This document shows positions 1 to 64,000 of a DNA stretch of 64,000 nucleotides, in pieces. Each line of letters opens with the position of its first letter. Position 1 is the stretch's first letter. Position numbers and translations under genes: made by a program. The notes beneath the pieces are model-generated. The model was not told the DNA's origin. It was given only the letters and a program-made list of their open reading frames with translations, and made no database searches. Source of the DNA: Oligella ureolytica DSM 18253 (lineage in GTDB: Bacteria; Pseudomonadota; Gammaproteobacteria; Burkholderiales; Burkholderiaceae_B); contig NZ_KB892280.1 of assembly GCF_000373745.1 (NCBI RefSeq), positions 1 to 64,000 of the forward strand, read 5' to 3'.

Positions 1-1
1 A

Positions 2-439
2 CTAACGCACTTTTACGCTTGGCTGTCCAACGACGATTCTCTGACTTCATCTCTGTACTCATGGTCAAATTTTCTCCATAATATCAAATTAAGACCTGAG
101 CAGGTTTTTACTGGGTCATTACATTCTACTTCTAATTGCTATGGTTTTGTGGGAGGATTACCGGTGCAGTCCGGCACTCACATTGATCTGACTGGAAGCT
201 ACACGCCTGACATGCACGAAGCTGACGATACATTAATGGCCAAAGGTAGCATATTTGTAGATTACCGCGACACAACGATCCAATGCGTGGGTGATCTGAC
301 TCAACCGATTGCTAATGGAACCATCACAGCGGCAGATATACGCGGGGATCTTTATGATCTGGTTAATGGCTCTGCATAAGGACGAAGAAATTCTTCAGAC
401 ATCACCATTTTTAAAAATGGAGGTGGCGCACATAGCTAA
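2..439 (+). pseudogene. Decayed ornithine cyclodeaminase / mu-crystallin family remnant (3' part)
   Basis: From about position 164 the frame reads SGTHIDLTGSYTPDM, then EADD, then FVDYRD and later GDL, the C-terminal signature of the ornithine cyclodeaminase/ketimine reductase family. The frame stops at TAA 377-379, but the same frame then continues with RRNSSDITIFKNGGGAH up to a second stop at 437-439. That is the family's expected C-terminal motif (D-E-I-T-L-F-K-N-G-G-G-A-H), so the first stop is a nonsense mutation and the second truncates the tail. Upstream of 160 the frame stays open to the window edge, but I see no family motif in any of the three plus frames. Live members use NAD(P)H and act on ornithine or cyclic imines; this copy should be inactive. 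A GTG at 149 could start a short peptide, but I do not believe it is a gene. Confidence 0.7.
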
Positions 440-461
440 CAAGCAATAACCCAAATGCAAT

Positions 462-485
462 AAAACTCGCACGACGGCGAGTTTT
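462..485. terminator. Bidirectional hairpin between the cyclodeaminase remnant and purC
   Basis: A perfect 9-bp stem (AAAACTCGC / GCGAGTTTT) closes a 6-nt loop. The stem's own A and T runs give a short U tract in both directions, so it can end purC transcripts on the minus strand and read-through from the left on the plus strand. Confidence 0.6.
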
Positions 486-548
486 ATACTTATAGATTAA
501 CAAAGCTCAAATATCAATGACGACTGATACTCAATGACTTTATATGCT

Positions 549-1259
549 TTAGCCAATCAGCTTTTTATAGAATGCCTCGTGATCTAAGACCTCACCGTCT
601 TTGTCCATGACGCGCATCGCATCGGCTGACACTTCGTCTATAACTACGACTTGACCATCAACTAAACCAAGCTCGATTTTCATATCGATCAGGATAAGCT
701 CTTTATCCTTTAGGTCTTTCTCAACCAGCTGGCATACTCGTCGAGTGATATCCTTAGCCTGCTCAAGATGAGCTGAACTGACAAGATCTAGAGCAACAAT
801 CGTGTCATCGTTAATTAGTGGGTCACCGCGCTCATCATCTTTGATTGTAATTTCAACAAGGTGATCAAGTGAGCGCTCAGGATTTTCTATATAGCGCTGA
901 TAACGGCGCATAAAGCTGCCCCAAGGACGAGTACGACAAACAAACTCCAATCCACCCACTCCGTCGATATCCTTACCAAGAGGTTCAGCACGACGAACTT
1001 CCATCGTAGCAGCATCAAGATCTAAGGCCACAAGATGGGTAGGAATATTGGCTGCATGCAGGCGTTGGAAAAAATAATCCGTCATGGCAAGCGACTTACG
1101 ACCTTTGCCTTCAACCTGACCAATCACTGTATTAGCGCCCGGGTCGACAACACCGTCAGTACCTGTGACGTCGTCTTTAAATACAAGGAGTACATTACCG
1201 CTCGGCAAAGCGTATAAATCTTTAGTTTTACCTGAATAAATCTTTTGCTTAGAATTCAT
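549..1259 (-). CDS. purC: Phosphoribosylaminoimidazole-succinocarboxamide (SAICAR) synthase
   Basis: The 236-residue protein would catalyse the ATP-dependent joining of aspartate to CAIR in de novo purine synthesis. Family marks are the N-terminal GKTKDLY strand, the VCRTRPWGS segment near residue 107 and the signature LILIDMKIELG near residue 190. It is the short form of PurC, with FKDDVTGTDG and DPGANTV segments that I associate with PurC of anaerobic Firmicutes; the usual Burkholderiales enzyme is near 290 residues and begins with a GKVRD-type motif. That points to replacement by a transferred gene, which is inference. It lies 81 bp downstream of guaA with a hairpin between them. The ATG start has only a weak GAG upstream. 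Confidence 0.93.
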   Translation of the reverse strand: MNSKQKIYSGKTKDLYALPSGNVLLVFKDDVTGTDGVVDPGANTVIGQVEGKGRKSLAMTDYFFQRLHAANIPTHLVALDLDAATMEVRRAEPLGKDIDGVGGLEFVCRTRPWGSFMRRYQRYIENPERSLDHLVEITIKDDERGDPLINDDTIVALDLVSSAHLEQAKDITRRVCQLVEKDLKDKELILIDMKIELGLVDGQVVVIDEVSADAMRVMDKDGEVLDHEAFYKKLIG

Positions 1260-1300
1260 TTTTTAACTCGTTGAGAATGTCAACATCTTAATTCAAATAA

Positions 1301-1329
1301 GGACAGCGCACCGAATGAGCGCCCTGTCC
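1301..1329 (-). terminator. Hairpin between guaA and purC
   Basis: On the minus strand GGACAGGGCGC pairs with GCGCTGTCC, with a 2-nt bulge, followed by TTATTTG. It can end guaBA transcripts before purC, or act as a partial terminator. The U tract is short, so strength is uncertain. Confidence 0.45.
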
Positions 1330-1340
1330 CTCACTGCTTA

Positions 1341-2933
1341 CTATTCCCACTCAATGGTAGACGGTGGTTTACCCGAAATATCGTAAACAACACGGCTAAT
1401 ACCGGCGACTTCGGTGATGATGCGATTTGAGACATGAGCCAACAAGTCATAAGGCAAAGGTGCCCATCTTGCACTCATAAAGTCATTGGTCTGAACCGCA
1501 CGCAAAGAGACCACATATTCGTATACGCGAGCGCCTTCTTTAACACCGACCGACTTAACCGGCAAGAAGACGGCAAAAGCCTGCGCTGTTAGGTCATACC
1601 AGCTCTTACCGGTTTCTGCATCAATCGTATTACGCAACTCATCAATAAAAATTGCATCCGCACGGCGTAAAATATCAGCGTAATCCTGATTGACCGTCCC
1701 TAAGATTCGCACGCCCAGACCGGGGCCGGGGAATGGGTGTCGATACACCATCTTTTCGGGCAGACCAAGAGCCACGCCTAACTTACGCACTTCATCTTTG
1801 AATAAATCACGTAAAGGCTCCAAAAGTTGCATACTCAAGCTGTCAGGTAAACCGCCTACATTATGGTGCGATTTAACCGCCACGCCATTTTTATTGGCAG
1901 CGGATTCAATGACATCGGGGTAGATCGTGCCTTGGGCTAACCATTTTGCATTAGAAAGTTTGGCTGCTTCTTCTTGGAAAATCTCGATGAATTCACGGCC
2001 AATGATCTTACGCTTCTGCTCCGGATCGGTGACACCCTCAAGATGCCCCATAAACTGCTCCGTCGCATTAACATGGATGATATTAAGACCTAAATTCTCG
2101 TGCATCACATCCATCACCTGCTTAGCCTCAAAGAGGCGTAACAGGCCATGGTCAACAAAGACACAAGTCAATTGAGAGCCAATGGCACGGTGAATCAGCA
2201 CAGCGGCAACTGAAGAGTCTACACCACCGGATAAGGCAAGGATAACCTGGTCATCACCGACTTCCTCACGGATACGCTCAACCATTTCATCAGCATAATC
2301 CGCCATATTCCAATCACCGGCACAATCACAAATATCAAGCACAAAGCGACCTAATAGCGCTTTGCCCTGCTTCGTGTTGCTCACTTCAGGATGGAACTGG
2401 ACACCGTAAAAAAGACGAACCTCATCCGACATAGCGGCGATTTCACAATGCTTAGAAAAGCCAATTCTCATGAAACCGGCAGGTAACTCAGTCACCTGAG
2501 TACCATGATTCATACAGACATCTAATTGATTATGACCTTCAGCAGATTTGCTATCAGACAACGTTGCAAATAAAGGGCTATTACCCTTTACTGAAATATG
2601 CACCTGAGCAAATTCCTGATTACCGGAAATAGCAACCTCGCCACCTAAATGCTTAGCCATCGTATGCATGCCATAACCGATGCCCAATACCGGCACACCG
2701 GCTAAAAACACAAAAGGAGAAATCTCCATATCAGGCGCTTCGATATTGCTCTCGGCAGAACCTCCCGAGAGGATAATCCCCTTGACCCCCTTGTTTTTGA
2801 TTTGATCACGTAAAAAAGCTTCATCCACATCTGCTGGATAAACCTCACTAAATACGCCAACATCACGGACCCGACGGGCAATCATTTGGGTGACTTGTGA
2901 ACCGAAGTCGAGGATTAGGATCTTTTCATGCAT
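1341..2933 (-). CDS. guaA: GMP synthase with a glutaminase domain lacking its catalytic cysteine
   Basis: 530 residues in the GuaA order: class I glutamine amidotransferase (about 1-195), ATP pyrophosphatase (about 205-395; P-loop LSGGVDSS at 234-241, [21 protein letters not shown]) and dimerisation domain ending KPPSTIEWE. It converts XMP to GMP. The synthetase half looks fully conserved. In the amidotransferase half the nucleophile elbow GICYGMQ reads GIGYGMH, so residue 86, Cys in E. coli, is Gly (codon GGT at 2676-2678). His181 and Glu183 of the triad remain in FHPEV, but the conserved SHGD block reads NHGT (142-145) and the GGPES loop reads GGSAES. The enzyme should therefore use free ammonia, not glutamine. 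It sits 35 bp downstream of guaB, as in the classic guaBA operon. Confidence 0.95.
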
Positions 2934-2968
2934 AATGATTTACAACTCTAAAAGAACGGGATTAGTGA

Positions 2969-4459
<1,491 letters not shown>

Positions 4460-4486
4460 CTACTTTCCACACATGAAATATAACAA

Positions 4487-4525
4487 AAAGCCAAATCCCG
4501 ACAATTTATGTCAAGGTTTGGCTTT
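4487..4525 (-). terminator. Rho-independent terminator of purL
   Basis: AAAGCCAAA pairs with TTTGGCTTT around a 21-nt loop. On the minus strand it is followed by a T-rich run (TTTTTGTTATATT), so it ends purL transcription before guaB. Confidence 0.75.
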
Positions 4526-4581
4526 CTTTGTAAAGCCGCCGTATACGACAGCTTTTATTAAGTAATGATTAGTGTAAAAAC

Positions 4582-7500
4582 TTAATCAATAAATACCCTA
4601 GCGTTCATAAACATACGCATCCAAGGCGTTTGATCGCCACCACTGTCTTTGGATCCCCAAGACTCAGGAGCCCAAGACATCATAGCTCGACGGACTGTGC
4701 GCTCAGGATGTGGCATCATGGCAGTAAAGCGACCATCGGCTGTGGTAACAGCAGCGATACCATTAATACTGCCGCTCGGATTAAACGGATAAGCTTCGGT
4801 AATCACACCGCTATTGCTGGCATAACGCATGGCAGAAATGACATTATCCAAATCTCCATGGAGAGAGAAATTAGCAAAACCCGCACCGTGCGATACTACG
4901 ATAGGTGCCCGAGTGCCGGCCATTCCCTTAAAGAAGATAGAATTTGAATCACTCACCTCTACCATCAATAAACGAGCCTCATGACGTGCTGATTTATTTT
5001 TAGTAAAACGTGGCCAATTCTCTGTTCCCGGGATAATATCACTTAAGCTTGTCATCATCTGACAACCGTTTGATACCCCAAGTGCAAACACATCATCACG
5101 CGCAAAGAACTTACTGAACTGATCGAATAGCTTCGGATTATGGCGAATTGTTTTTGCCCAACCCTCACCCGGACCAAGCACATCGCCGTAGGTAAAGCCA
5201 CCGGAAGCAACTAAGCCTTGTACATCATCTAAATCAATACGTTCCTCTAAGATATCGGTCATATGCACATCATGCACAGCGAAACCGGCCTTATTAAGTG
5301 CCCAAGCCATTTCCACTTGACTGTTTAATCCCTGCTCACGAATCAGAGCAACGGCCGGACGGCCTTTATTGAAATAAGGAGCGGCAATATCCTCTTGAGG
5401 GTCAAAATCCACCTTGGCATTCAGGCCCGGATTAGCATCCTGAGTATCGCTCCAACGCTCAAACTCAGCTTTGGCAGTAATTGGATTCTCACGCAGCTTG
5501 GCAATTTCATAGCCCACTTCGCTCCAAGCAGCACCTAACTCAGCACGTGGGTACTCTAAAACAACAGCGCCGTCACGGAATACTTCAATCGTGTCTTTGT
5601 CATTTAACGTACCAATAGCATGGCTACATAACGATAAGCCGACCTCACGCAACAACTGTAAAACAGCATCACGATCCTCTGCACGAACTTGAATGACCGC
5701 ACCCAACTCTTCATTAAATAAAGCCTTGATTGTGCTCTCATCGCGCTGAACTTGAACTTGCTCCGGACGAATTTTATAGTCACCCCAGTCCTGTACAGCG
5801 CCATCAAAAGTCAGCATATCCACATTAATCGATACGCCTGTATGACCGGCAAAAGCCATTTCAGAAACGGTCGCAAATAATCCGCCATCAGAACGGTCAT
5901 GGTAGGCCAAAATAGTACCTTCATCCGCTAAGCTGCGAATCACAGCAAAGAAGGTGCGAAGCTTTTCAGCATCCTCAATATCAGGCACCTGATCACCAAA
6001 CTGACCTAGAGTATGAGTTAGGACTGAACCGCCTAAACGCTGCTTACCCTCACCCAAATCAATCAAAATCAACGCTGTTGGACCTTGATCAGTGACAAGC
6101 TGTGGTGTTAGGGTCTTGCGTACGTCCTCAACCTGCGAGAAAGCAGTCACAACTAATGAGACAGGAGCGGTCACCTCTTTTTCTACTGCACCATCCGGTC
6201 CATTTTCAGTCCACGCAGTACGCATGGACATGGAATCCTTACCTACCGGAATAGAAATATCTAAGGCCTGGCAGAACTCACTGGCTGCTTGCACCGCTTT
6301 GTAAAGCGCAGCATCTTGGCCCGGTGTACCGCAAGCCGCCATCCAGTTAGCGGACAGCTTAATACCATCTAAATGCTTAATATCAGCGGCAACAATATTT
6401 GTAATTGACTCAGCAATTGCCATGCGGCTGGCCGCTGCACTGTCCAAAATAGCCAAAGGTGAACGCTCACCCATTGACATGGCTTCACCGTGGAAATGCT
6501 CAAAATCAGCCAAGGTGACAGCACAATCCGCAACCGGTACTTGCCATGGTCCAACGAGTTGATCTCTCGCTGTTAGGCCGCCCACATTACGATCGCCTAC
6601 GGTAATTAAGAAGGACTTACTAGCCACTGTAGGATGACGCATAACAGAAAGACCTAAGGCCTTGAGATCTTGGCCGACTACATCAACCGGTTCCACCTCA
6701 ACGGCTTCACTTTGGACATCGCGGTGCATCTTAGGTGTTTTACCTAAAATGACATCAATAGGCACATCAACAGGACGCAGTGCACTTGCTGCCTGCTCAC
6801 TCGTTGCGCCCTCTTCGCCCGGCAAACCCTCGCCCTCAACCACGCGTAACACGCGCTCTTCTGTCGCCACGCCAACCACCGTATAAGGGCAGCGCTCACG
6901 ACGGGCAATATCATCAAACAGTGCTAGACTCTCAGGCTCAATGGCCAACACATAGCGCTCTTGAGACTCATTACTCCAAATCTCTGCCGCAGACATACCC
7001 CTGTCTTCGATGTGTACGCGCTCGAGATCAAAAATCGCTCCACGCTTGGCATCATTAACCAACTCCGGGAACGCATTAGAGAGACCGCCTGCACCCACAT
7101 CATGAATCGCAATGATCGGGTTGTTTTCAAACATTTGCCAGCAGGTATTAATTACTTCTTGGGCTCGGCGCTCAATTTCCGGGTTACCACGCTGCACTGA
7201 ATCAAAATCCAATGCCTCAGTGTTGGTACCGGCAGACAAACTGGACGCAGCACCGCCGCCCATACCGATGAGCATACCCGGACCACCTAATTGAATTAAT
7301 AGCGCACCAGCGGGAATTTCTTTTTTGAGACACAACTCCGCATCAATATTACCCAAACCACCGGCAATCATAATCGGCTTTTGGTAACCCCAGCGGCGAC
7401 CACCGACTGTCTGCTCATAGGTACGGAGGTAACCTAAAATATTGGCACGACCAAACTCATTATTAAACTCGGCTCCGCCTTGAGGTCCTTGAATCATAAT

Positions 7501-8640
7501 ATCCAAAGCAGAGGCAATGCCGCCGGGCTTGCCGTGAGAGTCCTGCTCCCACGATTCCTTGAGATTGTCCAACTGAAGATTGGCAACGGTATAACCTGTC
7601 AAGCCGGCTTTGGGATTGGCACCACGGCCTGTCGCGCCCTCGTCACGGATTTCACCACCGGCGCCAGTAGAGGCTCCTGGGAAAGGCGCCACTGCCGTTG
7701 GGTGGTTGTGCGTTTCAACCTTCATTAGAGTATGAGTCAAACGCTTTTTGCTTTGATAAACAAAACTGCCATCAGCACGCTTTGGCGCAAAGAAACGAGT
7801 CGACTCGGCACCTTCCATAATGGCGGCGTTATCTGAATAAGCGACTACCGTACCGCGGGGGTTATGTTTGTGCGTATCACGCACCATACCGAATAAGGTT
7901 TTGTCTTTAGCCTCACCATCGACAGTCCATGCAGCATTAAAGATTTTATGACGGCAATGCTCACTATTAGCCTGCGCAAACATCGTCAGCTCAACATCGG
8001 TTGGGTTGCGCTGCAATTTGACAAACGCATCAACTAAATACTCAACCTCATCGTCAGATAACGCCAAGCTCCACTCCACGTTAGCCTTTTCTAAGGCACT
8101 AGCCCCTTCTTCTAAAATGGCGACAGTACGCAAAGGCTTTGGCTCTAAATCCACGAACAATGCCTGTGGATTGAACTCATCACCCACCACGACGGTTTGA
8201 CTCATACGATCGTGAACTAGCTTGATAAACTTCTGTAAATGCTCATCCTTGAGACCGCTCCCCGACCAGAAACTCTTCTCCGGTGTCAGCGCCATATAGA
8301 TGCCGCGCTCGATACGACTAATACCCTCTACGCCGCAATTACGAGCAAGGTCTGTCGCTTTTGATGCCCAAGGAGAAATAGTACCTAAGCGCGGCAAAAT
8401 GCGTAATTCCACATCATGCCTTGCAATCTGTATGTCTTTTAATTTGACATCACGTGTCAAGAACTCTGTCACAGCTGCTCGCTGCTGATCTGATAATGGT
8501 TCTTCGCTATACACGTAATACTCAAAACGCGTAAAAATCTTATCAATTGCTAAGTCTAAGGATTTAACTTGCTCTTTAAGACGAGCTTTAGTCGATTCTG
8601 GCAGTGCTATCGCACCTGGGACAATCATATATGATGACAC
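4582..8640 (-). CDS. purL: Phosphoribosylformylglycinamidine synthase (FGAM synthase), glutaminase nucleophile Cys replaced by Ser
   Basis: 1352 residues, the large single-chain PurL of proteobacteria: N-terminal domain, two AIRS-like synthase lobes (HNHPTAVAPFPGASTGAGGE near residue 310) and a C-terminal class I glutamine amidotransferase from about residue 1095. It converts FGAR to FGAM. The synthase half looks normal. In the glutaminase the elbow, normally GVCNGCQ, reads GVSNGCQ: the nucleophile is Ser1190 (codon TCA at 5071-5073), which needs two base changes from any Cys codon. The neighbouring SHGEG block reads SHGAG. His and Glu of the triad remain in MMPHPER. The track-independent start choice is open: GTG at 8640 has TAGGT 8 nt upstream, while ATG at 8628 has none. 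Confidence 0.95.
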   Translation of the reverse strand: MSSYMIVPGAIALPESTKARLKEQVKSLDLAIDKIFTRFEYYVYSEEPLSDQQRAAVTEFLTRDVKLKDIQIARHDVELRILPRLGTISPWASKATDLARNCGVEGISRIERGIYMALTPEKSFWSGSGLKDEHLQKFIKLVHDRMSQTVVVGDEFNPQALFVDLEPKPLRTVAILEEGASALEKANVEWSLALSDDEVEYLVDAFVKLQRNPTDVELTMFAQANSEHCRHKIFNAAWTVDGEAKDKTLFGMVRDTHKHNPRGTVVAYSDNAAIMEGAESTRFFAPKRADGSFVYQSKKRLTHTLMKVETHNHPTAVAPFPGASTGAGGEIRDEGATGRGANPKAGLTGYTVANLQLDNLKESWEQDSHGKPGGIASALDIMIQGPQGGAEFNNEFGRANILGYLRTYEQTVGGRRWGYQKPIMIAGGLGNIDAELCLKKEIPAGALLIQLGGPGMLIGMGGGAASSLSAGTNTEALDFDSVQRGNPEIERRAQEVINTCWQMFENNPIIAIHDVGAGGLSNAFPELVNDAKRGAIFDLERVHIEDRGMSAAEIWSNESQERYVLAIEPESLALFDDIARRERCPYTVVGVATEERVLRVVEGEGLPGEEGATSEQAASALRPVDVPIDVILGKTPKMHRDVQSEAVEVEPVDVVGQDLKALGLSVMRHPTVASKSFLITVGDRNVGGLTARDQLVGPWQVPVADCAVTLADFEHFHGEAMSMGERSPLAILDSAAASRMAIAESITNIVAADIKHLDGIKLSANWMAACGTPGQDAALYKAVQAASEFCQALDISIPVGKDSMSMRTAWTENGPDGAVEKEVTAPVSLVVTAFSQVEDVRKTLTPQLVTDQGPTALILIDLGEGKQRLGGSVLTHTLGQFGDQVPDIEDAEKLRTFFAVIRSLADEGTILAYHDRSDGGLFATVSEMAFAGHTGVSINVDMLTFDGAVQDWGDYKIRPEQVQVQRDESTIKALFNEELGAVIQVRAEDRDAVLQLLREVGLSLCSHAIGTLNDKDTIEVFRDGAVVLEYPRAELGAAWSEVGYEIAKLRENPITAKAEFERWSDTQDANPGLNAKVDFDPQEDIAAPYFNKGRPAVALIREQGLNSQVEMAWALNKAGFAVHDVHMTDILEERIDLDDVQGLVASGGFTYGDVLGPGEGWAKTIRHNPKLFDQFSKFFARDDVFALGVSNGCQMMTSLSDIIPGTENWPRFTKNKSARHEARLLMVEVSDSNSIFFKGMAGTRAPIVVSHGAGFANFSLHGDLDNVISAMRYASNSGVITEAYPFNPSGSINGIAAVTTADGRFTAMMPHPERTVRRAMMSWAPESWGSKDSGGDQTPWMRMFMNARVFID

Positions 8641-9011
8641 GTGATTTACCTAATACAAGGATAATTAAAATAAAAGAAAGCTTCTTTAAAAAAGATCAGA
8701 CTCTATTAAGGAGCTTTATTACAAACAACAGCTGTATTTTAGCCTTTTTTCGGCTTTTACTCTACGTTTCTTTTTCTAGTCTTTATTTTGTAAATGATTG
8801 TTAATTGAAAAGCGTTATCGATTAGGCTTTTAAACAACAAAAGCGACAATCTCAAAAATTACGCTTACATATCAACTACTTAAGCAATTTAAACTTGACC
8901 TACAAACACTCTTAAGAGTTTGCCCTAAGCCATTAATAAATAAAGACATTTAGTAACTCTATATGTATAATAGCTTGAGCCTATATCACAACACACTTTA
9001 ATAAATATATT
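8641..9011. other. 371-bp divergent intergenic region, purL / pbpG
   Basis: AT-rich stretch without a coding frame I believe in and without a recognisable RNA gene. It must hold the promoters of purL (leftward) and pbpG (rightward). I see an extended -10 for pbpG near 8964 and no clear PurR-type operator. Confidence 0.6.
8964..8971 (+). promoter_or_regulatory. Extended -10 element for pbpG
   Basis: TGTATAAT matches an extended -10 perfectly and lies 41 bp ahead of the pbpG start. The -35 region is poor, as expected for extended -10 promoters. Confidence 0.5.
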
Positions 9012-9908
9012 ATGTTGACTTTGCACAAATCCTCTTTTAAGCAGCTCGGCGCGGTGATGCTTGCGCTTTGCTGCGGCTTTGCGAGCTCCGCAGCTCATGC
9101 ACAGCACGCGACCGGCATCAATACAGCACCGATCATTGGCCAAGTAGACAATGGCGGAGCGATTCTTAGCTCGGAAATAGCGTTGGTCGTGAGCCTGGAT
9201 GATAATCAGGTAGTTTACTCAAAAAATGCGGATGTCATCCGTCCCATTGCGTCAATCAGTAAACTCTTATCGGCTTTGGTCATTACCCGCTCGGGATTGC
9301 CGCTAGACGAGAAAATCACCATTTCCTCAGATGACATCGATCGCGTCAAAAAATCCAGCTCTCGTTTGAGTGTTGGCACCACGCTAACCCGTCGTGAGAT
9401 GCTTTTATTATCTTTAATGTCATCTGAAAACCGTGCTGCTCACGCCCTAGGCCGTACCTATCCGGGTGGCATGACTGCCTTTGTCAATGAGATGAATGCT
9501 ACCGCACGCCAACTTGGTATGACGCGCAGTCGCTTTGTCGAACCAACCGGCTTATCGCCAATGAATGTGTCTACCCCAAGAGATCTGGTCCGCCTGCTTC
9601 AAGCAGTTGAAAAAGACAGCACGATCAAACGCTTTTCTACAAGTGATGATTACAGTGTGATCACCAGCAACGGTCGGACAGAAAAATACCGCAATACTAA
9701 CCGCTTAATTCGCAATCAAGACTGGGATATCAGTATTTCTAAAACCGGTTATATTCGTGAATCAGGTCAAAACCTAGTGATGTACACAGAAATCGACAAA
9801 CGCCCAATGGCCGTTGTTTTGCTCAATGCAGATAATCGACTCAATCGTTTTGCTGACGCTGTCCGCATCCGCCATTTAGTACAAAACGACTATCCAAGCT
9901 TATTCTAA
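9012..9908 (+). CDS. pbpG: D-alanyl-D-alanine endopeptidase (PBP7-like serine peptidase)
   Basis: 298 residues with an N-terminal signal peptide (hydrophobic core about 12-25, cleavage expected after AHA at residue 30), so periplasmic. The three penicillin-binding motifs are present: SISK at 81-84 with the acylating Ser, SEN at 138-140 and KTG at 244-246. This is family S11, PbpG type, which cuts D-Ala-DAP cross-links in peptidoglycan. Length and the lack of a C-terminal membrane anchor fit PBP7 better than PBP5/6. It stands alone, divergent from purL, with its own promoter and terminator. Confidence 0.9.
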   Translation: MLTLHKSSFKQLGAVMLALCCGFASSAAHAQHATGINTAPIIGQVDNGGAILSSEIALVVSLDDNQVVYSKNADVIRPIASISKLLSALVITRSGLPLDEKITISSDDIDRVKKSSSRLSVGTTLTRREMLLLSLMSSENRAAHALGRTYPGGMTAFVNEMNATARQLGMTRSRFVEPTGLSPMNVSTPRDLVRLLQAVEKDSTIKRFSTSDDYSVITSNGRTEKYRNTNRLIRNQDWDISISKTGYIRESGQNLVMYTEIDKRPMAVVLLNADNRLNRFADAVRIRHLVQNDYPSLF

Positions 9909-9940
9909 TCGACACCGATTAGATTGCTTCACAAAACACG

Positions 9941-9977
9941 CAAGGCCTGCAGACAATTAAACTGCAGGCCTTGTTTT
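9941..9977 (+). terminator. Rho-independent terminator of pbpG
   Basis: A perfect 12-bp stem CAAGGCCTGCAG / CTGCAGGCCTTG with a 9-nt loop is followed by TTTT on the plus strand. Confidence 0.8.
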
Positions 9978-10011
9978 ATGGGTCGTGCTTAAGAGTCATG
10001 CTTAAGATTAG

Positions 10012-11106
10012 TTAAGGCTTAATAGCGATCTTTAGCACTCCATCCTCTTGATTCATAAACATATCATAAGCAGCCACAATATCATCCAATGATCGTGTAT
10101 GAGTTACTAATGACTCTAAATCCACGGCACCTGACTCAATCACATTAAGAAGACGACGCATACGCTCCTTGCCGCCCGGGCATAGCGCAGTTTTGATCGT
10201 ATGATCACCTAAACCGGAAGCAAAGACATTGATCGGAATAACCACATCCTCAGAATAAACACCCAAGCTGGATAAGGTACCACCCGGTTTCAACACACGC
10301 AGAGCCTGCTCCCAAGTCGACTGCAAGCCTAAACACTCAATGCTGGAATCGACACCGCGCCCCTTGGTGAGCTTCATTATTTCATCAACCACATCCACTT
10401 CTTTGAAGTTGAGTGTCACGTGAGCTCCCATCTTTTTAGACACGGCTAAGCGCTCGTTATTACCATCAATCGCAATAATTAAGCTGGCACCACGCAAGCG
10501 CGCACCCGCTGTTGCGCATAAACCTATAGGACCTTGTGCAAAAACCGCCACCATATCACCAATCTTAATATTGGCATTTTCTGCACCAACAAAACCGGTG
10601 GACATAATATCCGGGCACATCAGTACCTGCTCATCGGTCAAATTATCAGGAACCGGCGCTAAATTAGCCTCGGCATCAGGTACTAAAACATACTCTGCTT
10701 GCGTACCATCAATCCAATTACCAAAACGCCAACCGGCTGTTGCCTTGTAACCATGGCAAGAACACGTACCGTCATCCTTGATCCAAGCACCATCCTGAGA
10801 AGGAAAACCGTCTTGGCACGGGTAAGAAATAAAGCTTGGACAAATTGCACCGGCAATCACTCGCTGCCCTTCTTGATAGCCACGTACATTACTGCCTAAC
10901 TTCTCAATGATACCCACCGGCTCGTGCCCGATAGTCAAGCCCTTTTCTACCGGGTACTCACCCTTTAGGATATGGATATCAGTACCACAAATAGTTGTTG
11001 TTGTAATACGAATCAAGGCGTCATTAGGCCCCACATCAGGGATAGGCTTATCAACTAACTCAATACGACCTGGTTCAATAAATACTGCTGCTTTCATCAT
11101 TGCCAT
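10012..11106 (-). CDS. Zinc-dependent alcohol dehydrogenase (secondary-alcohol/isopropanol type)
   Basis: 364-residue medium-chain dehydrogenase. Catalytic-zinc ligands are visible in CGTD (Cys40) and GHEP (His), and the Asp in CPDIMSTGF fits the third ligand of the Thermoanaerobacter/Clostridium secondary-alcohol dehydrogenases, as do the AGWRFGNW and CPGGKERM segments. A Rossmann fold follows with AQGPIGLCATAGARLRGA. The substrate cannot be read from sequence. The start ATG has GGAG 8 nt upstream. No partner gene lies next to it, so it is probably monocistronic. Confidence 0.85.
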   Translation of the reverse strand: MAMMKAAVFIEPGRIELVDKPIPDVGPNDALIRITTTTICGTDIHILKGEYPVEKGLTIGHEPVGIIEKLGSNVRGYQEGQRVIAGAICPSFISYPCQDGFPSQDGAWIKDDGTCSCHGYKATAGWRFGNWIDGTQAEYVLVPDAEANLAPVPDNLTDEQVLMCPDIMSTGFVGAENANIKIGDMVAVFAQGPIGLCATAGARLRGASLIIAIDGNNERLAVSKKMGAHVTLNFKEVDVVDEIMKLTKGRGVDSSIECLGLQSTWEQALRVLKPGGTLSSLGVYSEDVVIPINVFASGLGDHTIKTALCPGGKERMRRLLNVIESGAVDLESLVTHTRSLDDIVAAYDMFMNQEDGVLKIAIKP

Positions 11107-11319
11107 ACTATCTACTCCTTTTTTAGTAGATTTAAATTTTGATGCTTAGGCTAAAAAACATCAAAACCAAGAAAAATAACAACATAACAATAACTTAGAA
11201 GGTATTAACCTCTTAAAACCAGCTTAACTGAGCGCAGAAACAGAGGTCAATCAACTGTTTAGTTTACTCCTGTCTTATATCAATCTTATGACTAATAATC
11301 AGCAAAACTTCTATTTTTG

Positions 11320-11335
11320 CTGTATATTTATACAG
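11320..11335 (+). promoter_or_regulatory. LexA (SOS) box upstream of umuDC
   Basis: CTGTATATTTATACAG is a near-perfect LexA operator of the CTGT-N8-ACAG type, with the TATA-rich core of the strongest E. coli boxes. It ends 40 bp before the umuD start, which predicts tight repression of umuDC until DNA damage. Confidence 0.92.
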
Positions 11336-11375
11336 CATACGATTTATTTATCCATCGTTAAAAAAGTGATTTTTG

Positions 11376-11828
11376 ATGAAAGTAAGCTTACTTGGAAAGA
11401 GCCTAGACATAGAGCGACTGAGCACCCTCAGTCAGCATCTTCCTCTATTTTTAAGTCATGTTCCTGCAGGATTTCCCTCGCCAGCACAGGATTATATTGA
11501 GCAAAGCCTAGATCTTAATGAGCTCTGTATTACACACCCTGAAGCCACCTACTTCGTTCGTTGTGAGGGTGACTCCATGATAAACGCTGGCATCCGGAGT
11601 GGTGATATTTTAGTAGTTAATCGTGCTTTAACTGCTGCTCATGGTGATATCGTCATCGCCGCACTATATGGTGAGCTCACCGTTAAGGAGCTCCGTCTGC
11701 ACCCTCGGCCTGGGCTATTTCCTCACAATCCAGATTATCAACCCATCATGCTTAGGGAGTCAGACTCACTGGAGTTATTTGGGGTCGTCACCTACGCCTT
11801 TCATGATCTACGTCGCAAACATGGTTAA
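11376..11828 (+). CDS. umuD: UmuD-type translesion polymerase subunit, self-cleaving S24 peptidase
   Basis: 150 residues. After RecA-stimulated self-cleavage UmuD' joins UmuC to form DNA polymerase V. The cleavage site is Ala31-Gly32 (PAGFPSPA), the catalytic Ser67 lies in GDSM and the general-base Lys104 in LTVKEL. A TTG one codon upstream is in frame, but ATG at 11376 is the more likely start. The gene overlaps umuC by 8 nt and lies directly behind a LexA box. Confidence 0.94.
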   Translation: MKVSLLGKSLDIERLSTLSQHLPLFLSHVPAGFPSPAQDYIEQSLDLNELCITHPEATYFVRCEGDSMINAGIRSGDILVVNRALTAAHGDIVIAALYGELTVKELRLHPRPGLFPHNPDYQPIMLRESDSLELFGVVTYAFHDLRRKHG

Positions 11829-13125
11829 ACAACATGAAGCAACAGAAGCTGTTTTTGCCTTAATTGATTGCAATAGCTTTTATGCAAGTTGCGAAAAACT
11901 CTTTCGACCTGATTTACGCCACCGACCTGTCGTCGTTCTCTCCAATAATGACGGCTGTGTGGTTGCACGCTCTGAGGAAGCTAAGGCACTCGGCATCCCC
12001 ATGGCCGTACCTTTTTTTAAAATCAAACCTTTAATTAAACGCCATCGAGTCAGTTTTTTCTCATCAAACTACGCACTCTATGCGGATATCAGCAAAAGAG
12101 TCATGTCCACTCTGAGCAAACTAGCACCAGACATTGAGATTTACTCAATTGATGAAGCTTTTTTAGAACTATCAAGACTATCAAGCTTGCATACTATGGA
12201 GGATTTTAATCACTACGGTCATTTGATTCGCAGACAAGTCCACCAATGGATTGGCATTCAGATAGGTGTCGGCATTGCACCAACTAAAACCTTAGCTAAA
12301 CTGGCAAACCATGCCTCTAAAAAGTACCCAGCAAGTAAAGGGGTGGTTGTTTTACTAGAGTCTCAACGTCGTGAAAACCTCTTAAAAATCACACCAGTTG
12401 AAGACATTTGGGGAGTAGGCAGGCGTTTATCACAAAAATTAAAGCAACTAGGAATTAAAACGGCTTGGGATCTGTCTCGTCTAGAGCCTGAACATGCTCG
12501 CCAACAGTTTTCCGTCGTTTTGGAGCGTACTATTAGAGAGCTCAACGGTGAATCTTGTCTGGAGCTCGACAGTATACAAAGTAAAAAACAAATTATTAGC
12601 AGTCGCACTTTTGGTCGACATATCACCACCCTGAGAGAGATGGAGCAAGCAATCAGTGAGTACACAGTACTAGCTGCTACTAAACTCCGGCAACAAAATC
12701 AGCAAGCAAAACACGTGAGTGTATTTATACAAACTCACCGCTTTAATGCCGCTGACAAGTACTACTACAATAGTGCCTCTGGTGATTTGTTATTGCCAAG
12801 TAATGACACCCGCGAGCTAAATGCCTTAGCTTTACGCTTATTAAAGACCATCTGGCGTTCCGACTATCGCTATAACAAAGCAGGTGTTATGCTGAGCGAC
12901 TTTTATGATGCGCAGCTTTATCAGACACAACTTTTTGATGATGAAGTGCAAAATACTCGTGGCCGCTATTTGATGCAAACTATTGATAGGTTAAATCTCC
13001 AGCAACCAGGCAGCATCCGCTTTGCTAGCCAAGGTTTAAGTCAGGACACTCAATGGACTATGCAACGTCGCTACCTATCCCCTGCCTACACCACCAACTG
13101 GAAAGCGATTCCATGCGTACGCTAA
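11821..13125 (+). CDS. umuC: UmuC, catalytic subunit of DNA polymerase V (Y family)
   Basis: 434 residues. Y-family landmarks are LIDCNSFYASCEKLF at the N-terminus, SNNDGCVVARS and the catalytic YSIDEAF. The helix-hairpin-helix region and little finger follow (VGRRLSQKLKQLGI), then the UmuC-specific C-terminal part. The frame is open further upstream inside umuD, but the ATG at 11821 overlaps the umuD stop in ATGGTTAA, which fits translational coupling. Expression should be SOS-controlled through the box at 11320. Confidence 0.95.
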   Translation: MVKQHEATEAVFALIDCNSFYASCEKLFRPDLRHRPVVVLSNNDGCVVARSEEAKALGIPMAVPFFKIKPLIKRHRVSFFSSNYALYADISKRVMSTLSKLAPDIEIYSIDEAFLELSRLSSLHTMEDFNHYGHLIRRQVHQWIGIQIGVGIAPTKTLAKLANHASKKYPASKGVVVLLESQRRENLLKITPVEDIWGVGRRLSQKLKQLGIKTAWDLSRLEPEHARQQFSVVLERTIRELNGESCLELDSIQSKKQIISSRTFGRHITTLREMEQAISEYTVLAATKLRQQNQQAKHVSVFIQTHRFNAADKYYYNSASGDLLLPSNDTRELNALALRLLKTIWRSDYRYNKAGVMLSDFYDAQLYQTQLFDDEVQNTRGRYLMQTIDRLNLQQPGSIRFASQGLSQDTQWTMQRRYLSPAYTTNWKAIPCVR

Positions 13126-13173
13126 AACCTTAGCCTCTTCGACACTTTAAAAATAGCCTAATAAGCACTACGC

Positions 13174-13179
13174 TATAAT
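13174..13179 (+). promoter_or_regulatory. Possible -10 box for the DauA-like gene
   Basis: TATAAT lies in the 151-bp gap between umuC and the flavoenzyme gene. I see no good -35 at the right distance, so this is weak. Confidence 0.3.
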
Positions 13180-13276
13180 TAAAACTTTCATCAGCTTAAT
13201 TCTAGCCTCAGTGTTATAAATTACCTGATGTCCTAACTAAAACCCTCATCTAACTATTATTCGGTATCAAGCGATT

Positions 13277-14419
13277 ATGGACAATAAAATTTATGACGTA
13301 GTGATTGTCGGTGGCGGCATGGCTGGTATATCTGCAGCCTATCGTCTTGCCCCCCACCGTTCAGTTCTGATTTTAGAGCAGGAGTCACAACCGGCATACC
13401 ACACAAGCGGTCGCTCCGCTGCTATGTATATGGAAACTTACGGCACCGAGCAAATACAGGCCTTGACTCGAGCTGGTCGGCAGTTTTTTGACAAGGCCGT
13501 TAGCTCTAACTTCTCAGACACAGACATCCTGACACCACGCGGCTGTATTTATGTGGCTGCTCCTGAAGACAAAGAACGCTTACACGAGCTGTACGCCGAA
13601 CTGCAAAGCAACTCACCAGATAATGTCCAACTCATTGATAAAAACAAAGTCATGCAGCTGGTTCCCTTCATGCGCCCCGAAAGAGTTGAGGGCGCAATTT
13701 ATGAAGAGCATGCCGAAGACATCGATGTCCATACCCTACTACTCAGTTTTTTAAGTGGTGCTCGTAGCCATGGTGCAGAGCTCCGGGCTTCGACCTCTCT
13801 AGAGTCCGCTGAACGCATTGATGGAGTCTGGCATATTCGCACCAATCAAGGTGACACTATACAGGCTTATACACTAGTCAATGCAGCTGGTGCTTGGGTT
13901 GACACAGTAGCTGAACGCAGTGGAGTCAAAGCTATCGGCTTTGTCCCATGCCGTCGCAGTGCCTTTACCTTTGATGCTCCTGCGGAAGTTGATCTGAACA
14001 GTCTAGTCTTAGTCGTAGGCATCATGGAAAACTATTATTTTAAACCCGATGCTGGTCAACTCTTAGGCTCCCCTGCTAATGCCGATCCGACCGAAGCACA
14101 TGATGTAGTCGCCGAAGAACTGGATATTGCTACCGGTATCTATCACATTGAAGAAAATACTACCTTAAAGATTCCACGCCCTAATCATACCTGGGCGGGT
14201 TTACGTACCTTCGCACCTGACAATGATCTAGTCATCGGTGAAGACCCTGAGGCTGAAGGTTTTTTCTGGTTAGCCGGCCAAGGAGGCTATGGCATCCAGT
14301 CAGCCCCCGGCGTATCTGAACTAGTCGCTTGCCTTATTCTAGACAAGCCGCTCAGTGATACTCTGAAAAATGAAGGCGTAAAACCAGAAGTCATCAATCC
14401 AGCACGCTTCAGAAAGTAA
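13277..14419 (+). CDS. FAD-dependent D-amino-acid dehydrogenase, DauA (D-arginine dehydrogenase) family
   Basis: 380 residues of the DAO family. The FAD dinucleotide fold is VVIVGGGMAGISAAYRL (8-24). Collinear similarity to Pseudomonas aeruginosa DauA runs throughout: YHTSGRSAA, LVNAAGAWVD, CRRSAF, LLGSPANADPTEAHDV, HTWAGLRTF and GGYGIQ. These enzymes oxidise D-amino acids to imino acids and pass electrons to quinone. From memory of the P. aeruginosa enzyme, active-site Tyr53 is kept (Tyr55 here), but His48 is Met50 and the substrate-charge-selecting Glu87 is Cys90. The preferred D-amino acid is therefore probably not arginine. I give no symbol for that reason. No subunit B (DauB) gene is adjacent. 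Confidence 0.8.
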   Translation: MDNKIYDVVIVGGGMAGISAAYRLAPHRSVLILEQESQPAYHTSGRSAAMYMETYGTEQIQALTRAGRQFFDKAVSSNFSDTDILTPRGCIYVAAPEDKERLHELYAELQSNSPDNVQLIDKNKVMQLVPFMRPERVEGAIYEEHAEDIDVHTLLLSFLSGARSHGAELRASTSLESAERIDGVWHIRTNQGDTIQAYTLVNAAGAWVDTVAERSGVKAIGFVPCRRSAFTFDAPAEVDLNSLVLVVGIMENYYFKPDAGQLLGSPANADPTEAHDVVAEELDIATGIYHIEENTTLKIPRPNHTWAGLRTFAPDNDLVIGEDPEAEGFFWLAGQGGYGIQSAPGVSELVACLILDKPLSDTLKNEGVKPEVINPARFRK

Positions 14420-14430
14420 ATATCATTAAC

Positions 14431-14467
14431 AATTCCAGCCAAGTAATGACCTTACTTGGCTGGAATT
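14431..14467. terminator. Bidirectional hairpin between convergent genes
   Basis: A perfect 16-bp inverted repeat (AATTCCAGCCAAGTAA and its complement) with a 5-nt loop lies between the DauA-like gene and the convergent YkvI-type gene. T tracts are short on both sides, but position and stem strength fit a shared terminator. Confidence 0.65.
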
Positions 14468-14503
14468 AAACTCCCTTACTAATACTACCTGATTGGCTTC
14501 ATA

Positions 14504-15598
14504 CTAAATATGGCCTATGGTGGCTTTGTTGTAGACTGTTCTAGACAAAATAGCTAACACCACAGCCATACCAATATAACCAGCAAAGGGATAAATCGTA
14601 CCGATCAGTGTACCAAAAGGTAATGAACCGCCCGCCATAAATAAAACACCTAAGATTATAGTGGTCAACTTGTCTACTGAATTGGGTAAAAAACGCATCA
14701 ACTCATTTTTAACTAACCAGTACATCGGCGCTGCTGTCGAATAAACCCCCAGCATAATCACAATTGCAAAGAGAAAAGCAACTACTGGACTAATCGTATT
14801 GCCCAATAATAGATTCGGCACCTGAGTCCCTATAATCAGCTCATAGTTACTCAACATACTGATAACCATAAAGAGTACAGCCACCGCTAATGCCAAACCA
14901 CCGAGCACCCCTGCTATGCCCGCTTCCTTAGCTGAATTCGCCTCTTTACCCAACTGAGTATAAAATACAGCGCCAGCAAGAATGTTATAACTAAAAAATA
15001 AAATTGCCGACATAAAAACATTAGCAGCTGGGCGTATTTCATATGCTTTGTCCGGCATCACATCATAAATCGGTTGTTCACCTAACAAACTAAGGTCGCG
15101 GAAAAATATCCACCCTCCAATAACGACGGTAAAAACCACAATCACTGGCCCAATTGCACCAATAATATCTACTAATCGATTTAAGCCTAGCAGAACTGTA
15201 AGAGCACACAAAACGCCCATTCCGATAAAACCAACTTCTGAAGGCAGCTTAAAGTGCTCCTCCACCAAGGCACCCGAACCGGAAATCATGATAACAACAA
15301 TTCCCACTACAAAAATTAAGGTAAAAAACTCAATCAAGCGCCCTAGGACCGGACCCGTGTAGTAATGAAAAATTTGAGAAGGTAATGCTAACTGTAACTG
15401 ATGCCCTTTTACCATCACGACAAAACCAAATATCGCAAATAAAATAGCAATGATAAGGACACCCCATAGGCCCTGAATCCCATAAGATGCAAAAAACTGC
15501 AGAATTTCTTGTCCCGTAGCAAATCCTGCACCAATTAAATAGGCGGCAAACGCGCCAGCCATTTTTATTACATTTTTAAAATCAACTTTTTGGTTCAT
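14504..15598 (-). CDS. YkvI-family membrane transporter (APC superfamily), substrate unknown
   Basis: 364-residue polytopic membrane protein with roughly ten hydrophobic helices. The N-terminal GAFAAYLIGAGFATGQEI and the SYNILAGAVF segment fit the uncharacterised YkvI family (COG3949), distant relatives of amino-acid transporters. I place the start at ATG 15598 because AGGAG lies 6 nt upstream; an in-frame ATG at 15625 would put that Shine-Dalgarno inside the gene. It faces the D-amino-acid dehydrogenase gene across a shared terminator. Amino-acid transport is a guess from the superfamily. Confidence 0.75.
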   Translation of the reverse strand: MNQKVDFKNVIKMAGAFAAYLIGAGFATGQEILQFFASYGIQGLWGVLIIAILFAIFGFVVMVKGHQLQLALPSQIFHYYTGPVLGRLIEFFTLIFVVGIVVIMISGSGALVEEHFKLPSEVGFIGMGVLCALTVLLGLNRLVDIIGAIGPVIVVFTVVIGGWIFFRDLSLLGEQPIYDVMPDKAYEIRPAANVFMSAILFFSYNILAGAVFYTQLGKEANSAKEAGIAGVLGGLALAVAVLFMVISMLSNYELIIGTQVPNLLLGNTISPVVAFLFAIVIMLGVYSTAAPMYWLVKNELMRFLPNSVDKLTTIILGVLFMAGGSLPFGTLIGTIYPFAGYIGMAVVLAILSRTVYNKATIGHI

Positions 15599-15695
15599 CG
15601 GTGTCTCCTGATTAAAGATAGTCATTATATAAGAGACACGATGATTTTAAAATTAGAGAATACGCTCCTACGTACTACACACTACGCGTAAAACG

Positions 15696-17261
15696 CTACT
15701 CACCGATAAAAGCAGGACTAGCTCCAGTGTAGTTCATGAACTTAGTATGTTCACCAACGAAGGTCAGTCGCACCGTACCAATCGGACCATTACGCTGCTT
15801 ACCGAGAATAATTTCCGCCACACCCTTGTCAGGGGAGTTTTCGTTATAGACCTCATCCCTATAAATGAAAATAATCACGTCAGCATCCTGCTCAATTGCT
15901 CCGGATTCACGTAAATCCGACATGATTGGACGCTTATTAGGTCTATTCTCTAAGCTACGATTAAGCTGCGAAAGCGCGATCACCGGGCAGTTTAATTCGC
16001 GCGCCAAACCTTTGAGAGAACGGCTAATCTCTGAAATCTCATTTGCTCGATTATCACTACGACTGAGGCCACTACCTGACATTAACTGTAAATAGTCAAC
16101 GACGATTAAACCTAGGCCGCCATGCTTGCGACTCAAACGTCGTGCACGCGCACGCAAGTCGATGGGATTAAGACCCGGAGTTTCATCAATAAAAATTTGT
16201 GCATGCTGCAAACGATCAACCGCACGGGTCACCTTGACCCAATCCTCATTATTTAGCGTCCCCTTGCGCATACGCTGCTGATCAATTTTGCCGACAGAAC
16301 CCAACATACGATGAGCAAGCTGTGCAGCCCCCATCTCCATCGAAAACACGAGCACCGGTTTTTTTTCAACCAGAGCCACGTGCTCAACAATATTCATGGA
16401 AAAAGAAGTTTTACCCATGGCCGGTCGTCCGGCCACAATCGTCAGGTCACCACCATGTAAACCGGCTGTTTTAGCATCCAGATCGACAAAGCCGGTCGGC
16501 GTACCGGTCACTTCTGAATCACTACCACGCTGTGATAGCTCCGTCAGGTTATTGATGACCTCAAGCATCGCATCACTGATCGCCACAAAATCAGCATTTT
16601 TCTTATTGCTATCTTCAGAAATGCGATAAATCTTGGCCTCAGACTCATCTAAAATCTCACGCGCAGAGCGCCCTTGGGGATTGAGCGCTGTTGTACCAAT
16701 TTCATCAGATGCTGTAAGCAAGCGGCGCAAAATCGCTCGCTCACGAACGATTTCAGCATAGGTACGAATATTAGAAACCGATGGCGTGTTTTGAGCTAAT
16801 GAGTTTAGATAAACTAAGCCGCCTATGTCCTTATCGGTACCCTCTAGCTTTAATGCATCATATACCGTCAAGACATCAGCAGGACGATCCATACTAATCA
16901 GGTTTTGAATATGGCGCCAAATAATTCGATGATGATGACGATAAAAATCATCCTCACTGAGGACATCACCTACTTGCTCATTAGCCAAGTTATTAAGCAA
17001 TAAACCACCCAACACCGACTGCTCTGCTTCAATTGAATGCGGCGGCAAGCGTAAATTATCTAATTCTTGCGGTTCCTGAGAGCCCAAATTAAACAAATCT
17101 GTCCCTATGGCAATCTCTTGAGAGGACGGCATCACAACATCTTGGGCTGGAGCCTCCTCAAAGGGAACATCAGGATAAATATCCTCCGAAAAATTGAGAT
17201 CGTGACCCTCTTCCAGGCTCTCAGCAATTTCTACGAAAGAATTTTCTTCTTTATTTGGCAT
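15696..17261 (-). CDS. dnaB: Replicative DNA helicase DnaB
   Basis: 521 residues. The N-terminal DnaB domain starts near residue 73 (PPHSIEAEQSVLGGLL) and the RecA-like ATPase carries Walker A GRPAMGKTS and Walker B VVDYLQLM, with R-finger and linker regions intact to the end. It unwinds DNA ahead of the replication fork. The first ~70 residues are acidic and not part of the usual DnaB fold (typical length 450-470); no convincing Shine-Dalgarno precedes this ATG, so the true start could be internal. It follows rplI, the classic rpsF-priB-rpsR-rplI-dnaB order. Confidence 0.95.
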   Translation of the reverse strand: MPNKEENSFVEIAESLEEGHDLNFSEDIYPDVPFEEAPAQDVVMPSSQEIAIGTDLFNLGSQEPQELDNLRLPPHSIEAEQSVLGGLLLNNLANEQVGDVLSEDDFYRHHHRIIWRHIQNLISMDRPADVLTVYDALKLEGTDKDIGGLVYLNSLAQNTPSVSNIRTYAEIVRERAILRRLLTASDEIGTTALNPQGRSAREILDESEAKIYRISEDSNKKNADFVAISDAMLEVINNLTELSQRGSDSEVTGTPTGFVDLDAKTAGLHGGDLTIVAGRPAMGKTSFSMNIVEHVALVEKKPVLVFSMEMGAAQLAHRMLGSVGKIDQQRMRKGTLNNEDWVKVTRAVDRLQHAQIFIDETPGLNPIDLRARARRLSRKHGGLGLIVVDYLQLMSGSGLSRSDNRANEISEISRSLKGLARELNCPVIALSQLNRSLENRPNKRPIMSDLRESGAIEQDADVIIFIYRDEVYNENSPDKGVAEIILGKQRNGPIGTVRLTFVGEHTKFMNYTGASPAFIGE

Positions 17262-17299
17262 AATTAAATGAGCAAAATTTCAGTGATTAAAAGCAAAAT

Positions 17300-17330
17300 A
17301 GCAGTAACGATTATATCGCTACTGCTACTT
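17300..17330. terminator. Hairpin between rplI and dnaB
   Basis: AGCAGTA-A-CGA pairs with TCG-C-TACTGCT around a 5-nt loop, with one mismatch. On the minus strand it is followed by ATTTTGCTTTT, so it may end or attenuate the ribosomal operon before dnaB. Confidence 0.5.
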
Positions 17331-17367
17331 TTTTACAGACTTGTTTAATCTTAAAATAGATTAAAAC

Positions 17368-17820
17368 TTATGCCATTTCACCGATTACGTTAACAGTGAT
17401 ATCGGCAGTAATGTCTGCGTATAGATGTAATGAAACCGGATGCTCACCAACTGCTTTTAAAGCACCGTCTTGCATACGCACTTGGCTTCTTTCAACATCA
17501 AAACCGGCTTCTTGCAACAAGCGAGCGATATCGATATTGGTTACTGAACCGAATAAACGACCATCAACACCGGCTTTTTGAGTAATGTCCAGTTTGTAGT
17601 CAGCTAACTTAGTTGCTAACGTTTCAGCAGCGGCTAAGCGCTCAGACTGAGCTTTTTCCAACTCAGCACGACGAGCTTCAAACGCCTGAATAGCAGCGTC
17701 AGTAGCACGCTGAGCTTTACCTTGAGGGATTAAGTAGTTACGAGCGTAGCCATTACGTACACGAACTACGTCACCTAACTCACCTAATTTACCGATTGTT
17801 TCTAATAAAATAACTTGCAT
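17368..17820 (-). CDS. rplI: 50S ribosomal protein bL9
   Basis: 150 residues starting MQVILLETIGKLGELGDVV, the bL9 N-domain, then the long connecting helix and the C-domain with the GVDGRLFGSVT segment. The ATG at 17820 is preceded by AGGGGTGG; an in-frame GTG 9 bp upstream overlaps that Shine-Dalgarno and is rejected. Fourth gene of the rpsF operon, 15 bp after rpsR. Confidence 0.96.
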   Translation of the reverse strand: MQVILLETIGKLGELGDVVRVRNGYARNYLIPQGKAQRATDAAIQAFEARRAELEKAQSERLAAAETLATKLADYKLDITQKAGVDGRLFGSVTNIDIARLLQEAGFDVERSQVRMQDGALKAVGEHPVSLHLYADITADITVNVIGEMA

Positions 17821-17835
17821 GTTAGCCACCCCTGA

Positions 17836-18111
17836 TTATTTATGACTGTCAGTAAATGGTAACAAAGCTAAAAAGCGAGCGCGCTTGATGGCTGTATCTA
17901 ACTGACGCTGGTAGTGAGCTTTTGTACCTGTTAAACGAGCTGGGATAACTTTGCCAGTCTCAGTAATAAAATCGCGTAGTGTGTCGATATCTTTATAATC
18001 AATCTCTTCAACACCGGCTACCGTGAAACGGCAGAATCTGCGACGCTTAAATAATGGATTTTGTTGTGGGAAACGACTTTTTCGGTCTCTTCCTCTTCTT
18101 CCTTGTGCCAT
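17836..18111 (-). CDS. rpsR: 30S ribosomal protein bS18
   Basis: 91 residues, [11 protein letters not shown] at the start and FKRRRFCRF in the core, as in bS18, which pairs with bS6 on the 30S platform. The frame is open upstream into priB, but the ATG at 18111 has AAAGG 8 nt before it and matches the family start. Third gene of the operon. Confidence 0.96.
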
Positions 18112-18160
18112 GATAATTACCTTTAATATTGGTGGGAAATCATTCCCTAAATTCTTAAAA

Positions 18161-18472
18161 TCAAACGATGATTGGGTTGCCACGTTGTTTTTTAAAAGCT
18201 TGGATATGAAGTAATACTCTGCGAGTATTTTTACGAGTTGTTGTCAAAAAACCTTCAATCTCTAAGTAGCTGCCTAACTCAACTAAGCTTAAGGCCTCAG
18301 CCACTTCTCCAACAGCTCTCGCTTCTAATTCAAAATCAAGTTGCCTTGGGTGTCCGGCCTCTACAACTTCCGACTGATGTGCTAAAACAACATCTAAAAC
18401 ACTAATGCCGGCGGGCGTATATCTGAGCGCGTGGATCTCACTTAAGATAACCTGCAACTGAACTTTATTCAT
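18161..18472 (-). CDS. priB: Primosomal replication protein N (PriB)
   Basis: 103 residues forming a single OB fold related to SSB ([22 protein letters not shown], then [15 protein letters not shown]). PriB binds single-stranded DNA and helps PriA restart replication. Its place between rpsF and rpsR is the conserved beta/gamma-proteobacterial arrangement. Confidence 0.92.
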
Positions 18473-18528
18473 AAAACAAAATGACGCAAGCGCTAAATGG
18501 CAAAATATATACCACTCAGCTTAAGGAA

Positions 18529-18945
18529 TTACTCCTCTGCTACGCTCTCATCTTCTTCGTCTTCGCTTTCAACTTCTTGAGATGCGTTGTCATCTGCAGA
18601 AGCTACTTTACGAGCTTCATCACGCTCAACTGACTTCATCATGATAGATGGCTCAGTAACAGCGCGTTTAGTTTTGATGATTAGATTACGAAGAATCGCA
18701 TCGTTATAGCGGAAAGAATGCTCTAGCTCGTCTAGAATATCCTGGCCACCCTCGATATTCATGCAGATGTAGTGCGCTTTAACTAACTTTTGGATTGGAT
18801 AAGCTAGTTGACGACGACCCCAGTCCTCTAGACGATGAACTTTACCACCTTTTTCAGCAATCATGGACTGATAACGCTCAACCATGGCCGGCACCTGCTC
18901 GCTTTGATCAGGATGCACAATAAACACTATTTCATAGTGACGCAT
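18529..18945 (-). CDS. rpsF: 30S ribosomal protein bS6
   Basis: 138 residues. [19 protein letters not shown] and the [18 protein letters not shown] strand are the bS6 ferredoxin-like fold. The C-terminal ~35 residues are an acidic Asp/Glu/Ser tail; in E. coli the equivalent tail receives glutamates from RimK. Start ATG preceded by AGGAG. First gene of rpsF-priB-rpsR-rplI. Confidence 0.96.
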
Positions 18946-18968
18946 ATTAACTCCTATGGATATTTAGC

Positions 18969-18996
18969 GGGGCTCACATATGCTAAACCAAGCCCC
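18969..18996 (-). promoter_or_regulatory. Leader hairpin of rpsF, possible bS6:bS18 autoregulatory site
   Basis: In the rpsF leader, 23-51 nt before the start, GGGGCT pairs with AGCCCC around a 16-nt loop, with CCG at the 3' side of the stem. Other bacteria have a CCG-containing hairpin here that binds the bS6:bS18 complex and represses the operon. The match is only general. Confidence 0.35.
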
Positions 18997-19064
18997 ACAT
19001 AAAAAGCCCGCCTCTACACAACATAAAGATCGAGCAAGAAACCGATAATTATATATAGGTATAC

Positions 19065-19103
19065 ATAAAAAATCAAGCGTCTATAACTATAAACGCTTGA
19101 TTT
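19065..19103 (-). terminator. Rho-independent terminator of folE2
   Basis: AAATCAAGCGT pairs with ACGCTTGATTT, and on the minus strand a run of T (TTTTTTATG) follows. It separates folE2 from rpsF. Confidence 0.8.
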
Positions 19104-19130
19104 ATGTAGTACAAATATCTAATGTCGCTA

Positions 19131-19937
19131 TCAGGCAGTACCTTCTAGAACGGCATAAGCTGAGTGATTATGAATCGATTCAAAATTCTCAACCTCAACA
19201 CGATAAGCCACTAAGCCGGGCCACTGCTTTACGCGAAGTGCCACATCACGAATTAAATCCTCAACAAACTTAGGGTTATCATATGATGTTTCAGTGACAT
19301 ACTTTTCATCAGGGCGCTTTAATAGGGCCCATAGCTGGCTAGAACCCTGCTCTTCAATGGCCTTAATAAAGTCATCAAGCACATAATCCTCGGTCGCCTC
19401 TAATTTAACCGTTACATGCGAACGTTGATTATGAGCACCATAGTCAGAAATTGCCTTGGAGCAAGGACAAAGACTCATCACCGGAACAACGACCTCAGTG
19501 ATAAAACGCACACCCTTTTCTTTGTCAGCCAACGCCACCCAAGTAACCTCATAATCCATCATGCTACTCACACCGCTAACCGGCGCTTTTTTAGTGATGA
19601 AATAAGGGAAAGTGACGCGAATCTCACCTTCCTCTGCATTTAACAGCGGCAACATATCGGCAGCCATCTCTTTAAAGAGCTTGGCATCCATACCCTTAGC
19701 ATGATACTCATCAATCAGTCCCATAAAACGAGACATATGGGTACCTTTTTCGGAGGCGGGCAAAAGGACTGCGGTATCCCACACTCCGACTGTGCCCAGA
19801 ATCGCACCTTGACCATTTTTCACTGATAATGGATGCTTTACTTGGCGCACCCCAACTCGGTCAATTTGGACGCTACGTTCATCCACACTACCCTGAACAT
19901 CAGGCATAGCTGGCGTATTTAATTCAGTTGATTTCAT
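19131..19937 (-). CDS. folE2: GTP cyclohydrolase FolE2 (type IB)
   Basis: 268 residues. FolE2 makes 7,8-dihydroneopterin triphosphate from GTP for folate and queuosine synthesis and, unlike FolE, tolerates zinc shortage. The active-site segment SLCPCSKAISDYGAHNQRS carries the metal-ligand Cys, and IHNHSAYA is near the C-terminus. The start is ATG 19937 with AGGAA 5 nt upstream; an in-frame TTG 15 bp further up is unlikely. It is 50 bp downstream of dxs on the other side of no obvious terminator... both read leftward, dxs being the upstream gene. Confidence 0.93.
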   Translation of the reverse strand: MKSTELNTPAMPDVQGSVDERSVQIDRVGVRQVKHPLSVKNGQGAILGTVGVWDTAVLLPASEKGTHMSRFMGLIDEYHAKGMDAKLFKEMAADMLPLLNAEEGEIRVTFPYFITKKAPVSGVSSMMDYEVTWVALADKEKGVRFITEVVVPVMSLCPCSKAISDYGAHNQRSHVTVKLEATEDYVLDDFIKAIEEQGSSQLWALLKRPDEKYVTETSYDNPKFVEDLIRDVALRVKQWPGLVAYRVEVENFESIHNHSAYAVLEGTA

Positions 19938-19987
19938 TAAATTCCTACACAATAAGATTCAAGCGACGTTTATAGAAGATGCTATTA

Positions 19988-21865
19988 CTAAATGAGATCT
20001 GCAAAACGCTGTTGAACAGATCGCTCAATACCTGTGGCATCTAAACCCAGCTCAGCTCTCAGAGCCTGTTGGTCGCCATGATCAATAAATTGGTCCGGAT
20101 AGGCTAATTGCAAGACCGGTAAATTTATATCGCGCTGATTGAGAAATTCTATCACTGCGCTACCAGCACCTCCCATCAAGGCACCCTCTTCAAGCGTGAC
20201 GAAGCCCTGATGCGAAGCGGCAAGCTCAACCAACATATCCTCGTCAATTGGCTTTACAAAGCGCATATCAACTAGACTGAGATCATATTTATCCGCAACA
20301 GAGATCGCTTCATGAAGCAAAGGACCAAAGGCTAATATCGCAACTTTTGAGCCCTGACGGCGTTTTACGGCCTTACCAAGAGGCACAGTATCTAGCGTAT
20401 CAGAGACCTTGGCACCGACACCTCCCCCTCGAGGATAGCGAACGGAAGCGGGCCCCTCATGTTGATAACAGGTGCTTAACAAAAGTCGACTTTCCTGTTC
20501 ATCGGAAGGTATTGCCACAACCATATTAGGGATACAACGCAAATAAGCAATATCGTAATTACCTGCATGAGTAGCGCCATCTGCCCCGACCAAACCGGCT
20601 CGATCTAAGGCAAAGGTAACATCTAAATCTTGTAGCGCAACGTCATGAATGACCTGGTCGTAGCCTCTTTGTAAAAAGGTAGAATAAATTGCCACCACCG
20701 GCTTTAGCCCTTCACAGGCCAGACCACCGGCAAAGGTTACGGCATGTTGCTCTGCAATGCCCACATCAAAATATCGCTGAGGAAAACGCTGCTCAAACTC
20801 CACTAGACCACTCCCTTCGCGCATGGCCGGAGTGATACCAATCAATTTAGAGTCAGACGCAGCCATATCACAGAGCCAATGACCAAATACCTGCGTAAAG
20901 CTTTGCTTCGCACTACTGCCGGAAGACTTAATTCCCTCAGAAGGATTAAACTTACCGGGACCATGATAGAGCACCGGATCCTTTTCGGCTAACTCATAGC
21001 CATTACCTTTTTTAGTAATGACATGAACAAACTGCAAACCACCTAAACGCTTAACATTATACAGAACCGGTAATAGAGCATCTAAATCATGACCGTCAAT
21101 GGGGCCCACGTAGTTAAAACCAAACTCATCAAACAAGCTCGTACCGCCCATCAGGCTCTTAGCTTGATCTTTGACATGCCCCTTAAAGCGACGAGCAAAC
21201 TCAGCCATTGGTTCGGGCATACGCTCCAACATCATCTTGCTCACATCGCTAGCCTCTTTATAAAGAGGAAGGCCACTGGAAATTAAACGACTAAAGTATT
21301 TATTTAACGCGCCAACAGGTGGAGATATCGACATATCATTATCATTTAAGATCACCAACAAGTTAATACCCTCGGTGTCACCTGCATTGTTCAAGGCTTC
21401 GAAAACCATACCGGCACTCATTGCCCCATCGCCAATCACAGCGATATGCTGACGATTGATCCCTTGGTTACGAGCAGCCACCGCCATACCTAAGGCAGCT
21501 GAAATCGAAGTCGAAGAATGAGCTGTACCGAACGCATCATAAGGCGACTCAGAGCGCTTAGGAAAGCCCGAGATATGATGCTGCTGTCTGATAAAAGGCA
21601 AGTCCTCACGACGACCTGTTAATACCTTATGGGCATAAGCCTGATGACCAACATCCCAAATCAAACGATCGTGCGGTGTATTAAAAATATAATGCAGAGC
21701 CACAGTCAGCTCTACCGTGCCAAGGTTGGACGACAAATGACCACCGGTCTTAGCGACTGATTCCAAGATATACTGGCGCAGCTCTTTGCTCAGCGCAGGC
21801 AATTGGCAGCGCGTGAGCTCCTTTAAATCGCTAGGAGATTCTATTTTGTTTAACAAACTCTTCAT
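19988..21865 (-). CDS. dxs: 1-deoxy-D-xylulose-5-phosphate synthase
   Basis: 625 residues. This thiamine-diphosphate transketolase-like enzyme condenses pyruvate and glyceraldehyde 3-phosphate, the entry step of the MEP isoprenoid pathway. Visible motifs are [17 protein letters not shown], the [18 protein letters not shown]-type ThDP site with [29 protein letters not shown] with the catalytic Glu, and YPRG. The ATG at 21865 lies inside the end of ispA with AAAGG upstream; an in-frame TTG at 21889 is less likely. Overlapping ispA implies co-transcription xseB-ispA-dxs. Confidence 0.96.
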
Positions 21866-21873
21866 TACAACCT

Positions 21874-22791
21874 TTAGCTTTGGCGGCAAATAATCAACTC
21901 GGCCAACGTCCTCAATTTATCTGCGCGCGGTCCAAGAGGTTTTATCGCCTTCAATGCATCATTATGCAATAGCTCAGCGTATTGCTTGGCCTCTTCCAGG
22001 CCTAAAATACTTACATAAGTGGGTTTATTATCTAGCTCGTCTTTGCCCGCAGTCTTACCTAAAGCATCTGTGTCCATCGTAGCGTCGAGTACATCATCAA
22101 CTACCTGATAGGCTAGACCCAACTTTTCTGCATACTTTTTAAGTGCAGAATGATCCTCATAATTGGTGGCAACAGTGATTGAACCAAGCAGCACACTGGC
22201 TTTGATTAGTTCACCGGTTTTTAACTGATGCATCAATTTTAACTGAGATTTAGAGATTTTCTGATCAACAGAGGCCAAATCCATATACTGACCACCCACC
22301 ATACCCCTACTGCCCGAAGCGATAGCCAACTGCTGCATTGCTTTGACGACCAGCGCAGGGGCGACTTGCATATGGGCGAGCGTCTCAAAAGCTAAAGCTT
22401 GTAAAGCATCTCCGACCAACAACGCATTAGCCTCACCAAACTCGACATGCACTGTGGCCTTGCCGCGACGTAACTTATCATCGTCCATGCATGGCATATC
22501 ATCGTGCACTAAAGAGTAAGCATGAATCAATTCAACTGCGGTAGCTGCCGCAACCAACGCTTTTTTAGACTGTTCGACCTGCTCACTAGGATGGGCCACT
22601 TCGCCCGCAGCTAACACTAACGCTGCGCGAATGCGCTTACCACCACCCAAGCAAGCATAACGCATCGCCTCATGTAAACCAGCCAAATGTGGGCTCTCAT
22701 CAGCTACCATCAGCACCTGTTCTAAAGCAGACTCCAGTGTCGGCACCACATAAGAACTCAACCAGTGAGCAAAGCACTGTTCTTGACTCAT
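21874..22791 (-). CDS. ispA: Farnesyl diphosphate synthase (polyprenyl synthetase)
   Basis: 305 residues, all-alpha prenyltransferase. The first Asp-rich motif is [14 protein letters not shown] and the second DDVLDATMD, both binding the Mg-diphosphate; KTGELI lies between. It adds IPP units to make FPP for quinone and undecaprenyl carriers. The ATG follows the xseB stop with no gap, so the pair is translationally coupled. Confidence 0.93.
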
Positions 22792-23052
22792 CTAATCTTC
22801 CTCAACATCTTGAGACAAAGGCTTCAGTATATTATCCTGCAGCACCTGGACCTGCAACTGCGCATCATCAAGCTTTTGCTGACAAATGCGGCTTAGTAAC
22901 ATACCGCGTTCGTACGCCTTAAGTGCATCATCGAGTGACAACACTTGATTTTCCATCGACTGAACAATCCCCTGCAATTCCTTCATGGCATCTTCAAACT
23001 GCTCGGGTAAATCCTGCTGTTCAGTATGCAAAACTAATTTGTCGTCAGACAC
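22792..23052 (-). CDS. xseB: Exodeoxyribonuclease VII small subunit
   Basis: 86 residues. The family core LPEQFEDAMKELQGIVQSME, then LSLDDALKAYERGMLL, is a helical hairpin that binds XseA in exonuclease VII, a single-strand nuclease. The xseB-ispA-dxs order is the common proteobacterial arrangement; xseA is not in the window. Confidence 0.93.
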   Translation of the reverse strand: MSDDKLVLHTEQQDLPEQFEDAMKELQGIVQSMENQVLSLDDALKAYERGMLLSRICQQKLDDAQLQVQVLQDNILKPLSQDVEED

Positions 23053-23154
23053 ACTAGCCTCCTGCTAAATTAAACAATCCAACATTGTACGAAAAACCAT
23101 ACTTTTTGTCGCTAACTTTTAATAAATCACCGACTAAGCTCTGATCACCCTTAA

Positions 23155-23187
23155 AAAACAAAGCCCAAGATAAATGACCTATCTTGG
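23155..23187 (-). terminator. Rho-independent terminator of the sulfurtransferase gene
   Basis: CCAAGATA pairs with TATCTTGG around 7 nt, and on the minus strand GCTTTGTTTTTT follows. Confidence 0.75.
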
Positions 23188-23238
23188 ACTCTATCGATTG
23201 AGATAAGTGTAAGACCACTACTAAGCAGTCATTAACTA

Positions 23239-24096
23239 TTAATTACCGGTGGCTACCGGACGACTTGAATCACTAATCCATTCACTCCATGAACCGGCGT
23301 ATAATTTAGCACCTCTTAGTCCTGCCGCCTCCATTGCGAGAAGGTTATGACACGCACTGATTCCCGAGCCACACTGCGCAACCACTTCACTGGCAGGCCG
23401 AACACCCAGTAAGCTTATAAACTCTTGGCGCAGTTTATCGGCGGATTTGAATTGAGTGCCATCGACTAAATTCTCAGTAAAGGGACGATTGACTGCACCC
23501 GGTATGTGACCGGCCACAGCATCCATTGCTCCATCATCACCACTAAAGCGAGCTGCAGAGCGTGCATCAACCACTAAAAAATCTTTTAGACGGATATTAA
23601 CCTCAACCTCATCTGCATTTACCCGACCGCCCACCAATCTTGGCGCTTGCTGCCACTCAATCGCAGCACCAATAGCAACGTCTGAGCGATCTAGCTCTCC
23701 GCCCCCTGCCTGCCAAGCCTCTAAACCACCATCTAACACCTGCACCTTGGCACATCCCACCCAGCGCAACATCCACCATAGACGAGAGGCAAACATACTA
23801 TTAGCAGCGTCATACACCACATAGTGATCCGTTACCTGCATACCGCGAGACGCAAGTAATGCTGCAAAATCATCTCGTTCCGGCAAAGGGTGACGACCAT
23901 TAACTCCTGTTGGTGTTGCCGACAAGTCACGATTTACATCAAAAAACACAGCTCCGGGAATATGCCCTTCTAAATAGTTTCTGCGCCCTAAGTCCTCATC
24001 ACGCAGATCTGAACGGACATCAATAATATGAAGCTTTTCATCATTAGACTGCTGAAGTAAATCCTTGAGTTCGTTTACTGTGATTAATGGATACAT
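23239..24096 (-). CDS. sseA: Thiosulfate / 3-mercaptopyruvate sulfurtransferase (tandem rhodanese)
   Basis: 285 residues with two rhodanese domains. Domain 1 (about 1-140) holds IIDVRSDLRDE and GHIPGAVFFD; domain 2 holds VVDARSAARFSG, GHIPGAVNRPF and the active-site loop QCGSGISAC, whose first Cys carries the persulfide. The CGSG loop favours 3-mercaptopyruvate over thiosulfate in characterised relatives. The start ATG 24096 has a strong AAAGGAGG 5 nt upstream; the frame extends further but without support. Monocistronic by its terminator. Confidence 0.88.
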   Translation of the reverse strand: MYPLITVNELKDLLQQSNDEKLHIIDVRSDLRDEDLGRRNYLEGHIPGAVFFDVNRDLSATPTGVNGRHPLPERDDFAALLASRGMQVTDHYVVYDAANSMFASRLWWMLRWVGCAKVQVLDGGLEAWQAGGGELDRSDVAIGAAIEWQQAPRLVGGRVNADEVEVNIRLKDFLVVDARSAARFSGDDGAMDAVAGHIPGAVNRPFTENLVDGTQFKSADKLRQEFISLLGVRPASEVVAQCGSGISACHNLLAMEAAGLRGAKLYAGSWSEWISDSSRPVATGN

Positions 24097-24221
24097 AACT
24101 ACCTCCTTTACCGCTAAACATATTGGTAACAAATATTATCTATTTAGTATAGCCATAGTATAGACAAAAGAAGTCCAGAAAAATCAATTATTCATCGTTG
24201 CCATTGCCTAAAACTTATCCC

Positions 24222-25088
24222 CTATGTGCTTGAGCTCTTATTCACCTGGCGTACGGTCGCCCATGCGGATAAACCGCCTGCTACTATCACACCGGCAATG
24301 CCAAGCCAAACCAGTACATCCGGCACGTCCTCCCAAAACAAGACGCCCATTAGCACAGCAAAAACAATCGTCAGGTACTGCAACACAGCTGATAAAATCG
24401 GCGAACCTGCTCCATAGGCCTTGGTAATACACAGCTGCCCAACCATACCGCTAAGACCCACTGCCAATAAAGCCACCCACGCTTGAGCTGAAACACTTGA
24501 AACTGCACTCCACTCGAGGCTTACAGCACCAATCACCGTGACGACAACGGAAAAATAAAAGACCGTCAACCAAGTTGACTCCCCGAGCCTACCCAAGGAA
24601 CGAAGCTGCATCATGGCCACGGCGGCACAAACGCCCGAGCACAACCCCAGAAACACAGCAACGTACTGATCATCATGAATACTCGGCCTTAACACCATCA
24701 ATACACTGACAAAACCCAGCAAGCAGGTCAAAAAACGGAACCAATCTCTTTTTCCTTCGTCAGCCTTGATAAACACCCATAAACCTATAAATATAGAGGA
24801 CGTGTAATTTAAAGTAGCTGCTGTCCCCAATGGCAATACGGAATAACAGTAAAATACTAAAATAAGTGCTGTTGCTCCAAACAAATTACGAAGAAAGTGT
24901 AATTTAAAACTTTTGGGCCGTAGCGAGTGTTTGGTGAGTATTGCCCAAACAAAGATGAGCAACACCGAAGGCAGGCCGCGAGCAATAATCGTCAAAGCGA
25001 GCGGTACATTTAGCTCTCCGGTAAACTTAACACCCGCCCCCATCAGAGCAAACATAAACGATGCTAATACCATCCAGAGAGACTGCAT
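24222..25088 (-). CDS. EamA/DMT-superfamily transporter
   Basis: 288 residues with ten predicted membrane helices in two EamA repeats (about 1-135 and 145-275), the drug/metabolite transporter fold. LNYTSSIFIGLWVF in the first and ILSAVLQYLTIVFAVLMGVLFWED in the second repeat are typical (quoted parts overlap helices 4 and 9). The substrate cannot be read; relatives export amino acids or purine-like metabolites. Divergent from htpX. Confidence 0.85.
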   Translation of the reverse strand: MQSLWMVLASFMFALMGAGVKFTGELNVPLALTIIARGLPSVLLIFVWAILTKHSLRPKSFKLHFLRNLFGATALILVFYCYSVLPLGTAATLNYTSSIFIGLWVFIKADEGKRDWFRFLTCLLGFVSVLMVLRPSIHDDQYVAVFLGLCSGVCAAVAMMQLRSLGRLGESTWLTVFYFSVVVTVIGAVSLEWSAVSSVSAQAWVALLAVGLSGMVGQLCITKAYGAGSPILSAVLQYLTIVFAVLMGVLFWEDVPDVLVWLGIAGVIVAGGLSAWATVRQVNKSSST

Positions 25089-25217
25089 GCAGAAACCTTT
25101 TGATCACCATTTGAAACTGACATTTAACTTACAATCTACGTTTAAATTGTTATCATTAAACACAGTGCAATTATTAATTATTCTATCTCTACTCAACCAC
25201 ATTGGAATGAAAATCAC

Positions 25218-26090
25218 ATGATGCGCATTATTTTGTTCTTAGCTACCAACTTTGCTGTTATTTTGGTGCTATCAATTACGACCCGTATTTTCGGTTTAAA
25301 CAACTGGCTTACCGCACAAGGCATCGACTACAACTCGTTGCTTATTTTTGCCTTAATCGTTGGTTTCACCGGCTCAATCATTTCCTTACTGATGAGCAAA
25401 CCTATCGCTAAAATGAGCACCAGAGCCCATGTCATCGACCCCAATAATCCGGCTAATTACCAAGAAGCCTGGTTGATAGAAACAGTATCGCAATTTGCGC
25501 AGCGCGCAGGCATTGGCATGCCCGAAGTGGCTATTTATGAGGGTGCTCCAAACGCCTTTGCTACCGGCGCCTTTAAAAACGACGCACTGGTTGCCGTGTC
25601 TACCGGCCTATTACAGAGCATGTCGGAAGAAGAAGTTGCTGCCGTCTTGGGCCACGAAATAGCTCACGTCGCCAACGGCGACATGATCACCATGACCCTA
25701 ATCCAAGGCGTCGTAAATACCTTTGTTATTTTCTTAGCTCGTGTTGTTGGATACGCCATCGATCGTGCTGTATTTAAAAACGAACGAGAAGGTATGGGTC
25801 CGGGTTACTTCATCACTGTTATCGTGTTAGAAATCATCTTTGGCGTGTTCGCTTCGATGATCGTCGCTTGGTTTTCGCGCCAGCGTGAGTTCAGAGCAGA
25901 CGCCGGTGCCGCTCAACTCATGGGCACTCCCAGCTCCATGATTAAAGCGCTTCAACGCTTACAGCAACTGCAATCAGGCGAATTACCAAAAAACATCCAA
26001 GCCTTAGGCATTTCCAATGGTCAAAAGCTGGCTCAACTTTTTGCTACACACCCGCCATTAGAAGTACGCATTCATGCCTTAAGTAAATAA
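25218..26090 (+). CDS. htpX: Membrane zinc metalloprotease HtpX
   Basis: 290 residues. Two N-terminal membrane helices (about 4-22 and 34-53) precede the M48 domain with the zinc motif HEIAH (in [12 protein letters not shown]) and the downstream Glu in [10 protein letters not shown]. Two further helices lie between them. HtpX works with FtsH in quality control of inner-membrane proteins and is often heat- or envelope-stress induced; I see no clear sigma-32 promoter. The start could be either of two adjacent ATGs. Confidence 0.94.
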
Positions 26091-26110
26091 TTTATTAAGG
26101 CACAAAGTTA

Positions 26111-26146
26111 AAAACACCGTTTCATAAATAAATGAAACGGTGTTTT
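26111..26146. terminator. Bidirectional terminator between htpX and polA
   Basis: A perfect 15-bp stem, AAAACACCGTTTCAT with its complement, and a 6-nt loop lie between the convergent gene ends. The stem's own A/T ends give a U run in each direction. Confidence 0.8.
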
Positions 26147-26178
26147 GCGTTTAGTTTATAGTGAGAGTACCTATCTTA

Positions 26179-28905
26179 TTATTCAGCGTCACTCCAATTA
26201 TCGCCTACGGCCACTTCTGCCACCAAAGGCACACTTAGCTCAGCGACATTGGTCATCAATTCAGGTAAAGCCTGACGCATTAACTCCTTCTCAAATTCCG
26301 GCACTTCGAGCACAAGCTCATCGTGAACCTGCATAATCATGCGTGACTGCAGCTTTTTCTCATCAATGAAATTCTGCACCGCCACCATCGCCATTTTGAT
26401 TAAATCAGCGGCAGTACCCTGCATCGGCGCGTTAATCGCCTGTCGCTCAGCGTTTGCCTTGCGTGGCCCTTTAGCGCCTTGAATTTCGGTAAACCACAAG
26501 CGACGGCCAAACGCAGTTTCTACAAAGCCATTATCAGTCGCTTCTTTTTTGATACGATCCATGTAATCTGCCACTCCCGGGTAGCGAGCAAAATAACGAT
26601 CGATATACACTTTTGCCGCATCACGCGTAATATCCAGATTTTTTGCCAGGCCAAAAACACCCATACCGTAAATCAAACCAAAGTTAATCGCTTTAGCCGA
26701 ATAACGCTGCTCAGCAGTGACGTTTTCGATCGCATCGACTGAAAAAATTTCAGCAGCCGTACTGCGGTGAATATCCTGACCCTCAGCAAAGGCCTGACGC
26801 AACCCCTTATCTCCGGAGATATGCGCCATGACTCGTAATTCAATTTGGGAATAGTCAGCTGCTAAAATCACCTTCCCGGGCTCAGCAACAAACGCACGAC
26901 GAATGCGTCTCCCCTCTTCCGTTCGTACCGGGATATTTTGCAAATTAGGCTCGGAGGAAGATAAACGCCCCGTCACCACGGAGGCTTGCGAATAACTTGT
27001 ATGAACTCTACCCGTGGCTGGCCAAACCATCGCCGGCAACTTATCGGTATAGGTTGACTTCAATTTAGCTAAGCTACGATATTCCAAAATCAGCTTAGGT
27101 AGGCGAAAATCTTCTGCTAGTTTATTAAGTGTTTCTTCGTCCGTAGACGGCGCGCCCTTGGGCGTTTTCTTAATAATAGGCAATTCCATTTTTTCAAACA
27201 GAATCGCTCCAAGCTGTCGCGGTGAATTTAAATTAAACGGTTCACCAACAATGTCATGGGCTTCTTTTTCGAGCTCCTCTAAGCGCGTGGCAAACACTCG
27301 ACTCTGCTCCAACAACGCTTTTTCATCGATCTTGACCCCATTACGCTCAATGGTTGTCAACACCGGAGACACCTTCATTTCTAACTGATAAATTCGGTTA
27401 AAGCCTTCTTCTGCCGCGATCAACGGTGCCATCACTTGATATAACTGCAATGTCACATCAGCATCTTCACACGCATACTCTGAGGCTTGCTCAATAGGCA
27501 CCTGATCAAAGGTAATAGCCGATGCTCCTTTACCACAAATTTCTTCGTAACTGATACCGCTACGACCAAGATAGCGCTGCATTAACTCTTCCATACCGAC
27601 ACGCTTAGAAGAGTCCAACACATAGCCCATAAGCATAGTGTCATGCTCAACACCCCGTAAGGTAACTCCTTCATTAGCTAACACATGCGCATCAAATTTA
27701 GCATTTTGTAATACCTTAGCTGCTTTTTCGTTTTCCAACCAAGGACGCAACCGCTCTAAAACAACCTGCTTATCCAACTGCTCATCTAACATCGAACCAC
27801 TATGACCGACCGGCACATACCATGCCTGACCCGGCTTTACTGAGACCGACAACCCAACAAGACGCGCGCCCATGGAGTAAAGACCATCGGTTTCTGTATC
27901 TAAAGCAACAAGCTCCGCTGACTCCAACACTTTAATAAGGTCTTTTAACTGCTCTTCAGTCGTCACTGTTTGATAATCAATGTCAGTCGGTGCCTCAGGT
28001 ATTGCGGCAACCTCCACTCGCCCATCCTGCTCCGGAATAGCGTCAGGATCGCCGGTCAACTCGCGTAACCAGGTACGAAAACCATATTTTTGAAAGATAT
28101 CAATCAGGGTGTCTTTATCTTGACTCAGTGGACGCAAATCATCCGGAGAATCAATTTCTTCGGGCAAGTTACAATCTTGCTTAATGGTAACTAAACGACG
28201 AGTCATCTCAAAATTTGGGATAAATTCACGCAAATTTTTGCCGGCGACCCCTTTGATCTCGTCAGCATGAGCAATCAGATTCTCTAAAGTGCCATATTCT
28301 TCCAACCACTTCGCGGCAGTCTTGGGACCTACTTTAGGCACGCCGGGAATATTATCAGACGTATCACCCATTAACATGAGGTAATCAATAATTTGCTCCG
28401 GTTTCACACCATAGCGTGCTTTGACACCATCAATATCCATCAAGTGATTACTCATGGTATCAATCAACGTAACCCTTTCATTGACTAACTGAGCCATGTC
28501 CTTATCACCCGTAGAGATAACTGATTCAATACCATGCTCAGTCGCCTTTTTGGCCAGAGTCGCAATCACATCATCCGCCTCAACCCCTTCAACAGCAATC
28601 ACAGTCCACCCCATAGCACGTATGGCATCATGAATTGGTTTTATCTGAGAGCGCAAATCATCAGGCATTGGTGGACGATTGCCTTTATACTCTTTATAGA
28701 TATCGTCCCTAAACGTTTTGCCTTTCGCATCAAACACGCAAGCCATATAATCGGGATTATAATCTTGGTTTATTTTACGCATCATGTTCATCACCCCATA
28801 AAGCGCCCCCGTAGGCTCGCCCAAGGCATTTCGCAAATTAGGCATAGCGAAAAATGCACGATATAAGTAACTTGAACCATCAACAAGCAATAAGGTTTTT
28901 TTCAT
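26179..28905 (-). CDS. polA: DNA polymerase I
   Basis: 908 residues with all three activities: 5'-3' exonuclease (about 1-300; LLLVDGSSYLYRAFFAMP, GDTSDNIPGVPKVGPKTAA), 3'-5' proofreading exonuclease (LDTETDGL with the metal-binding Asp and Glu, YACEDADVTLQLY) and family A polymerase (ADYSQIELRVMAHISGD, QVHDELVLEVP). The proper start is ATG 28905, giving MKKTLLLVDGSS; the frame is open 69 bp further into the neighbouring gene without family similarity. This start overlaps, head to head, the ATG of the plus-strand LOG-family gene, so the polA promoter should lie within that gene's first codons. Confidence 0.96.
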   Translation of the reverse strand: MKKTLLLVDGSSYLYRAFFAMPNLRNALGEPTGALYGVMNMMRKINQDYNPDYMACVFDAKGKTFRDDIYKEYKGNRPPMPDDLRSQIKPIHDAIRAMGWTVIAVEGVEADDVIATLAKKATEHGIESVISTGDKDMAQLVNERVTLIDTMSNHLMDIDGVKARYGVKPEQIIDYLMLMGDTSDNIPGVPKVGPKTAAKWLEEYGTLENLIAHADEIKGVAGKNLREFIPNFEMTRRLVTIKQDCNLPEEIDSPDDLRPLSQDKDTLIDIFQKYGFRTWLRELTGDPDAIPEQDGRVEVAAIPEAPTDIDYQTVTTEEQLKDLIKVLESAELVALDTETDGLYSMGARLVGLSVSVKPGQAWYVPVGHSGSMLDEQLDKQVVLERLRPWLENEKAAKVLQNAKFDAHVLANEGVTLRGVEHDTMLMGYVLDSSKRVGMEELMQRYLGRSGISYEEICGKGASAITFDQVPIEQASEYACEDADVTLQLYQVMAPLIAAEEGFNRIYQLEMKVSPVLTTIERNGVKIDEKALLEQSRVFATRLEELEKEAHDIVGEPFNLNSPRQLGAILFEKMELPIIKKTPKGAPSTDEETLNKLAEDFRLPKLILEYRSLAKLKSTYTDKLPAMVWPATGRVHTSYSQASVVTGRLSSSEPNLQNIPVRTEEGRRIRRAFVAEPGKVILAADYSQIELRVMAHISGDKGLRQAFAEGQDIHRSTAAEIFSVDAIENVTAEQRYSAKAINFGLIYGMGVFGLAKNLDITRDAAKVYIDRYFARYPGVADYMDRIKKEATDNGFVETAFGRRLWFTEIQGAKGPRKANAERQAINAPMQGTAADLIKMAMVAVQNFIDEKKLQSRMIMQVHDELVLEVPEFEKELMRQALPELMTNVAELSVPLVAEVAVGDNWSDAE

Positions 28906-29671
28906 GTTAACCAATAAAGAAAAATTAACTGTAGACGATGATCTTACAGTAGAAGACAACACAAACGACAGCAAAACAATTAGTCGTCAAGAAATGAAGC
29001 AAGTAGAAGCCTCAAAGGCCAACACAATCAAGGGGCAAATTTCAGAAATCTCTGAAGAGCTGGCCACAGCAGCTCAGCACCTGGTTGATCTCAAAAAAGC
29101 AGTTAGTATATTTGGCAGTGCTCGCACCCCGCGCAACTCGTTTTACTATAACAAAACAATCGAAATCAGTAAATTGCTCGCCGAGGCCGGTTTCAGCATT
29201 ATTTCCGGCGGCGGCCCCGGCATCATGGAGGCGGCCAATAAGGGATGCTTTGAAGCAGGTGGTCACAGTGTCGGTCTCAACATCAAATTACCTCACGAGC
29301 AGAGCGACAACGGCTACCAATCCGATAGCCTGTATTTTAAATACTTCGTATCTCGCAAAACAACTTTCTTTATGAATAGCTCGGCCTACATCATGATGCC
29401 GGGCGGCTTTGGTACGATGGATGAGGTTTTTGAAACCCTCACGTTAATCCAAACAGGCAAAGCGCATTATGCGCCCATTGTTTTTGTCGGTCGTGAGTTC
29501 TGGGGCGGTTTAGTGGATTGGATCAAAGATCAGCTACTGGGCTGTAGCTATATCACTGAAGCCAACCTCGATCTATTTATCATTGAGGATGATCCGCACA
29601 AGATCTTACAATACATCCAAGAAAAGCATGAAGAACATTGCTTTGATGACAACTGCTTTGGCTTAAAATAA
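28904..29671 (+). CDS. LOG-family protein (TIGR00730; cytokinin-riboside-monophosphate phosphoribohydrolase-like)
   Basis: 255 residues. A Rossmann-like domain from about residue 64 (KKAVSIFGSARTP) holds SGGGPGIMEAANKG and the LOG motif PGGFGTMDE, which mark nucleotide phosphoribohydrolases once annotated as lysine decarboxylases. In bacteria these can release bases from nucleoside monophosphates; the true substrate is unknown. The first ~60 residues are hydrophilic and not conserved. The ATG at 28904 has AAGG 8 nt upstream but overlaps the polA start codon on the other strand; ATG 28994 is an alternative. Confidence 0.8.
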   Translation: MLTNKEKLTVDDDLTVEDNTNDSKTISRQEMKQVEASKANTIKGQISEISEELATAAQHLVDLKKAVSIFGSARTPRNSFYYNKTIEISKLLAEAGFSIISGGGPGIMEAANKGCFEAGGHSVGLNIKLPHEQSDNGYQSDSLYFKYFVSRKTTFFMNSSAYIMMPGGFGTMDEVFETLTLIQTGKAHYAPIVFVGREFWGGLVDWIKDQLLGCSYITEANLDLFIIEDDPHKILQYIQEKHEEHCFDDNCFGLK

Positions 29672-29720
29672 CTTGCTTAATACAGACGGCTTGGACAAAC
29701 AGCCTAACAACTCGACCACA

Positions 29721-29756
29721 CCTTAAGCTGCGAAACAAGCAAAGAGCAGCTTAAGG
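29721..29756. repeat. Inverted repeat between convergent genes
   Basis: CCTTAAGCTGC pairs perfectly with GCAGCTTAAGG around 14 nt. There is no U tract on either side, so I class it as a hairpin that could help end the two convergent transcripts, not as a proven terminator. Confidence 0.5.
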
Positions 29757-29773
29757 AATGTCATAACGTGATA

Positions 29774-30103
29774 TCAATCACTTTTTTCATCCTCGGCATC
29801 AGCCGGTGGACGGCAAGTAACATGCACCGATCGCGCTTGACCTCCCTGCCGCTTTAACTCGGCTTTGAGCTGCTCACTAACATAACGCTCTCTGGCAATA
29901 TCCACATCCACCACCACGCCTTCATACTCAGCACAAGCCGCGCGCATACGCTCTTGGCACGCATCACCCTGTTCTGTACAAGTCACCTCAAAATGTATAT
30001 CTCCCTCGGTATACATAGGTGTAGTCCGGCAGGCACTAAGCGCTAAAGCTAAGATAGCAGCAAAAGAAATAAGAGAAAATGTTTGGGCACGGTGCGTCTT
30101 CAT
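29774..30103 (-). CDS. Small putative lipoprotein, function unknown
   Basis: 109 residues. A signal peptide with hydrophobic core ISFAAILALALSAC ends in a lipobox (LSAC), so the Cys should be lipidated. The mature part is short, polar and contains four more Cys (CTEQGDAC, AAC, TCRPP), which could form two disulfides. I recognise no domain. The start is the ATG at 30103; a TTG 12 bp upstream is in frame. Convergent with the LOG-family gene, divergent from leuS. Confidence 0.7.
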   Translation of the reverse strand: MKTHRAQTFSLISFAAILALALSACRTTPMYTEGDIHFEVTCTEQGDACQERMRAACAEYEGVVVDVDIARERYVSEQLKAELKRQGGQARSVHVTCRPPADAEDEKSD

Positions 30104-30140
30104 AGGTTTAAGCAATGATTTTCCTAGCCCCTAGTTATGA

Positions 30141-30169
30141 TTAAATCTCAGCTCAATCAGGGGTATAAT
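30141..30169 (+). promoter_or_regulatory. Putative promoter of leuS
   Basis: A perfect -10 TATAAT at 30164-30169 lies 17 bp after a poor -35 (TTAAAT). The transcript would have a leader of about 110 nt, in which I see no T-box or leader peptide that I trust. Confidence 0.45.
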
Positions 30170-30287
30170 GGAGCGTTTACATCAAGAATAAAAATAGTAT
30201 CCTTAGAAAAGCAACAATAACTCACGATCACTTTTTTTATTCTAATAAACTCTAATTTTTATCACTATTATCTTTAGAAGTCTATCT

Positions 30288-32951
30288 ATGCAAGAACAAT
30301 ATCATTCTTCTGTTGTTGAGAAAGAAGCACAGAAAATTTGGCGAGAACAAGACGTTTATCGTGTCGTAGAAGGTGCCAAAAATGCCGACGGTGAAGAAAA
30401 GCCAAAGTACTATGCATGTTCCATGCTGCCTTACCCAAGCGGCAAGCTACACATGGGCCACGTCAGAAACTACACGATCAATGATGTGATGACGCGTCAG
30501 CTCAGAATGCGCGGCTACAATGTCTTAATGCCAATGGGATGGGATGCCTTTGGTATGCCGGCAGAAAATGCGGCAATCAAATCTAAGGTGCCGCCTGCAA
30601 AGTGGACTTATGACAACATTGCTTATATGAAAAAGCAAATGAACTCCATGGGATTGGCTATTGATTGGTCACGCGAGATGTGTGCCTGCGATCCCCAATA
30701 CTATCGTTGGAACCAATGGCTCTTTCTAAAGATGTTGGATAAGGGTATTGCTTATCGCAAAACCCAGACTGTTAACTGGGATCCGGTAGATCAAACCGTT
30801 TTGGCCAACGAGCAAGTCATTGAGGGACGCGGTTGGCGTTCAGGCGCTCTGGTTGAAAAGCGCGAAATCCCCGGCTATTACTTACGTATTACAGACTATG
30901 CCGAAGAGCTCTTGGATTACACTCAAAACCACTTAGAGGGTTGGCCGGAGCGAGTCCGCCTCATGCAAGAAAACTGGATCGGTCGCAGTGAAGGTGTACG
31001 TTTTGCCTTTACGCATGACATTCATGATGCCGATGACCAGCTTATCCAAGACGGCCGTATGTATGTATTTACCACGCGTGCTGATACGATCATGGGCGTT
31101 ACTTTCTGTGCTGTTGCGCCTGAGCACCCCATCGCTACCGAAGCTGCCCGTCGTGATAAAAAAGTAGCCGCTTTTATTAAAGAAGCGATTAAGGGTGGTA
31201 CCAGCGAAGCAGATTTAGCGACCAAAGATAAGGAAGGTATCGCTACTGGTCTTTATGTGACTCACCCGATTACCGGCCAACAAATTGAAGTCTGGGTCGG
31301 TAACTACGTTTTAATGACTTATGGTGATGGTGCTGTCATGGCTGTACCCGGTCATGATGAGCGCGACTTTGCCTTTGCCCTTAAGTACAAATTACCCATT
31401 ATTCAAGTGGTTGATATTAATGGTCAAAGCTATTCTGACCAAGAGTGGCAAGACTGGTATGGTGACAAAGAAAACGGCAAACTTATCAACTCCGCTCAAT
31501 ACGACGGATTGAGCTCATCAGAAGCCATCGACAAAGTCGCTCACTTTATGGTTGAAAAGCAATTAGGCGAGAAAAAAGTCACTTGGCGTATCCGCGACTG
31601 GGGCATTTCTCGTCAGCGCTATTGGGGTACTCCTATCCCTATCATTCATTGCCCTGATTGCGGCCCGGTGCCTGTACCTGAAAAGGCTCTGCCCGTGGTG
31701 CTGCCGGAGCATCTAATTCCTGATGGCAGTGGCAACCCACTCAATAAGTGCGAAGAGTTCCTTCATACTCAATGCCCTTCTTGTGGAGCCGATGCTCGTC
31801 GCGAGACCGACACCATGGATACCTTTGTTGATTCATCATGGTATTTTATGCGCTATGCTTCTGCTAACAACAACGAGGCGATGGTCGATGAGCGCAACAA
31901 CTACTGGATGCCGATGGACCAGTATATTGGTGGTATTGAGCATGCCGTCATGCACTTGCTTTATGCCCGATTCTGGACCAAGGCAATGCGCGATATGGGT
32001 CTTTTAAACTACGATGAGCCATTTGTAAAATTGCTGTGTCAGGGCATGGTTCTAAATCATATTTACTCTCGCCGTAACGAACTTGGCGGTATCGAGTATT
32101 TTGCCCCGAGTGAAGTAGATAACATTCTTGACAGCAAAGGCAATATCATCGGCGCTAAGCTTAAAGCCGATGGTTCCGAGATTCAATACAATGGCATTGG
32201 CACAATGTCCAAATCCAAAAACAATGGTATTGATCCTCAGCAGTTAATTGATCAAATGGGTGCTGATACTGCTCGTTTATTTGTTATGTTTACCAGCCCA
32301 CCGGAGCAGACCTTAGAGTGGTCTGGTAGTGGTGTAGACGGCTCAAACCGTTTCTTACGTCGCCTGTGGAGTTATTGCTTTAAGCATCAGGAGCAAATCC
32401 GCCAGGGTCAGGATAATTTCGACTGGTCTTCTGCTGAAGGGCTAGATAAAGCCATTCGAGATCTTCGCCTAGAGACTCACGCTTTATTAAAGCAAGCCAA
32501 CTACGACTACAACCGCATCCAATACAATACGGTCGTTTCGGCCAATATGAAGCTGCTAAACGTCCTTGAAGCAACGAAGCTTCCCGAAGGTGATGTCGCC
32601 AATCACGCTATTCGTGAATCTGTCTCTATTATGTTGCGTATGCTCTACCCGGTAGTACCTCACATTACTTGGTACATCTGGCGTGAACTTGGCTTTGTTG
32701 ATGTTTATGGTGATCTGCTTGACGCCCCTTGGCCTGAGGTGGATGAAAATGCCTTAATCGCTGATGAAGTTGAATTAGTTCTTCAAGTCAACGGCAAGCT
32801 TCGAGGTGCGATTACAATCCCTAACGATGCAGATAAAGAGTATATTGAAGCCACGGCAAGAGCACATGAAGCGGTTGAGCGCTTTCTTGACGGTCGTCCT
32901 ATCAAACGCGTGATCATAGTCCCTGGTCGCCTCGTTAACGTGGTTGGTTAG
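30288..32951 (+). CDS. leuS: Leucyl-tRNA synthetase
   Basis: 887 residues, class I synthetase. The HIGH-type motif is in [16 protein letters not shown], the CP1 editing domain (about 225-420) has the [12 protein letters not shown] segment, and the KMSKS loop reads MSKSKNNG. A Cys-X2-Cys pair set (HCPDCG, CPSCG) near residues 460-505 is a zinc insertion typical of bacterial LeuRS. It charges tRNA-Leu and removes mischarged isoleucine/norvaline. First gene of leuS-lptE-holA-proA. Confidence 0.97.
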
Positions 32952-32953
32952 TT

Positions 32954-33529
32954 ATGATACTTAATAAGGTATTTGCTGCAAACAGCACAACACAGCACTC
33001 TAAATTACAGCAATACGCTGTGTTATTATTGCTTTTATTGATCGTAGTGAGTCTTACTGCGTGTGGTTTTAAGTTGCGTGGCGCAACACCGCTACCATTT
33101 AACTCTCTCTATACAAACATCAACAGCCAAAGCCCTTTTGGGGCACAAATCATTCGAGGCATTAGAGCTAACTCACCCAATACTCGAATTGTTGACGAAG
33201 CAAGTGAGGCTGAAGTACGCCTAGTTCAGATTTATAACCGACGCACTCGCAAGGAAATGTCCTTGACTATCGATGGTAAGGTTGAAGAATACGAATTGGG
33301 TCTCTATGTCAGCTTTACCTTAGTCGACCAGGCCGGCAATACCTTATTAGCACCGACGACCTTATCAAACTTGCGTCTATTACCTTATGATGAAGACAAC
33401 TCAGCTGCAAAAGCAGCTGAAATGCAGCAACTTTATACTGATATGGAGCGAAATATCGCCACCTCGATATTGCAACGCATTACGTCTGACGATGTCATTC
33501 AGCGCTATCATCAGTTACGTGGAAATTAA
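32954..33529 (+). CDS. lptE: LPS-assembly lipoprotein LptE
   Basis: 191 residues. A membrane-spanning signal with lipobox LTAC is followed by GFKLRGATPLPF, the LptE signature. LptE plugs the LptD barrel in the outer membrane and helps insert LPS. The signal is unusually long (about 40 residues before the Cys), so a later start is possible, although the position 2 bp after leuS supports this one. It overlaps holA by 1 nt, and leuS-lptE-holA is the standard order. Confidence 0.92.
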   Translation: MILNKVFAANSTTQHSKLQQYAVLLLLLLIVVSLTACGFKLRGATPLPFNSLYTNINSQSPFGAQIIRGIRANSPNTRIVDEASEAEVRLVQIYNRRTRKEMSLTIDGKVEEYELGLYVSFTLVDQAGNTLLAPTTLSNLRLLPYDEDNSAAKAAEMQQLYTDMERNIATSILQRITSDDVIQRYHQLRGN

Positions 33530-34563
33530 TGACTAATATCAACCTTGACACGATCGATCGTCAACAAGCGCCTGCGCCACTATATTGCATCGTTGGTGAT
33601 GAATTGCTGTTGAGAATTGAAGCAGTTGATACACTTAGGCAATGGGCTTATGAACATGACTACTCAGAGCGCAGTTCATTAAGCCTCACTGCCACTGACG
33701 ATTGGGGCGTGATTGAAGAATTCACCCAAAGTTTATCTCTATTTGCCGAGCGCAAGTTATTAGAGTTAGTCATTCCCAGTGGCAAACCCGGACGCAAAGG
33801 TGGCGATGCGTTAATCTTATTAGCTGAACAAGCCAAACAGGGGCAGCTTCTTGATACGATTGTTGTCATCAGCCTGCCTGAGCTTGATTGGCAAACAAAA
33901 AAAACCAAATGGTGGCAAAGCCTTTCAACTGCTGCGCAGGTAGTTGAGTTGCCCAAAATTACGCGCGAACAACTACCCAGCTGGATTAGCCAACGACTCA
34001 AGCGACAAAAGCAGTCAGTTGATAGAGAAACACTTCATTGGATTGTTGACAAGGTGGAAGGTAATTTATTTGCTGCTCACCAAGAAATTCTTAAACTGGG
34101 TCTTAGCTACCCGGAAGGCAATATCACTTTTGAAGCGATTCAGCAATCCATACAAGATGTTGCGCGTTATGACGTGATGTCGCTAATGTCTGCTATGCTT
34201 GAAGGTGACGCTAAACGTACTCGTAAAATTCTTGAAGGTCTTGAAGCGGAAGGTGAAGCCCTCCCTCCTCTTCTTGGCTTTATGATGATTGATATTCGTC
34301 ATTTGTACAATCTAGCTGTCGCACGCCAAAAAGGACTAAACCCTCAGGGACAGATGCGCTCAATGTACATAAGAGCACCCAAATCAGATTTGCTTTTGGC
34401 GGCGCTTAATCGCCTAAGCTTCATGCAAATCATGGGGATTATACAGCACGCTCATGATGTCGATCGCATCCTCAAGGGTATGCCGGTTGAGGGTCGCTTA
34501 AATGACCCATGGCAAGAATTACTACGATTAAGTCTTAAAATAATCGACCCCAACTCACTATAA
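33529..34563 (+). CDS. holA: DNA polymerase III delta subunit
   Basis: 344 residues. The AAA+-like clamp-loader subunit opens the beta clamp; visible landmarks are YCIVGDELLLRIEAVD at the N-terminus, LEGDAKRTRKILEGLEAEG in domain III and the C-terminal collar. It lacks a P-loop, as delta subunits do. The ATG overlaps the lptE stop in TAATG. Confidence 0.93.
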   Translation: MTNINLDTIDRQQAPAPLYCIVGDELLLRIEAVDTLRQWAYEHDYSERSSLSLTATDDWGVIEEFTQSLSLFAERKLLELVIPSGKPGRKGGDALILLAEQAKQGQLLDTIVVISLPELDWQTKKTKWWQSLSTAAQVVELPKITREQLPSWISQRLKRQKQSVDRETLHWIVDKVEGNLFAAHQEILKLGLSYPEGNITFEAIQQSIQDVARYDVMSLMSAMLEGDAKRTRKILEGLEAEGEALPPLLGFMMIDIRHLYNLAVARQKGLNPQGQMRSMYIRAPKSDLLLAALNRLSFMQIMGIIQHAHDVDRILKGMPVEGRLNDPWQELLRLSLKIIDPNSL

Positions 34564-34610
34564 GCGTTTTAATGTTTAATGCTTAATAATTAATACTTTT
34601 TAATATCGCT

Positions 34611-35930
34611 ATGAATACTACACAGTCGACGCTCACTTCTGAGCTATCCTTACAAGATTATTTGCAGCAGTTAGGTCACCGGGCTCGTGAAGCTTCACGC
34701 ATCCTAATGCGCACCACCGATCAGCAAAAATCAGCCGCTTTACTCAGTTTGGCAGATTTAATCAATCGCAATAAAGAGTTTTTACTCGCTGAAAACGCAA
34801 AAGATTTAGCAAACGCCAAAGAAAAAAACTTAGATGCACCGCTGCTCGATCGCTTAGCCTTAAGTGACAAGTATTTAGATATTATGCAGACCGGCCTGCG
34901 TCAGATTGCTGCCATGCCCGCACCTATTGGCTCATTGTCAGCGACCAGCGTTCGTCCTAATGGCATGAAGTTGGCACAAATGCGTGTACCGATCGGAGTC
35001 ATCGGTATTATTTACGAGTCACGCCCTAATGTAACAGTTGACGCAGCCGCACTATGTTTAAAATCAGGTAATGCGTGTATTTTACGCGGTGGCAGTGAGG
35101 CTTTTTACTCTAACCAAGCGTTTGCCAAGCTTATTTCAGAAAGCCTAAAACTCAATGGGCTGCCAGACTCTGCGGTACAGGTCATTGAAACCACCGATCG
35201 CGAGGCCGTCAGTGAATTAGTACGTTTAACCGATTATGTCGATGTGATTATTCCTCGCGGCGGCAAGTCCTTATTATCACGTTTAGCCAAAGATGCTCGT
35301 GTCCCAATGATTATGCACTTAGAAGGCAACTGTCATATGCATATTGATGAGTTTGCCGATATCGACATGGCCATTGAAACTGCCTTTCACGCAAAAACCC
35401 ACCGCTACGGTATTTGTGGTTCACTAGAAACCTTATTGGTGGATCAAGCCGTGGCTGAACAAGTGCTCCCCGAACTTGGCAAGCGTTTCCAAGCACATGG
35501 TGATGAAATGCGTGTTTGTCCTAAAACAAAAGCTATTTTAGCCAGTACAGGCCTACAGTCTAATGAGCAAGCTGCCATCAAGGACGCCACGGATGAAGAT
35601 TGGGAAACCGAGTTTTTAGGACCGATTATTGCGATCCGCATTGTTGACTCACTTGAAGAGGCCATTGACCACATCGCACAATACAGCTCAGGCCATACCG
35701 AGTCAATTATTACTAACAATATTCAGCGCGCTGAGCAATTCCAACTCTGGGTCGATTCCAGCTCCGTTTACGTCAACCTACCAACGGTCTTTGCTGATGG
35801 CTTTGAATATGGCCTAGGAGCTGAAATCGGTATTTCAACCAACCGTTTACATACTCGTGGCCCGGTTGGCCTAGAAGGACTAACCACTTACAAATGGGTA
35901 GTCCATGGCAATGGTCAAAAACGCGGTTAA
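34611..35930 (+). CDS. proA: Gamma-glutamyl phosphate reductase
   Basis: 439 residues of the aldehyde dehydrogenase fold. [19 protein letters not shown] and [11 protein letters not shown] are the ProA signatures, and the catalytic Cys lies in [14 protein letters not shown]. The enzyme reduces gamma-glutamyl phosphate to glutamate semialdehyde in proline synthesis, with proB outside the window. Its place after holA is common in Burkholderiales. Confidence 0.96.
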
Positions 35931-35945
35931 TATGAGAGGTTAGTA

Positions 35946-36365
35946 ATGAGTTATCTTTGGTACAAGGTTCTACATATTGTCTTCTTCGCTTCATGGTTTG
36001 CCGGATTGTTTTATTTACCCCGTATTTATGTCAATATGGCGCAACTATCATTTGGCTCTGAAGGCTACACGCTTCTGTTAGGCATGGCTAAGCGTTTATT
36101 ACGCTTTATGACCATCATTGCCATCGTCAACCTAGTGTTTGGATTATTACTAATTAGTAAAATCGGAATCCTTCATGGCTGGCTACACTTTAAATTACTG
36201 TTAGTGTTTTTTGTTTTTATTTATCATTACTCCTGTTACGCCATATATAAGCGCTTCGAAAACGGCACTAATAACAAAACACATTCTTTTTACCGTTGGT
36301 ACAATGAAATCCCAGTGGTACTTATGCTTGTCATTGTTTATTTAGTTATTTTCAAACCTTTTTAA
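35946..36365 (+). CDS. hemJ: HemJ/CopD-family membrane protein, probable protoporphyrinogen oxidase
   Basis: 139 residues with four membrane helices. LWYKVLHIVFFASWFAGLFYLPR carries the conserved His, and the WLHFKLLLVFFVFIYH helix carries the conserved Lys (shown in part). HemJ oxidises protoporphyrinogen IX late in haem synthesis. GAGG precedes the ATG. It overlaps no neighbour but reads with proA upstream. Assignment rests on motif and size; CopD-like proteins of other roles share the fold. Confidence 0.72.
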   Translation: MSYLWYKVLHIVFFASWFAGLFYLPRIYVNMAQLSFGSEGYTLLLGMAKRLLRFMTIIAIVNLVFGLLLISKIGILHGWLHFKLLLVFFVFIYHYSCYAIYKRFENGTNNKTHSFYRWYNEIPVVLMLVIVYLVIFKPF

Positions 36366-36379
36366 AATAACTCACCACT

Positions 36380-38065
36380 ATGTCAGAACAAGATTCTTCA
36401 AAAAGAAGCACTTTAAAATTAAATCCCAGTACTAAAAAAAGTGCTTCCAACTCACGTAAAGCCACGCCGGTACGTACGGGCCCTCGTGCCCGCCGTCTTG
36501 AGCAATCCGCTTACGAACATGGCCAAGGCAAGATCTCAGCACGAACTTTAGCTCGCACCGGTGTCAGTATCGATAAGCTTAAAGAAGATAAAAATCTCTC
36601 TTATCGACTGTCTAAAACAGGCATGACTGAACAACGCTTAGCCAAGCAAGCAGCAGAAAGAGAAGCGGCTAGACCTCAGCGCGATAGGCCTAGCGTCCCG
36701 TCAGATGCATGGAATCCACGCCGTCGTGATGACTCGCGTGATAGTACGCATGGCGCGCGAGGTGGGCGCGATAATTTGCGCCACGATCCTCATTACCGTG
36801 CGGATTCACGCAGTCCGTCTCGCCACCAAGCCAAAGACAGCAGACGCAGCGCACCACGCTTAGACCCTAGACCTAGCCGCCCCGCACCACAAGGGCTTAA
36901 CTACAACCCTGACAATCCTCAGCAAGCAGCGACAGTCTTTGCAACATGCCCTCAAGGTTTAGAAGAGGTTCTTACCCAAGAATTAAAGCATCTTGGCTTC
37001 GCAGAGGTAGAAAGCAGTCGCTCAGGGGTTTATTTTAAGACAGACATGCTAGGCGTCATGAAAGCAAACTTATATAGTCGCTTAGCGACTCGTATTTTGC
37101 TTCAAGTTGCTCAAGCTGAAGTTCATAGCGAAGACGATATTTATCAATTAGCGCTTGCCACCGCATGGGAGCATTATTTTGGTCCGGAGCATACCCTACG
37201 CGTAGACACTTCCGCCATCAGAAGTCCTATGCAAAGCCTGCACTTTTGCAACTTAAAAGCAAAAGACGGTATCGTCGACCGTATTCGTGACATCGAAGGT
37301 GAACGCCCTTCCATTGATACGGTACGCCCCGACGCTAAAGTACATATGTTCCTTTATAGGGATCAGGCCACCCTGTATTTAGACACCTCCGGGGAGTCCT
37401 TATTCAAACGTGGTTGGCGTTTAGACAAAGGCTCCGCTCCACTGCGTGAAAACTTAGCTGCCGGCATGTTGGCACTCGCCGGTTGGGAACCAGGTCAAAC
37501 ACTACTCGACCCATTTTGTGGCAGCGGTACGATACTGATTGAAGCCGCGTGGTGGGCTCAAAATGTACCTCCCGGACTACACCGCTCTTTCCAGTTTATG
37601 CGCTTAAGAAACCATCAAAAGCAGCTTTGGCACGATCTAAGAGATGAAGCGTTTGCCAATATCAAACCAAGCTTAGATACGCCACTTTTCGGCTCCGACA
37701 TTTCTCCGGCCGCGATTGAAGCTGCTCGTGCCAACATGGAAAGAGCAAACATCAATGCCAGCAGTATCCACTTTGAAGTCAGCAATGTGCTTGACATAGA
37801 AGCGCCGGCAGAGAGCGGTATTATTATTACTAACCCACCCTATGGCGAGCGCTTAGATACTGGGCAAGATTCTATTTGGCACCCTTTATCAGGCCACCTC
37901 AAAAAAGAATTTGATGGCTGGCGCGTCAACATCATCACCAGCGATCTCGAACTGCCTAAGAAAATGCGCTTAAAAGCACAGCGTCGCATTCCACTCTATA
38001 ACGGCAATCTGGAAACTCGCATGTTTGTATTTGACATGGTGCGCGCAAGCTTTCGAGAACAATAA
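36380..38065 (+). CDS. RlmL-type 23S rRNA (guanine-N2) methyltransferase with long basic N-terminal tail
   Basis: 561 residues. Residues 1-180 are a low-complexity Arg/Ser/Pro-rich tail without a fold that I recognise. The THUMP domain follows (VFATCPQGLEEVLTQELKHL), then a SAM-dependent methyltransferase with DPFCGSGTILIEAA, GSDISPAAIEAAR and the NPPYGER catalytic motif. This corresponds to the N-terminal half of E. coli RlmL (m2G2445 of 23S rRNA); the RlmK half is absent, as in most beta-proteobacteria. The tail probably binds rRNA, which is inference. Confidence 0.85.
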   Translation: MSEQDSSKRSTLKLNPSTKKSASNSRKATPVRTGPRARRLEQSAYEHGQGKISARTLARTGVSIDKLKEDKNLSYRLSKTGMTEQRLAKQAAEREAARPQRDRPSVPSDAWNPRRRDDSRDSTHGARGGRDNLRHDPHYRADSRSPSRHQAKDSRRSAPRLDPRPSRPAPQGLNYNPDNPQQAATVFATCPQGLEEVLTQELKHLGFAEVESSRSGVYFKTDMLGVMKANLYSRLATRILLQVAQAEVHSEDDIYQLALATAWEHYFGPEHTLRVDTSAIRSPMQSLHFCNLKAKDGIVDRIRDIEGERPSIDTVRPDAKVHMFLYRDQATLYLDTSGESLFKRGWRLDKGSAPLRENLAAGMLALAGWEPGQTLLDPFCGSGTILIEAAWWAQNVPPGLHRSFQFMRLRNHQKQLWHDLRDEAFANIKPSLDTPLFGSDISPAAIEAARANMERANINASSIHFEVSNVLDIEAPAESGIIITNPPYGERLDTGQDSIWHPLSGHLKKEFDGWRVNIITSDLELPKKMRLKAQRRIPLYNGNLETRMFVFDMVRASFREQ

Positions 38066-38079
38066 ACTTAGTAAGTAAA

Positions 38080-38607
38080 ATGACTCAAGAAGAAACAAAA
38101 CAGTTCACTGCAAAAAGTGGACAATTCGGTCACCCGACACGTTTAAAAGTTTTTGCCAGTATGATGTACGAGGGTATGTTGTTGCTCGGCTTATGCTTCA
38201 CAGGCGCCTACATTTTTGATTCCTTGACCCAAAGTCATGATGCCGACCGATTTATGTGGCAACGCCAATTAGTACTCTTTCTGTTGGTCGGCTTATATTT
38301 TATCATTTGTTGGCGCAAACAAGGTCAAACATTACCTATGAAGACATGGGATATTCTTATGCGCAGTAAACTCGGCAAGCAAATTACTTGGAAGCAACTC
38401 ATAGGACGCTACTTATTAATGTGGGTTTTACCGCTCCTAGGCGCTTTTATAGTTTATCTGGTTGCGACAGCGATGGACTGGATGTCCATCAATCTATTTA
38501 TTGTGTTTTGCCCATTTTTAAACCTAGTGCCTACCCTCTTTAGAAACGATCGCCAAATGCTACACGACGTCCTTGTTGGTACGGAACTCGTCAACTTTAA
38601 AAAATAG
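38080..38607 (+). CDS. RDD-family membrane protein
   Basis: 175 residues with four hydrophobic helices and the RDD-domain marks: an early Arg in HPTRLKVFASMMYEG, SMGTxxWK-type segment ITWKQLIGRYLLMW and a terminal FRNDRQMLHDVLVGTELV. The function of RDD proteins is largely unknown; some are linked to ion or osmotic balance. It starts 14 bp after the methyltransferase gene and is likely co-transcribed. Confidence 0.8.
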   Translation: MTQEETKQFTAKSGQFGHPTRLKVFASMMYEGMLLLGLCFTGAYIFDSLTQSHDADRFMWQRQLVLFLLVGLYFIICWRKQGQTLPMKTWDILMRSKLGKQITWKQLIGRYLLMWVLPLLGAFIVYLVATAMDWMSINLFIVFCPFLNLVPTLFRNDRQMLHDVLVGTELVNFKK

Positions 38608-38707
38608 GGACTGGATTAATATCCTAAAAATGTTAAAATTAGGCTATTCTTGCCGAAATGTTACAAAACTATCGACATTTCACAGTAATTAATTCACTTC
38701 TTATACT

Positions 38708-40069
38708 ATGACTGATCAATACCAAGACCTATACCAGTCTTATCGATGGTTGGTGCCACAGCACTTTAACATTGCCGATTATTGTTGCCACCGCTGGGCT
38801 GCCAACCCTCAAGAAGTGCGCCAACAAGCCGCCATTTTCTTTGAGGACCAGGTGGGTCAACTGACGATGTACTCTTATCGTCAACTCTCTGAGCGTGTCA
38901 ATAAACTAGCCAATGGCCTGGTGCGCATGGGTGTACAGCCCCAAGACCGTATTATTATTACACTACAGCACTCAGCCGATAGTGCAGTCGCTACACTGGC
39001 TGCACTAACCGTAGGCGCTATTGTAGTACCCTTAACTGCCGGTCTTAGCAGCTATCAATATGCTCCGCGTGTTGTTGACAGCCAAGCCAAAGTGGCCATT
39101 ATTGATAAGCATACCCTAGCGCCATTTATGGCGTCGCTCGACAATCAAACCCTAGTTAAGCAAATCATCGGCGTCGATACACAAGATGAGCGTATGATTG
39201 CCCTAGAAACATTATTAGCTCGTCAACCGAGCCAATTTACAGCAGTCAACACCGCCTCGGATAGTCCGGCGATCATGGTATACCCACAGCCGGAACCAAG
39301 TACCGAGCCTTTGGATCGCAAAATCAAAAATGACATTCCCTTTGATCCGGATCTCAAAGCAACCATCTTGACACATCGTAGCTTAATCGGTGCGTTACCT
39401 GGCTTTGTGGCTTCCCAAGACTGGTTCCCAAAGAAAAATGATGTCTTCTGGTCATCCTATGACTGGAATAGTGGTCCCGGGTTAATCAACTCATTATTAC
39501 CGGCTTTATATTTTGGCCACTCAATTGTGGGCTGTCCGGCCGGTCGTACGATTCCACGGTTATTCACGCTATTAGAGCATTATCAGATCAGCAATATACT
39601 GACAACCGCTGATGAGTTAGAACGTATTCGTGAGTATACTGAACCACTTCCGGAATTCGAGCTGTCAATCCGCTGCATTACCATTCCTGAACATCAAAAG
39701 ACCACTGAGCTTCAAGCATGGGTCAAAGAACGCTTCAATGCTTCTCTCAACGGTGTTTACTCGGATGTCGGTTTTGTTTACCTGGCAGGCGACAGCGCAC
39801 ATAAATGGCCAGATCGCCCAGACAGTATGGGACATGTATTTCCGGGACGTCGCTACAGCATTATTGACGATGAAGGCATGCCTGTGAGTAGTGGCACTAA
39901 GGGTTTATTAGCAGTCGCTGCCATTGATTACCACGGTCACGATGACCCTGGCTTAGCGACTCACTATTGGCAACAAGCCCAAATTCATGAAATTGAAACC
40001 ATTGACGGATGGTACAGTACCGGCATTAATGCATATCAAGACGATGATGGCTATATCTTCCGCGTTTAA
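38708..40069 (+). CDS. Degenerate acyl-CoA synthetase-like (ANL) protein lacking ATP-binding motifs and C-terminal domain
   Basis: 453 residues aligned in order with the large domain of medium-chain acyl-CoA/AMP-forming synthetases: YSYRQLSERVNKLANGL, LTHRSLIGALPGF, DVFWSSYDW, YFGHSIVGCPAGR and MGHVFPGRRYSIIDDEG. Expected catalytic motifs are missing. The P-loop (usually TSGTTGxPKG) reads MVYPQPEPSTEPLD, the A5 motif (YGxTE) reads VYSDVG, and the ribose-binding GWYRTGD reads GWYSTGI. The protein stops at the hinge (DDDGYIFRV), so the ~100-residue lid domain with the catalytic Lys is absent, and no continuation lies downstream in any frame that I can see. The ORF itself is long and intact. I read it as a pseudoenzyme; its role is unknown. 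Confidence 0.75.
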   Translation: MTDQYQDLYQSYRWLVPQHFNIADYCCHRWAANPQEVRQQAAIFFEDQVGQLTMYSYRQLSERVNKLANGLVRMGVQPQDRIIITLQHSADSAVATLAALTVGAIVVPLTAGLSSYQYAPRVVDSQAKVAIIDKHTLAPFMASLDNQTLVKQIIGVDTQDERMIALETLLARQPSQFTAVNTASDSPAIMVYPQPEPSTEPLDRKIKNDIPFDPDLKATILTHRSLIGALPGFVASQDWFPKKNDVFWSSYDWNSGPGLINSLLPALYFGHSIVGCPAGRTIPRLFTLLEHYQISNILTTADELERIREYTEPLPEFELSIRCITIPEHQKTTELQAWVKERFNASLNGVYSDVGFVYLAGDSAHKWPDRPDSMGHVFPGRRYSIIDDEGMPVSSGTKGLLAVAAIDYHGHDDPGLATHYWQQAQIHEIETIDGWYSTGINAYQDDDGYIFRV

Positions 40070-40167
40070 TCTCTCACGAAGTTGTCGCAGTTGTTAATTT
40101 AATTCGTTGTTTAGCTCGTCACTTAAGCAGTCTTTTAAGATCATTTATCAATTTCACCGGAGACAAT

Positions 40168-40692
40168 ATGGCAATCTTTCAATTGGCTGATCTAAGTCCC
40201 AACATAGATCCTAGTGCTTTTGTATTTGACGGCGCTATTCTGATTGGACAAGTCACTTTAAAGGCAAATGTCAGCATTTGGCCTGGCGTGATTATTCGCG
40301 CTGATAATGACACGATCACTATCGACGAAAATAGCAACATACAAGAAGGCTCTGTGCTTCACATTGATGCAGGCACTCCTCTTTATGTTGGTAAAAACGT
40401 TACTGTAGGCCATAAAGTCATGCTTCATGGTTGCACCATTGGTGATGGCAGCTTAATTGGTATGAGTGCAACGATTTTAAACAATGCCGTTATCGGAAAA
40501 AACTGCATCATTGGTGCCGGCGCCCTTATCCCCGAGGGCAAAGTCATCCCCGACAACTCAGTCGTCGTGGGTGTTGCTAAAATTCTGCGTGAAGCGACCG
40601 CGGAAGATCTTGCGCGTAGTCATCAGGGGACTAAACACTACGTAGAACAAGGTCAATTTTATCGCCAACAATTAAAGCGTATTGACGCTTAA
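40168..40692 (+). CDS. Gamma-class carbonic anhydrase family protein (left-handed beta helix)
   Basis: 174 residues of hexapeptide repeats (V-x-x-x-x-x turns from about 18 to 130) with a C-terminal helix. His residues that would bind the trimer's zinc are seen in VLHIDAG and VGHKVMLHGCTIG. Relatives are YrdA, PaaY and CaiE; carbonic anhydrase activity varies among them. GGAG lies upstream of the ATG. Its own promoter is likely, since 98 bp separate it from the preceding gene. Confidence 0.85.
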   Translation: MAIFQLADLSPNIDPSAFVFDGAILIGQVTLKANVSIWPGVIIRADNDTITIDENSNIQEGSVLHIDAGTPLYVGKNVTVGHKVMLHGCTIGDGSLIGMSATILNNAVIGKNCIIGAGALIPEGKVIPDNSVVVGVAKILREATAEDLARSHQGTKHYVEQGQFYRQQLKRIDA

Positions 40693-40694
40693 AT

Positions 40695-40732
40695 TCCTAT
40701 CGTCCTTTTCACTTGAAAAAGCGACGATAGGA
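40695..40732. repeat. Hairpin after the carbonic anhydrase gene, terminator-like
   Basis: TCCTATCGTC pairs with GACGATAGGA, and CTTTT with AAAAG extends the stem inward. It starts 3 nt after the stop codon. No T tract follows on the plus strand, so it may work as an mRNA 3' end stabiliser or a weak terminator. Confidence 0.5.
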
Positions 40733-40811
40733 CATATATAGAGCCTTTAATCCATAAAGAAAAACTCTTATTTTCTCAAGATTTCAACCATCTGGTCATC
40801 GTCACAATTTC

Positions 40812-41735
40812 ATGAACGACTTATTAAAAAAATACTTATTTGCCGATCGCAGCATCCGCATTCAAAGCGCCAATCTAAGCCAAACATGGCTTGATGGTCG
40901 TGAACACCAACACTATCCTAAAGTAATAGAAAATCTCTTAGGTGAGCTTTGTGCCGCCTCCGTATTATTATCCTCAAATATTAAATTTGATGGCAGCCTA
41001 GTTTTACAAATTCAAGGGGATGGTCCCATTGCTCTATTAGTGGTTGAATGTGATTCTGAGCTACGCGTTCGCGCTACCGTCAAGCTACGTCAAGAATTTG
41101 CTATCAAAGAAAACAGCAGCTTCCAGGAGCTGGTTAATCCCAATCGTAGCGGTCATTTTATGGTGATTTTGGATCTCAATGATCGCCAAGAAGGCCAACA
41201 AGCTTATCAAGGGATCGTTGCACTCGAAGGTAATAGTGTTGCCGAAGTATTAGAAAACTACATGCGCAACTCCGAGCAATTAGATACCTATATTCGTCTT
41301 GCTGCCAATGATGACAAAGCGACCGGGATTTTATTGCAACGCTTAGCCGTTACTGGTGGAATAGCCATTGACAAAGACAAAGCAGAAGAAAACTGGCAAA
41401 AAGCAGGTCATTTTGTTCAAACGATTACTCACGATGAACAACTTAAACTTTCCGAAGATGAATTAATTCATCGTTTATTCTGGGAAGAGCAACTTCTTAA
41501 AACCGAGGAAGATCATCCTATCCAATGGTACTGCAGCTGCAATCGCGAACGCGTTGCCGATATGCTTCGCATGTTAGGCACCGCCGAGATAGAATCCATT
41601 CTGAGCGAACGCGAAGAAATTGACGTCAGCTGCGACTATTGTGGCAAGCCATATAAATTTGATGCCATTGAATGCGCTCAACTTTTTGTCGATAAAAACA
41701 AGTTAAGCACACAAGAAAGCTCGTCTGAGCATTAA
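40812..41735 (+). CDS. hslO: Redox-regulated chaperone Hsp33
   Basis: 307 residues. The N-terminal Hsp33 fold is followed by the C-terminal zinc-binding redox switch with CSC at 241-243 and CDYC at 274-277, the four Cys that bind zinc when reduced and form disulfides under oxidative stress to activate the holdase. Cytoplasmic. Monocistronic with a strong terminator. Confidence 0.95.
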   Translation: MNDLLKKYLFADRSIRIQSANLSQTWLDGREHQHYPKVIENLLGELCAASVLLSSNIKFDGSLVLQIQGDGPIALLVVECDSELRVRATVKLRQEFAIKENSSFQELVNPNRSGHFMVILDLNDRQEGQQAYQGIVALEGNSVAEVLENYMRNSEQLDTYIRLAANDDKATGILLQRLAVTGGIAIDKDKAEENWQKAGHFVQTITHDEQLKLSEDELIHRLFWEEQLLKTEEDHPIQWYCSCNRERVADMLRMLGTAEIESILSEREEIDVSCDYCGKPYKFDAIECAQLFVDKNKLSTQESSSEH

Positions 41736-41758
41736 GAATTTAATGTATTCACCATAAG

Positions 41759-41788
41759 AAAGCCGAATCTTTAAGATTCGGCTTTTTT
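41759..41788 (+). terminator. Rho-independent terminator of hslO
   Basis: AAAGCCGAATC pairs with GATTCGGCTTT around 5 nt, followed on the plus strand by six T. Confidence 0.88.
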
Positions 41789-41851
41789 GTGGATGATTTG
41801 TCTGTATTTCTGTGTATTGTCTAAGCAGACATCAAACCTCATACTAAGCGT

Positions 41852-42865
41852 ATGAAAAGAACACAGCTTCCCTCCTCTCTGCACTCACAACACGGCAGTG
41901 CAATTATTGAGTTTTTAGTTACTGCATTGCCGGTACTACTCTTAGGTTTAGGCGCCACAGAAACCGCTCGCTGGTACATACACAAACAACACATACGCTT
42001 CGCCTTGCATGAAGCACAACGTATTGCTGCCGTCACACATGCAGAGCCAACCCAATTAATTACCGCTTTTGAGGAAGCTCTAAACCCTTTATTTGCTCCG
42101 GCAGGCCCATACGAGACTACCGAAGCTAGACGAGCGGCCTACCTACAAAATGTCAGCACAAGCACATCAATGCCGCCATGGCGCATTAGTATCATCTCAC
42201 CTAATGCTAAGCACTTCGAAGACTTCCAACAAGCTGATCTCGAAATTACTCAAAGCACCGGCTTTGCAGCAATTAACAATAACTACCAATTTGAACAGCA
42301 CCAAGAAAAGGCACTCGGTATACACTCTCAACAAACAATTTACCAAGCAAATATATTGAGCGTTCAATTGATTTACCCATACAAACCCTTGGTACCGGGA
42401 GTGAGCTCGTTGATGAAGCAGCTAAGCACATCAAGCAACTCAAGACTTAAACAATCCTATTATACTCATGGCTATCTACCGCTGGAGTTGACCGCCCACA
42501 TCTCAATGCAGTCGCATCCTGTCATGTGGCCTGCAGAATCAAGTGCAAAAATTGTCTATCATGAGCAGCTCATCGATAGTGATAACGCCAGCAACAGCCC
42601 TACCGCACCAGCAGACGGCAATGACCGCTGCGCAGGACTTTGGTGTATAGAAAGTAGCAGCGAGCAGCATACCGGAGGAGATTTAGGCGGGCACACCGAA
42701 TCACCTTCAACACAAAACCCCTACGAGTCGTATCAGCCGCCACAAAGCTCATCGCCACATGACACAAACTCTCCTAGCGACCAGCAAAATGCATGGGCTC
42801 CTGATAACACGGACAATGATCTGACTGATGACCCTCTGTGTGATACCAGCTTATGCTGTACTTAA
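41852..42865 (+). CDS. Orphan TadE-like membrane-anchored protein
   Basis: 337 residues. The N-terminus HGSAIIEFLVTALPVLLLG then ETARW is the TadE/TadG pseudopilin-like motif (short cytoplasmic head, one membrane helix, Glu just inside it). About 200 extracytoplasmic residues follow. The last ~90 residues are Ser/Pro/Asn/Gln-rich with Cys clusters (RCAGLWC and LCDTSLCC), likely a disordered, disulfide-bearing tail. TadE proteins normally act with a Tad (Flp pilus) secretion operon; no tad, cpa or flp gene is nearby. The function here is unknown. Confidence 0.65.
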   Translation: MKRTQLPSSLHSQHGSAIIEFLVTALPVLLLGLGATETARWYIHKQHIRFALHEAQRIAAVTHAEPTQLITAFEEALNPLFAPAGPYETTEARRAAYLQNVSTSTSMPPWRISIISPNAKHFEDFQQADLEITQSTGFAAINNNYQFEQHQEKALGIHSQQTIYQANILSVQLIYPYKPLVPGVSSLMKQLSTSSNSRLKQSYYTHGYLPLELTAHISMQSHPVMWPAESSAKIVYHEQLIDSDNASNSPTAPADGNDRCAGLWCIESSSEQHTGGDLGGHTESPSTQNPYESYQPPQSSSPHDTNSPSDQQNAWAPDNTDNDLTDDPLCDTSLCCT

Positions 42866-42974
42866 TAAAAATAGTGATACGTCCCTACTAATTAACCTGT
42901 ATAATTCACTATCCTAGTCCAATACGACACGTACTATCTAGCATCTTCCATACACATATATCCAAAGACATACC

Positions 42975-42988
42975 TTGATTTACATCAA
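42975..42988 (+). promoter_or_regulatory. FNR box upstream of fnr
   Basis: TTGATTTACATCAA matches the FNR/ANR consensus TTGAT-N4-ATCAA at all ten fixed positions. It lies 76 bp ahead of the fnr start, with possible -10 elements (TAAAAT near 43006, TACGAT near 43017), so Fnr probably controls its own gene. Confidence 0.82.
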
Positions 42989-43063
42989 AAATCTTAATTC
43001 TTTGTTAAAATAAGCTTACGATATATCAAACTAGTGATAACTAGTTTTTACAATAGGTGTGTC

Positions 43064-43792
43064 ATGTCTAAAACCATTCTTCTTGATGACAAGTCGGTGC
43101 ATTGTGATCAATGCATGAGCAATCATCTATGTATGCCCGCAGGTTTAAGCGCTCAAGAAACCGAAAAACTCACCGAGCTAGTAAAAGAACGTATTCGCAT
43201 CTCTAAAAATCAGACTCTTTTTACCTCAGGTTCGCCTTTTACTGCGATTTACAGTGTTCGCTCAGGTTCTATGAAAACTCAGCTTGAAAGCGAGGACGGT
43301 CATATTCAAATCACGAACTTCTCACTTCCCGGTGAGTTGGTCGGTTTGGATGGCATTGCTACACAAGTTCACTCTTCTTCTGCTGTCGCTTTAGAAGACA
43401 GTGAGGTCTGTGTGATTAGGTTAGAGGACTTAGATAAGCTTTCAAAATCCATTCCTGCCCTACAGGCACAATTACGCCATTTGATGGGTAATGAGATTAA
43501 TCGCTCTCACCGTATGGCTCTTACTCTCGGCTCTTTAAAGTCTGAGCAGCGCGTTGCCGCATTCATTCTAAATATGGTTGAGCGCCTTGGTCAATTAGGT
43601 TATTCATCAACCGAGTTTGTCCTGCGGATGACTCGAGAGGAAATCGGTATCTACCTAGGGCTTACACTAGAGACAGTCAGCCGACTACTCTCACGCTTTG
43701 CACGCGAGGGACTCATTGAGATCCAACAAAGAGAAGTAAAAATACTGGATCGTAATGGCCTACAAGCCTTAGTTAAAAAAGTTGAAAGTTAA
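43064..43792 (+). CDS. fnr: Fnr-type oxygen-sensing transcription regulator (Crp/Fnr family)
   Basis: 242 residues. An N-terminal Cys cluster (Cys14-X2-Cys17-X5-Cys23) with a fourth Cys at 116 fits the [4Fe-4S] ligands of Fnr/Anr. A cyclic-nucleotide-binding-like beta barrel, a dimer helix and a helix-turn-helix (EEIGIYLGLTLETVSRLLSRF region, with the E-x2-S-R recognition core) follow. I start at ATG 43064, preceded by AGGT; the frame is open 30 bp further. A perfect FNR box upstream and a near-perfect one ahead of ccoN suggest that it autoregulates and controls the adjacent cbb3 oxidase genes. Confidence 0.93.
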   Translation: MSKTILLDDKSVHCDQCMSNHLCMPAGLSAQETEKLTELVKERIRISKNQTLFTSGSPFTAIYSVRSGSMKTQLESEDGHIQITNFSLPGELVGLDGIATQVHSSSAVALEDSEVCVIRLEDLDKLSKSIPALQAQLRHLMGNEINRSHRMALTLGSLKSEQRVAAFILNMVERLGQLGYSSTEFVLRMTREEIGIYLGLTLETVSRLLSRFAREGLIEIQQREVKILDRNGLQALVKKVES

Positions 43793-43807
43793 AAGTTAGA
43801 ATTAAAT

Positions 43808-43850
43808 AAATAAAGACCTTTTAGTTTCATAAACTAAAAGGTCTTTATTT
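43808..43850. terminator. Bidirectional terminator between fnr and ccoH
   Basis: A perfect 20-bp inverted repeat with a 3-nt loop, T-rich at both ends, lies between the two convergent genes and abuts the ccoH stop codon. Confidence 0.85.
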
Positions 43851-44150
43851 TTATTCCTTATCCTGCTTAAACTGCTCTCGCAAATGCTCAGGAATCGGTC
43901 TATCGACAGCTGGCTTAAAACTAGACTGATCGATTGCGCCACTTCGTGTCGTCATTAAGCCTTGACGATTTTGCTGATTCACTAATGGCGTATCTTTGTG
44001 CTGAGTAAAGGCAAGATAAATAGTAATGGCACAACCAACAATGACAATCGCCGGACCGGCCATCAGTAACCATGGCCAACGATGCTTATACCACGGTCCA
44101 CTGGTGTCCTGTTCTGTAGAGTTTGATTGACTTACTTCTTTTAATGACAT
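43851..44150 (-). CDS. ccoH: Short CcoH/FixH-like membrane protein
   Basis: 99 residues. PWYKHRWPWLLMAGPAIVIVG (one membrane helix, about 19-48; motif shown nearly whole) is the FixH/CcoH N-terminus of beta-proteobacteria. Full FixH proteins run to 150-200 residues with a periplasmic beta domain; here only ~45 residues follow the helix and that domain is missing. The usual ADDYYKQGL after the helix reads VNQQNRQGL. CcoH helps assemble the cbb3 oxidase and contacts CcoI. It follows ccoG by 13 bp. Confidence 0.7.
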   Translation of the reverse strand: MSLKEVSQSNSTEQDTSGPWYKHRWPWLLMAGPAIVIVGCAITIYLAFTQHKDTPLVNQQNRQGLMTTRSGAIDQSSFKPAVDRPIPEHLREQFKQDKE

Positions 44151-44163
44151 AAAAACACCTTAA

Positions 44164-45714
44164 CTATTTGGGCACAAAGAAACTACTTGATTTATCAATG
44201 GTTAGCTCTTTGCCTTCGTCAATGCTGCGAACATTAAAGTCCATATCATAGCGACCGACATCATTACCCTCTACGGGTGTACGTACAACCACTGGAATCC
44301 ACTGATTAGTTCTTGGCGATACCATGGTGATATTTGAACCAGAGTTATCAAGATCCACTTCTAGAGAGCTTAGACCATCAGCTTCTGCATCAATCGCAAA
44401 CTGGCGTGTCTCAGGACTCATATTAACCAATAACACACGATAAACGTTTTCGTAGTAACCACCCGGCACTTCTCGTCCTAAGGAGTTACGGTCGCGAACC
44501 ACATCGAAACGCAATTCATTGCGTAAAGCAAGAGAGGTAACAATACCCGTAATGAAAATCACTAGCAAGGTTAAGTATACTAAAGTGCGTGGTTTAAATA
44601 AACGCTTGCGCTCTTCTTTTTTGCTTAAACCCATTGAGATACTATTCTCAGACGTGTAGCGAATTAGGCCTTTCGGATAATTCATCTTTTCCATAACATC
44701 ATCACAGGCATCAATACAGGCTCCACAACCGATACACATATACTGTAAACCATTACGAATATCAATACCGGTCGGGCAAACTTGGACACAGAGCGTACAG
44801 TCTATACAATCACCAAGCCCTAACTCGGTTGGGTCTGCTTTTTTAGAACGCTTACCTCGAGGCTCACCACGCTTCTGATCATAGGTAACAATCATCGTAT
44901 CAGCATCCACCATCACACTCTGAAAGCGTGCATAGGGGCACATATAACGGCACACATTTTCTCGTAAGAAGCCGGCCGCAATCCAACAGAAACCGCCATA
45001 AAGGAAGATCCAAAACCATTCCCAGAAGCTAAGTTCTAATTTCAAGAGACTTGGGAAGAGCTCACGTATTGGCGAGAAATAAGCAACAAAAGTAAAGCCT
45101 GTCCAGAAACCGACCAAAAGCCATAAAACGTGTTTGGTCGTTTTAATGCGGAATTTACGGGGGCTCATCGGTTCTTCGTCAAGGCGCATACGCTGCATGC
45201 GGTCACCCTCAACCCACTTCTCGATATGCATAAAGATTTCGGTATAAACCGTCTGCGGACAGGCGTAGCCACAGAAAAGCCGCCCTGCTATTGCGGTAAA
45301 TAAGAAAAGCCCGTAAGCCGAAACAATTAAAATAATTGCCAAATAAAATACGTCTTGAGGCCAAAGAACAAGACCAAAAAAATAGAACTTACGCTCTACT
45401 AAATCAAAAAGAACAATTTGACGACCATCCCAGTTTAACCACGGCAACCCATAAAAAAGAATTTGTGTAAACCAGATCATAGCAACGCGCCAGTTATTAA
45501 ATCGGCCTTTAACCGAGCGCATATAAATCTTTTGTGATAGGTCGACAAACTCGATTTCATTTTCATCGAGACTTGTTGGAATATGGCCTGCCGCGACTGT
45601 TTTAGGTTTAGGCCTAGGTCTTGTTTGATCTATTTTTTTTGTGGGTTGTGGCGGCTGCCATTCAGGTGCTTCCTGAGAGTTTTCAGGAATGCTAGGAGAT
45701 TTTTTTTCGCTCAT
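44164..45714 (-). CDS. ccoG: Cytochrome c oxidase accessory protein CcoG (polyferredoxin)
   Basis: 516 residues. Several N-terminal membrane helices (about 75-260, including GRLFCGYACPQTVYTEIF) are followed by two [4Fe-4S] binding clusters, CIDCTLCVQVCPTG and CIGCGACIDACDDVM, then another membrane helix and a periplasmic Ig-like C-terminal domain. CcoG/RdxA/FixG is thought to reduce Cu(II) for cbb3 oxidase assembly. The start has a promoter at 45763-45791 upstream. Confidence 0.93.
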   Translation of the reverse strand: MSEKKSPSIPENSQEAPEWQPPQPTKKIDQTRPRPKPKTVAAGHIPTSLDENEIEFVDLSQKIYMRSVKGRFNNWRVAMIWFTQILFYGLPWLNWDGRQIVLFDLVERKFYFFGLVLWPQDVFYLAIILIVSAYGLFLFTAIAGRLFCGYACPQTVYTEIFMHIEKWVEGDRMQRMRLDEEPMSPRKFRIKTTKHVLWLLVGFWTGFTFVAYFSPIRELFPSLLKLELSFWEWFWIFLYGGFCWIAAGFLRENVCRYMCPYARFQSVMVDADTMIVTYDQKRGEPRGKRSKKADPTELGLGDCIDCTLCVQVCPTGIDIRNGLQYMCIGCGACIDACDDVMEKMNYPKGLIRYTSENSISMGLSKKEERKRLFKPRTLVYLTLLVIFITGIVTSLALRNELRFDVVRDRNSLGREVPGGYYENVYRVLLVNMSPETRQFAIDAEADGLSSLEVDLDNSGSNITMVSPRTNQWIPVVVRTPVEGNDVGRYDMDFNVRSIDEGKELTIDKSSSFFVPK

Positions 45715-45762
45715 AATATATCACTCGAAATTATGAAATTATGTATAACGTATACATTATTT

Positions 45763-45791
45763 ATTATAAACGCATATATCATGGATTACAA
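45763..45791 (-). promoter_or_regulatory. Putative sigma-70 promoter of ccoGH, with a dyad downstream
   Basis: On the minus strand TTGTAA, 17 bp, then a perfect TATAAT. Just downstream, at 45741-45757, ATGTATA-acg-TATACAT is a perfect 7-bp dyad at the transcription start, which could be an operator. Confidence 0.5.
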
Positions 45792-45809
45792 AGACATACA
45801 TCACAGATC

Positions 45810-45844
45810 AAAAAGCATACATAATAAAGCTAAAAAGCATACAT
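45810..45844. repeat. Two direct copies of a 13-bp motif upstream of ccoG
   Basis: AAAAAGCATACAT occurs at 45810-45822 and 45832-45844, one every 22 bp (two helical turns), with a related GACATACATCA just before. The 298-bp gap 45715-46012 otherwise holds the ccoG promoter and a hairpin, and no gene. Confidence 0.55.
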
Positions 45845-45891
45845 CAAACACTACATGCACATACAATATAAATGTGTACACCACATATTAT

Positions 45892-45927
45892 AACAGCCCA
45901 ACTCTCCTAATGGACAATTGGGCTGTT
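45892..45927 (-). terminator. Hairpin downstream of ccoP
   Basis: AACAGCCCAA pairs with TTGGGCTGTT around 16 nt, about 85 bp after the ccoP stop. On the minus strand TTATAATATG follows, a weak T tract. Confidence 0.5.
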
Positions 45928-46012
45928 GATGAGATCCGCTGTTTTAAACACAACCGCGTCAAGTTAAGACACTAACTTTTATCAGAGTCATTAAATTAAA
46001 CTACATAATGAA

Positions 46013-46933
46013 TCATTTATTGTTAGATAAACCCCAAACATAAGCGGTTAAAACATCAATCTGTTCAGGTGTTAAATAGTCTTTTTGTGGAGGCATAATA
46101 TTCATACGACCTTCCATAATGGTGCGAACAATTGCGGCATGAGACGAACTACCTAACCAGATATCATCAGTTAAGTTAGGAGCACCGAGCATCTGATTAC
46201 CCTTAGCGTCCACACCATGACAGGCCACACAAACAACGCCAAACTGCTGCTGTCCCTTGGCAATAAGCGTGGCATCAGCACTCAATCCCGACAATGAACG
46301 AACATAATGAGCAATCGCATTAGCGTTAGCATTTTGTTCGCCGGCAGTGTCACCTAGAGCACCACCTAAAGGCGCCATGATACCTACACGTCCATTAGTA
46401 ATGACATTATGAATATACTCAGGCGTATCGCCACCCAACCAATCATTGTCGGTTAAGTTAGGAAAGTCCGTTGATCCTCTAGCATCAGAACCATGACACT
46501 GAGCACATGTATTTAAGAATAAACGCTCACCAATTAAACGAGCTTCAGGATCTTTTGCAAGGTCCTCAGTAGTCATCCCCTCAAAACGGGCATAAACCGG
46601 CGCAATCGCTTCACGTAATTGTTGCTGGTTTTGGACGACCTGCTCAGCCGCACTCCAACCTCTTAAACCGCCCCAACTACCCAATGCCGGGTATAAAACC
46701 ATGATACCAATACCAATGACACTAAGGCCTAGGTACATAACAATCCACCAACGAGGTAGCGGATGGTTTAGCTCCCTAATACCATCCCATTCATGTCCGG
46801 TATCTTCGGTAACAACAGTTTTTTGCCCTAGCCATGAACGCTGAGTCCATAACAACCACAGTACAAAAACTACACCTAAGATTGAAATGATCGTGACCCA
46901 GGCACTCCAGCCACTATTAACAAAATCACCCAT
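46013..46933 (-). CDS. ccoP: cbb3-type cytochrome c oxidase subunit III (dihaem CcoP)
   Basis: 306 residues. Two N-terminal membrane helices precede two c-type haem sites, CAQCHG and CVACHG, each with a downstream Met ligand region (IMAPLGG and NIMPPQK). CcoP relays electrons to CcoO and CcoN. The start ATG 46933 overlaps the ccoQ stop in ATGGGTGA; the frame is open 24 bp further but coupling favours this start. Last gene of ccoNOQP. Confidence 0.95.
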   Translation of the reverse strand: MGDFVNSGWSAWVTIISILGVVFVLWLLWTQRSWLGQKTVVTEDTGHEWDGIRELNHPLPRWWIVMYLGLSVIGIGIMVLYPALGSWGGLRGWSAAEQVVQNQQQLREAIAPVYARFEGMTTEDLAKDPEARLIGERLFLNTCAQCHGSDARGSTDFPNLTDNDWLGGDTPEYIHNVITNGRVGIMAPLGGALGDTAGEQNANANAIAHYVRSLSGLSADATLIAKGQQQFGVVCVACHGVDAKGNQMLGAPNLTDDIWLGSSSHAAIVRTIMEGRMNIMPPQKDYLTPEQIDVLTAYVWGLSNNK

Positions 46934-47111
46934 GATCCTTGTCCTTGCGCTGTTCATCAGCGCTTAAATTTATTTCGTCCTCTAGACTAAACGGTAGTTG
47001 AGCCGCTTCGTCATTATCTTTGCGGCGTTGCTTAGAAAAAGCCCACCATACAATTCCGAAAAAAACAATGATTGCGAGAATAGTCGCAATACCGTTAAGC
47101 GTGCCCAACAT
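46926..47111 (-). CDS. ccoQ: cbb3-type oxidase subunit CcoQ
   Basis: 61 residues: one membrane helix (about 5-26, TILAIIVFFGIVWWAF) and a charged cytoplasmic tail, as in CcoQ/FixQ, which stabilises CcoP in the oxidase. It sits between ccoO and ccoP as usual. Confidence 0.88.
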   Translation of the reverse strand: MLGTLNGIATILAIIVFFGIVWWAFSKQRRKDNDEAAQLPFSLEDEINLSADEQRKDKDHG

Positions 47112-47131
47112 CTGTTTAGCTCCTATCCCAA

Positions 47132-47815
47132 TTACTCTGCATCAGCGACAGTATCACGCTGACGCCATGCATTCATATAACCAACACCTAAACTCTGAAG
47201 ATAGGCAACAACCGCATCTTCTTCAGTTTTACCGACTAAAAGATTTGGTGCGTTAGCAATCTCTTCTTCGGTATACATAGGCTTATTATCGTGGTGATTA
47301 CCTAACCAGTTAAGCGCTCTCATACGAGCCTGAACATCGTGGTGCTCTACACTCTTGTGCTGCAACCAAGTATAGGCAGGCATATTAGACTCAGCCACAA
47401 CATCACGGGGGTTACGTAAATGAACACGATGCCATTCGTCTGAATAACGACCTCCAACACGAGCTAAGTCAGGACCCATGCGACGAGAACCCCATAGGTG
47501 AGGATAATCATACACAGTCTCGCCCGCCTCAGAGTAAGGACCATAACGGTGCACATCAGAACTAAGCAAACGGATTTGCTGTGTATGACAGCCTACACAC
47601 CCCTCTTTGATGTAAATATCACGACCGATCAACTCTAATGGTTGGTGAGGTTTCACACCTGGCGAAGGCTCGGTCGTTGAGTGCTGGTGGAACAATGGAA
47701 TAATTTGCACTAGACCTGACACTGCTACCGTTAAAAAAGTACAAGTAATCAGTAGCGGCAGATTTCTCTCAAGCATCCCATGAGAGAAAAACTTAACTTT
47801 TTTATCATCAGACAT
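47132..47815 (-). CDS. ccoO: cbb3-type cytochrome c oxidase subunit II (monohaem CcoO)
   Basis: 227 residues. One N-terminal membrane helix (about 18-42) is followed by a c-type haem domain with CVGCH at 73-77 and the Met ligand in SNMPAYTWL. The conserved RYGPYSEAGE and GPDLARVGGRYSDEWH segments are present. Receives electrons from CcoP. 24 bp after ccoN. Confidence 0.96.
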   Translation of the reverse strand: MSDDKKVKFFSHGMLERNLPLLITCTFLTVAVSGLVQIIPLFHQHSTTEPSPGVKPHQPLELIGRDIYIKEGCVGCHTQQIRLLSSDVHRYGPYSEAGETVYDYPHLWGSRRMGPDLARVGGRYSDEWHRVHLRNPRDVVAESNMPAYTWLQHKSVEHHDVQARMRALNWLGNHHDNKPMYTEEEIANAPNLLVGKTEEDAVVAYLQSLGVGYMNAWRQRDTVADAE

Positions 47816-47839
47816 TTTTAAAAACCCTTTATCTTTATA

Positions 47840-49312
47840 TTATGCTTTCGCTGGTTCGGCTGCAGGAGCAGACGCTGTATTGCTGTAACCAGGCATAGGA
47901 ACCGGCGGATTAACACCAACACGACCACGAATGGTAGCTATGGTATTGAAGAGCATAATGACAATACCCGTCAAGAATAAGCCACCACCAATAGCACGCA
48001 TAATTAATAAGACTTTCTTAGAAGCCAATGCCTGAACAAAGCTATAAGTTAACGTGCCGTCAGCTTCGATAGAACGCCACATCAAGCCTTCCATCACACC
48101 AGCAATCCACATAGAGGCAATGTATAAAACGATACCAATAGTAGCCAACCAGAAGTGCAACTCAACTAATGATTTTTTGTACATGCCGTCACGACCCCAT
48201 AAACGCGGAATCATGTAGTAGAGAGAACCAAAGGAAATCATGGCAACCCAACCCAATGCACCTGAATGCACGTGCGCTACTGTCCACTCGGTATAGTGTG
48301 ATAGTGCGTTAACCGTGCGAATTGCCATCATTGAACCTTCAAAGGTAGACATACCGTAGAAAGATAATGAAACTACCAAGAACTTCAAGACTGGGTCTGT
48401 TCTAAGCTTATGCCATGCTCCAGACAAGGTCATAATACCGTTAATCATACCGCCCCAAGATGGTGCTAATAAGATTAAGGAGAACAACATACCTAAACTC
48501 TGCGTCCAGTCTGGTAATGAAGTGTATAACAAGTGGTGAGGACCAGCCCACATATATGTAAAGATGAGAGCCCAGAAGTGAACAATCGATAAACGATAAG
48601 AGTAAATTGGACGTTCAGCTTGTTTAGGAACGAAATAATACATCATCCCTAAGAAACTGGTCGTTAAGAAGAAACCTACTGCATTATGACCATACCACCA
48701 CTGTGCCATCGCGTCTTGAACACCGGCGTAGTAAGAGTAAGACTTGGCTAAACTCCAAGGCACCTCCAGGTTGTTCACAATATGCAACATAGCAATGGTA
48801 ATGATATAAGCACCGTAGAACCAGTTTGCCACATAAATATGCTTAGTACGACGCTTAGCGACGGTACCGAAGAACACAACAGCATAAGATACCCAAACAA
48901 TTGTAATGAGAATATCTAATAACCATTCTGTTTCAGCATATTCTTTTGTGGATGTATAACCCATCGAAAAAGAGATAGCAGCAGCAGCCCAAATAAACAT
49001 CCAAGCCCAGAAGGTGAATGCAGCTAATCTAGGTGCAAACAGCGTCGTGTGACAGGTACGCTGAACCACATAGTATGAGGTTGCAAATAGCGCGCTACCA
49101 CCAAAAGCAAAAATCACCAAGTTTGTATGAACAGGACGCAAGCGACCATATCCAAAAAACTCATTGAAACTTAACTCCGGAAATACCAGTTGGGTAGCGA
49201 TAAAAACTCCCATCCCCATACCTAGTACACCCCAGATAACCGTCGCGATCGTGAACTGTCGAACGACCTTATAATTAAAGGTTTCCGACCCAATCACATT
49301 TTGAGTACTCAT
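47840..49312 (-). CDS. ccoN: cbb3-type cytochrome c oxidase catalytic subunit I (CcoN)
   Basis: 490 residues with about 12 membrane helices. Haem and copper ligands are visible: the His in [24 protein letters not shown] with the CuB-side His, the [14 protein letters not shown] pair, and [13 protein letters not shown]. It reduces O2 with high affinity at low oxygen. A strong AGGAAGG precedes the ATG. The promoter region upstream holds an FNR-type box. Confidence 0.97.
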
Positions 49313-49623
49313 AGTACCTTCCTCTTTAAAAACAAAAACTTATTACTGCTATGTAAATCGTATTGTGAACTTATCACGTCAAAGCTAGCTTAATAAGAGC
49401 GAAACAAACTGCTTTGTAACAAAAATTTAGTGTTAATTACCACTTATATTACTACAAAAAAGCTGCTTTTTGTAGATTGCTTTCCGCCCCAAGCTGAGCA
49501 AATCAATCATTTGAACGTGATATTAACTCAAATAGAAATGACTTTTATTTTATTTTTCATTGAAAGTTGATTTAATTCAAATCACTTTATTATTATTTTA
49601 TGTTTTAACGAAACATCGCTAAA
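49313..49623. other. 311-bp gap between ccoS and ccoN: control region of ccoNOQP
   Basis: No gene seen. It holds an FNR-type box at 49567-49580, an inverted repeat at 49452-49475 (CTACAAAAA / TTTTTGTAG around 6 nt) that may be an attenuator or leader hairpin, and the ccoN ribosome binding site. Confidence 0.6.
49567..49580 (-). promoter_or_regulatory. FNR-type box upstream of ccoNOQP
   Basis: On the minus strand TTGAATTAAATCAA matches TTGAT-N4-ATCAA with one mismatch. It lies 255 bp ahead of ccoN and 44 bp after the ccoS stop codon. No convincing -10 sits at exact class II spacing (TAAAAT is close), so the role is inferred from the gene set. Confidence 0.55.
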
Positions 49624-49812
49624 TTACTTATTTGCCTGCTCATCACGCTCATTGCTAACCAAATGACTTGTATTGTCATCATCCAACAGAATTGAATCAC
49701 CTTTTTCATCAATATCATCATATTGGCCCTTAAAAATAGCCCAATATAAAAAATAACTGATAAAGGCAATAAAGCCCACAGCGAGCGAGCCAAGAATCAT
49801 ATAGATTTTCAT
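49624..49812 (-). CDS. ccoS: cbb3-type oxidase assembly protein CcoS
   Basis: 62 residues: one N-terminal membrane helix, then FKGQYDDIDEKGDSILLDDD, the family signature (G-Q-F-D-D-L...I-L-x-D-D). CcoS is needed for haem b and copper insertion into the oxidase. It follows the stripped ccoI by 29 bp, the normal ccoI-ccoS order. Confidence 0.88.
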   Translation of the reverse strand: MKIYMILGSLAVGFIAFISYFLYWAIFKGQYDDIDEKGDSILLDDDNTSHLVSNERDEQANK

Positions 49813-49841
49813 AGTGCTTTTACCTTTGGTGTTCGTACTTT

Positions 49842-50858
49842 TTAGGCAACAGTCAGACGCTCGTCATTGGATAAACGCAGCTGAATCACCTCAAGTTCTT
49901 TACGGAAACGCTTATACAGACGCAGTCCCATCAAACCGACCCACAATGAAGAAACAAACATAATAATAGCGGCTAACCAAGGCGAAACAATACCTATCAT
50001 TGCGAAAGGTGCCATTAAGAGATGAAAGACAATCGAAACATTTAGACAAAAACGTGCCGTTTTTCTGGTGCGTGCCAATACAGACTCAGAAAACTCTAAA
50101 TCAATCTCAGTATCTTGTCGGTGATTTAATAAAATAGTACGTGCTGCAGCGTAGGCCGTAGGTACCGACATCGCCATTGCACACGGACAGCTCATAACAA
50201 ACAACGATACCGTCACCGCGAGCGCATGGGATTGATCAATATAAAAATACCAAACTAAGCCGCTGATAACCGCTAAAACTATTTGCAATATAACAAAATA
50301 AAATGCGTATCTGTCAGAATGTGCTGTATCTAGGCTACGGTACTGATTAATTTTGTCCAACAAAGCACTGTCATTTGATATATAAGAGGATTGAACCGCA
50401 ATATACTCTAAATACCTTGCCGTTAATAGAAAAGCAATAAACATGGCGATCGAGTCATAATAAACTTCACCATGGTGATAAAGCGTTGTGTGCACACTGG
50501 GTATAAAAGCAACAATGATACCCAAGGTCACAGGTAAATTCATGTTAATCATGCCATGACGATGACTAAAATCACGATCCGCACCAAACAAGCCCTTCCA
50601 AATTGGCATAGCACAATACAAAAGAATAGGTACGGTTAACAACAAACCAACCCAGTTTAAGAAAACCAAGGCGACCTCTAGAGATTCCTGAATATCAGTC
50701 CCTACATACCGATGCTTAAAGTAACCCGGTGCTGCAAACATCATGACTTGCATCATAATTAGCCACGCCAAACCTAAGCGCAATACCATACGACGACGCT
50801 CGAGGCGATCTTCTTCAGGTAAATCCTTAGGCATAGCAAAGATAGAGACTGATTTCAT
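49842..50858 (-). CDS. CcoI-derived membrane protein: copper P-type ATPase membrane domain without catalytic domains
   Basis: 338 residues in one open frame. Segments match CcoI/FixI in order: LRLGLAWLIMMQVMMFAAPG (helix near 27-45), two further hairpins, VYYDSIAMFIAFLLTARYLE, then VMSCPCAMAMSVPTA with the copper-binding CPC at 224-226, and a final helix pair ending with the conserved Met/Ser-Ser of the last helix (IIMFVSSLW). CcoI is normally near 750-800 residues. Missing are the N-terminal heavy-metal-associated domain, the actuator domain with TGE (only ~30 residues join the helices there), and the whole phosphorylation and nucleotide domain with DKTGT (only ~30 residues join CPC helix and the last pair). 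It cannot hydrolyse ATP. It may be a passive copper path, a scaffold for CcoH/CcoS, or a relic; the ORF shows no decay. Confidence 0.8.
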   Translation of the reverse strand: MKSVSIFAMPKDLPEEDRLERRRMVLRLGLAWLIMMQVMMFAAPGYFKHRYVGTDIQESLEVALVFLNWVGLLLTVPILLYCAMPIWKGLFGADRDFSHRHGMINMNLPVTLGIIVAFIPSVHTTLYHHGEVYYDSIAMFIAFLLTARYLEYIAVQSSYISNDSALLDKINQYRSLDTAHSDRYAFYFVILQIVLAVISGLVWYFYIDQSHALAVTVSLFVMSCPCAMAMSVPTAYAAARTILLNHRQDTEIDLEFSESVLARTRKTARFCLNVSIVFHLLMAPFAMIGIVSPWLAAIIMFVSSLWVGLMGLRLYKRFRKELEVIQLRLSNDERLTVA

Positions 50859-50888
50859 TACTACTTACTTATAAAAGGTCAACCAAAA

Positions 50889-51806
50889 TTAATTAAAAAC
50901 GCCATCAGAAAGATAACGATCCCCTCTATCGCAGACAATAAATACCACCGTACCACGCTGTAACTTTTGGGCTGTGCGAATCGCTGCAACTAAGGCACCG
51001 GCGGATGAAATACCGCCAAAAACACCCTCTTTAGCAGCTAAATCACGAGCCATCTGCTCAGCTTCCTCTTGCTCAATTGCTTCAAACCCATCAATTAATT
51101 CAGGTTGATAAATGGCAGGCTGATATTCTGGAGACCACTTACGGATACCTGGAATAGACGCACCCGGAGCCGGCTGCGCGCCGATCAATTGAATGTCTGA
51201 GTTTTGCTCTTTTAAAAACTTACCGGTCCCCATCATCGTACCTGTAGTTCCCATGGCGCTGACGAAATGGGTAATTTGACCTTGAGTCTGCTGCCAGATC
51301 TCAGGACCTGTCGCTTCATAATGAGCTAGAGGATTGTCCGAATTAGCGAATTGGTTAAGAATAAGTCCCTTGCCCTCTTTTTCCATTTGCTCAGCTAAGT
51401 CACGCGCATACTCCATACCCCCCTTAGAGGCATCTGTAAGGATTAATTCAGCGCCATATGCCTTCATAGACGCTCTACGCTCAAGCGATAGATTGTCAGG
51501 CATAATTAAGATCATCTTGTACCCTTTAATAGCCGCCACCATGGCTAGGGCAATACCTGTATTACCACTGGTTGCTTCAATTAAGGTATCACCCGGCTTA
51601 ATTTGGCCACGCTCCTCGGCTTCTGCGATCATCTTTAAGACCGGGCGGTCTTTAACCGAACCGGCGGGATTACTTCCCTCTAACTTAGCAAGAATAACGA
51701 CATCATCGGCAATACCAAATAGCTGGGGTATGCGCTGTAAACGCACTAGAGGCGTATTTCCGACAGTTTGGTCTATGGTGGGGTAACTAACAATTTGTTG
51801 AGACAT
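50889..51806 (-). CDS. cysM: Cysteine synthase B (O-acetylserine sulfhydrylase)
   Basis: 305 residues, PLP enzyme of fold type II. GSNPAGSVKDRPVLKM holds the PLP Lys, TSGNTG binds the substrate carboxylate and AMGTTGTMMGTGKFL binds the PLP phosphate. The GSVKDR context with a following PVL, and the RKWSPEY segment, match CysM better than CysK. It makes cysteine from O-acetylserine and sulfide or thiosulfate. The start is ATG 51806; the frame extends 63 bp upstream without support. Confidence 0.92.
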   Translation of the reverse strand: MSQQIVSYPTIDQTVGNTPLVRLQRIPQLFGIADDVVILAKLEGSNPAGSVKDRPVLKMIAEAEERGQIKPGDTLIEATSGNTGIALAMVAAIKGYKMILIMPDNLSLERRASMKAYGAELILTDASKGGMEYARDLAEQMEKEGKGLILNQFANSDNPLAHYEATGPEIWQQTQGQITHFVSAMGTTGTMMGTGKFLKEQNSDIQLIGAQPAPGASIPGIRKWSPEYQPAIYQPELIDGFEAIEQEEAEQMARDLAAKEGVFGGISSAGALVAAIRTAQKLQRGTVVFIVCDRGDRYLSDGVFN

Positions 51807-51927
51807 ATACTGACAACACAAAATAATCTTAAAAAGTAGAATGTAAAATGTTATTTTAACACTTTCCACTCATCGTGCTGATTAAGTTTTTCACAAACAA
51901 ACGTAGGATTAATCAATCATAGTTGAA

Positions 51928-52335
51928 CTACTTTATTTTAAGCAAATAAGGTCCTGAGCCAGAAGAGGAGCTGCTATCTTTAAAATGCTTTTTAACCGCT
52001 GCCACCTCTTGGGACACAACAGAAGGCTTAGCCGTATGCTGTGTTTGTTTGTGACTAAAAACAAGCCCGTCTTCCACCATTTTATCAGCCCTCTTTTTAC
52101 CCAAGCCTTTGATACGAATGGACAGATCTTCCGCTGACTCAAAATCGCCTGCTCGCGCTCTCTCATCGATAATGCGTTGGGCTGTCTTCTCACCAATTCC
52201 CTTAATGCTTTGCAACTCTACACTGCTAGCAGTATTAATATTAACCGCTTGCGCACTCATAGATGGTAGCCAGAATAATGCTAAGCTAAGCGATACGCGA
52301 ACAAATGCTTTAGAAGTGAATAAAAAAATAGACAT
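51928..52335 (-). CDS. comEA: ComEA-type helix-hairpin-helix DNA-binding protein
   Basis: 135 residues: signal peptide (hydrophobic core about 11-28, AQA cleavage), then two HhH motifs in VNINTASSVELQSIKGIGEK and KGLGKKRADKMV, then a ~45-residue polar tail. ComEA binds incoming DNA in the periplasm during natural transformation. The ATG is preceded by GAGG inside a hairpin (see 52340-52383). Confidence 0.9.
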   Translation of the reverse strand: MSIFLFTSKAFVRVSLSLALFWLPSMSAQAVNINTASSVELQSIKGIGEKTAQRIIDERARAGDFESAEDLSIRIKGLGKKRADKMVEDGLVFSHKQTQHTAKPSVVSQEVAAVKKHFKDSSSSSGSGPYLLKIK

Positions 52336-52339
52336 AAAA

Positions 52340-52383
52340 TTTCCTCATAATAAAAAGCACTACAGTGACTTATTATGAGGAAA
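52340..52383 (-). promoter_or_regulatory. Hairpin that covers the comEA ribosome binding site
   Basis: A perfect 14-bp stem (TTTCCTCATAATAA with its complement) with an inner 4-bp CACT/AGTG stem. On the minus strand the 3' arm contains GAGG, the comEA Shine-Dalgarno, 5-7 nt before the start codon. It could shut off comEA translation, or end hldD transcripts. Confidence 0.6.
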
Positions 52384-52456
52384 CAAGTGACTCAAAAACA
52401 CGATAAGGATTTTTTTATCCTACCTAGTTTGCAACTACATATTAGGTAGGTAATAT

Positions 52457-53450
52457 CTAAAGAGACTTAGTATTTAACAAATACTGCACATACTCAGATA
52501 CGTCCTCTTGAACCGTTTTAAAATTTTGCTCATATCGACCATCATGTCGAAGCCTGTCAGTATTAGCTTGTGTAAAGCTTTGGTACCTGCCCTTTAAGTC
52601 ATCCGGAAAATCAATGTACCTCAATAGTCCTTGCTGTACCTGCTCATCAAGACTCAAAGGTGCTTCATCACGTGATTCACGCACCGTATTAATGACGGTA
52701 TGAGCAATATCATTAAAAGGTTGTGCTCTACCCGTACCGCAATTAAAAATCCCACTAATTTGCGGTTGCTCCATAAAATGCAGATTAACCTTAACTACAT
52801 CTTCGACATAAATAAAATCGCGCACCTGTTCACCGGCTTCATAACCATCATAGCCACCAAAAAGCTGGACAAAACCCTTGCTTTCAAACTGATTAAAATG
52901 ATGGAAAGCAACTGAAGCCATACGTGCTTTGTGCTGCTCATGCGGGCCATACACATTAAAATAACGTAAACCTACAATTTGCGACGTACTATTAACTAAA
53001 CGGCGGCGCACCACTTGATCGAAAAGAAACTTTGAGTACCCGTACACATTTAACGGCCCCTCAGAGGACAGCTCTTCGGTAAATGCCTGCTTAGCGCCAT
53101 AGGTTGCCGCAGAAGAAGCATAAATAAATGGAATACCTTTTTGTTGGCAATAATCCAACAACTCTAAAGAGACTTGATAGTTATTATCCATCATGAATCG
53201 ACCATCACGCTCAGTGGTATCAGAGCAGGCCCCCTGATGAAAGATCATACTAATCGGGGGTAATTTATCCCCTAACAACTCTTGTCTAAATAAATCTTTG
53301 TCCTTGTAATCGGCAATTTGACAGTCGCGTAAATTGATAAACTTATCACCTTGTTGCAAATCATCAACGGCTAAAATATTATCAAAGCCATGCTCATTTA
53401 AGCCCTTTATGACTGCCAATAAACCCTGCAGCACCCGTTACAACGATCAT
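52457..53450 (-). pseudogene. hldD: ADP-L-glycero-D-manno-heptose 6-epimerase, frameshifted
   Basis: The natural start is ATG 53450, with AGAGGAG upstream and an ATGA overlap with hldA. It reads [14 protein letters not shown], the HldD N-terminus with the NAD-binding TGAAGFIG, then shifts frame and stops four codons later (HKGLK-stop). The rest, from [17 protein letters not shown] to the C-terminus ([22 protein letters not shown]), is in another frame that opens at GTG 53434. Compared with the expected GSHLVKGLNE, about 5 nt are missing near 53409. A protein from GTG would lack the glycine-rich NAD loop. HldD makes the L-glycero-heptose of the LPS core. Frameshift by sequencing error cannot be excluded. 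Confidence 0.78.
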
Positions 53451-54376
53451 AATAACTCCTCTGCACTCACGATTGATGTGCCCACCTTACCGACAACGAT
53501 GCCGCCTGCTTTATTTGCCCACTTAATTGCTTCTGGCCAAGGGACACCGGCAGCTCTAGTCACCGCCATCGTTGCCAACACAGTATCTCCGGCACCCGAC
53601 ACATCAAAAACTTCTTGTGCCTGAGCATTCACATGGTGAGCCCCATCGTCAGAAAATAGCGTCATGCCTTTTTCTGATCGTGTTACTAATAATGCTTCTA
53701 ACTGCAATTGTTCACGCAACATTTGAGCTTTTTCGTATAACTCTTCCTCAGTATTCCAAGGGCCAACTGCCTGCGACATTTCCAACTGGTTTGGTGTTAG
53801 GAGATTGGCGTGCATATACGCTTGATAATTATCACCTTTAGGATCGACCAGTACTTGCAATCCGTGCTGTTTTGCGACATTAATAATCGAATCAACGTGC
53901 TTTAAAACACCTTTTGCGTAATCTGATAAAACAACGATATCATGCGCCGGTATCAACTCTTCCAAATTGGCATATAAATCTTTCAAGCTATGCTCAGTTG
54001 GCTCATGCTCAAAATCGACACGTAGCATTTGCTGCTTTCTACCTAAAATACGCATTTTTAATGTCGTATTAATCTGCTGATCCAGGCTCAATGCCGTATT
54101 AATACCCACCTCATCTGCCAGGCGTTGGATTTTCTCACCGCCCTCGTCAACCCCAACGATGCCGGTTAAGGTCGCTTGAGCACCCAGACTAATGACATTA
54201 CGTGCGACGTTACCCGCACCACCTAAACGATCTTCTTTTTTGACAACACGGACTACCGGCACCGGTGCTTCGGGAGAAATTCTACTCACATCACCAAACC
54301 AATATCGATCCAATATCAAATCACCAATCACAAGAATTTTTTTATCTTGGATTTGTTCTAAAGGATAAGAGCGCAT
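53447..54376 (-). CDS. hldA: D-glycero-beta-D-manno-heptose-7-phosphate kinase
   Basis: 309 residues of the PfkB/ribokinase fold, equal to the kinase domain of E. coli HldE; the nucleotidyltransferase half is absent, as in other Burkholderiales. GDLILDRYWFGDVSRISPEAP at the N-terminus (given in part) and the C-terminal anion-hole motif DVSGAGDTV are diagnostic. It makes heptose bisphosphate for LPS core. Start one base after the lapB stop; end overlaps hldD. Confidence 0.93.
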   Translation of the reverse strand: MRSYPLEQIQDKKILVIGDLILDRYWFGDVSRISPEAPVPVVRVVKKEDRLGGAGNVARNVISLGAQATLTGIVGVDEGGEKIQRLADEVGINTALSLDQQINTTLKMRILGRKQQMLRVDFEHEPTEHSLKDLYANLEELIPAHDIVVLSDYAKGVLKHVDSIINVAKQHGLQVLVDPKGDNYQAYMHANLLTPNQLEMSQAVGPWNTEEELYEKAQMLREQLQLEALLVTRSEKGMTLFSDDGAHHVNAQAQEVFDVSGAGDTVLATMAVTRAAGVPWPEAIKWANKAGGIVVGKVGTSIVSAEELL

Positions 54377-54377
54377 A

Positions 54378-55625
54378 TTACTTTCCCTCTAAGCGCTGTG
54401 TAGAATACGTTTCCCACTGATTACAACCGGGGCACTGCCAATAAAATGATTGCGCTTGGAATCCGCAGGCGCGACACTCTCGACGATCCAAACGCTGCGC
54501 ATGTTTATGGATAATCTTGTGTAAGTAATTAACATCTAATATTTCAGCAAGTGCCGAAGAGCTTGTTGATTCAGACGTATCTGCTATATCTTGACTCTGA
54601 ATTTCAGACTCTAAAAACTTACTCAAACCAAGCAATGTGGGATGCTCTCTTAGTACATCTGCAGCGAAACGGCGGGCCGCTTCATCATCCTCATCAAGAC
54701 GATAATGCCTTAAGAGAATCACAAAAAGATCTAATGAAAAGTGCTCTTTAAAATGCTGAGCCAACAGGTGCAACCCCTTTGAGAGCTCACCCGCTTGTTG
54801 GTAATTTTTTAATAGCTTTTCTGCCACCAAGCTACTATAAGTAGGTGCTTCTTGCAAAACATGCTCAAGTTGTAAGCGCTGATTTTCAGGTTGACCTTGC
54901 AGCACAGCAATGTCAGCTCGTAACATAACAATACGAGCGATGGACGCCTCGCTATGCTCATCCAAAGAGTTGTATTGCAAGGCATGTTCTGCTTGATCTA
55001 AATGCTTGATAGCTTCAGCCAAATTAGCAGGTTTTGCTTGTAAAGCCTGTTCAGCCAACTCGCAATGATAATGTATCAACGCAGGCACTGATTCATTTAA
55101 AAGTGCTTGAAGCTTAGTCACCGCTTCGATTGCTTTTGGCCAGTCATGCACCGACTCATAAATACGGATGAGATTGCGTGTCGCTGCGACACTATAAGAC
55201 TGACTATTCATCACCTTCTGAAAAGCCTCTTCAGAGCGATCAAACATCCCGGCTTTAAAGAAATCCTGACCAATTTGATAAAGTGCCTGCTCTTGATCCT
55301 TGAGCGGCAAATCAGCTCGATTTAAAAGACTCTGATGCACACGAATGGCACGCTCAATCTCACCGCGCCGTCTAAACAAATTGCCCAAGGCAAAATGCAG
55401 CTCGGTTGTCTCTGTGTCTAACTTAGCCACCTCAATAAACGCATCAATGGCTTTGTCATGATCCTCATTTAATAAAAAATTCAGACCTCTAAAATATGAA
55501 TCCGGCAACTGCTTAGTCTCTGACAGCATCTGCCTAAAATCAACTCGCGCAGCTATCCATCCCAATGCAAACACAATGGGAATAAGAATAAGCCACCAAA
55601 CTTCAAAATCAACACCTACTTCCAT
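54378..55625 (-). CDS. lapB: LapB/YciM, TPR protein controlling LPS synthesis
   Basis: 415 residues. One N-terminal membrane helix (about 9-25), several tetratricopeptide repeats (from LHFALGNLFRRRGEIERAIR at ~75 to ~350) and a C-terminal rubredoxin-like zinc site with CRACG and CPGC. LapB guides LpxC to FtsH and thus limits LPS synthesis. It sits 9 bp downstream of lapA. Confidence 0.93.
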   Translation of the reverse strand: MEVGVDFEVWWLILIPIVFALGWIAARVDFRQMLSETKQLPDSYFRGLNFLLNEDHDKAIDAFIEVAKLDTETTELHFALGNLFRRRGEIERAIRVHQSLLNRADLPLKDQEQALYQIGQDFFKAGMFDRSEEAFQKVMNSQSYSVAATRNLIRIYESVHDWPKAIEAVTKLQALLNESVPALIHYHCELAEQALQAKPANLAEAIKHLDQAEHALQYNSLDEHSEASIARIVMLRADIAVLQGQPENQRLQLEHVLQEAPTYSSLVAEKLLKNYQQAGELSKGLHLLAQHFKEHFSLDLFVILLRHYRLDEDDEAARRFAADVLREHPTLLGLSKFLESEIQSQDIADTSESTSSSALAEILDVNYLHKIIHKHAQRLDRRECRACGFQAQSFYWQCPGCNQWETYSTQRLEGK

Positions 55626-55634
55626 CGTTATATC

Positions 55635-55991
55635 TTACTGCTTTGGTTGTAGAGAAATAAAAATATCGGGACCATCGGTGCTACTGTCTTTTGCATTGTG
55701 CTGCTCCTGTACTTTTTCGCGCACATGCGTAGCCGCCTGTCTATGTAAACTTGCAATTTCATCCTTAAGCTTGGCTTGTCTGTACTTTCCGCGAAAATAG
55801 GCAGGTGCCATCAGAAAATAGGCAAATATGGCGCCCAATATAAACGCTATCAATAAGGCAAGAACCAGAGGAATGCTCTTGGCCTGAAGATCTGCAAAGA
55901 AATTGACATCAACCAGATGCGTATTATTAATTGCAAACAATAAGACCAGAACAAAAATGATTATACGTACAATCCAAACTAGATACTTCAT
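55635..55991 (-). CDS. lapA: LapA (YciS-like) membrane protein
   Basis: 118 residues with two N-terminal membrane helices (about 3-20 and 42-62, VPLVLALLIAFILGAIFAYF-like) and a cytoplasmic helical tail. The DUF1049/LapA fold with N-x-H after helix 1 (NNTHLVDVNFF) fits. LapA acts with LapB in LPS assembly. I start at ATG 55991, preceded by AGGA 8 nt upstream; an ATG 9 bp earlier overlaps that site. Confidence 0.85.
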   Translation of the reverse strand: MKYLVWIVRIIIFVLVLLFAINNTHLVDVNFFADLQAKSIPLVLALLIAFILGAIFAYFLMAPAYFRGKYRQAKLKDEIASLHRQAATHVREKVQEQHNAKDSSTDGPDIFISLQPKQ

Positions 55992-56084
55992 CGACTTCAT
56001 CCTAGGAACGTTAACTATGCCCTATTGTAATAGGAAACAAGAAAAAACTTAAGCCTTTAAGTTTTGAATTTATTTTAAACAATA

Positions 56085-56130
56085 GAAAAAATAAAACCCG
56101 AATTCAGATAATAATCTTAAATTCGGGTTT
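56085..56130 (-). terminator. Rho-independent terminator of ihfB
   Basis: AAACCCGAATT pairs with AATTCGGGTTT around 15 nt, followed on the minus strand by TTTTATTTTTTC. A second small hairpin (AAAACTTAA / TTAAGTTTT, 56044-56065) lies just beyond. Confidence 0.8.
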
Positions 56131-56161
56131 ATATAAACAAAGCGTTAAAGCGTTGAACTAA

Positions 56162-56518
56162 TTAACCGATAGCTTCTAATTGACAATCGTCATGATTGGC
56201 TCCGGAAACATCCGTAGAACCTGACGCGCCTTCTTGGAATGTCGCATCAACTCGCTCACGCAACTCCTTACCTGCTTTAAAGTGAGGGACCTTTTTGCCA
56301 GGAACCATTACTCTTTCACCGGATTTGGGATTGCGACCGACACGAGGGGCTCTTTGCGACAATGAAAAACTTCCAAAACCACGCACTTCAATACGCTTAC
56401 CTTCAGCTAAGGCATCAACCATCGCATCTAGGATCGTATTGACTGCAAAATCAATGTCACGAGCTGGCAGCTGTGGAAAACCAGCTGCCAAAGCCTCAAT
56501 TAACTCAGATTTAGTCAC
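56162..56518 (-). CDS. ihfB: Integration host factor beta subunit
   Basis: 118 residues, HU/IHF fold. [18 protein letters not shown] opens it and [21 protein letters not shown] holds the DNA-bending arm with the intercalating Pro (motif partly quoted). The last ~24 residues ([10 protein letters not shown] and onward) exceed the usual IHF-beta length. It starts with GTG, two bases after the rpsA stop, an old and conserved gene pair. Confidence 0.95.
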
Positions 56519-56520
56519 TT

Positions 56521-58236
56521 TTACTCTTCGTCTTTAGCTTCGTCAAGCTTAGCTTTAAGTAAAGCACCTAAGCTTGTCGTACCGGATTGAGCAGCAGAAC
56601 CCTTAATGCTCTCAAGTTTCTCAGCAGTTTCAGCGTTGTCACGAGCCTTAATAGACAACTGAATTGAACGCTGCTTACGATCAACATTAAGAATTATTGC
56701 TTCAATCTCATCGCCCTCTTTGAGTGCGGTTGTAGCGTCTTCTACACGACCAGTAGAGATTTCAGAAGCACGTAAATAGCCCTCTACGTCTACAGATAGA
56801 GTAACAACAGCACCTTTAGGTTCAACTGACTTAACAGTACCCTTAACTAAAGCACCCTTGTCATTGGTAGAAACGTAGTTATTGAATGGGTCGCCTTCTA
56901 ACTGCTTAACACCTAAAGAAATACGCTCTTTTTCAGTGTCAATAGCTAAAACAACAGCCTCAACTTCGTCACCTTTCTTGTAGTTACGAACAGCTTCTTC
57001 ACCCGCTTCATTCCAAGATAAATCAGATAAATGAACTAGGCCATCGATATTACCCGGTAAACCGATAAATACGCCGAAGTCAGTAATAGACTTAATAGCG
57101 CCTTGTACCTTGTCACCACGATTGAAGTTAGCAGAGAAATCTTCCCAAGGGTTAGAACGACACTGCTTCATACCTAGAGAAATACGGCGACGCTCTTCAT
57201 CAATTTCGAGAACCATCACTTCGACTTCTTCACCTAGGCTAACTACCTTGCGTGGGTCAACATTTTTGTTGGTCCAATCCATTTCAGAAACGTGAACTAA
57301 GCCCTCAATACCGGACTCAACCTCAACGAAAGCACCATAGTCAGTTAAGTTAGTAACCTTGCCGAATAAGCGAGTACCTTTAGGGCAGCGACGTGATAAA
57401 CCGATCCATGGGTCTTCACCTAACTGCTTAACACCTAGTGATACACGATTTTTCTCACGGTCAAACTTAAGAACCTTAGCATCGATCTCTTCACCAACAG
57501 TAAGCACTTCGGATGGGTGACGTACACGGCGCCATGCCATGTCAGTAATGTGTAATAGACCGTCAATAGCACCTAAGTCAATAAACGCACCGTATTCGGT
57601 AATGTTCTTAACAGTACCTTTGACCACTGCACCTTCTTGTAAGGATTCTAGTAGTTTCTCGCGCTCTTCGCCCATAGTTACTTCTAATACCGCACGACGT
57701 GACAATACAACGTTGTTGCGCTTGCGATCTAATTTGATCACTTTGAATTCTAAAGTTTTGCCTTCGAAGATGCTTGTATCTTTGACAGGACGTAAATCAA
57801 CTAAAGAACCCGGTAAGAACGCACGAATACCGTTAGTCATAACAGTTAGACCACCTTTAACCTTGCCGGTGATGGTACCGTTAACTAATTCGCCGGACTC
57901 TAATGCCTGCTCCAACTGTAACCAAGCAGATAAACGCTTAGCACGATCGCGAGAAAGAATAGTAGCACCGTAACCATTTTCGATAGAGTCGATTGCAACA
58001 GATACAAAATCGCCGATTTCAACTTCTAAATCGCCTTGATCGTTTAAAAACTCTTCGATAGGGATTAACGCTTCAGATTTAAGGCCGGCATTAACAGTAA
58101 CAAGGTTACGATCAATACCAACAACTTCAGCAGAAATCACCTCACCAGATTTCATTTCCTGGTCTCTAACGCTTTTCTCGAATAAATCGGCAAAGCTTTC
58201 GCCCCCTAGGGCTTCTTGGTAGTTTAAGGATGTCAT
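56521..58236 (-). CDS. rpsA: 30S ribosomal protein bS1
   Basis: 571 residues with six S1 (OB-fold) repeats: two divergent N-terminal ribosome-binding ones, then four RNA-binding copies each with the Y/F-G-A-F-V/I core ([27 protein letters not shown]). It recruits mRNA to the 30S subunit. I start at ATG 58236 ([19 protein letters not shown]); the frame is open 42 bp further without support. Hairpin upstream separates it from cmk. Confidence 0.96.
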
Positions 58237-58304
58237 TAATTTAATATCCAAAGGCAATACTTGCCTAATAAAAAACACGTCAATATAAAATCGACGGAGT
58301 TAAT

Positions 58305-58340
58305 AAAACTTTTGTGCCATCTAAAAAAACAGCACAAAAG
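58305..58340 (-). terminator. Hairpin between cmk and rpsA
   Basis: CTTTTGTGC pairs with GCACAAAAG around 14 nt; TTTTATT follows on the minus strand. It lies in the cmk-rpsA gap and may end or attenuate read-through from aroA-cmk. Confidence 0.65.
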
Positions 58341-58377
58341 ACCAAAAATCATTAATCAATTAATTTAAGCCTATACT

Positions 58378-59055
58378 TTAGGCTTGATTGCACTTGTCTT
58401 GCCAATGCTCTAAGACGACTGCTAGGGTTTCTTCGATATCTAAATCTGAAGAATCTACAACAATCGCATCGTCGGCCGGCTTTAAAGGTGCGTGCGAACG
58501 ATTTAAATCGCGCTGATCGCGCGCTTCCAAATCCGCAATTAAACCGTTGATTTTAACTGAAAAACCCTTTTTCATCAACTGCTTATAGCGCCTTTCCGCT
58601 CTTTTTCGCACATCCGCAACAAGATAGATCTTTAAATCCGCATCAGGAAAGACCATCGTCCCCATATCGCGACCATCAGCAACCAATCCCGGCGCTCGGC
58701 GACAGTTACGCTGACTCTGTAGCAGAGCAGCACGCAACTCAGGATAAACAGCAATTTTAGAAGCAATAGCACCAACCTGCTCACTCTCAATGCTATCAGT
58801 CACATCCTCGCCATGGAGAAAGATACCCTCAGGCAAAAACTTGACGGACAATGCATTAGCAACCTCAGCAACTAACTCTTGATCCTCTAAATCTACCTTT
58901 CTCTTCATGCAGTCTAAGGCAGTTAAACGATATAAGGCACCGGAATCTAATACATACCACCCTAATTCTTGAGCCAATAAAGTGGCCACAGTACCTTTAC
59001 CTGACGCACTTGGTCCATCAATAGTGATCACAGGGACATCGCTGAAGGAGTTCAT
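58378..59055 (-). CDS. cmk: Cytidylate kinase
   Basis: 225 residues, P-loop NMP kinase. ITIDGPSASGKGTVA is the P-loop, LDSGALYRLTAL the CMP site and VADGRDMGTMVFPDADLKIY the core (given in part). Phosphorylates CMP and dCMP. Lies 39 bp after aroA; cmk-rpsA-ihfB is conserved in proteobacteria. Confidence 0.95.
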   Translation of the reverse strand: MNSFSDVPVITIDGPSASGKGTVATLLAQELGWYVLDSGALYRLTALDCMKRKVDLEDQELVAEVANALSVKFLPEGIFLHGEDVTDSIESEQVGAIASKIAVYPELRAALLQSQRNCRRAPGLVADGRDMGTMVFPDADLKIYLVADVRKRAERRYKQLMKKGFSVKINGLIADLEARDQRDLNRSHAPLKPADDAIVVDSSDLDIEETLAVVLEHWQDKCNQA

Positions 59056-59094
59056 TTGCTTTTACCTCAATTGTAATTTTTATATGATTTTAAC

Positions 59095-60411
59095 TTATTT
59101 CAAAAGCTGCTTGTATTCGTCAAAGTACGTAGGGAAAGTTTTGTTAACACACGCAGGATCCATGATACGTACCGGCACACCCGCAAACACCGCCAATGAA
59201 AAGCACATCGCCATACGATGATCATCATAGGTCTCAATGCTTGCTCCCTTCCATTGCACAGGAGGAGTCACTTTGAGATAATCATGACCTGATTCAACAA
59301 TCGCTCCAAGCTTTTCAAGTTCGGCATGCATCGCATCAATGCGATCTGTTTCTTTGACACGCCAAGAAGCAATATTTCTAAGCGTGCACGGACCGTCAGC
59401 ATAAAGCGCTAAAACAGCTGCAGTCATTGCCGCATCAGGAATTAAGTTAAAATCCTCATCGAAGGCCTGGACGCGAGGAGCATCCCCCTCTTGAATCGAA
59501 CTCACCTCAATATAATCGGCCCCATACGCTAGCTGAGCACCCACTCTTTCTACAAACTCAGCAAATAAAATATCGCCTTGAATACTCTCTTTATTAATAC
59601 CGTAAATACGAATAGGACCACCAGCTAACAAACCTAAGGCGAAAAAATAGGAAGCCGATGACGCATCGCCCTCTACCCAAATCTCTTTTGGTGAAACATA
59701 CTCCGCATCCGCAGCGATAATATAGCGTTGCCAATCATGGTTTTCCACGCTTACTCCGAAATGCTGCATAAGATTGAGAGTAATTGCAATATAAGGCTTT
59801 GAAATCAGCTCCCCTTCGACCTCAATTTCAATCGCCTGATTCAATTGCTTAGCTAGAAGCGGCGCAGCCATCAAGAGAGCGGTCAAAAACTGGGAGGAAA
59901 CAGAACCTGCCACCTTAATCACAGTATCTTTTTTTAGTACCGGCGGTTCAATTTGTAAAGGCGGATAACCCGGATTTTCTAAATAATCTATTTTTGCACC
60001 AATGCTTTTTAAAGCCTCTACTAAATCACCAATTGGCCGCTCGTGCATACGAGGAATCCCATGTAAATGATAACGACCATCACTTACTGCCAAAGCAGCG
60101 GTTAGAGGGCGAATAGCCGTGCCGGCATTTTGCATAAACAAATCGGCTTCTTTAACCGGAAACTCGCCTAAACCATGGACTCTCACAGAACGATTTCCCA
60201 AATCATCGATTTGTAAACCAAGCTTATTAAGCGCGCTTAACATCACCTTTGTATCATCAGAGTCCAATAAGCCGTGAACAATAGTTTCCCCTCTTGATAA
60301 GGCTGCCAACAACAACACTCGATTTGAGATACTCTTGGAACCTGGCAGATGAATTTCTCCCATGGCTTTTTTTGTAGGCTCTAAATCCAGATAAGGTAGT
60401 GTTTGAACCAC
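59095..60411 (-). CDS. aroA: 3-phosphoshikimate 1-carboxyvinyltransferase (EPSP synthase)
   Basis: 438 residues in two inside-out alpha/beta domains. Substrate-binding motifs are [33 protein letters not shown] and [14 protein letters not shown], with the catalytic Asp/Lys region IPDAAMTAA and [12 protein letters not shown]. Joins shikimate-3-phosphate with PEP. The NAGTAIRP motif has Ala at the position that distinguishes glyphosate-sensitive class I enzymes (NAGTAMRP), so class I is likely. Confidence 0.96.
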
Positions 60412-60493
60412 TGCTTCCCCCCAAAAAATGATTAAATTATTTTAATACTTAACAAAACTCAATTACTCAGTAGGTTACATTATAAGTAATCGA

Positions 60494-61450
60494 TTATGTT
60501 TTTAAGTGCCAGTTTTTTCTTTTATCAGAGGCTTGCTTAAACCATTTCAACATGCTGTCTTCTTTATCTTCTTCTAAATAAACCTTGGCTTTTTCCAGCT
60601 GTTGAATAAAATCATTTAACTGACAGAGCATCGCCTCTTTATTAGCATAAAAAATATCATTCCACATTTCGGGTGAACTAGCGGCAATACGAGTAAAGTC
60701 TTTAAAACCCGTACCGGCCATTGTAAAAAACAACTCATGATCCTCTGCAGCCAATAAACTATTCATATAGGCAGCAGTAATATAATGGGGCAAATGACTC
60801 GTGGCAGCAAAGATTTTGTCATGCAGCTGCGCATCCATACAATACACTGATGCGCCCACAGCTTGCCATACAGCGGCTAAGATCCCAATATCTTCAAGTG
60901 AATTTTCTGTCAGAGGGGTAATAATCAGCTTACGATCCTCATAGAGATCACTGCGTGCCGCAGCTGCCCCTGACTGGTGCGAGCCCGCAATCGGATGCAG
61001 TGGCACAAACTGCTTAATACGCTCTCCCATAATGGCACGGGCATCAACAATCAATTCATATTTGGTGCTACCACCATCACAAACGATCGCCCTATCAGAA
61101 AGATGTGGGGTCAATTGCTGTAAAACACTCGCAAATGCTTTGACAGGTACGGCGATGTAAATAAGATCGGCATGCTGAGCCAAATACTCCATGCTAACCA
61201 CCTCATCAATGACACCCAAGGCCTTGGCATTTAGCAAGCTCGACTGCTGCCGACCCGATGCGATCACACGCCTGCAAAGACCGGCACGCTTTAAGGCCAA
61301 AGCAAATGAACCACCGATTAAACCGGCACCGACAATACCGACCGTTTGAAACGACTCAGGTTCAACTTGCGCTTCGATCTGGGCAATACCATCATCAAAA
61401 CTCACTCGGACTGCTTCACTAAGCGCTGATACTGGGAGCAATTTAGGCAT
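60494..61450 (-). CDS. tyrA: Prephenate dehydrogenase
   Basis: 318 residues. A ~30-residue extension precedes the NAD-binding VGIVGAGLIGGSFALALKRAG (partly quoted); VPLHPIAGSHQSGAAAA and ATSHLPHYITAAYM hold the catalytic His residues. Makes hydroxyphenylpyruvate for tyrosine. Stands between pheA and aroA as in related genera; no fused aroA or mutase domain. Confidence 0.94.
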   Translation of the reverse strand: MPKLLPVSALSEAVRVSFDDGIAQIEAQVEPESFQTVGIVGAGLIGGSFALALKRAGLCRRVIASGRQQSSLLNAKALGVIDEVVSMEYLAQHADLIYIAVPVKAFASVLQQLTPHLSDRAIVCDGGSTKYELIVDARAIMGERIKQFVPLHPIAGSHQSGAAAARSDLYEDRKLIITPLTENSLEDIGILAAVWQAVGASVYCMDAQLHDKIFAATSHLPHYITAAYMNSLLAAEDHELFFTMAGTGFKDFTRIAASSPEMWNDIFYANKEAMLCQLNDFIQQLEKAKVYLEEDKEDSMLKWFKQASDKRKNWHLKT

Positions 61451-61543
61451 TAGCTCAGGGTCTCATTTAGTATAGTTAAACTAGCAAGCAGTTTATTGTT
61501 GCTTACGCTAAAATTATTCATAGATAAAAAGCAGCTCAGAACA

Positions 61544-62644
61544 TTACCTATTATCATGTTGGCGCGGATATGAACCTAGAATTTTTAGGAAAGACGAGCG
61601 CGCTTCTAATTCAGTCAATGCTTGGCGAACATTTTCATCATCTTGATGACCTAAGATATCAATATAGAAGTAATACTCCCATTGTCCTGTACGCGCCGGA
61701 CGCGACTCAAAGCGAGACATAGACACACCATGAGCAGAAAATGGCATCAATAAGTCGTGCACTGCACCCACTCGATTAGGCACCGCGACAATTAAACTTG
61801 TTTGATCGTCACCACTTGGTTGATTAACAATATGCCCTATCGCCAAAAAGCGCGTTTTATTGTTGGCGTCATCCTGAATATTTTCAGCCACCATTAGTAA
61901 CTCCCACGCTGCAGCGGCATGAGCCCCTGCAATGGCTGCAACAGTCGGATCCTCAGCGGCAATACGCGCGGCATCTGAATTACTTGCTGCCGGCTCAAGC
62001 ACCAGGTTTGGAAAATTGAGGGACAACCACTGATGACATTGAGCCAAAGAATGTGGATGAGCCATGATTTTCTCAATGCCCTCCATATTTCCTGACTTGG
62101 TCATTAGGCATTGATGAATAGTCAATGTGCGTTCACCATGCACTTTTAATGTGGTGCTTAATAACAGGTCTTGCGTACGATTTACTGCTCCTTCCGTAGA
62201 GTTTTCTACAGGCACCATGCCGACATCAGCCTGCCCCGCTTCTACTGCTCTAAAAACCTCATCAAACGAAGGACAAGGCAAAGCCTGTACTGCATGACCA
62301 TAAAAATCGTAAGCGGCTTGCTCTGAAAATGAGCCTTTAGGACCTAAATAAGCAATCGTCAGACCGCGCTCTAAACCACGACAAGCAGAGATAATTTCGG
62401 TCCAAACCGCAGAGACTGACGCATTAGGAAAGACACCATTGAGGTTATCCTTTTGTAAAGCACGAATTACTTGTGCTTCTCGCTCAGGTTTGATCACTGC
62501 ATCATCAGCATCAAAACCATGCTTAACCTTACCCACCTCAATCGCCGTCTGAGCGCGCTGATTCAATAAGTCTAAAATTTGATGATCAAGCGCATCAATT
62601 TTGTCGCGCAATGGCTTAAGTAATTGATTTAATTCACTGCTCAT
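61544..62644 (-). CDS. pheA: Bifunctional chorismate mutase / prephenate dehydratase (P-protein)
   Basis: 366 residues. An AroQ chorismate mutase domain (about 5-90; LRDKIDALDHQILDLLNQRA) is followed by prephenate dehydratase (about 95-270; AYLGPKGSFSEQAA, VPVENSTEGAVNRT) and an ACT regulatory domain with SRFESRPAR, the phenylalanine-sensing motif. Makes phenylpyruvate. 6 bp from serC. Confidence 0.96.
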   Translation of the reverse strand: MSSELNQLLKPLRDKIDALDHQILDLLNQRAQTAIEVGKVKHGFDADDAVIKPEREAQVIRALQKDNLNGVFPNASVSAVWTEIISACRGLERGLTIAYLGPKGSFSEQAAYDFYGHAVQALPCPSFDEVFRAVEAGQADVGMVPVENSTEGAVNRTQDLLLSTTLKVHGERTLTIHQCLMTKSGNMEGIEKIMAHPHSLAQCHQWLSLNFPNLVLEPAASNSDAARIAAEDPTVAAIAGAHAAAAWELLMVAENIQDDANNKTRFLAIGHIVNQPSGDDQTSLIVAVPNRVGAVHDLLMPFSAHGVSMSRFESRPARTGQWEYYFYIDILGHQDDENVRQALTELEARSSFLKILGSYPRQHDNR

Positions 62645-62650
62645 TGCTAA

Positions 62651-63781
62651 TTATCCGTTTTGACGCTCAAAATCTTTCATATAGGCTACCAACGCCTCAA
62701 CCCCCTCAATAGGCATGGCATTATAAATAGACGCACGCATACCTCCCACAGACTTGTGTCCTTTTAAGTTCAGCAATCCTTGCTCCTTAGCACCGGCCAA
62801 AAACTTAGCATCTAAAGCTGCATCATGAATGATAAAGGGTACGTTCATAATGGAACGGTGCTCGGGCTGAACAAAATTATTATAAAAATCTGTGCTATCC
62901 ACATAATCATATAGAAGCTGAGCTTTAGCCTTGTTTTTTTGCTCAACTGCAGCTAAGCCGCCTTGTGCTAGGAGCCATTTATACACTAATCCGGCGATAT
63001 AAATGCTATAAGTTGGTGGGGTATTAAAGCAGGAATTTGCCTCGGCGACCTTTTGATAATTAAAAACATCAGGGCAAACTGATCGGCACTTACCCAATAA
63101 CTCACGACGGATCACTATCACTGTGATTCCTGCTGGACCTGCATTTTTCTGAGCGCCGGCATAAAGCATATCAACTTTATTTAGGTCCCAATCTCTGGCT
63201 AAAAAATGAGATGAAACATCTAACACCAGCGGCACATTTTCTGCACCTATCTGCTCTTTGTTAGGTAAGTCAGCAAACTCGACACCACCGATGGTTTCAT
63301 TACTGCAATAGTGTAAATAGGAAGCCTCAGGATTAACACGCCATTCGCTAAACTCCGGAAGCCAATGCCAAGGCTTGTACTCTACACCATCAATTACTCG
63401 CGAGTCGCCACTACTTGCTGCAATACGTAGTTCACCGTAGCCTACCGCTTCTTTATACGCCTTATTTGACCAAGATCCGGTCAAAACATAGTCAGCAGTT
63501 TGAGCCTCTTTTAAGTCGAGCAGGTTCATAGGCAAAATAGCATTTTGCGCTGTCGCACCACCTTGCATAAATAGCACGGCCCACTCTTCACCCACTCCTA
63601 AAAGCTTGGCTAAATCAGCCTCAGCCTCGGTGCAAATTTGTGTAAACTCTGCTCCTCGATGGCTCATCTCCATAACAGACTGACCGCTACCCTGCCAATC
63701 CAACATCTCATCAGCAGCTTGCTGTAACACTACCTTAGGTAACACTGACGGGCCGGCAGAAAAATTCCAAAATTGCTTCAT
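62651..63781 (-). CDS. serC: Phosphoserine aminotransferase
   Basis: 376 residues, PLP aminotransferase class [17 protein letters not shown] opens it, [10 protein letters not shown] carries the PLP Lys, and [16 protein letters not shown] binds the phosphoserine. It acts in serine and pyridoxine synthesis. Follows gyrA by 5 bp; serC-pheA-tyrA-aroA is an old beta-proteobacterial operon. Confidence 0.97.
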
Positions 63782-63786
63782 GTCGA

Positions 63787-64000
63787 TTATTCCTCATTTG
63801 TAGAGTCATCTGAAGCGTCAGTCCCTTGCTGACCCTCATCACCAATCTCTACACTTTCCATATCTTCTGACTCTTCTGAGTCTTCATCTAAATCACTTTC
63901 TACAACTCGCTTAACACCGGTTAAGAAGTCATCCTCATCACAATTGATGAGTGTAACCCCCTGAGTCGCCCGACCCATCTCACGAATCTGCTCGACCTCC
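63787..64000 (-). CDS. gyrA: DNA gyrase subunit A, C-terminal end (runs off the window)
   Basis: The last 70 codons, ending in the acidic tail ...DDSTNEE. The frame is open to the window edge ([15 protein letters not shown]). This is the end of the gyrase beta-propeller, [14 protein letters not shown] being its last conserved blade motif, followed by an acidic Asp/Glu/Ser tail of about 45 residues, which tunes supercoiling in E. coli. The ATG inside the fragment is not a start. Confidence 0.9.

Follow-up and report, generated by a model that had tools for sequence, protein, structure and literature searches.

A CcoI homolog reduced to its membrane domain in the cbb3 oxidase operons of Oligella ureolytica and other Alcaligenaceae

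How does copper reach CcoN, the catalytic subunit of the cbb3 oxidase, when the gene at the place of ccoI no longer encodes an ATPase? CcoI (also FixI or CopA2) is the P1B-type Cu(I) ATPase of cbb3 assembly and is taken to be an ATP-driven exporter. The question is raised by Oligella ureolytica DSM 18253 (genome G000; 2.67 Mb in 98 contigs, 100% complete). The window, that is, the whole stretch of DNA analyzed, comprises the first 64,000 nucleotides of contig NZ_KB892280.1. It contains an intact cco operon, the ccoI slot of which is filled by a short gene, here called ccoI':

49842..50858, minus strand: ccoI', membrane-only CcoI; 338 amino acids, 8 predicted transmembrane (TM) helices, no soluble catalytic domains
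49624..49812, minus strand: ccoS (FixS); 62 amino acids
47840..49312, minus strand: ccoN, catalytic subunit of the cbb3 oxidase (COX1)
47132..47815, minus strand: ccoO (FixO); one CxxCH
46926..47111, minus strand: ccoQ (FixQ)
46013..46957, minus strand: ccoP (FixP); two CxxCH
44164..45714, minus strand: ccoG (FixG); iron-sulphur cysteine motifs present
43851..44150, minus strand: ccoH, short; 99 amino acids, FixH profile positions 1-35 of 150, 22.4 bits against a curated cut-off of 23

ccoS lies 29 bp downstream of ccoI' and is followed by ccoNOQP, ccoG, and ccoH, all on the same strand, an order shared by ccoI' operons and the Cupriavidus operons with full-length CcoI. The CxxCH motifs of ccoO and ccoP are the haem-binding ones. 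Since ccoH matches the FixH profile over its first 35 positions only, its periplasmic domain is missing. Short frames stand at the ccoH place in other Alcaligenaceae loci as well; a tie between short ccoH and short ccoI was rejected, as Cupriavidus numazuensis (L088) has a 97-amino-acid ccoH frame together with a full-length CcoI. By what we take to be the FNR-box consensus, the window holds nine FNR-box-like sites, with 4.3 expected; one, with a single mismatch (49567-49580), lies between ccoS and ccoN, and a perfect one (42975-42988) lies beyond ccoH.

What is left of the pump? The frame is uninterrupted from ATG to stop, and its product amounts to the membrane domain of CcoI with its eight helices, without the metal-binding, actuator, phosphorylation, and nucleotide domains. 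The sole Pfam domain above cut-off is the C-terminal part of PF00122 (profile positions 99-178 of 181), a stretch that covers the end of the actuator domain, TM3, and TM4. The Pfam search of the ORF returned no PF12156, HMA, or hydrolase domain, and the N-terminal metal-binding region of CcoI (PF12156/HMA) is therefore lacking. NCBIfam gives only partial matches, far under their cut-offs, to copper-translocating and other P-type ATPases. PF00122 is likewise the only ATPase domain in 24 aligned short relatives, three weak single-member matches to unrelated families having been set aside, and a DKTG motif occurs neither in the ORF nor in these relatives. Every defining part of a P-type ATPase (the P domain with DKTGT, the actuator, and the nucleotide-binding domain) is thus gone, and therefore ccoI' itself cannot use ATP. 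The remaining parts are as follows:

50541..50543, minus strand: M106, copper-entry Met of Cu-ATPases, equivalent by alignment to AfCopA M158; 57/57 short proteins
50316..50402, minus strand: remnant of the TM2-TM3 loop, about residues 153-181, at the site of the lost actuator domain
50181..50189, minus strand: CPC motif, residues 224-226, TM4; 57/57
50055..50141, minus strand: remnant of the TM4-TM5 loop, about residues 240-268, at the site of the lost P and N domains
50022..50024, minus strand: His279, TM5, at the position of the Asn copper ligand in CcoI/CopA; H in 57/57 short proteins, N in 29/29 full-length ones
49947..49961, minus strand: MxxSS, TM6, residues 300-304; M 57/57, S303 57/57, S304 55/57

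The shortening can be read from the spacing of these landmarks. The median distance from the N terminus to a TM2 anchor is 141 amino acids in the short form and 304 in full-length CcoI; from that anchor to CPC it is 72 against 178, and from CPC to MxxSS 74 against 326 (57 short proteins and 27-29 full-length ones; anchors set by regular expressions, outliers present). An AlphaFold2 model from a 24-row alignment (pLDDT 82.8, pTM 0.80) has eight long helices, of which the second is kinked (54-82, 84-91) and TM4 is broken around CPC; residues 93-104 fall below a pLDDT of 50. Its top fold match in the PDB is the copper ATPase 4bbj (Z 22.5, rmsd 3.6 Å, 276 residues). ATP7B and HMA4 score nearly as high, and no chain from outside the P-type ATPases exceeds a Z of 9.4. 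The predicted fold is the P1B membrane bundle of eight helices, TM4 carrying CPC.

An earlier note, made from the sequence alone, had read the ORF as a CcoI that keeps its helices, the CPC motif, and the Met/Ser-Ser of the last helix, and has lost all of its catalytic domains cleanly at the loops, with no stop or frameshift, at the normal ccoI place before ccoS and an intact ccoNOQP. The Pfam results, loop lengths, gene order, and modelled helices bear out this part of its reading, and the structure prediction that it proposed gave the Cu-ATPase membrane fold. It had overlooked the short ccoH and a change in TM5.

That change emerges when 57 distinct short proteins, a subset of those detected, are compared at the copper site with 29 full-length CcoI. 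CPC, M300, and S303 are invariant in both sets, and the entry Met106 is found in 57/57 short and 27/29 full-length proteins, the entry role of its equivalent coming from work on AfCopA (PMC9433437, accessible text). The TM5 pair, Tyr-Asn in full-length CcoI (Y 28/29, N 29/29), is Trp/Phe-His in the short form (W 51, F 6, H in all 57). Gln192 of TM3 is present in 57/57 short proteins against 0/29, and Asn68 (57/57) occupies a position that is Arg in 26/29 full-length sequences. E151 (54/57) and D/N182 (57/57) are kept. For AfCopA, the accessible text of PMC9433437 reports that residues of M4-6, the YN pair among them, are required for activity and that changing them impairs Cu(I) binding. An Asn, together with Met and Ser, is described as a second membrane copper site of Rhodobacter capsulatus CcoI (PMC8475189, accessible text); judged by alignment, ccoI' would no longer have this site as such, its Met and Ser being kept and its Asn replaced by His in 57/57. 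The copper site was thus rebuilt around a residue able to bind copper and to take up a proton, which sets ccoI' apart from a dead pump.

How widely is the short form distributed? Of 61 genomes comprising O. ureolytica and its relatives, 25 carry it, all in one family, the Alcaligenaceae (f1), and the best matches in other families are open frames of about 700-950 amino acids. A profile (A1) was made from 24 of the 25 matches; L013 was excluded, its match being flagged as crossing a stop. At an E value of ≤1e-30 it matched 149 of 200 Alcaligenaceae genomes. The short ORF is full-span in 133 of these and damaged or cut in 3 (G089, G120, and G209), and 13 have a full-length-like gene (two of them, G081 and G108, fragmentary assemblies). 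Each of the 133 has one such match among the candidates scored. The search of related genomes proposed by the earlier note has therefore found the same architecture in two-thirds of the family set, a recurrence well beyond chance, in genera that include Oligella, Taylorella, Achromobacter, and Bordetella. An order-wide sample of 399 genomes yielded 9 hits, all in Alcaligenaceae, and a class-wide sample of 369 yielded only the O. ureolytica genome itself. No short form was seen outside the family in either sample, each with few genomes per family, and an origin elsewhere was rejected on these grounds. The 80 loci listed from matches in named genomes include at least 33 short ones, followed by full-length CcoI of other bacteria. 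These 33 come from Alcaligenaceae, except for two metagenome-assembled genomes (MAGs) labelled Burkholderiaceae and beta proteobacterium; the closest among those listed are an Alcaligenaceae MAG and Oligella urethralis, and Bordetella genomosp. 1 and 5 are represented. Three listed loci (L054, L055, and L057) have longer open frames because the frame stays open upstream of the match. ccoS and ccoN follow ccoI' in all 33 (ccoN is partial in 2); 31 continue to ccoO-Q-P and 30 to ccoG-H, the sequence ending before those genes in the others. Among 19 plasmid records, none covered 80% of the ccoI' query.

The short gene keeps company with the oxidase. A strong FixO match is found in 154/200 Alcaligenaceae genomes, not counting 8 weak ones with E values from roughly 1e-32 to 1e-35. 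Among the 133 short-form genomes, 132 have it; in the exception, G126, the contig breaks off within ccoN. When coordinates were compared in 44 genomes, the distance between FixO and ccoI' was 1.7-2.1 kb in 41, and the two genes were on separate contigs in the other 3. Strong FixO without a full-span short form occurs in 22 genomes: the 13 with full-length-like genes, three with full-length genes in the operon (G019, G157, and G172), three in which a contig ends at the ccoI place (G002, G005, and G181), G120 with its split gene, and G098 and G218. Neither is present in 45/200, a number that takes in the 8 genomes with weak FixO as well as G089 and G209 with their partial short genes. These co-occurrence counts are not independent events, because the trait arose once. 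A second, full-length CcoI in short-form genomes was rejected: PF12156 occurs in 7/200 family genomes but in none of the 133 with the short form, nor in G000, although it detects fewer full-length CcoI than A1 does (7 genomes and 13, respectively).

The single origin is seen in two trees. A CcoN tree built from 53 operons places all 23 with the short form in one clade (support 100/98), whose sister is a group of nine full-length operons that includes Cupriavidus and members of the Alcaligenaceae. The same 23 form one clade (100/100) in a tree of the CcoI membrane part, where the join to the Cupriavidus group has a modest 84/93, against 100/97 in the CcoN tree. (Both were midpoint-rooted for drawing, and L154 and L159 are long branches in the CcoI tree.) The stem of the short clade measures 0.92 changes per site in CcoI and 0.069 in CcoN. 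Together, the trees and stem lengths mean that the domains were lost once, that the membrane part then changed fast, and that it afterward settled; ccoI' goes back to a single loss from a normal CcoI in the ancestor of the Alcaligenaceae that carry it. One genome (G032, locus L154, genus g26) has a full-length CcoI in its operon, its genus mates G114 and G207 having the short form; its CcoN falls with those of Cupriavidus-type operons, which suggests that the operon was replaced through transfer.

Is the shortened gene still under selection? Between the window and L008, from the same genus, dN/dS for ccoI' is 0.03, at a dS of about 2, which is near saturation. Six of the ten dS values in this test were saturated, and the other four comparisons gave a dN/dS of 0.03-0.05 (cysM of L008, misaligned with a pN of 0.72, was excluded). 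These sequence comparisons show strong purifying selection. Decay of the gene is seen in G120, a single-contig genome of 4.0 Mb that we infer to be Bordetella pertussis: at about 2.2124-2.2164 Mb of contig 1 (L162), about 1 kb of sequence divides ccoI', and ccoN is broken up into separate frames. A published survey, in its accessible text, found ccoN stops in all 14 of its B. pertussis strains (PMC11257404). The joint decay of ccoI' and ccoN is what would be expected of a dedicated partner.

Could the missing domains be encoded elsewhere? Of eight DKTGT-coding sites in G000, four lie in complete P-type ATPases and four in other frames, one being what we take to be a GyrB-like protein and the other three frames of 45-179 amino acids without ATPase sequence. 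PF00122 is found in the same four pumps, in the ccoI' ORF, and in a broken P1B ATPase fragment near the end of contig C49 (L005), which has CPG for CPC and an internal stop and runs into a presumably Crp/Fnr-like coding stretch. No free catalytic subunit bearing DKTGT was found in G000, nor any DKTGT frame, short ORFs included, in the 33 listed named short loci; the search covered headpieces bearing DKTGT, and one without the motif would have escaped it. The Cu-ATPase model TIGR01511 matches at an E value of ≤1e-40 in 189/200 family genomes, 183 of which exceed the curated cut-off. Among the 133 short-form genomes, 132 have such a match, G198 alone being without. Two low scorers, G062 and G093, have an ATPase with CPC and YN. 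No CPC ATPase was found in G171 and G198, but nothing follows from this lack, as these assemblies are 84% and 78% complete. On the supply side, SenC is present in 191/200 family genomes, including all 133, HMA domains are present in all 20 short-form genomes searched, and CopZ-sized frames (<130 amino acids) are present in 17 of these 20 (none in G015, G029, and G104). Other routes can thus bring copper to either face of the membrane, and all that the short protein need do is hand it on.

What, then, does ccoI' do? The earlier note had offered three options: an ATP-independent copper path, a scaffold working with a second ATPase, and a split enzyme. Its account thus stands in part: the domain loss at the ccoI place is real, the first option is favored, the second persists as a rival, and the third fails for G000. 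ccoI' descends from a CcoI that lost its motor and was then remodelled and kept as a functional protein, as its one origin, its operon place, its conservation under purifying selection, and its retained but altered copper site show. We lean toward the view that it works as an ATP-independent membrane relay for Cu(I), favored because the copper site is both retained and remodelled. The fuller version, a relay possibly responsive to protons through His279 that loads CuB of the cbb3 oxidase within the membrane and has replaced the pump across most of the family, we put at an even chance. Cu(I) from CopZ or thiols in the cytosol would enter at the kept M106/E151 side or, alternatively, would arrive from the periplasm through SenC-type chaperones. 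It would be held by the CPC cysteines, His279, and Met300 and then be passed to SenC or straight to the CuB site, so that the relay would presumably load CcoN or its chaperone. Net flow might be driven by the sink, with tight binding at CuB, few ions needed per oxidase, and no ATP; protonation of the invariant His279 could add a further drive. In the accessible text of PMC8475189, the CPC site of R. capsulatus CcoI is essential, and neither extra copper nor more CopA substitutes for CcoI, results consistent with a membrane site that serves in delivery and not in pumping alone.

Some observations run against such a relay. A passive path alone cannot push Cu(I) out against the membrane potential, and a CopA able to pump is generally present. 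The strongest contrary observation comes from Bordetella bronchiseptica, the short gene having been seen in Bordetella genomosp. 1 and 5. The accessible text of PMC11257404 reports that ccoN transcripts are the highest of all its oxidase loci, and that no strain with cco as its sole oxidase could be obtained in ambient air; its authors name translation, complex assembly, and cofactors as possible reasons. The failure is not specific, however, since four other single-oxidase strains failed too in ambient air.

CopA as the source of energy is the main rival, one we consider unlikely yet serious. CopA would pump Cu(I) to the periplasm or pair with ccoI', and ccoI' would place the copper into CcoN. 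We know of no precedent for the soluble domains of one pump acting on the membrane part of another. The rival draws on the wide presence of Cu-ATPases in short-form genomes, and the apparent size of R. capsulatus CcoI is compatible with a dimer (PMC8475189, accessible text). Cu-ATPases are near universal in the family with or without cbb3, however, so that their presence says little, and the R. capsulatus result with more CopA speaks against the idea.

Less probable still is that ccoI' works as an importer or faces the periplasm as an acceptor, with Cu(I) entering down the membrane potential toward CcoN or the cytosol in place of CcoA-type uptake. The membrane potential favors inward movement of Cu+, and the prevalence of SenC would suit such a role, but the entry residues of the cytosolic side (M106, E151, and D/N182) have been kept. 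We regard as quite improbable a copper-independent assembly scaffold for CcoN with a copper site that is only left over. PMC8475189, in its accessible text, makes CcoI a hub in the assembly of cbb3, but CPC, M300, S303, and the TM5 His are invariant in 57/57, and a leftover would drift. A degenerate remnant, pseudogene, or assembly artefact, for which only the split gene of G120 could speak, is refuted by recurrence in 133/200 genomes from independent assemblies, single-contig ones among them, by the low dN/dS and the invariant copper site, and by the joint loss with ccoN in G120 itself, so that neither development that the earlier note named as fatal to its reading, a full-length CcoI elsewhere with drift of this ORF or a deletion in assembly, has come about. 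A split enzyme whose soluble domains dock on ccoI' from a separate gene has equally little left to recommend it, the DKTGT-bearing headpiece being refuted in G000, where every such site and every other PF00122 domain is accounted for, and the search for the separate soluble protein that the note suggested having given no DKTGT frame in the 33 listed loci.

Why does it matter? With ccoI' in place of the pump, copper would seem to be handed to the oxidase without an ATP-driven pump at that step, in Achromobacter, Bordetella, Oligella, Taylorella, and their relatives. If this is true, a P-type pump has given rise to a protein that has ceased to be an ATPase. As neither extra copper nor CopA replaces R. 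capsulatus CcoI, the data in the accessible text of PMC8475189 leave unsettled whether CcoI acts mainly by pumping copper or by placing it in the oxidase; a family that in nature has lost the motor and still has the membrane copper site pulls the two roles apart, so that the question can be tested. No account of a CcoI reduced to its membrane part, or of a P-type ATPase that is conserved while lacking its catalytic domains, was found in the open-access papers searched. A survey of copper proteins in beta proteobacteria (PMC6769254) makes no mention, in its accessible text, of CcoI, FixI, or CopA2, and CtpA appears there in the reference list only.

How does ccoI' compare with known systems? 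It descends from CcoI and holds its place, yet fails the defining features of a P-type ATPase. With CcoI/FixI/CopA2 it shares the operon place and order, being the gene of the cco operon homologous to the CcoI membrane domain, as well as the eight helices, CPC, MxxSS, and the entry Met, and it nests beside the Cupriavidus-type CcoI. It differs in having no N-terminal metal sites and no actuator, P, or N domains, hence no ATP hydrolysis by itself, and in the Trp/Phe-His of TM5 and Gln192 of TM3. The P1B-1 copper exporters of the CopA type (LpCopA, 4bbj/3rfu; AfCopA, 7r0g) share its membrane fold and most copper-path residues, whereas ccoI' lacks all of their cytosolic domains, lies in the cco operon, and has His for the TM5 Asn. 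The periplasmic copper chaperones of oxidase assembly, SenC/Sco1 and PCuAC, are unrelated in fold and bind copper outside the membrane; what ccoI' may have in common with them is the proposed exchange of ligands without ATP.
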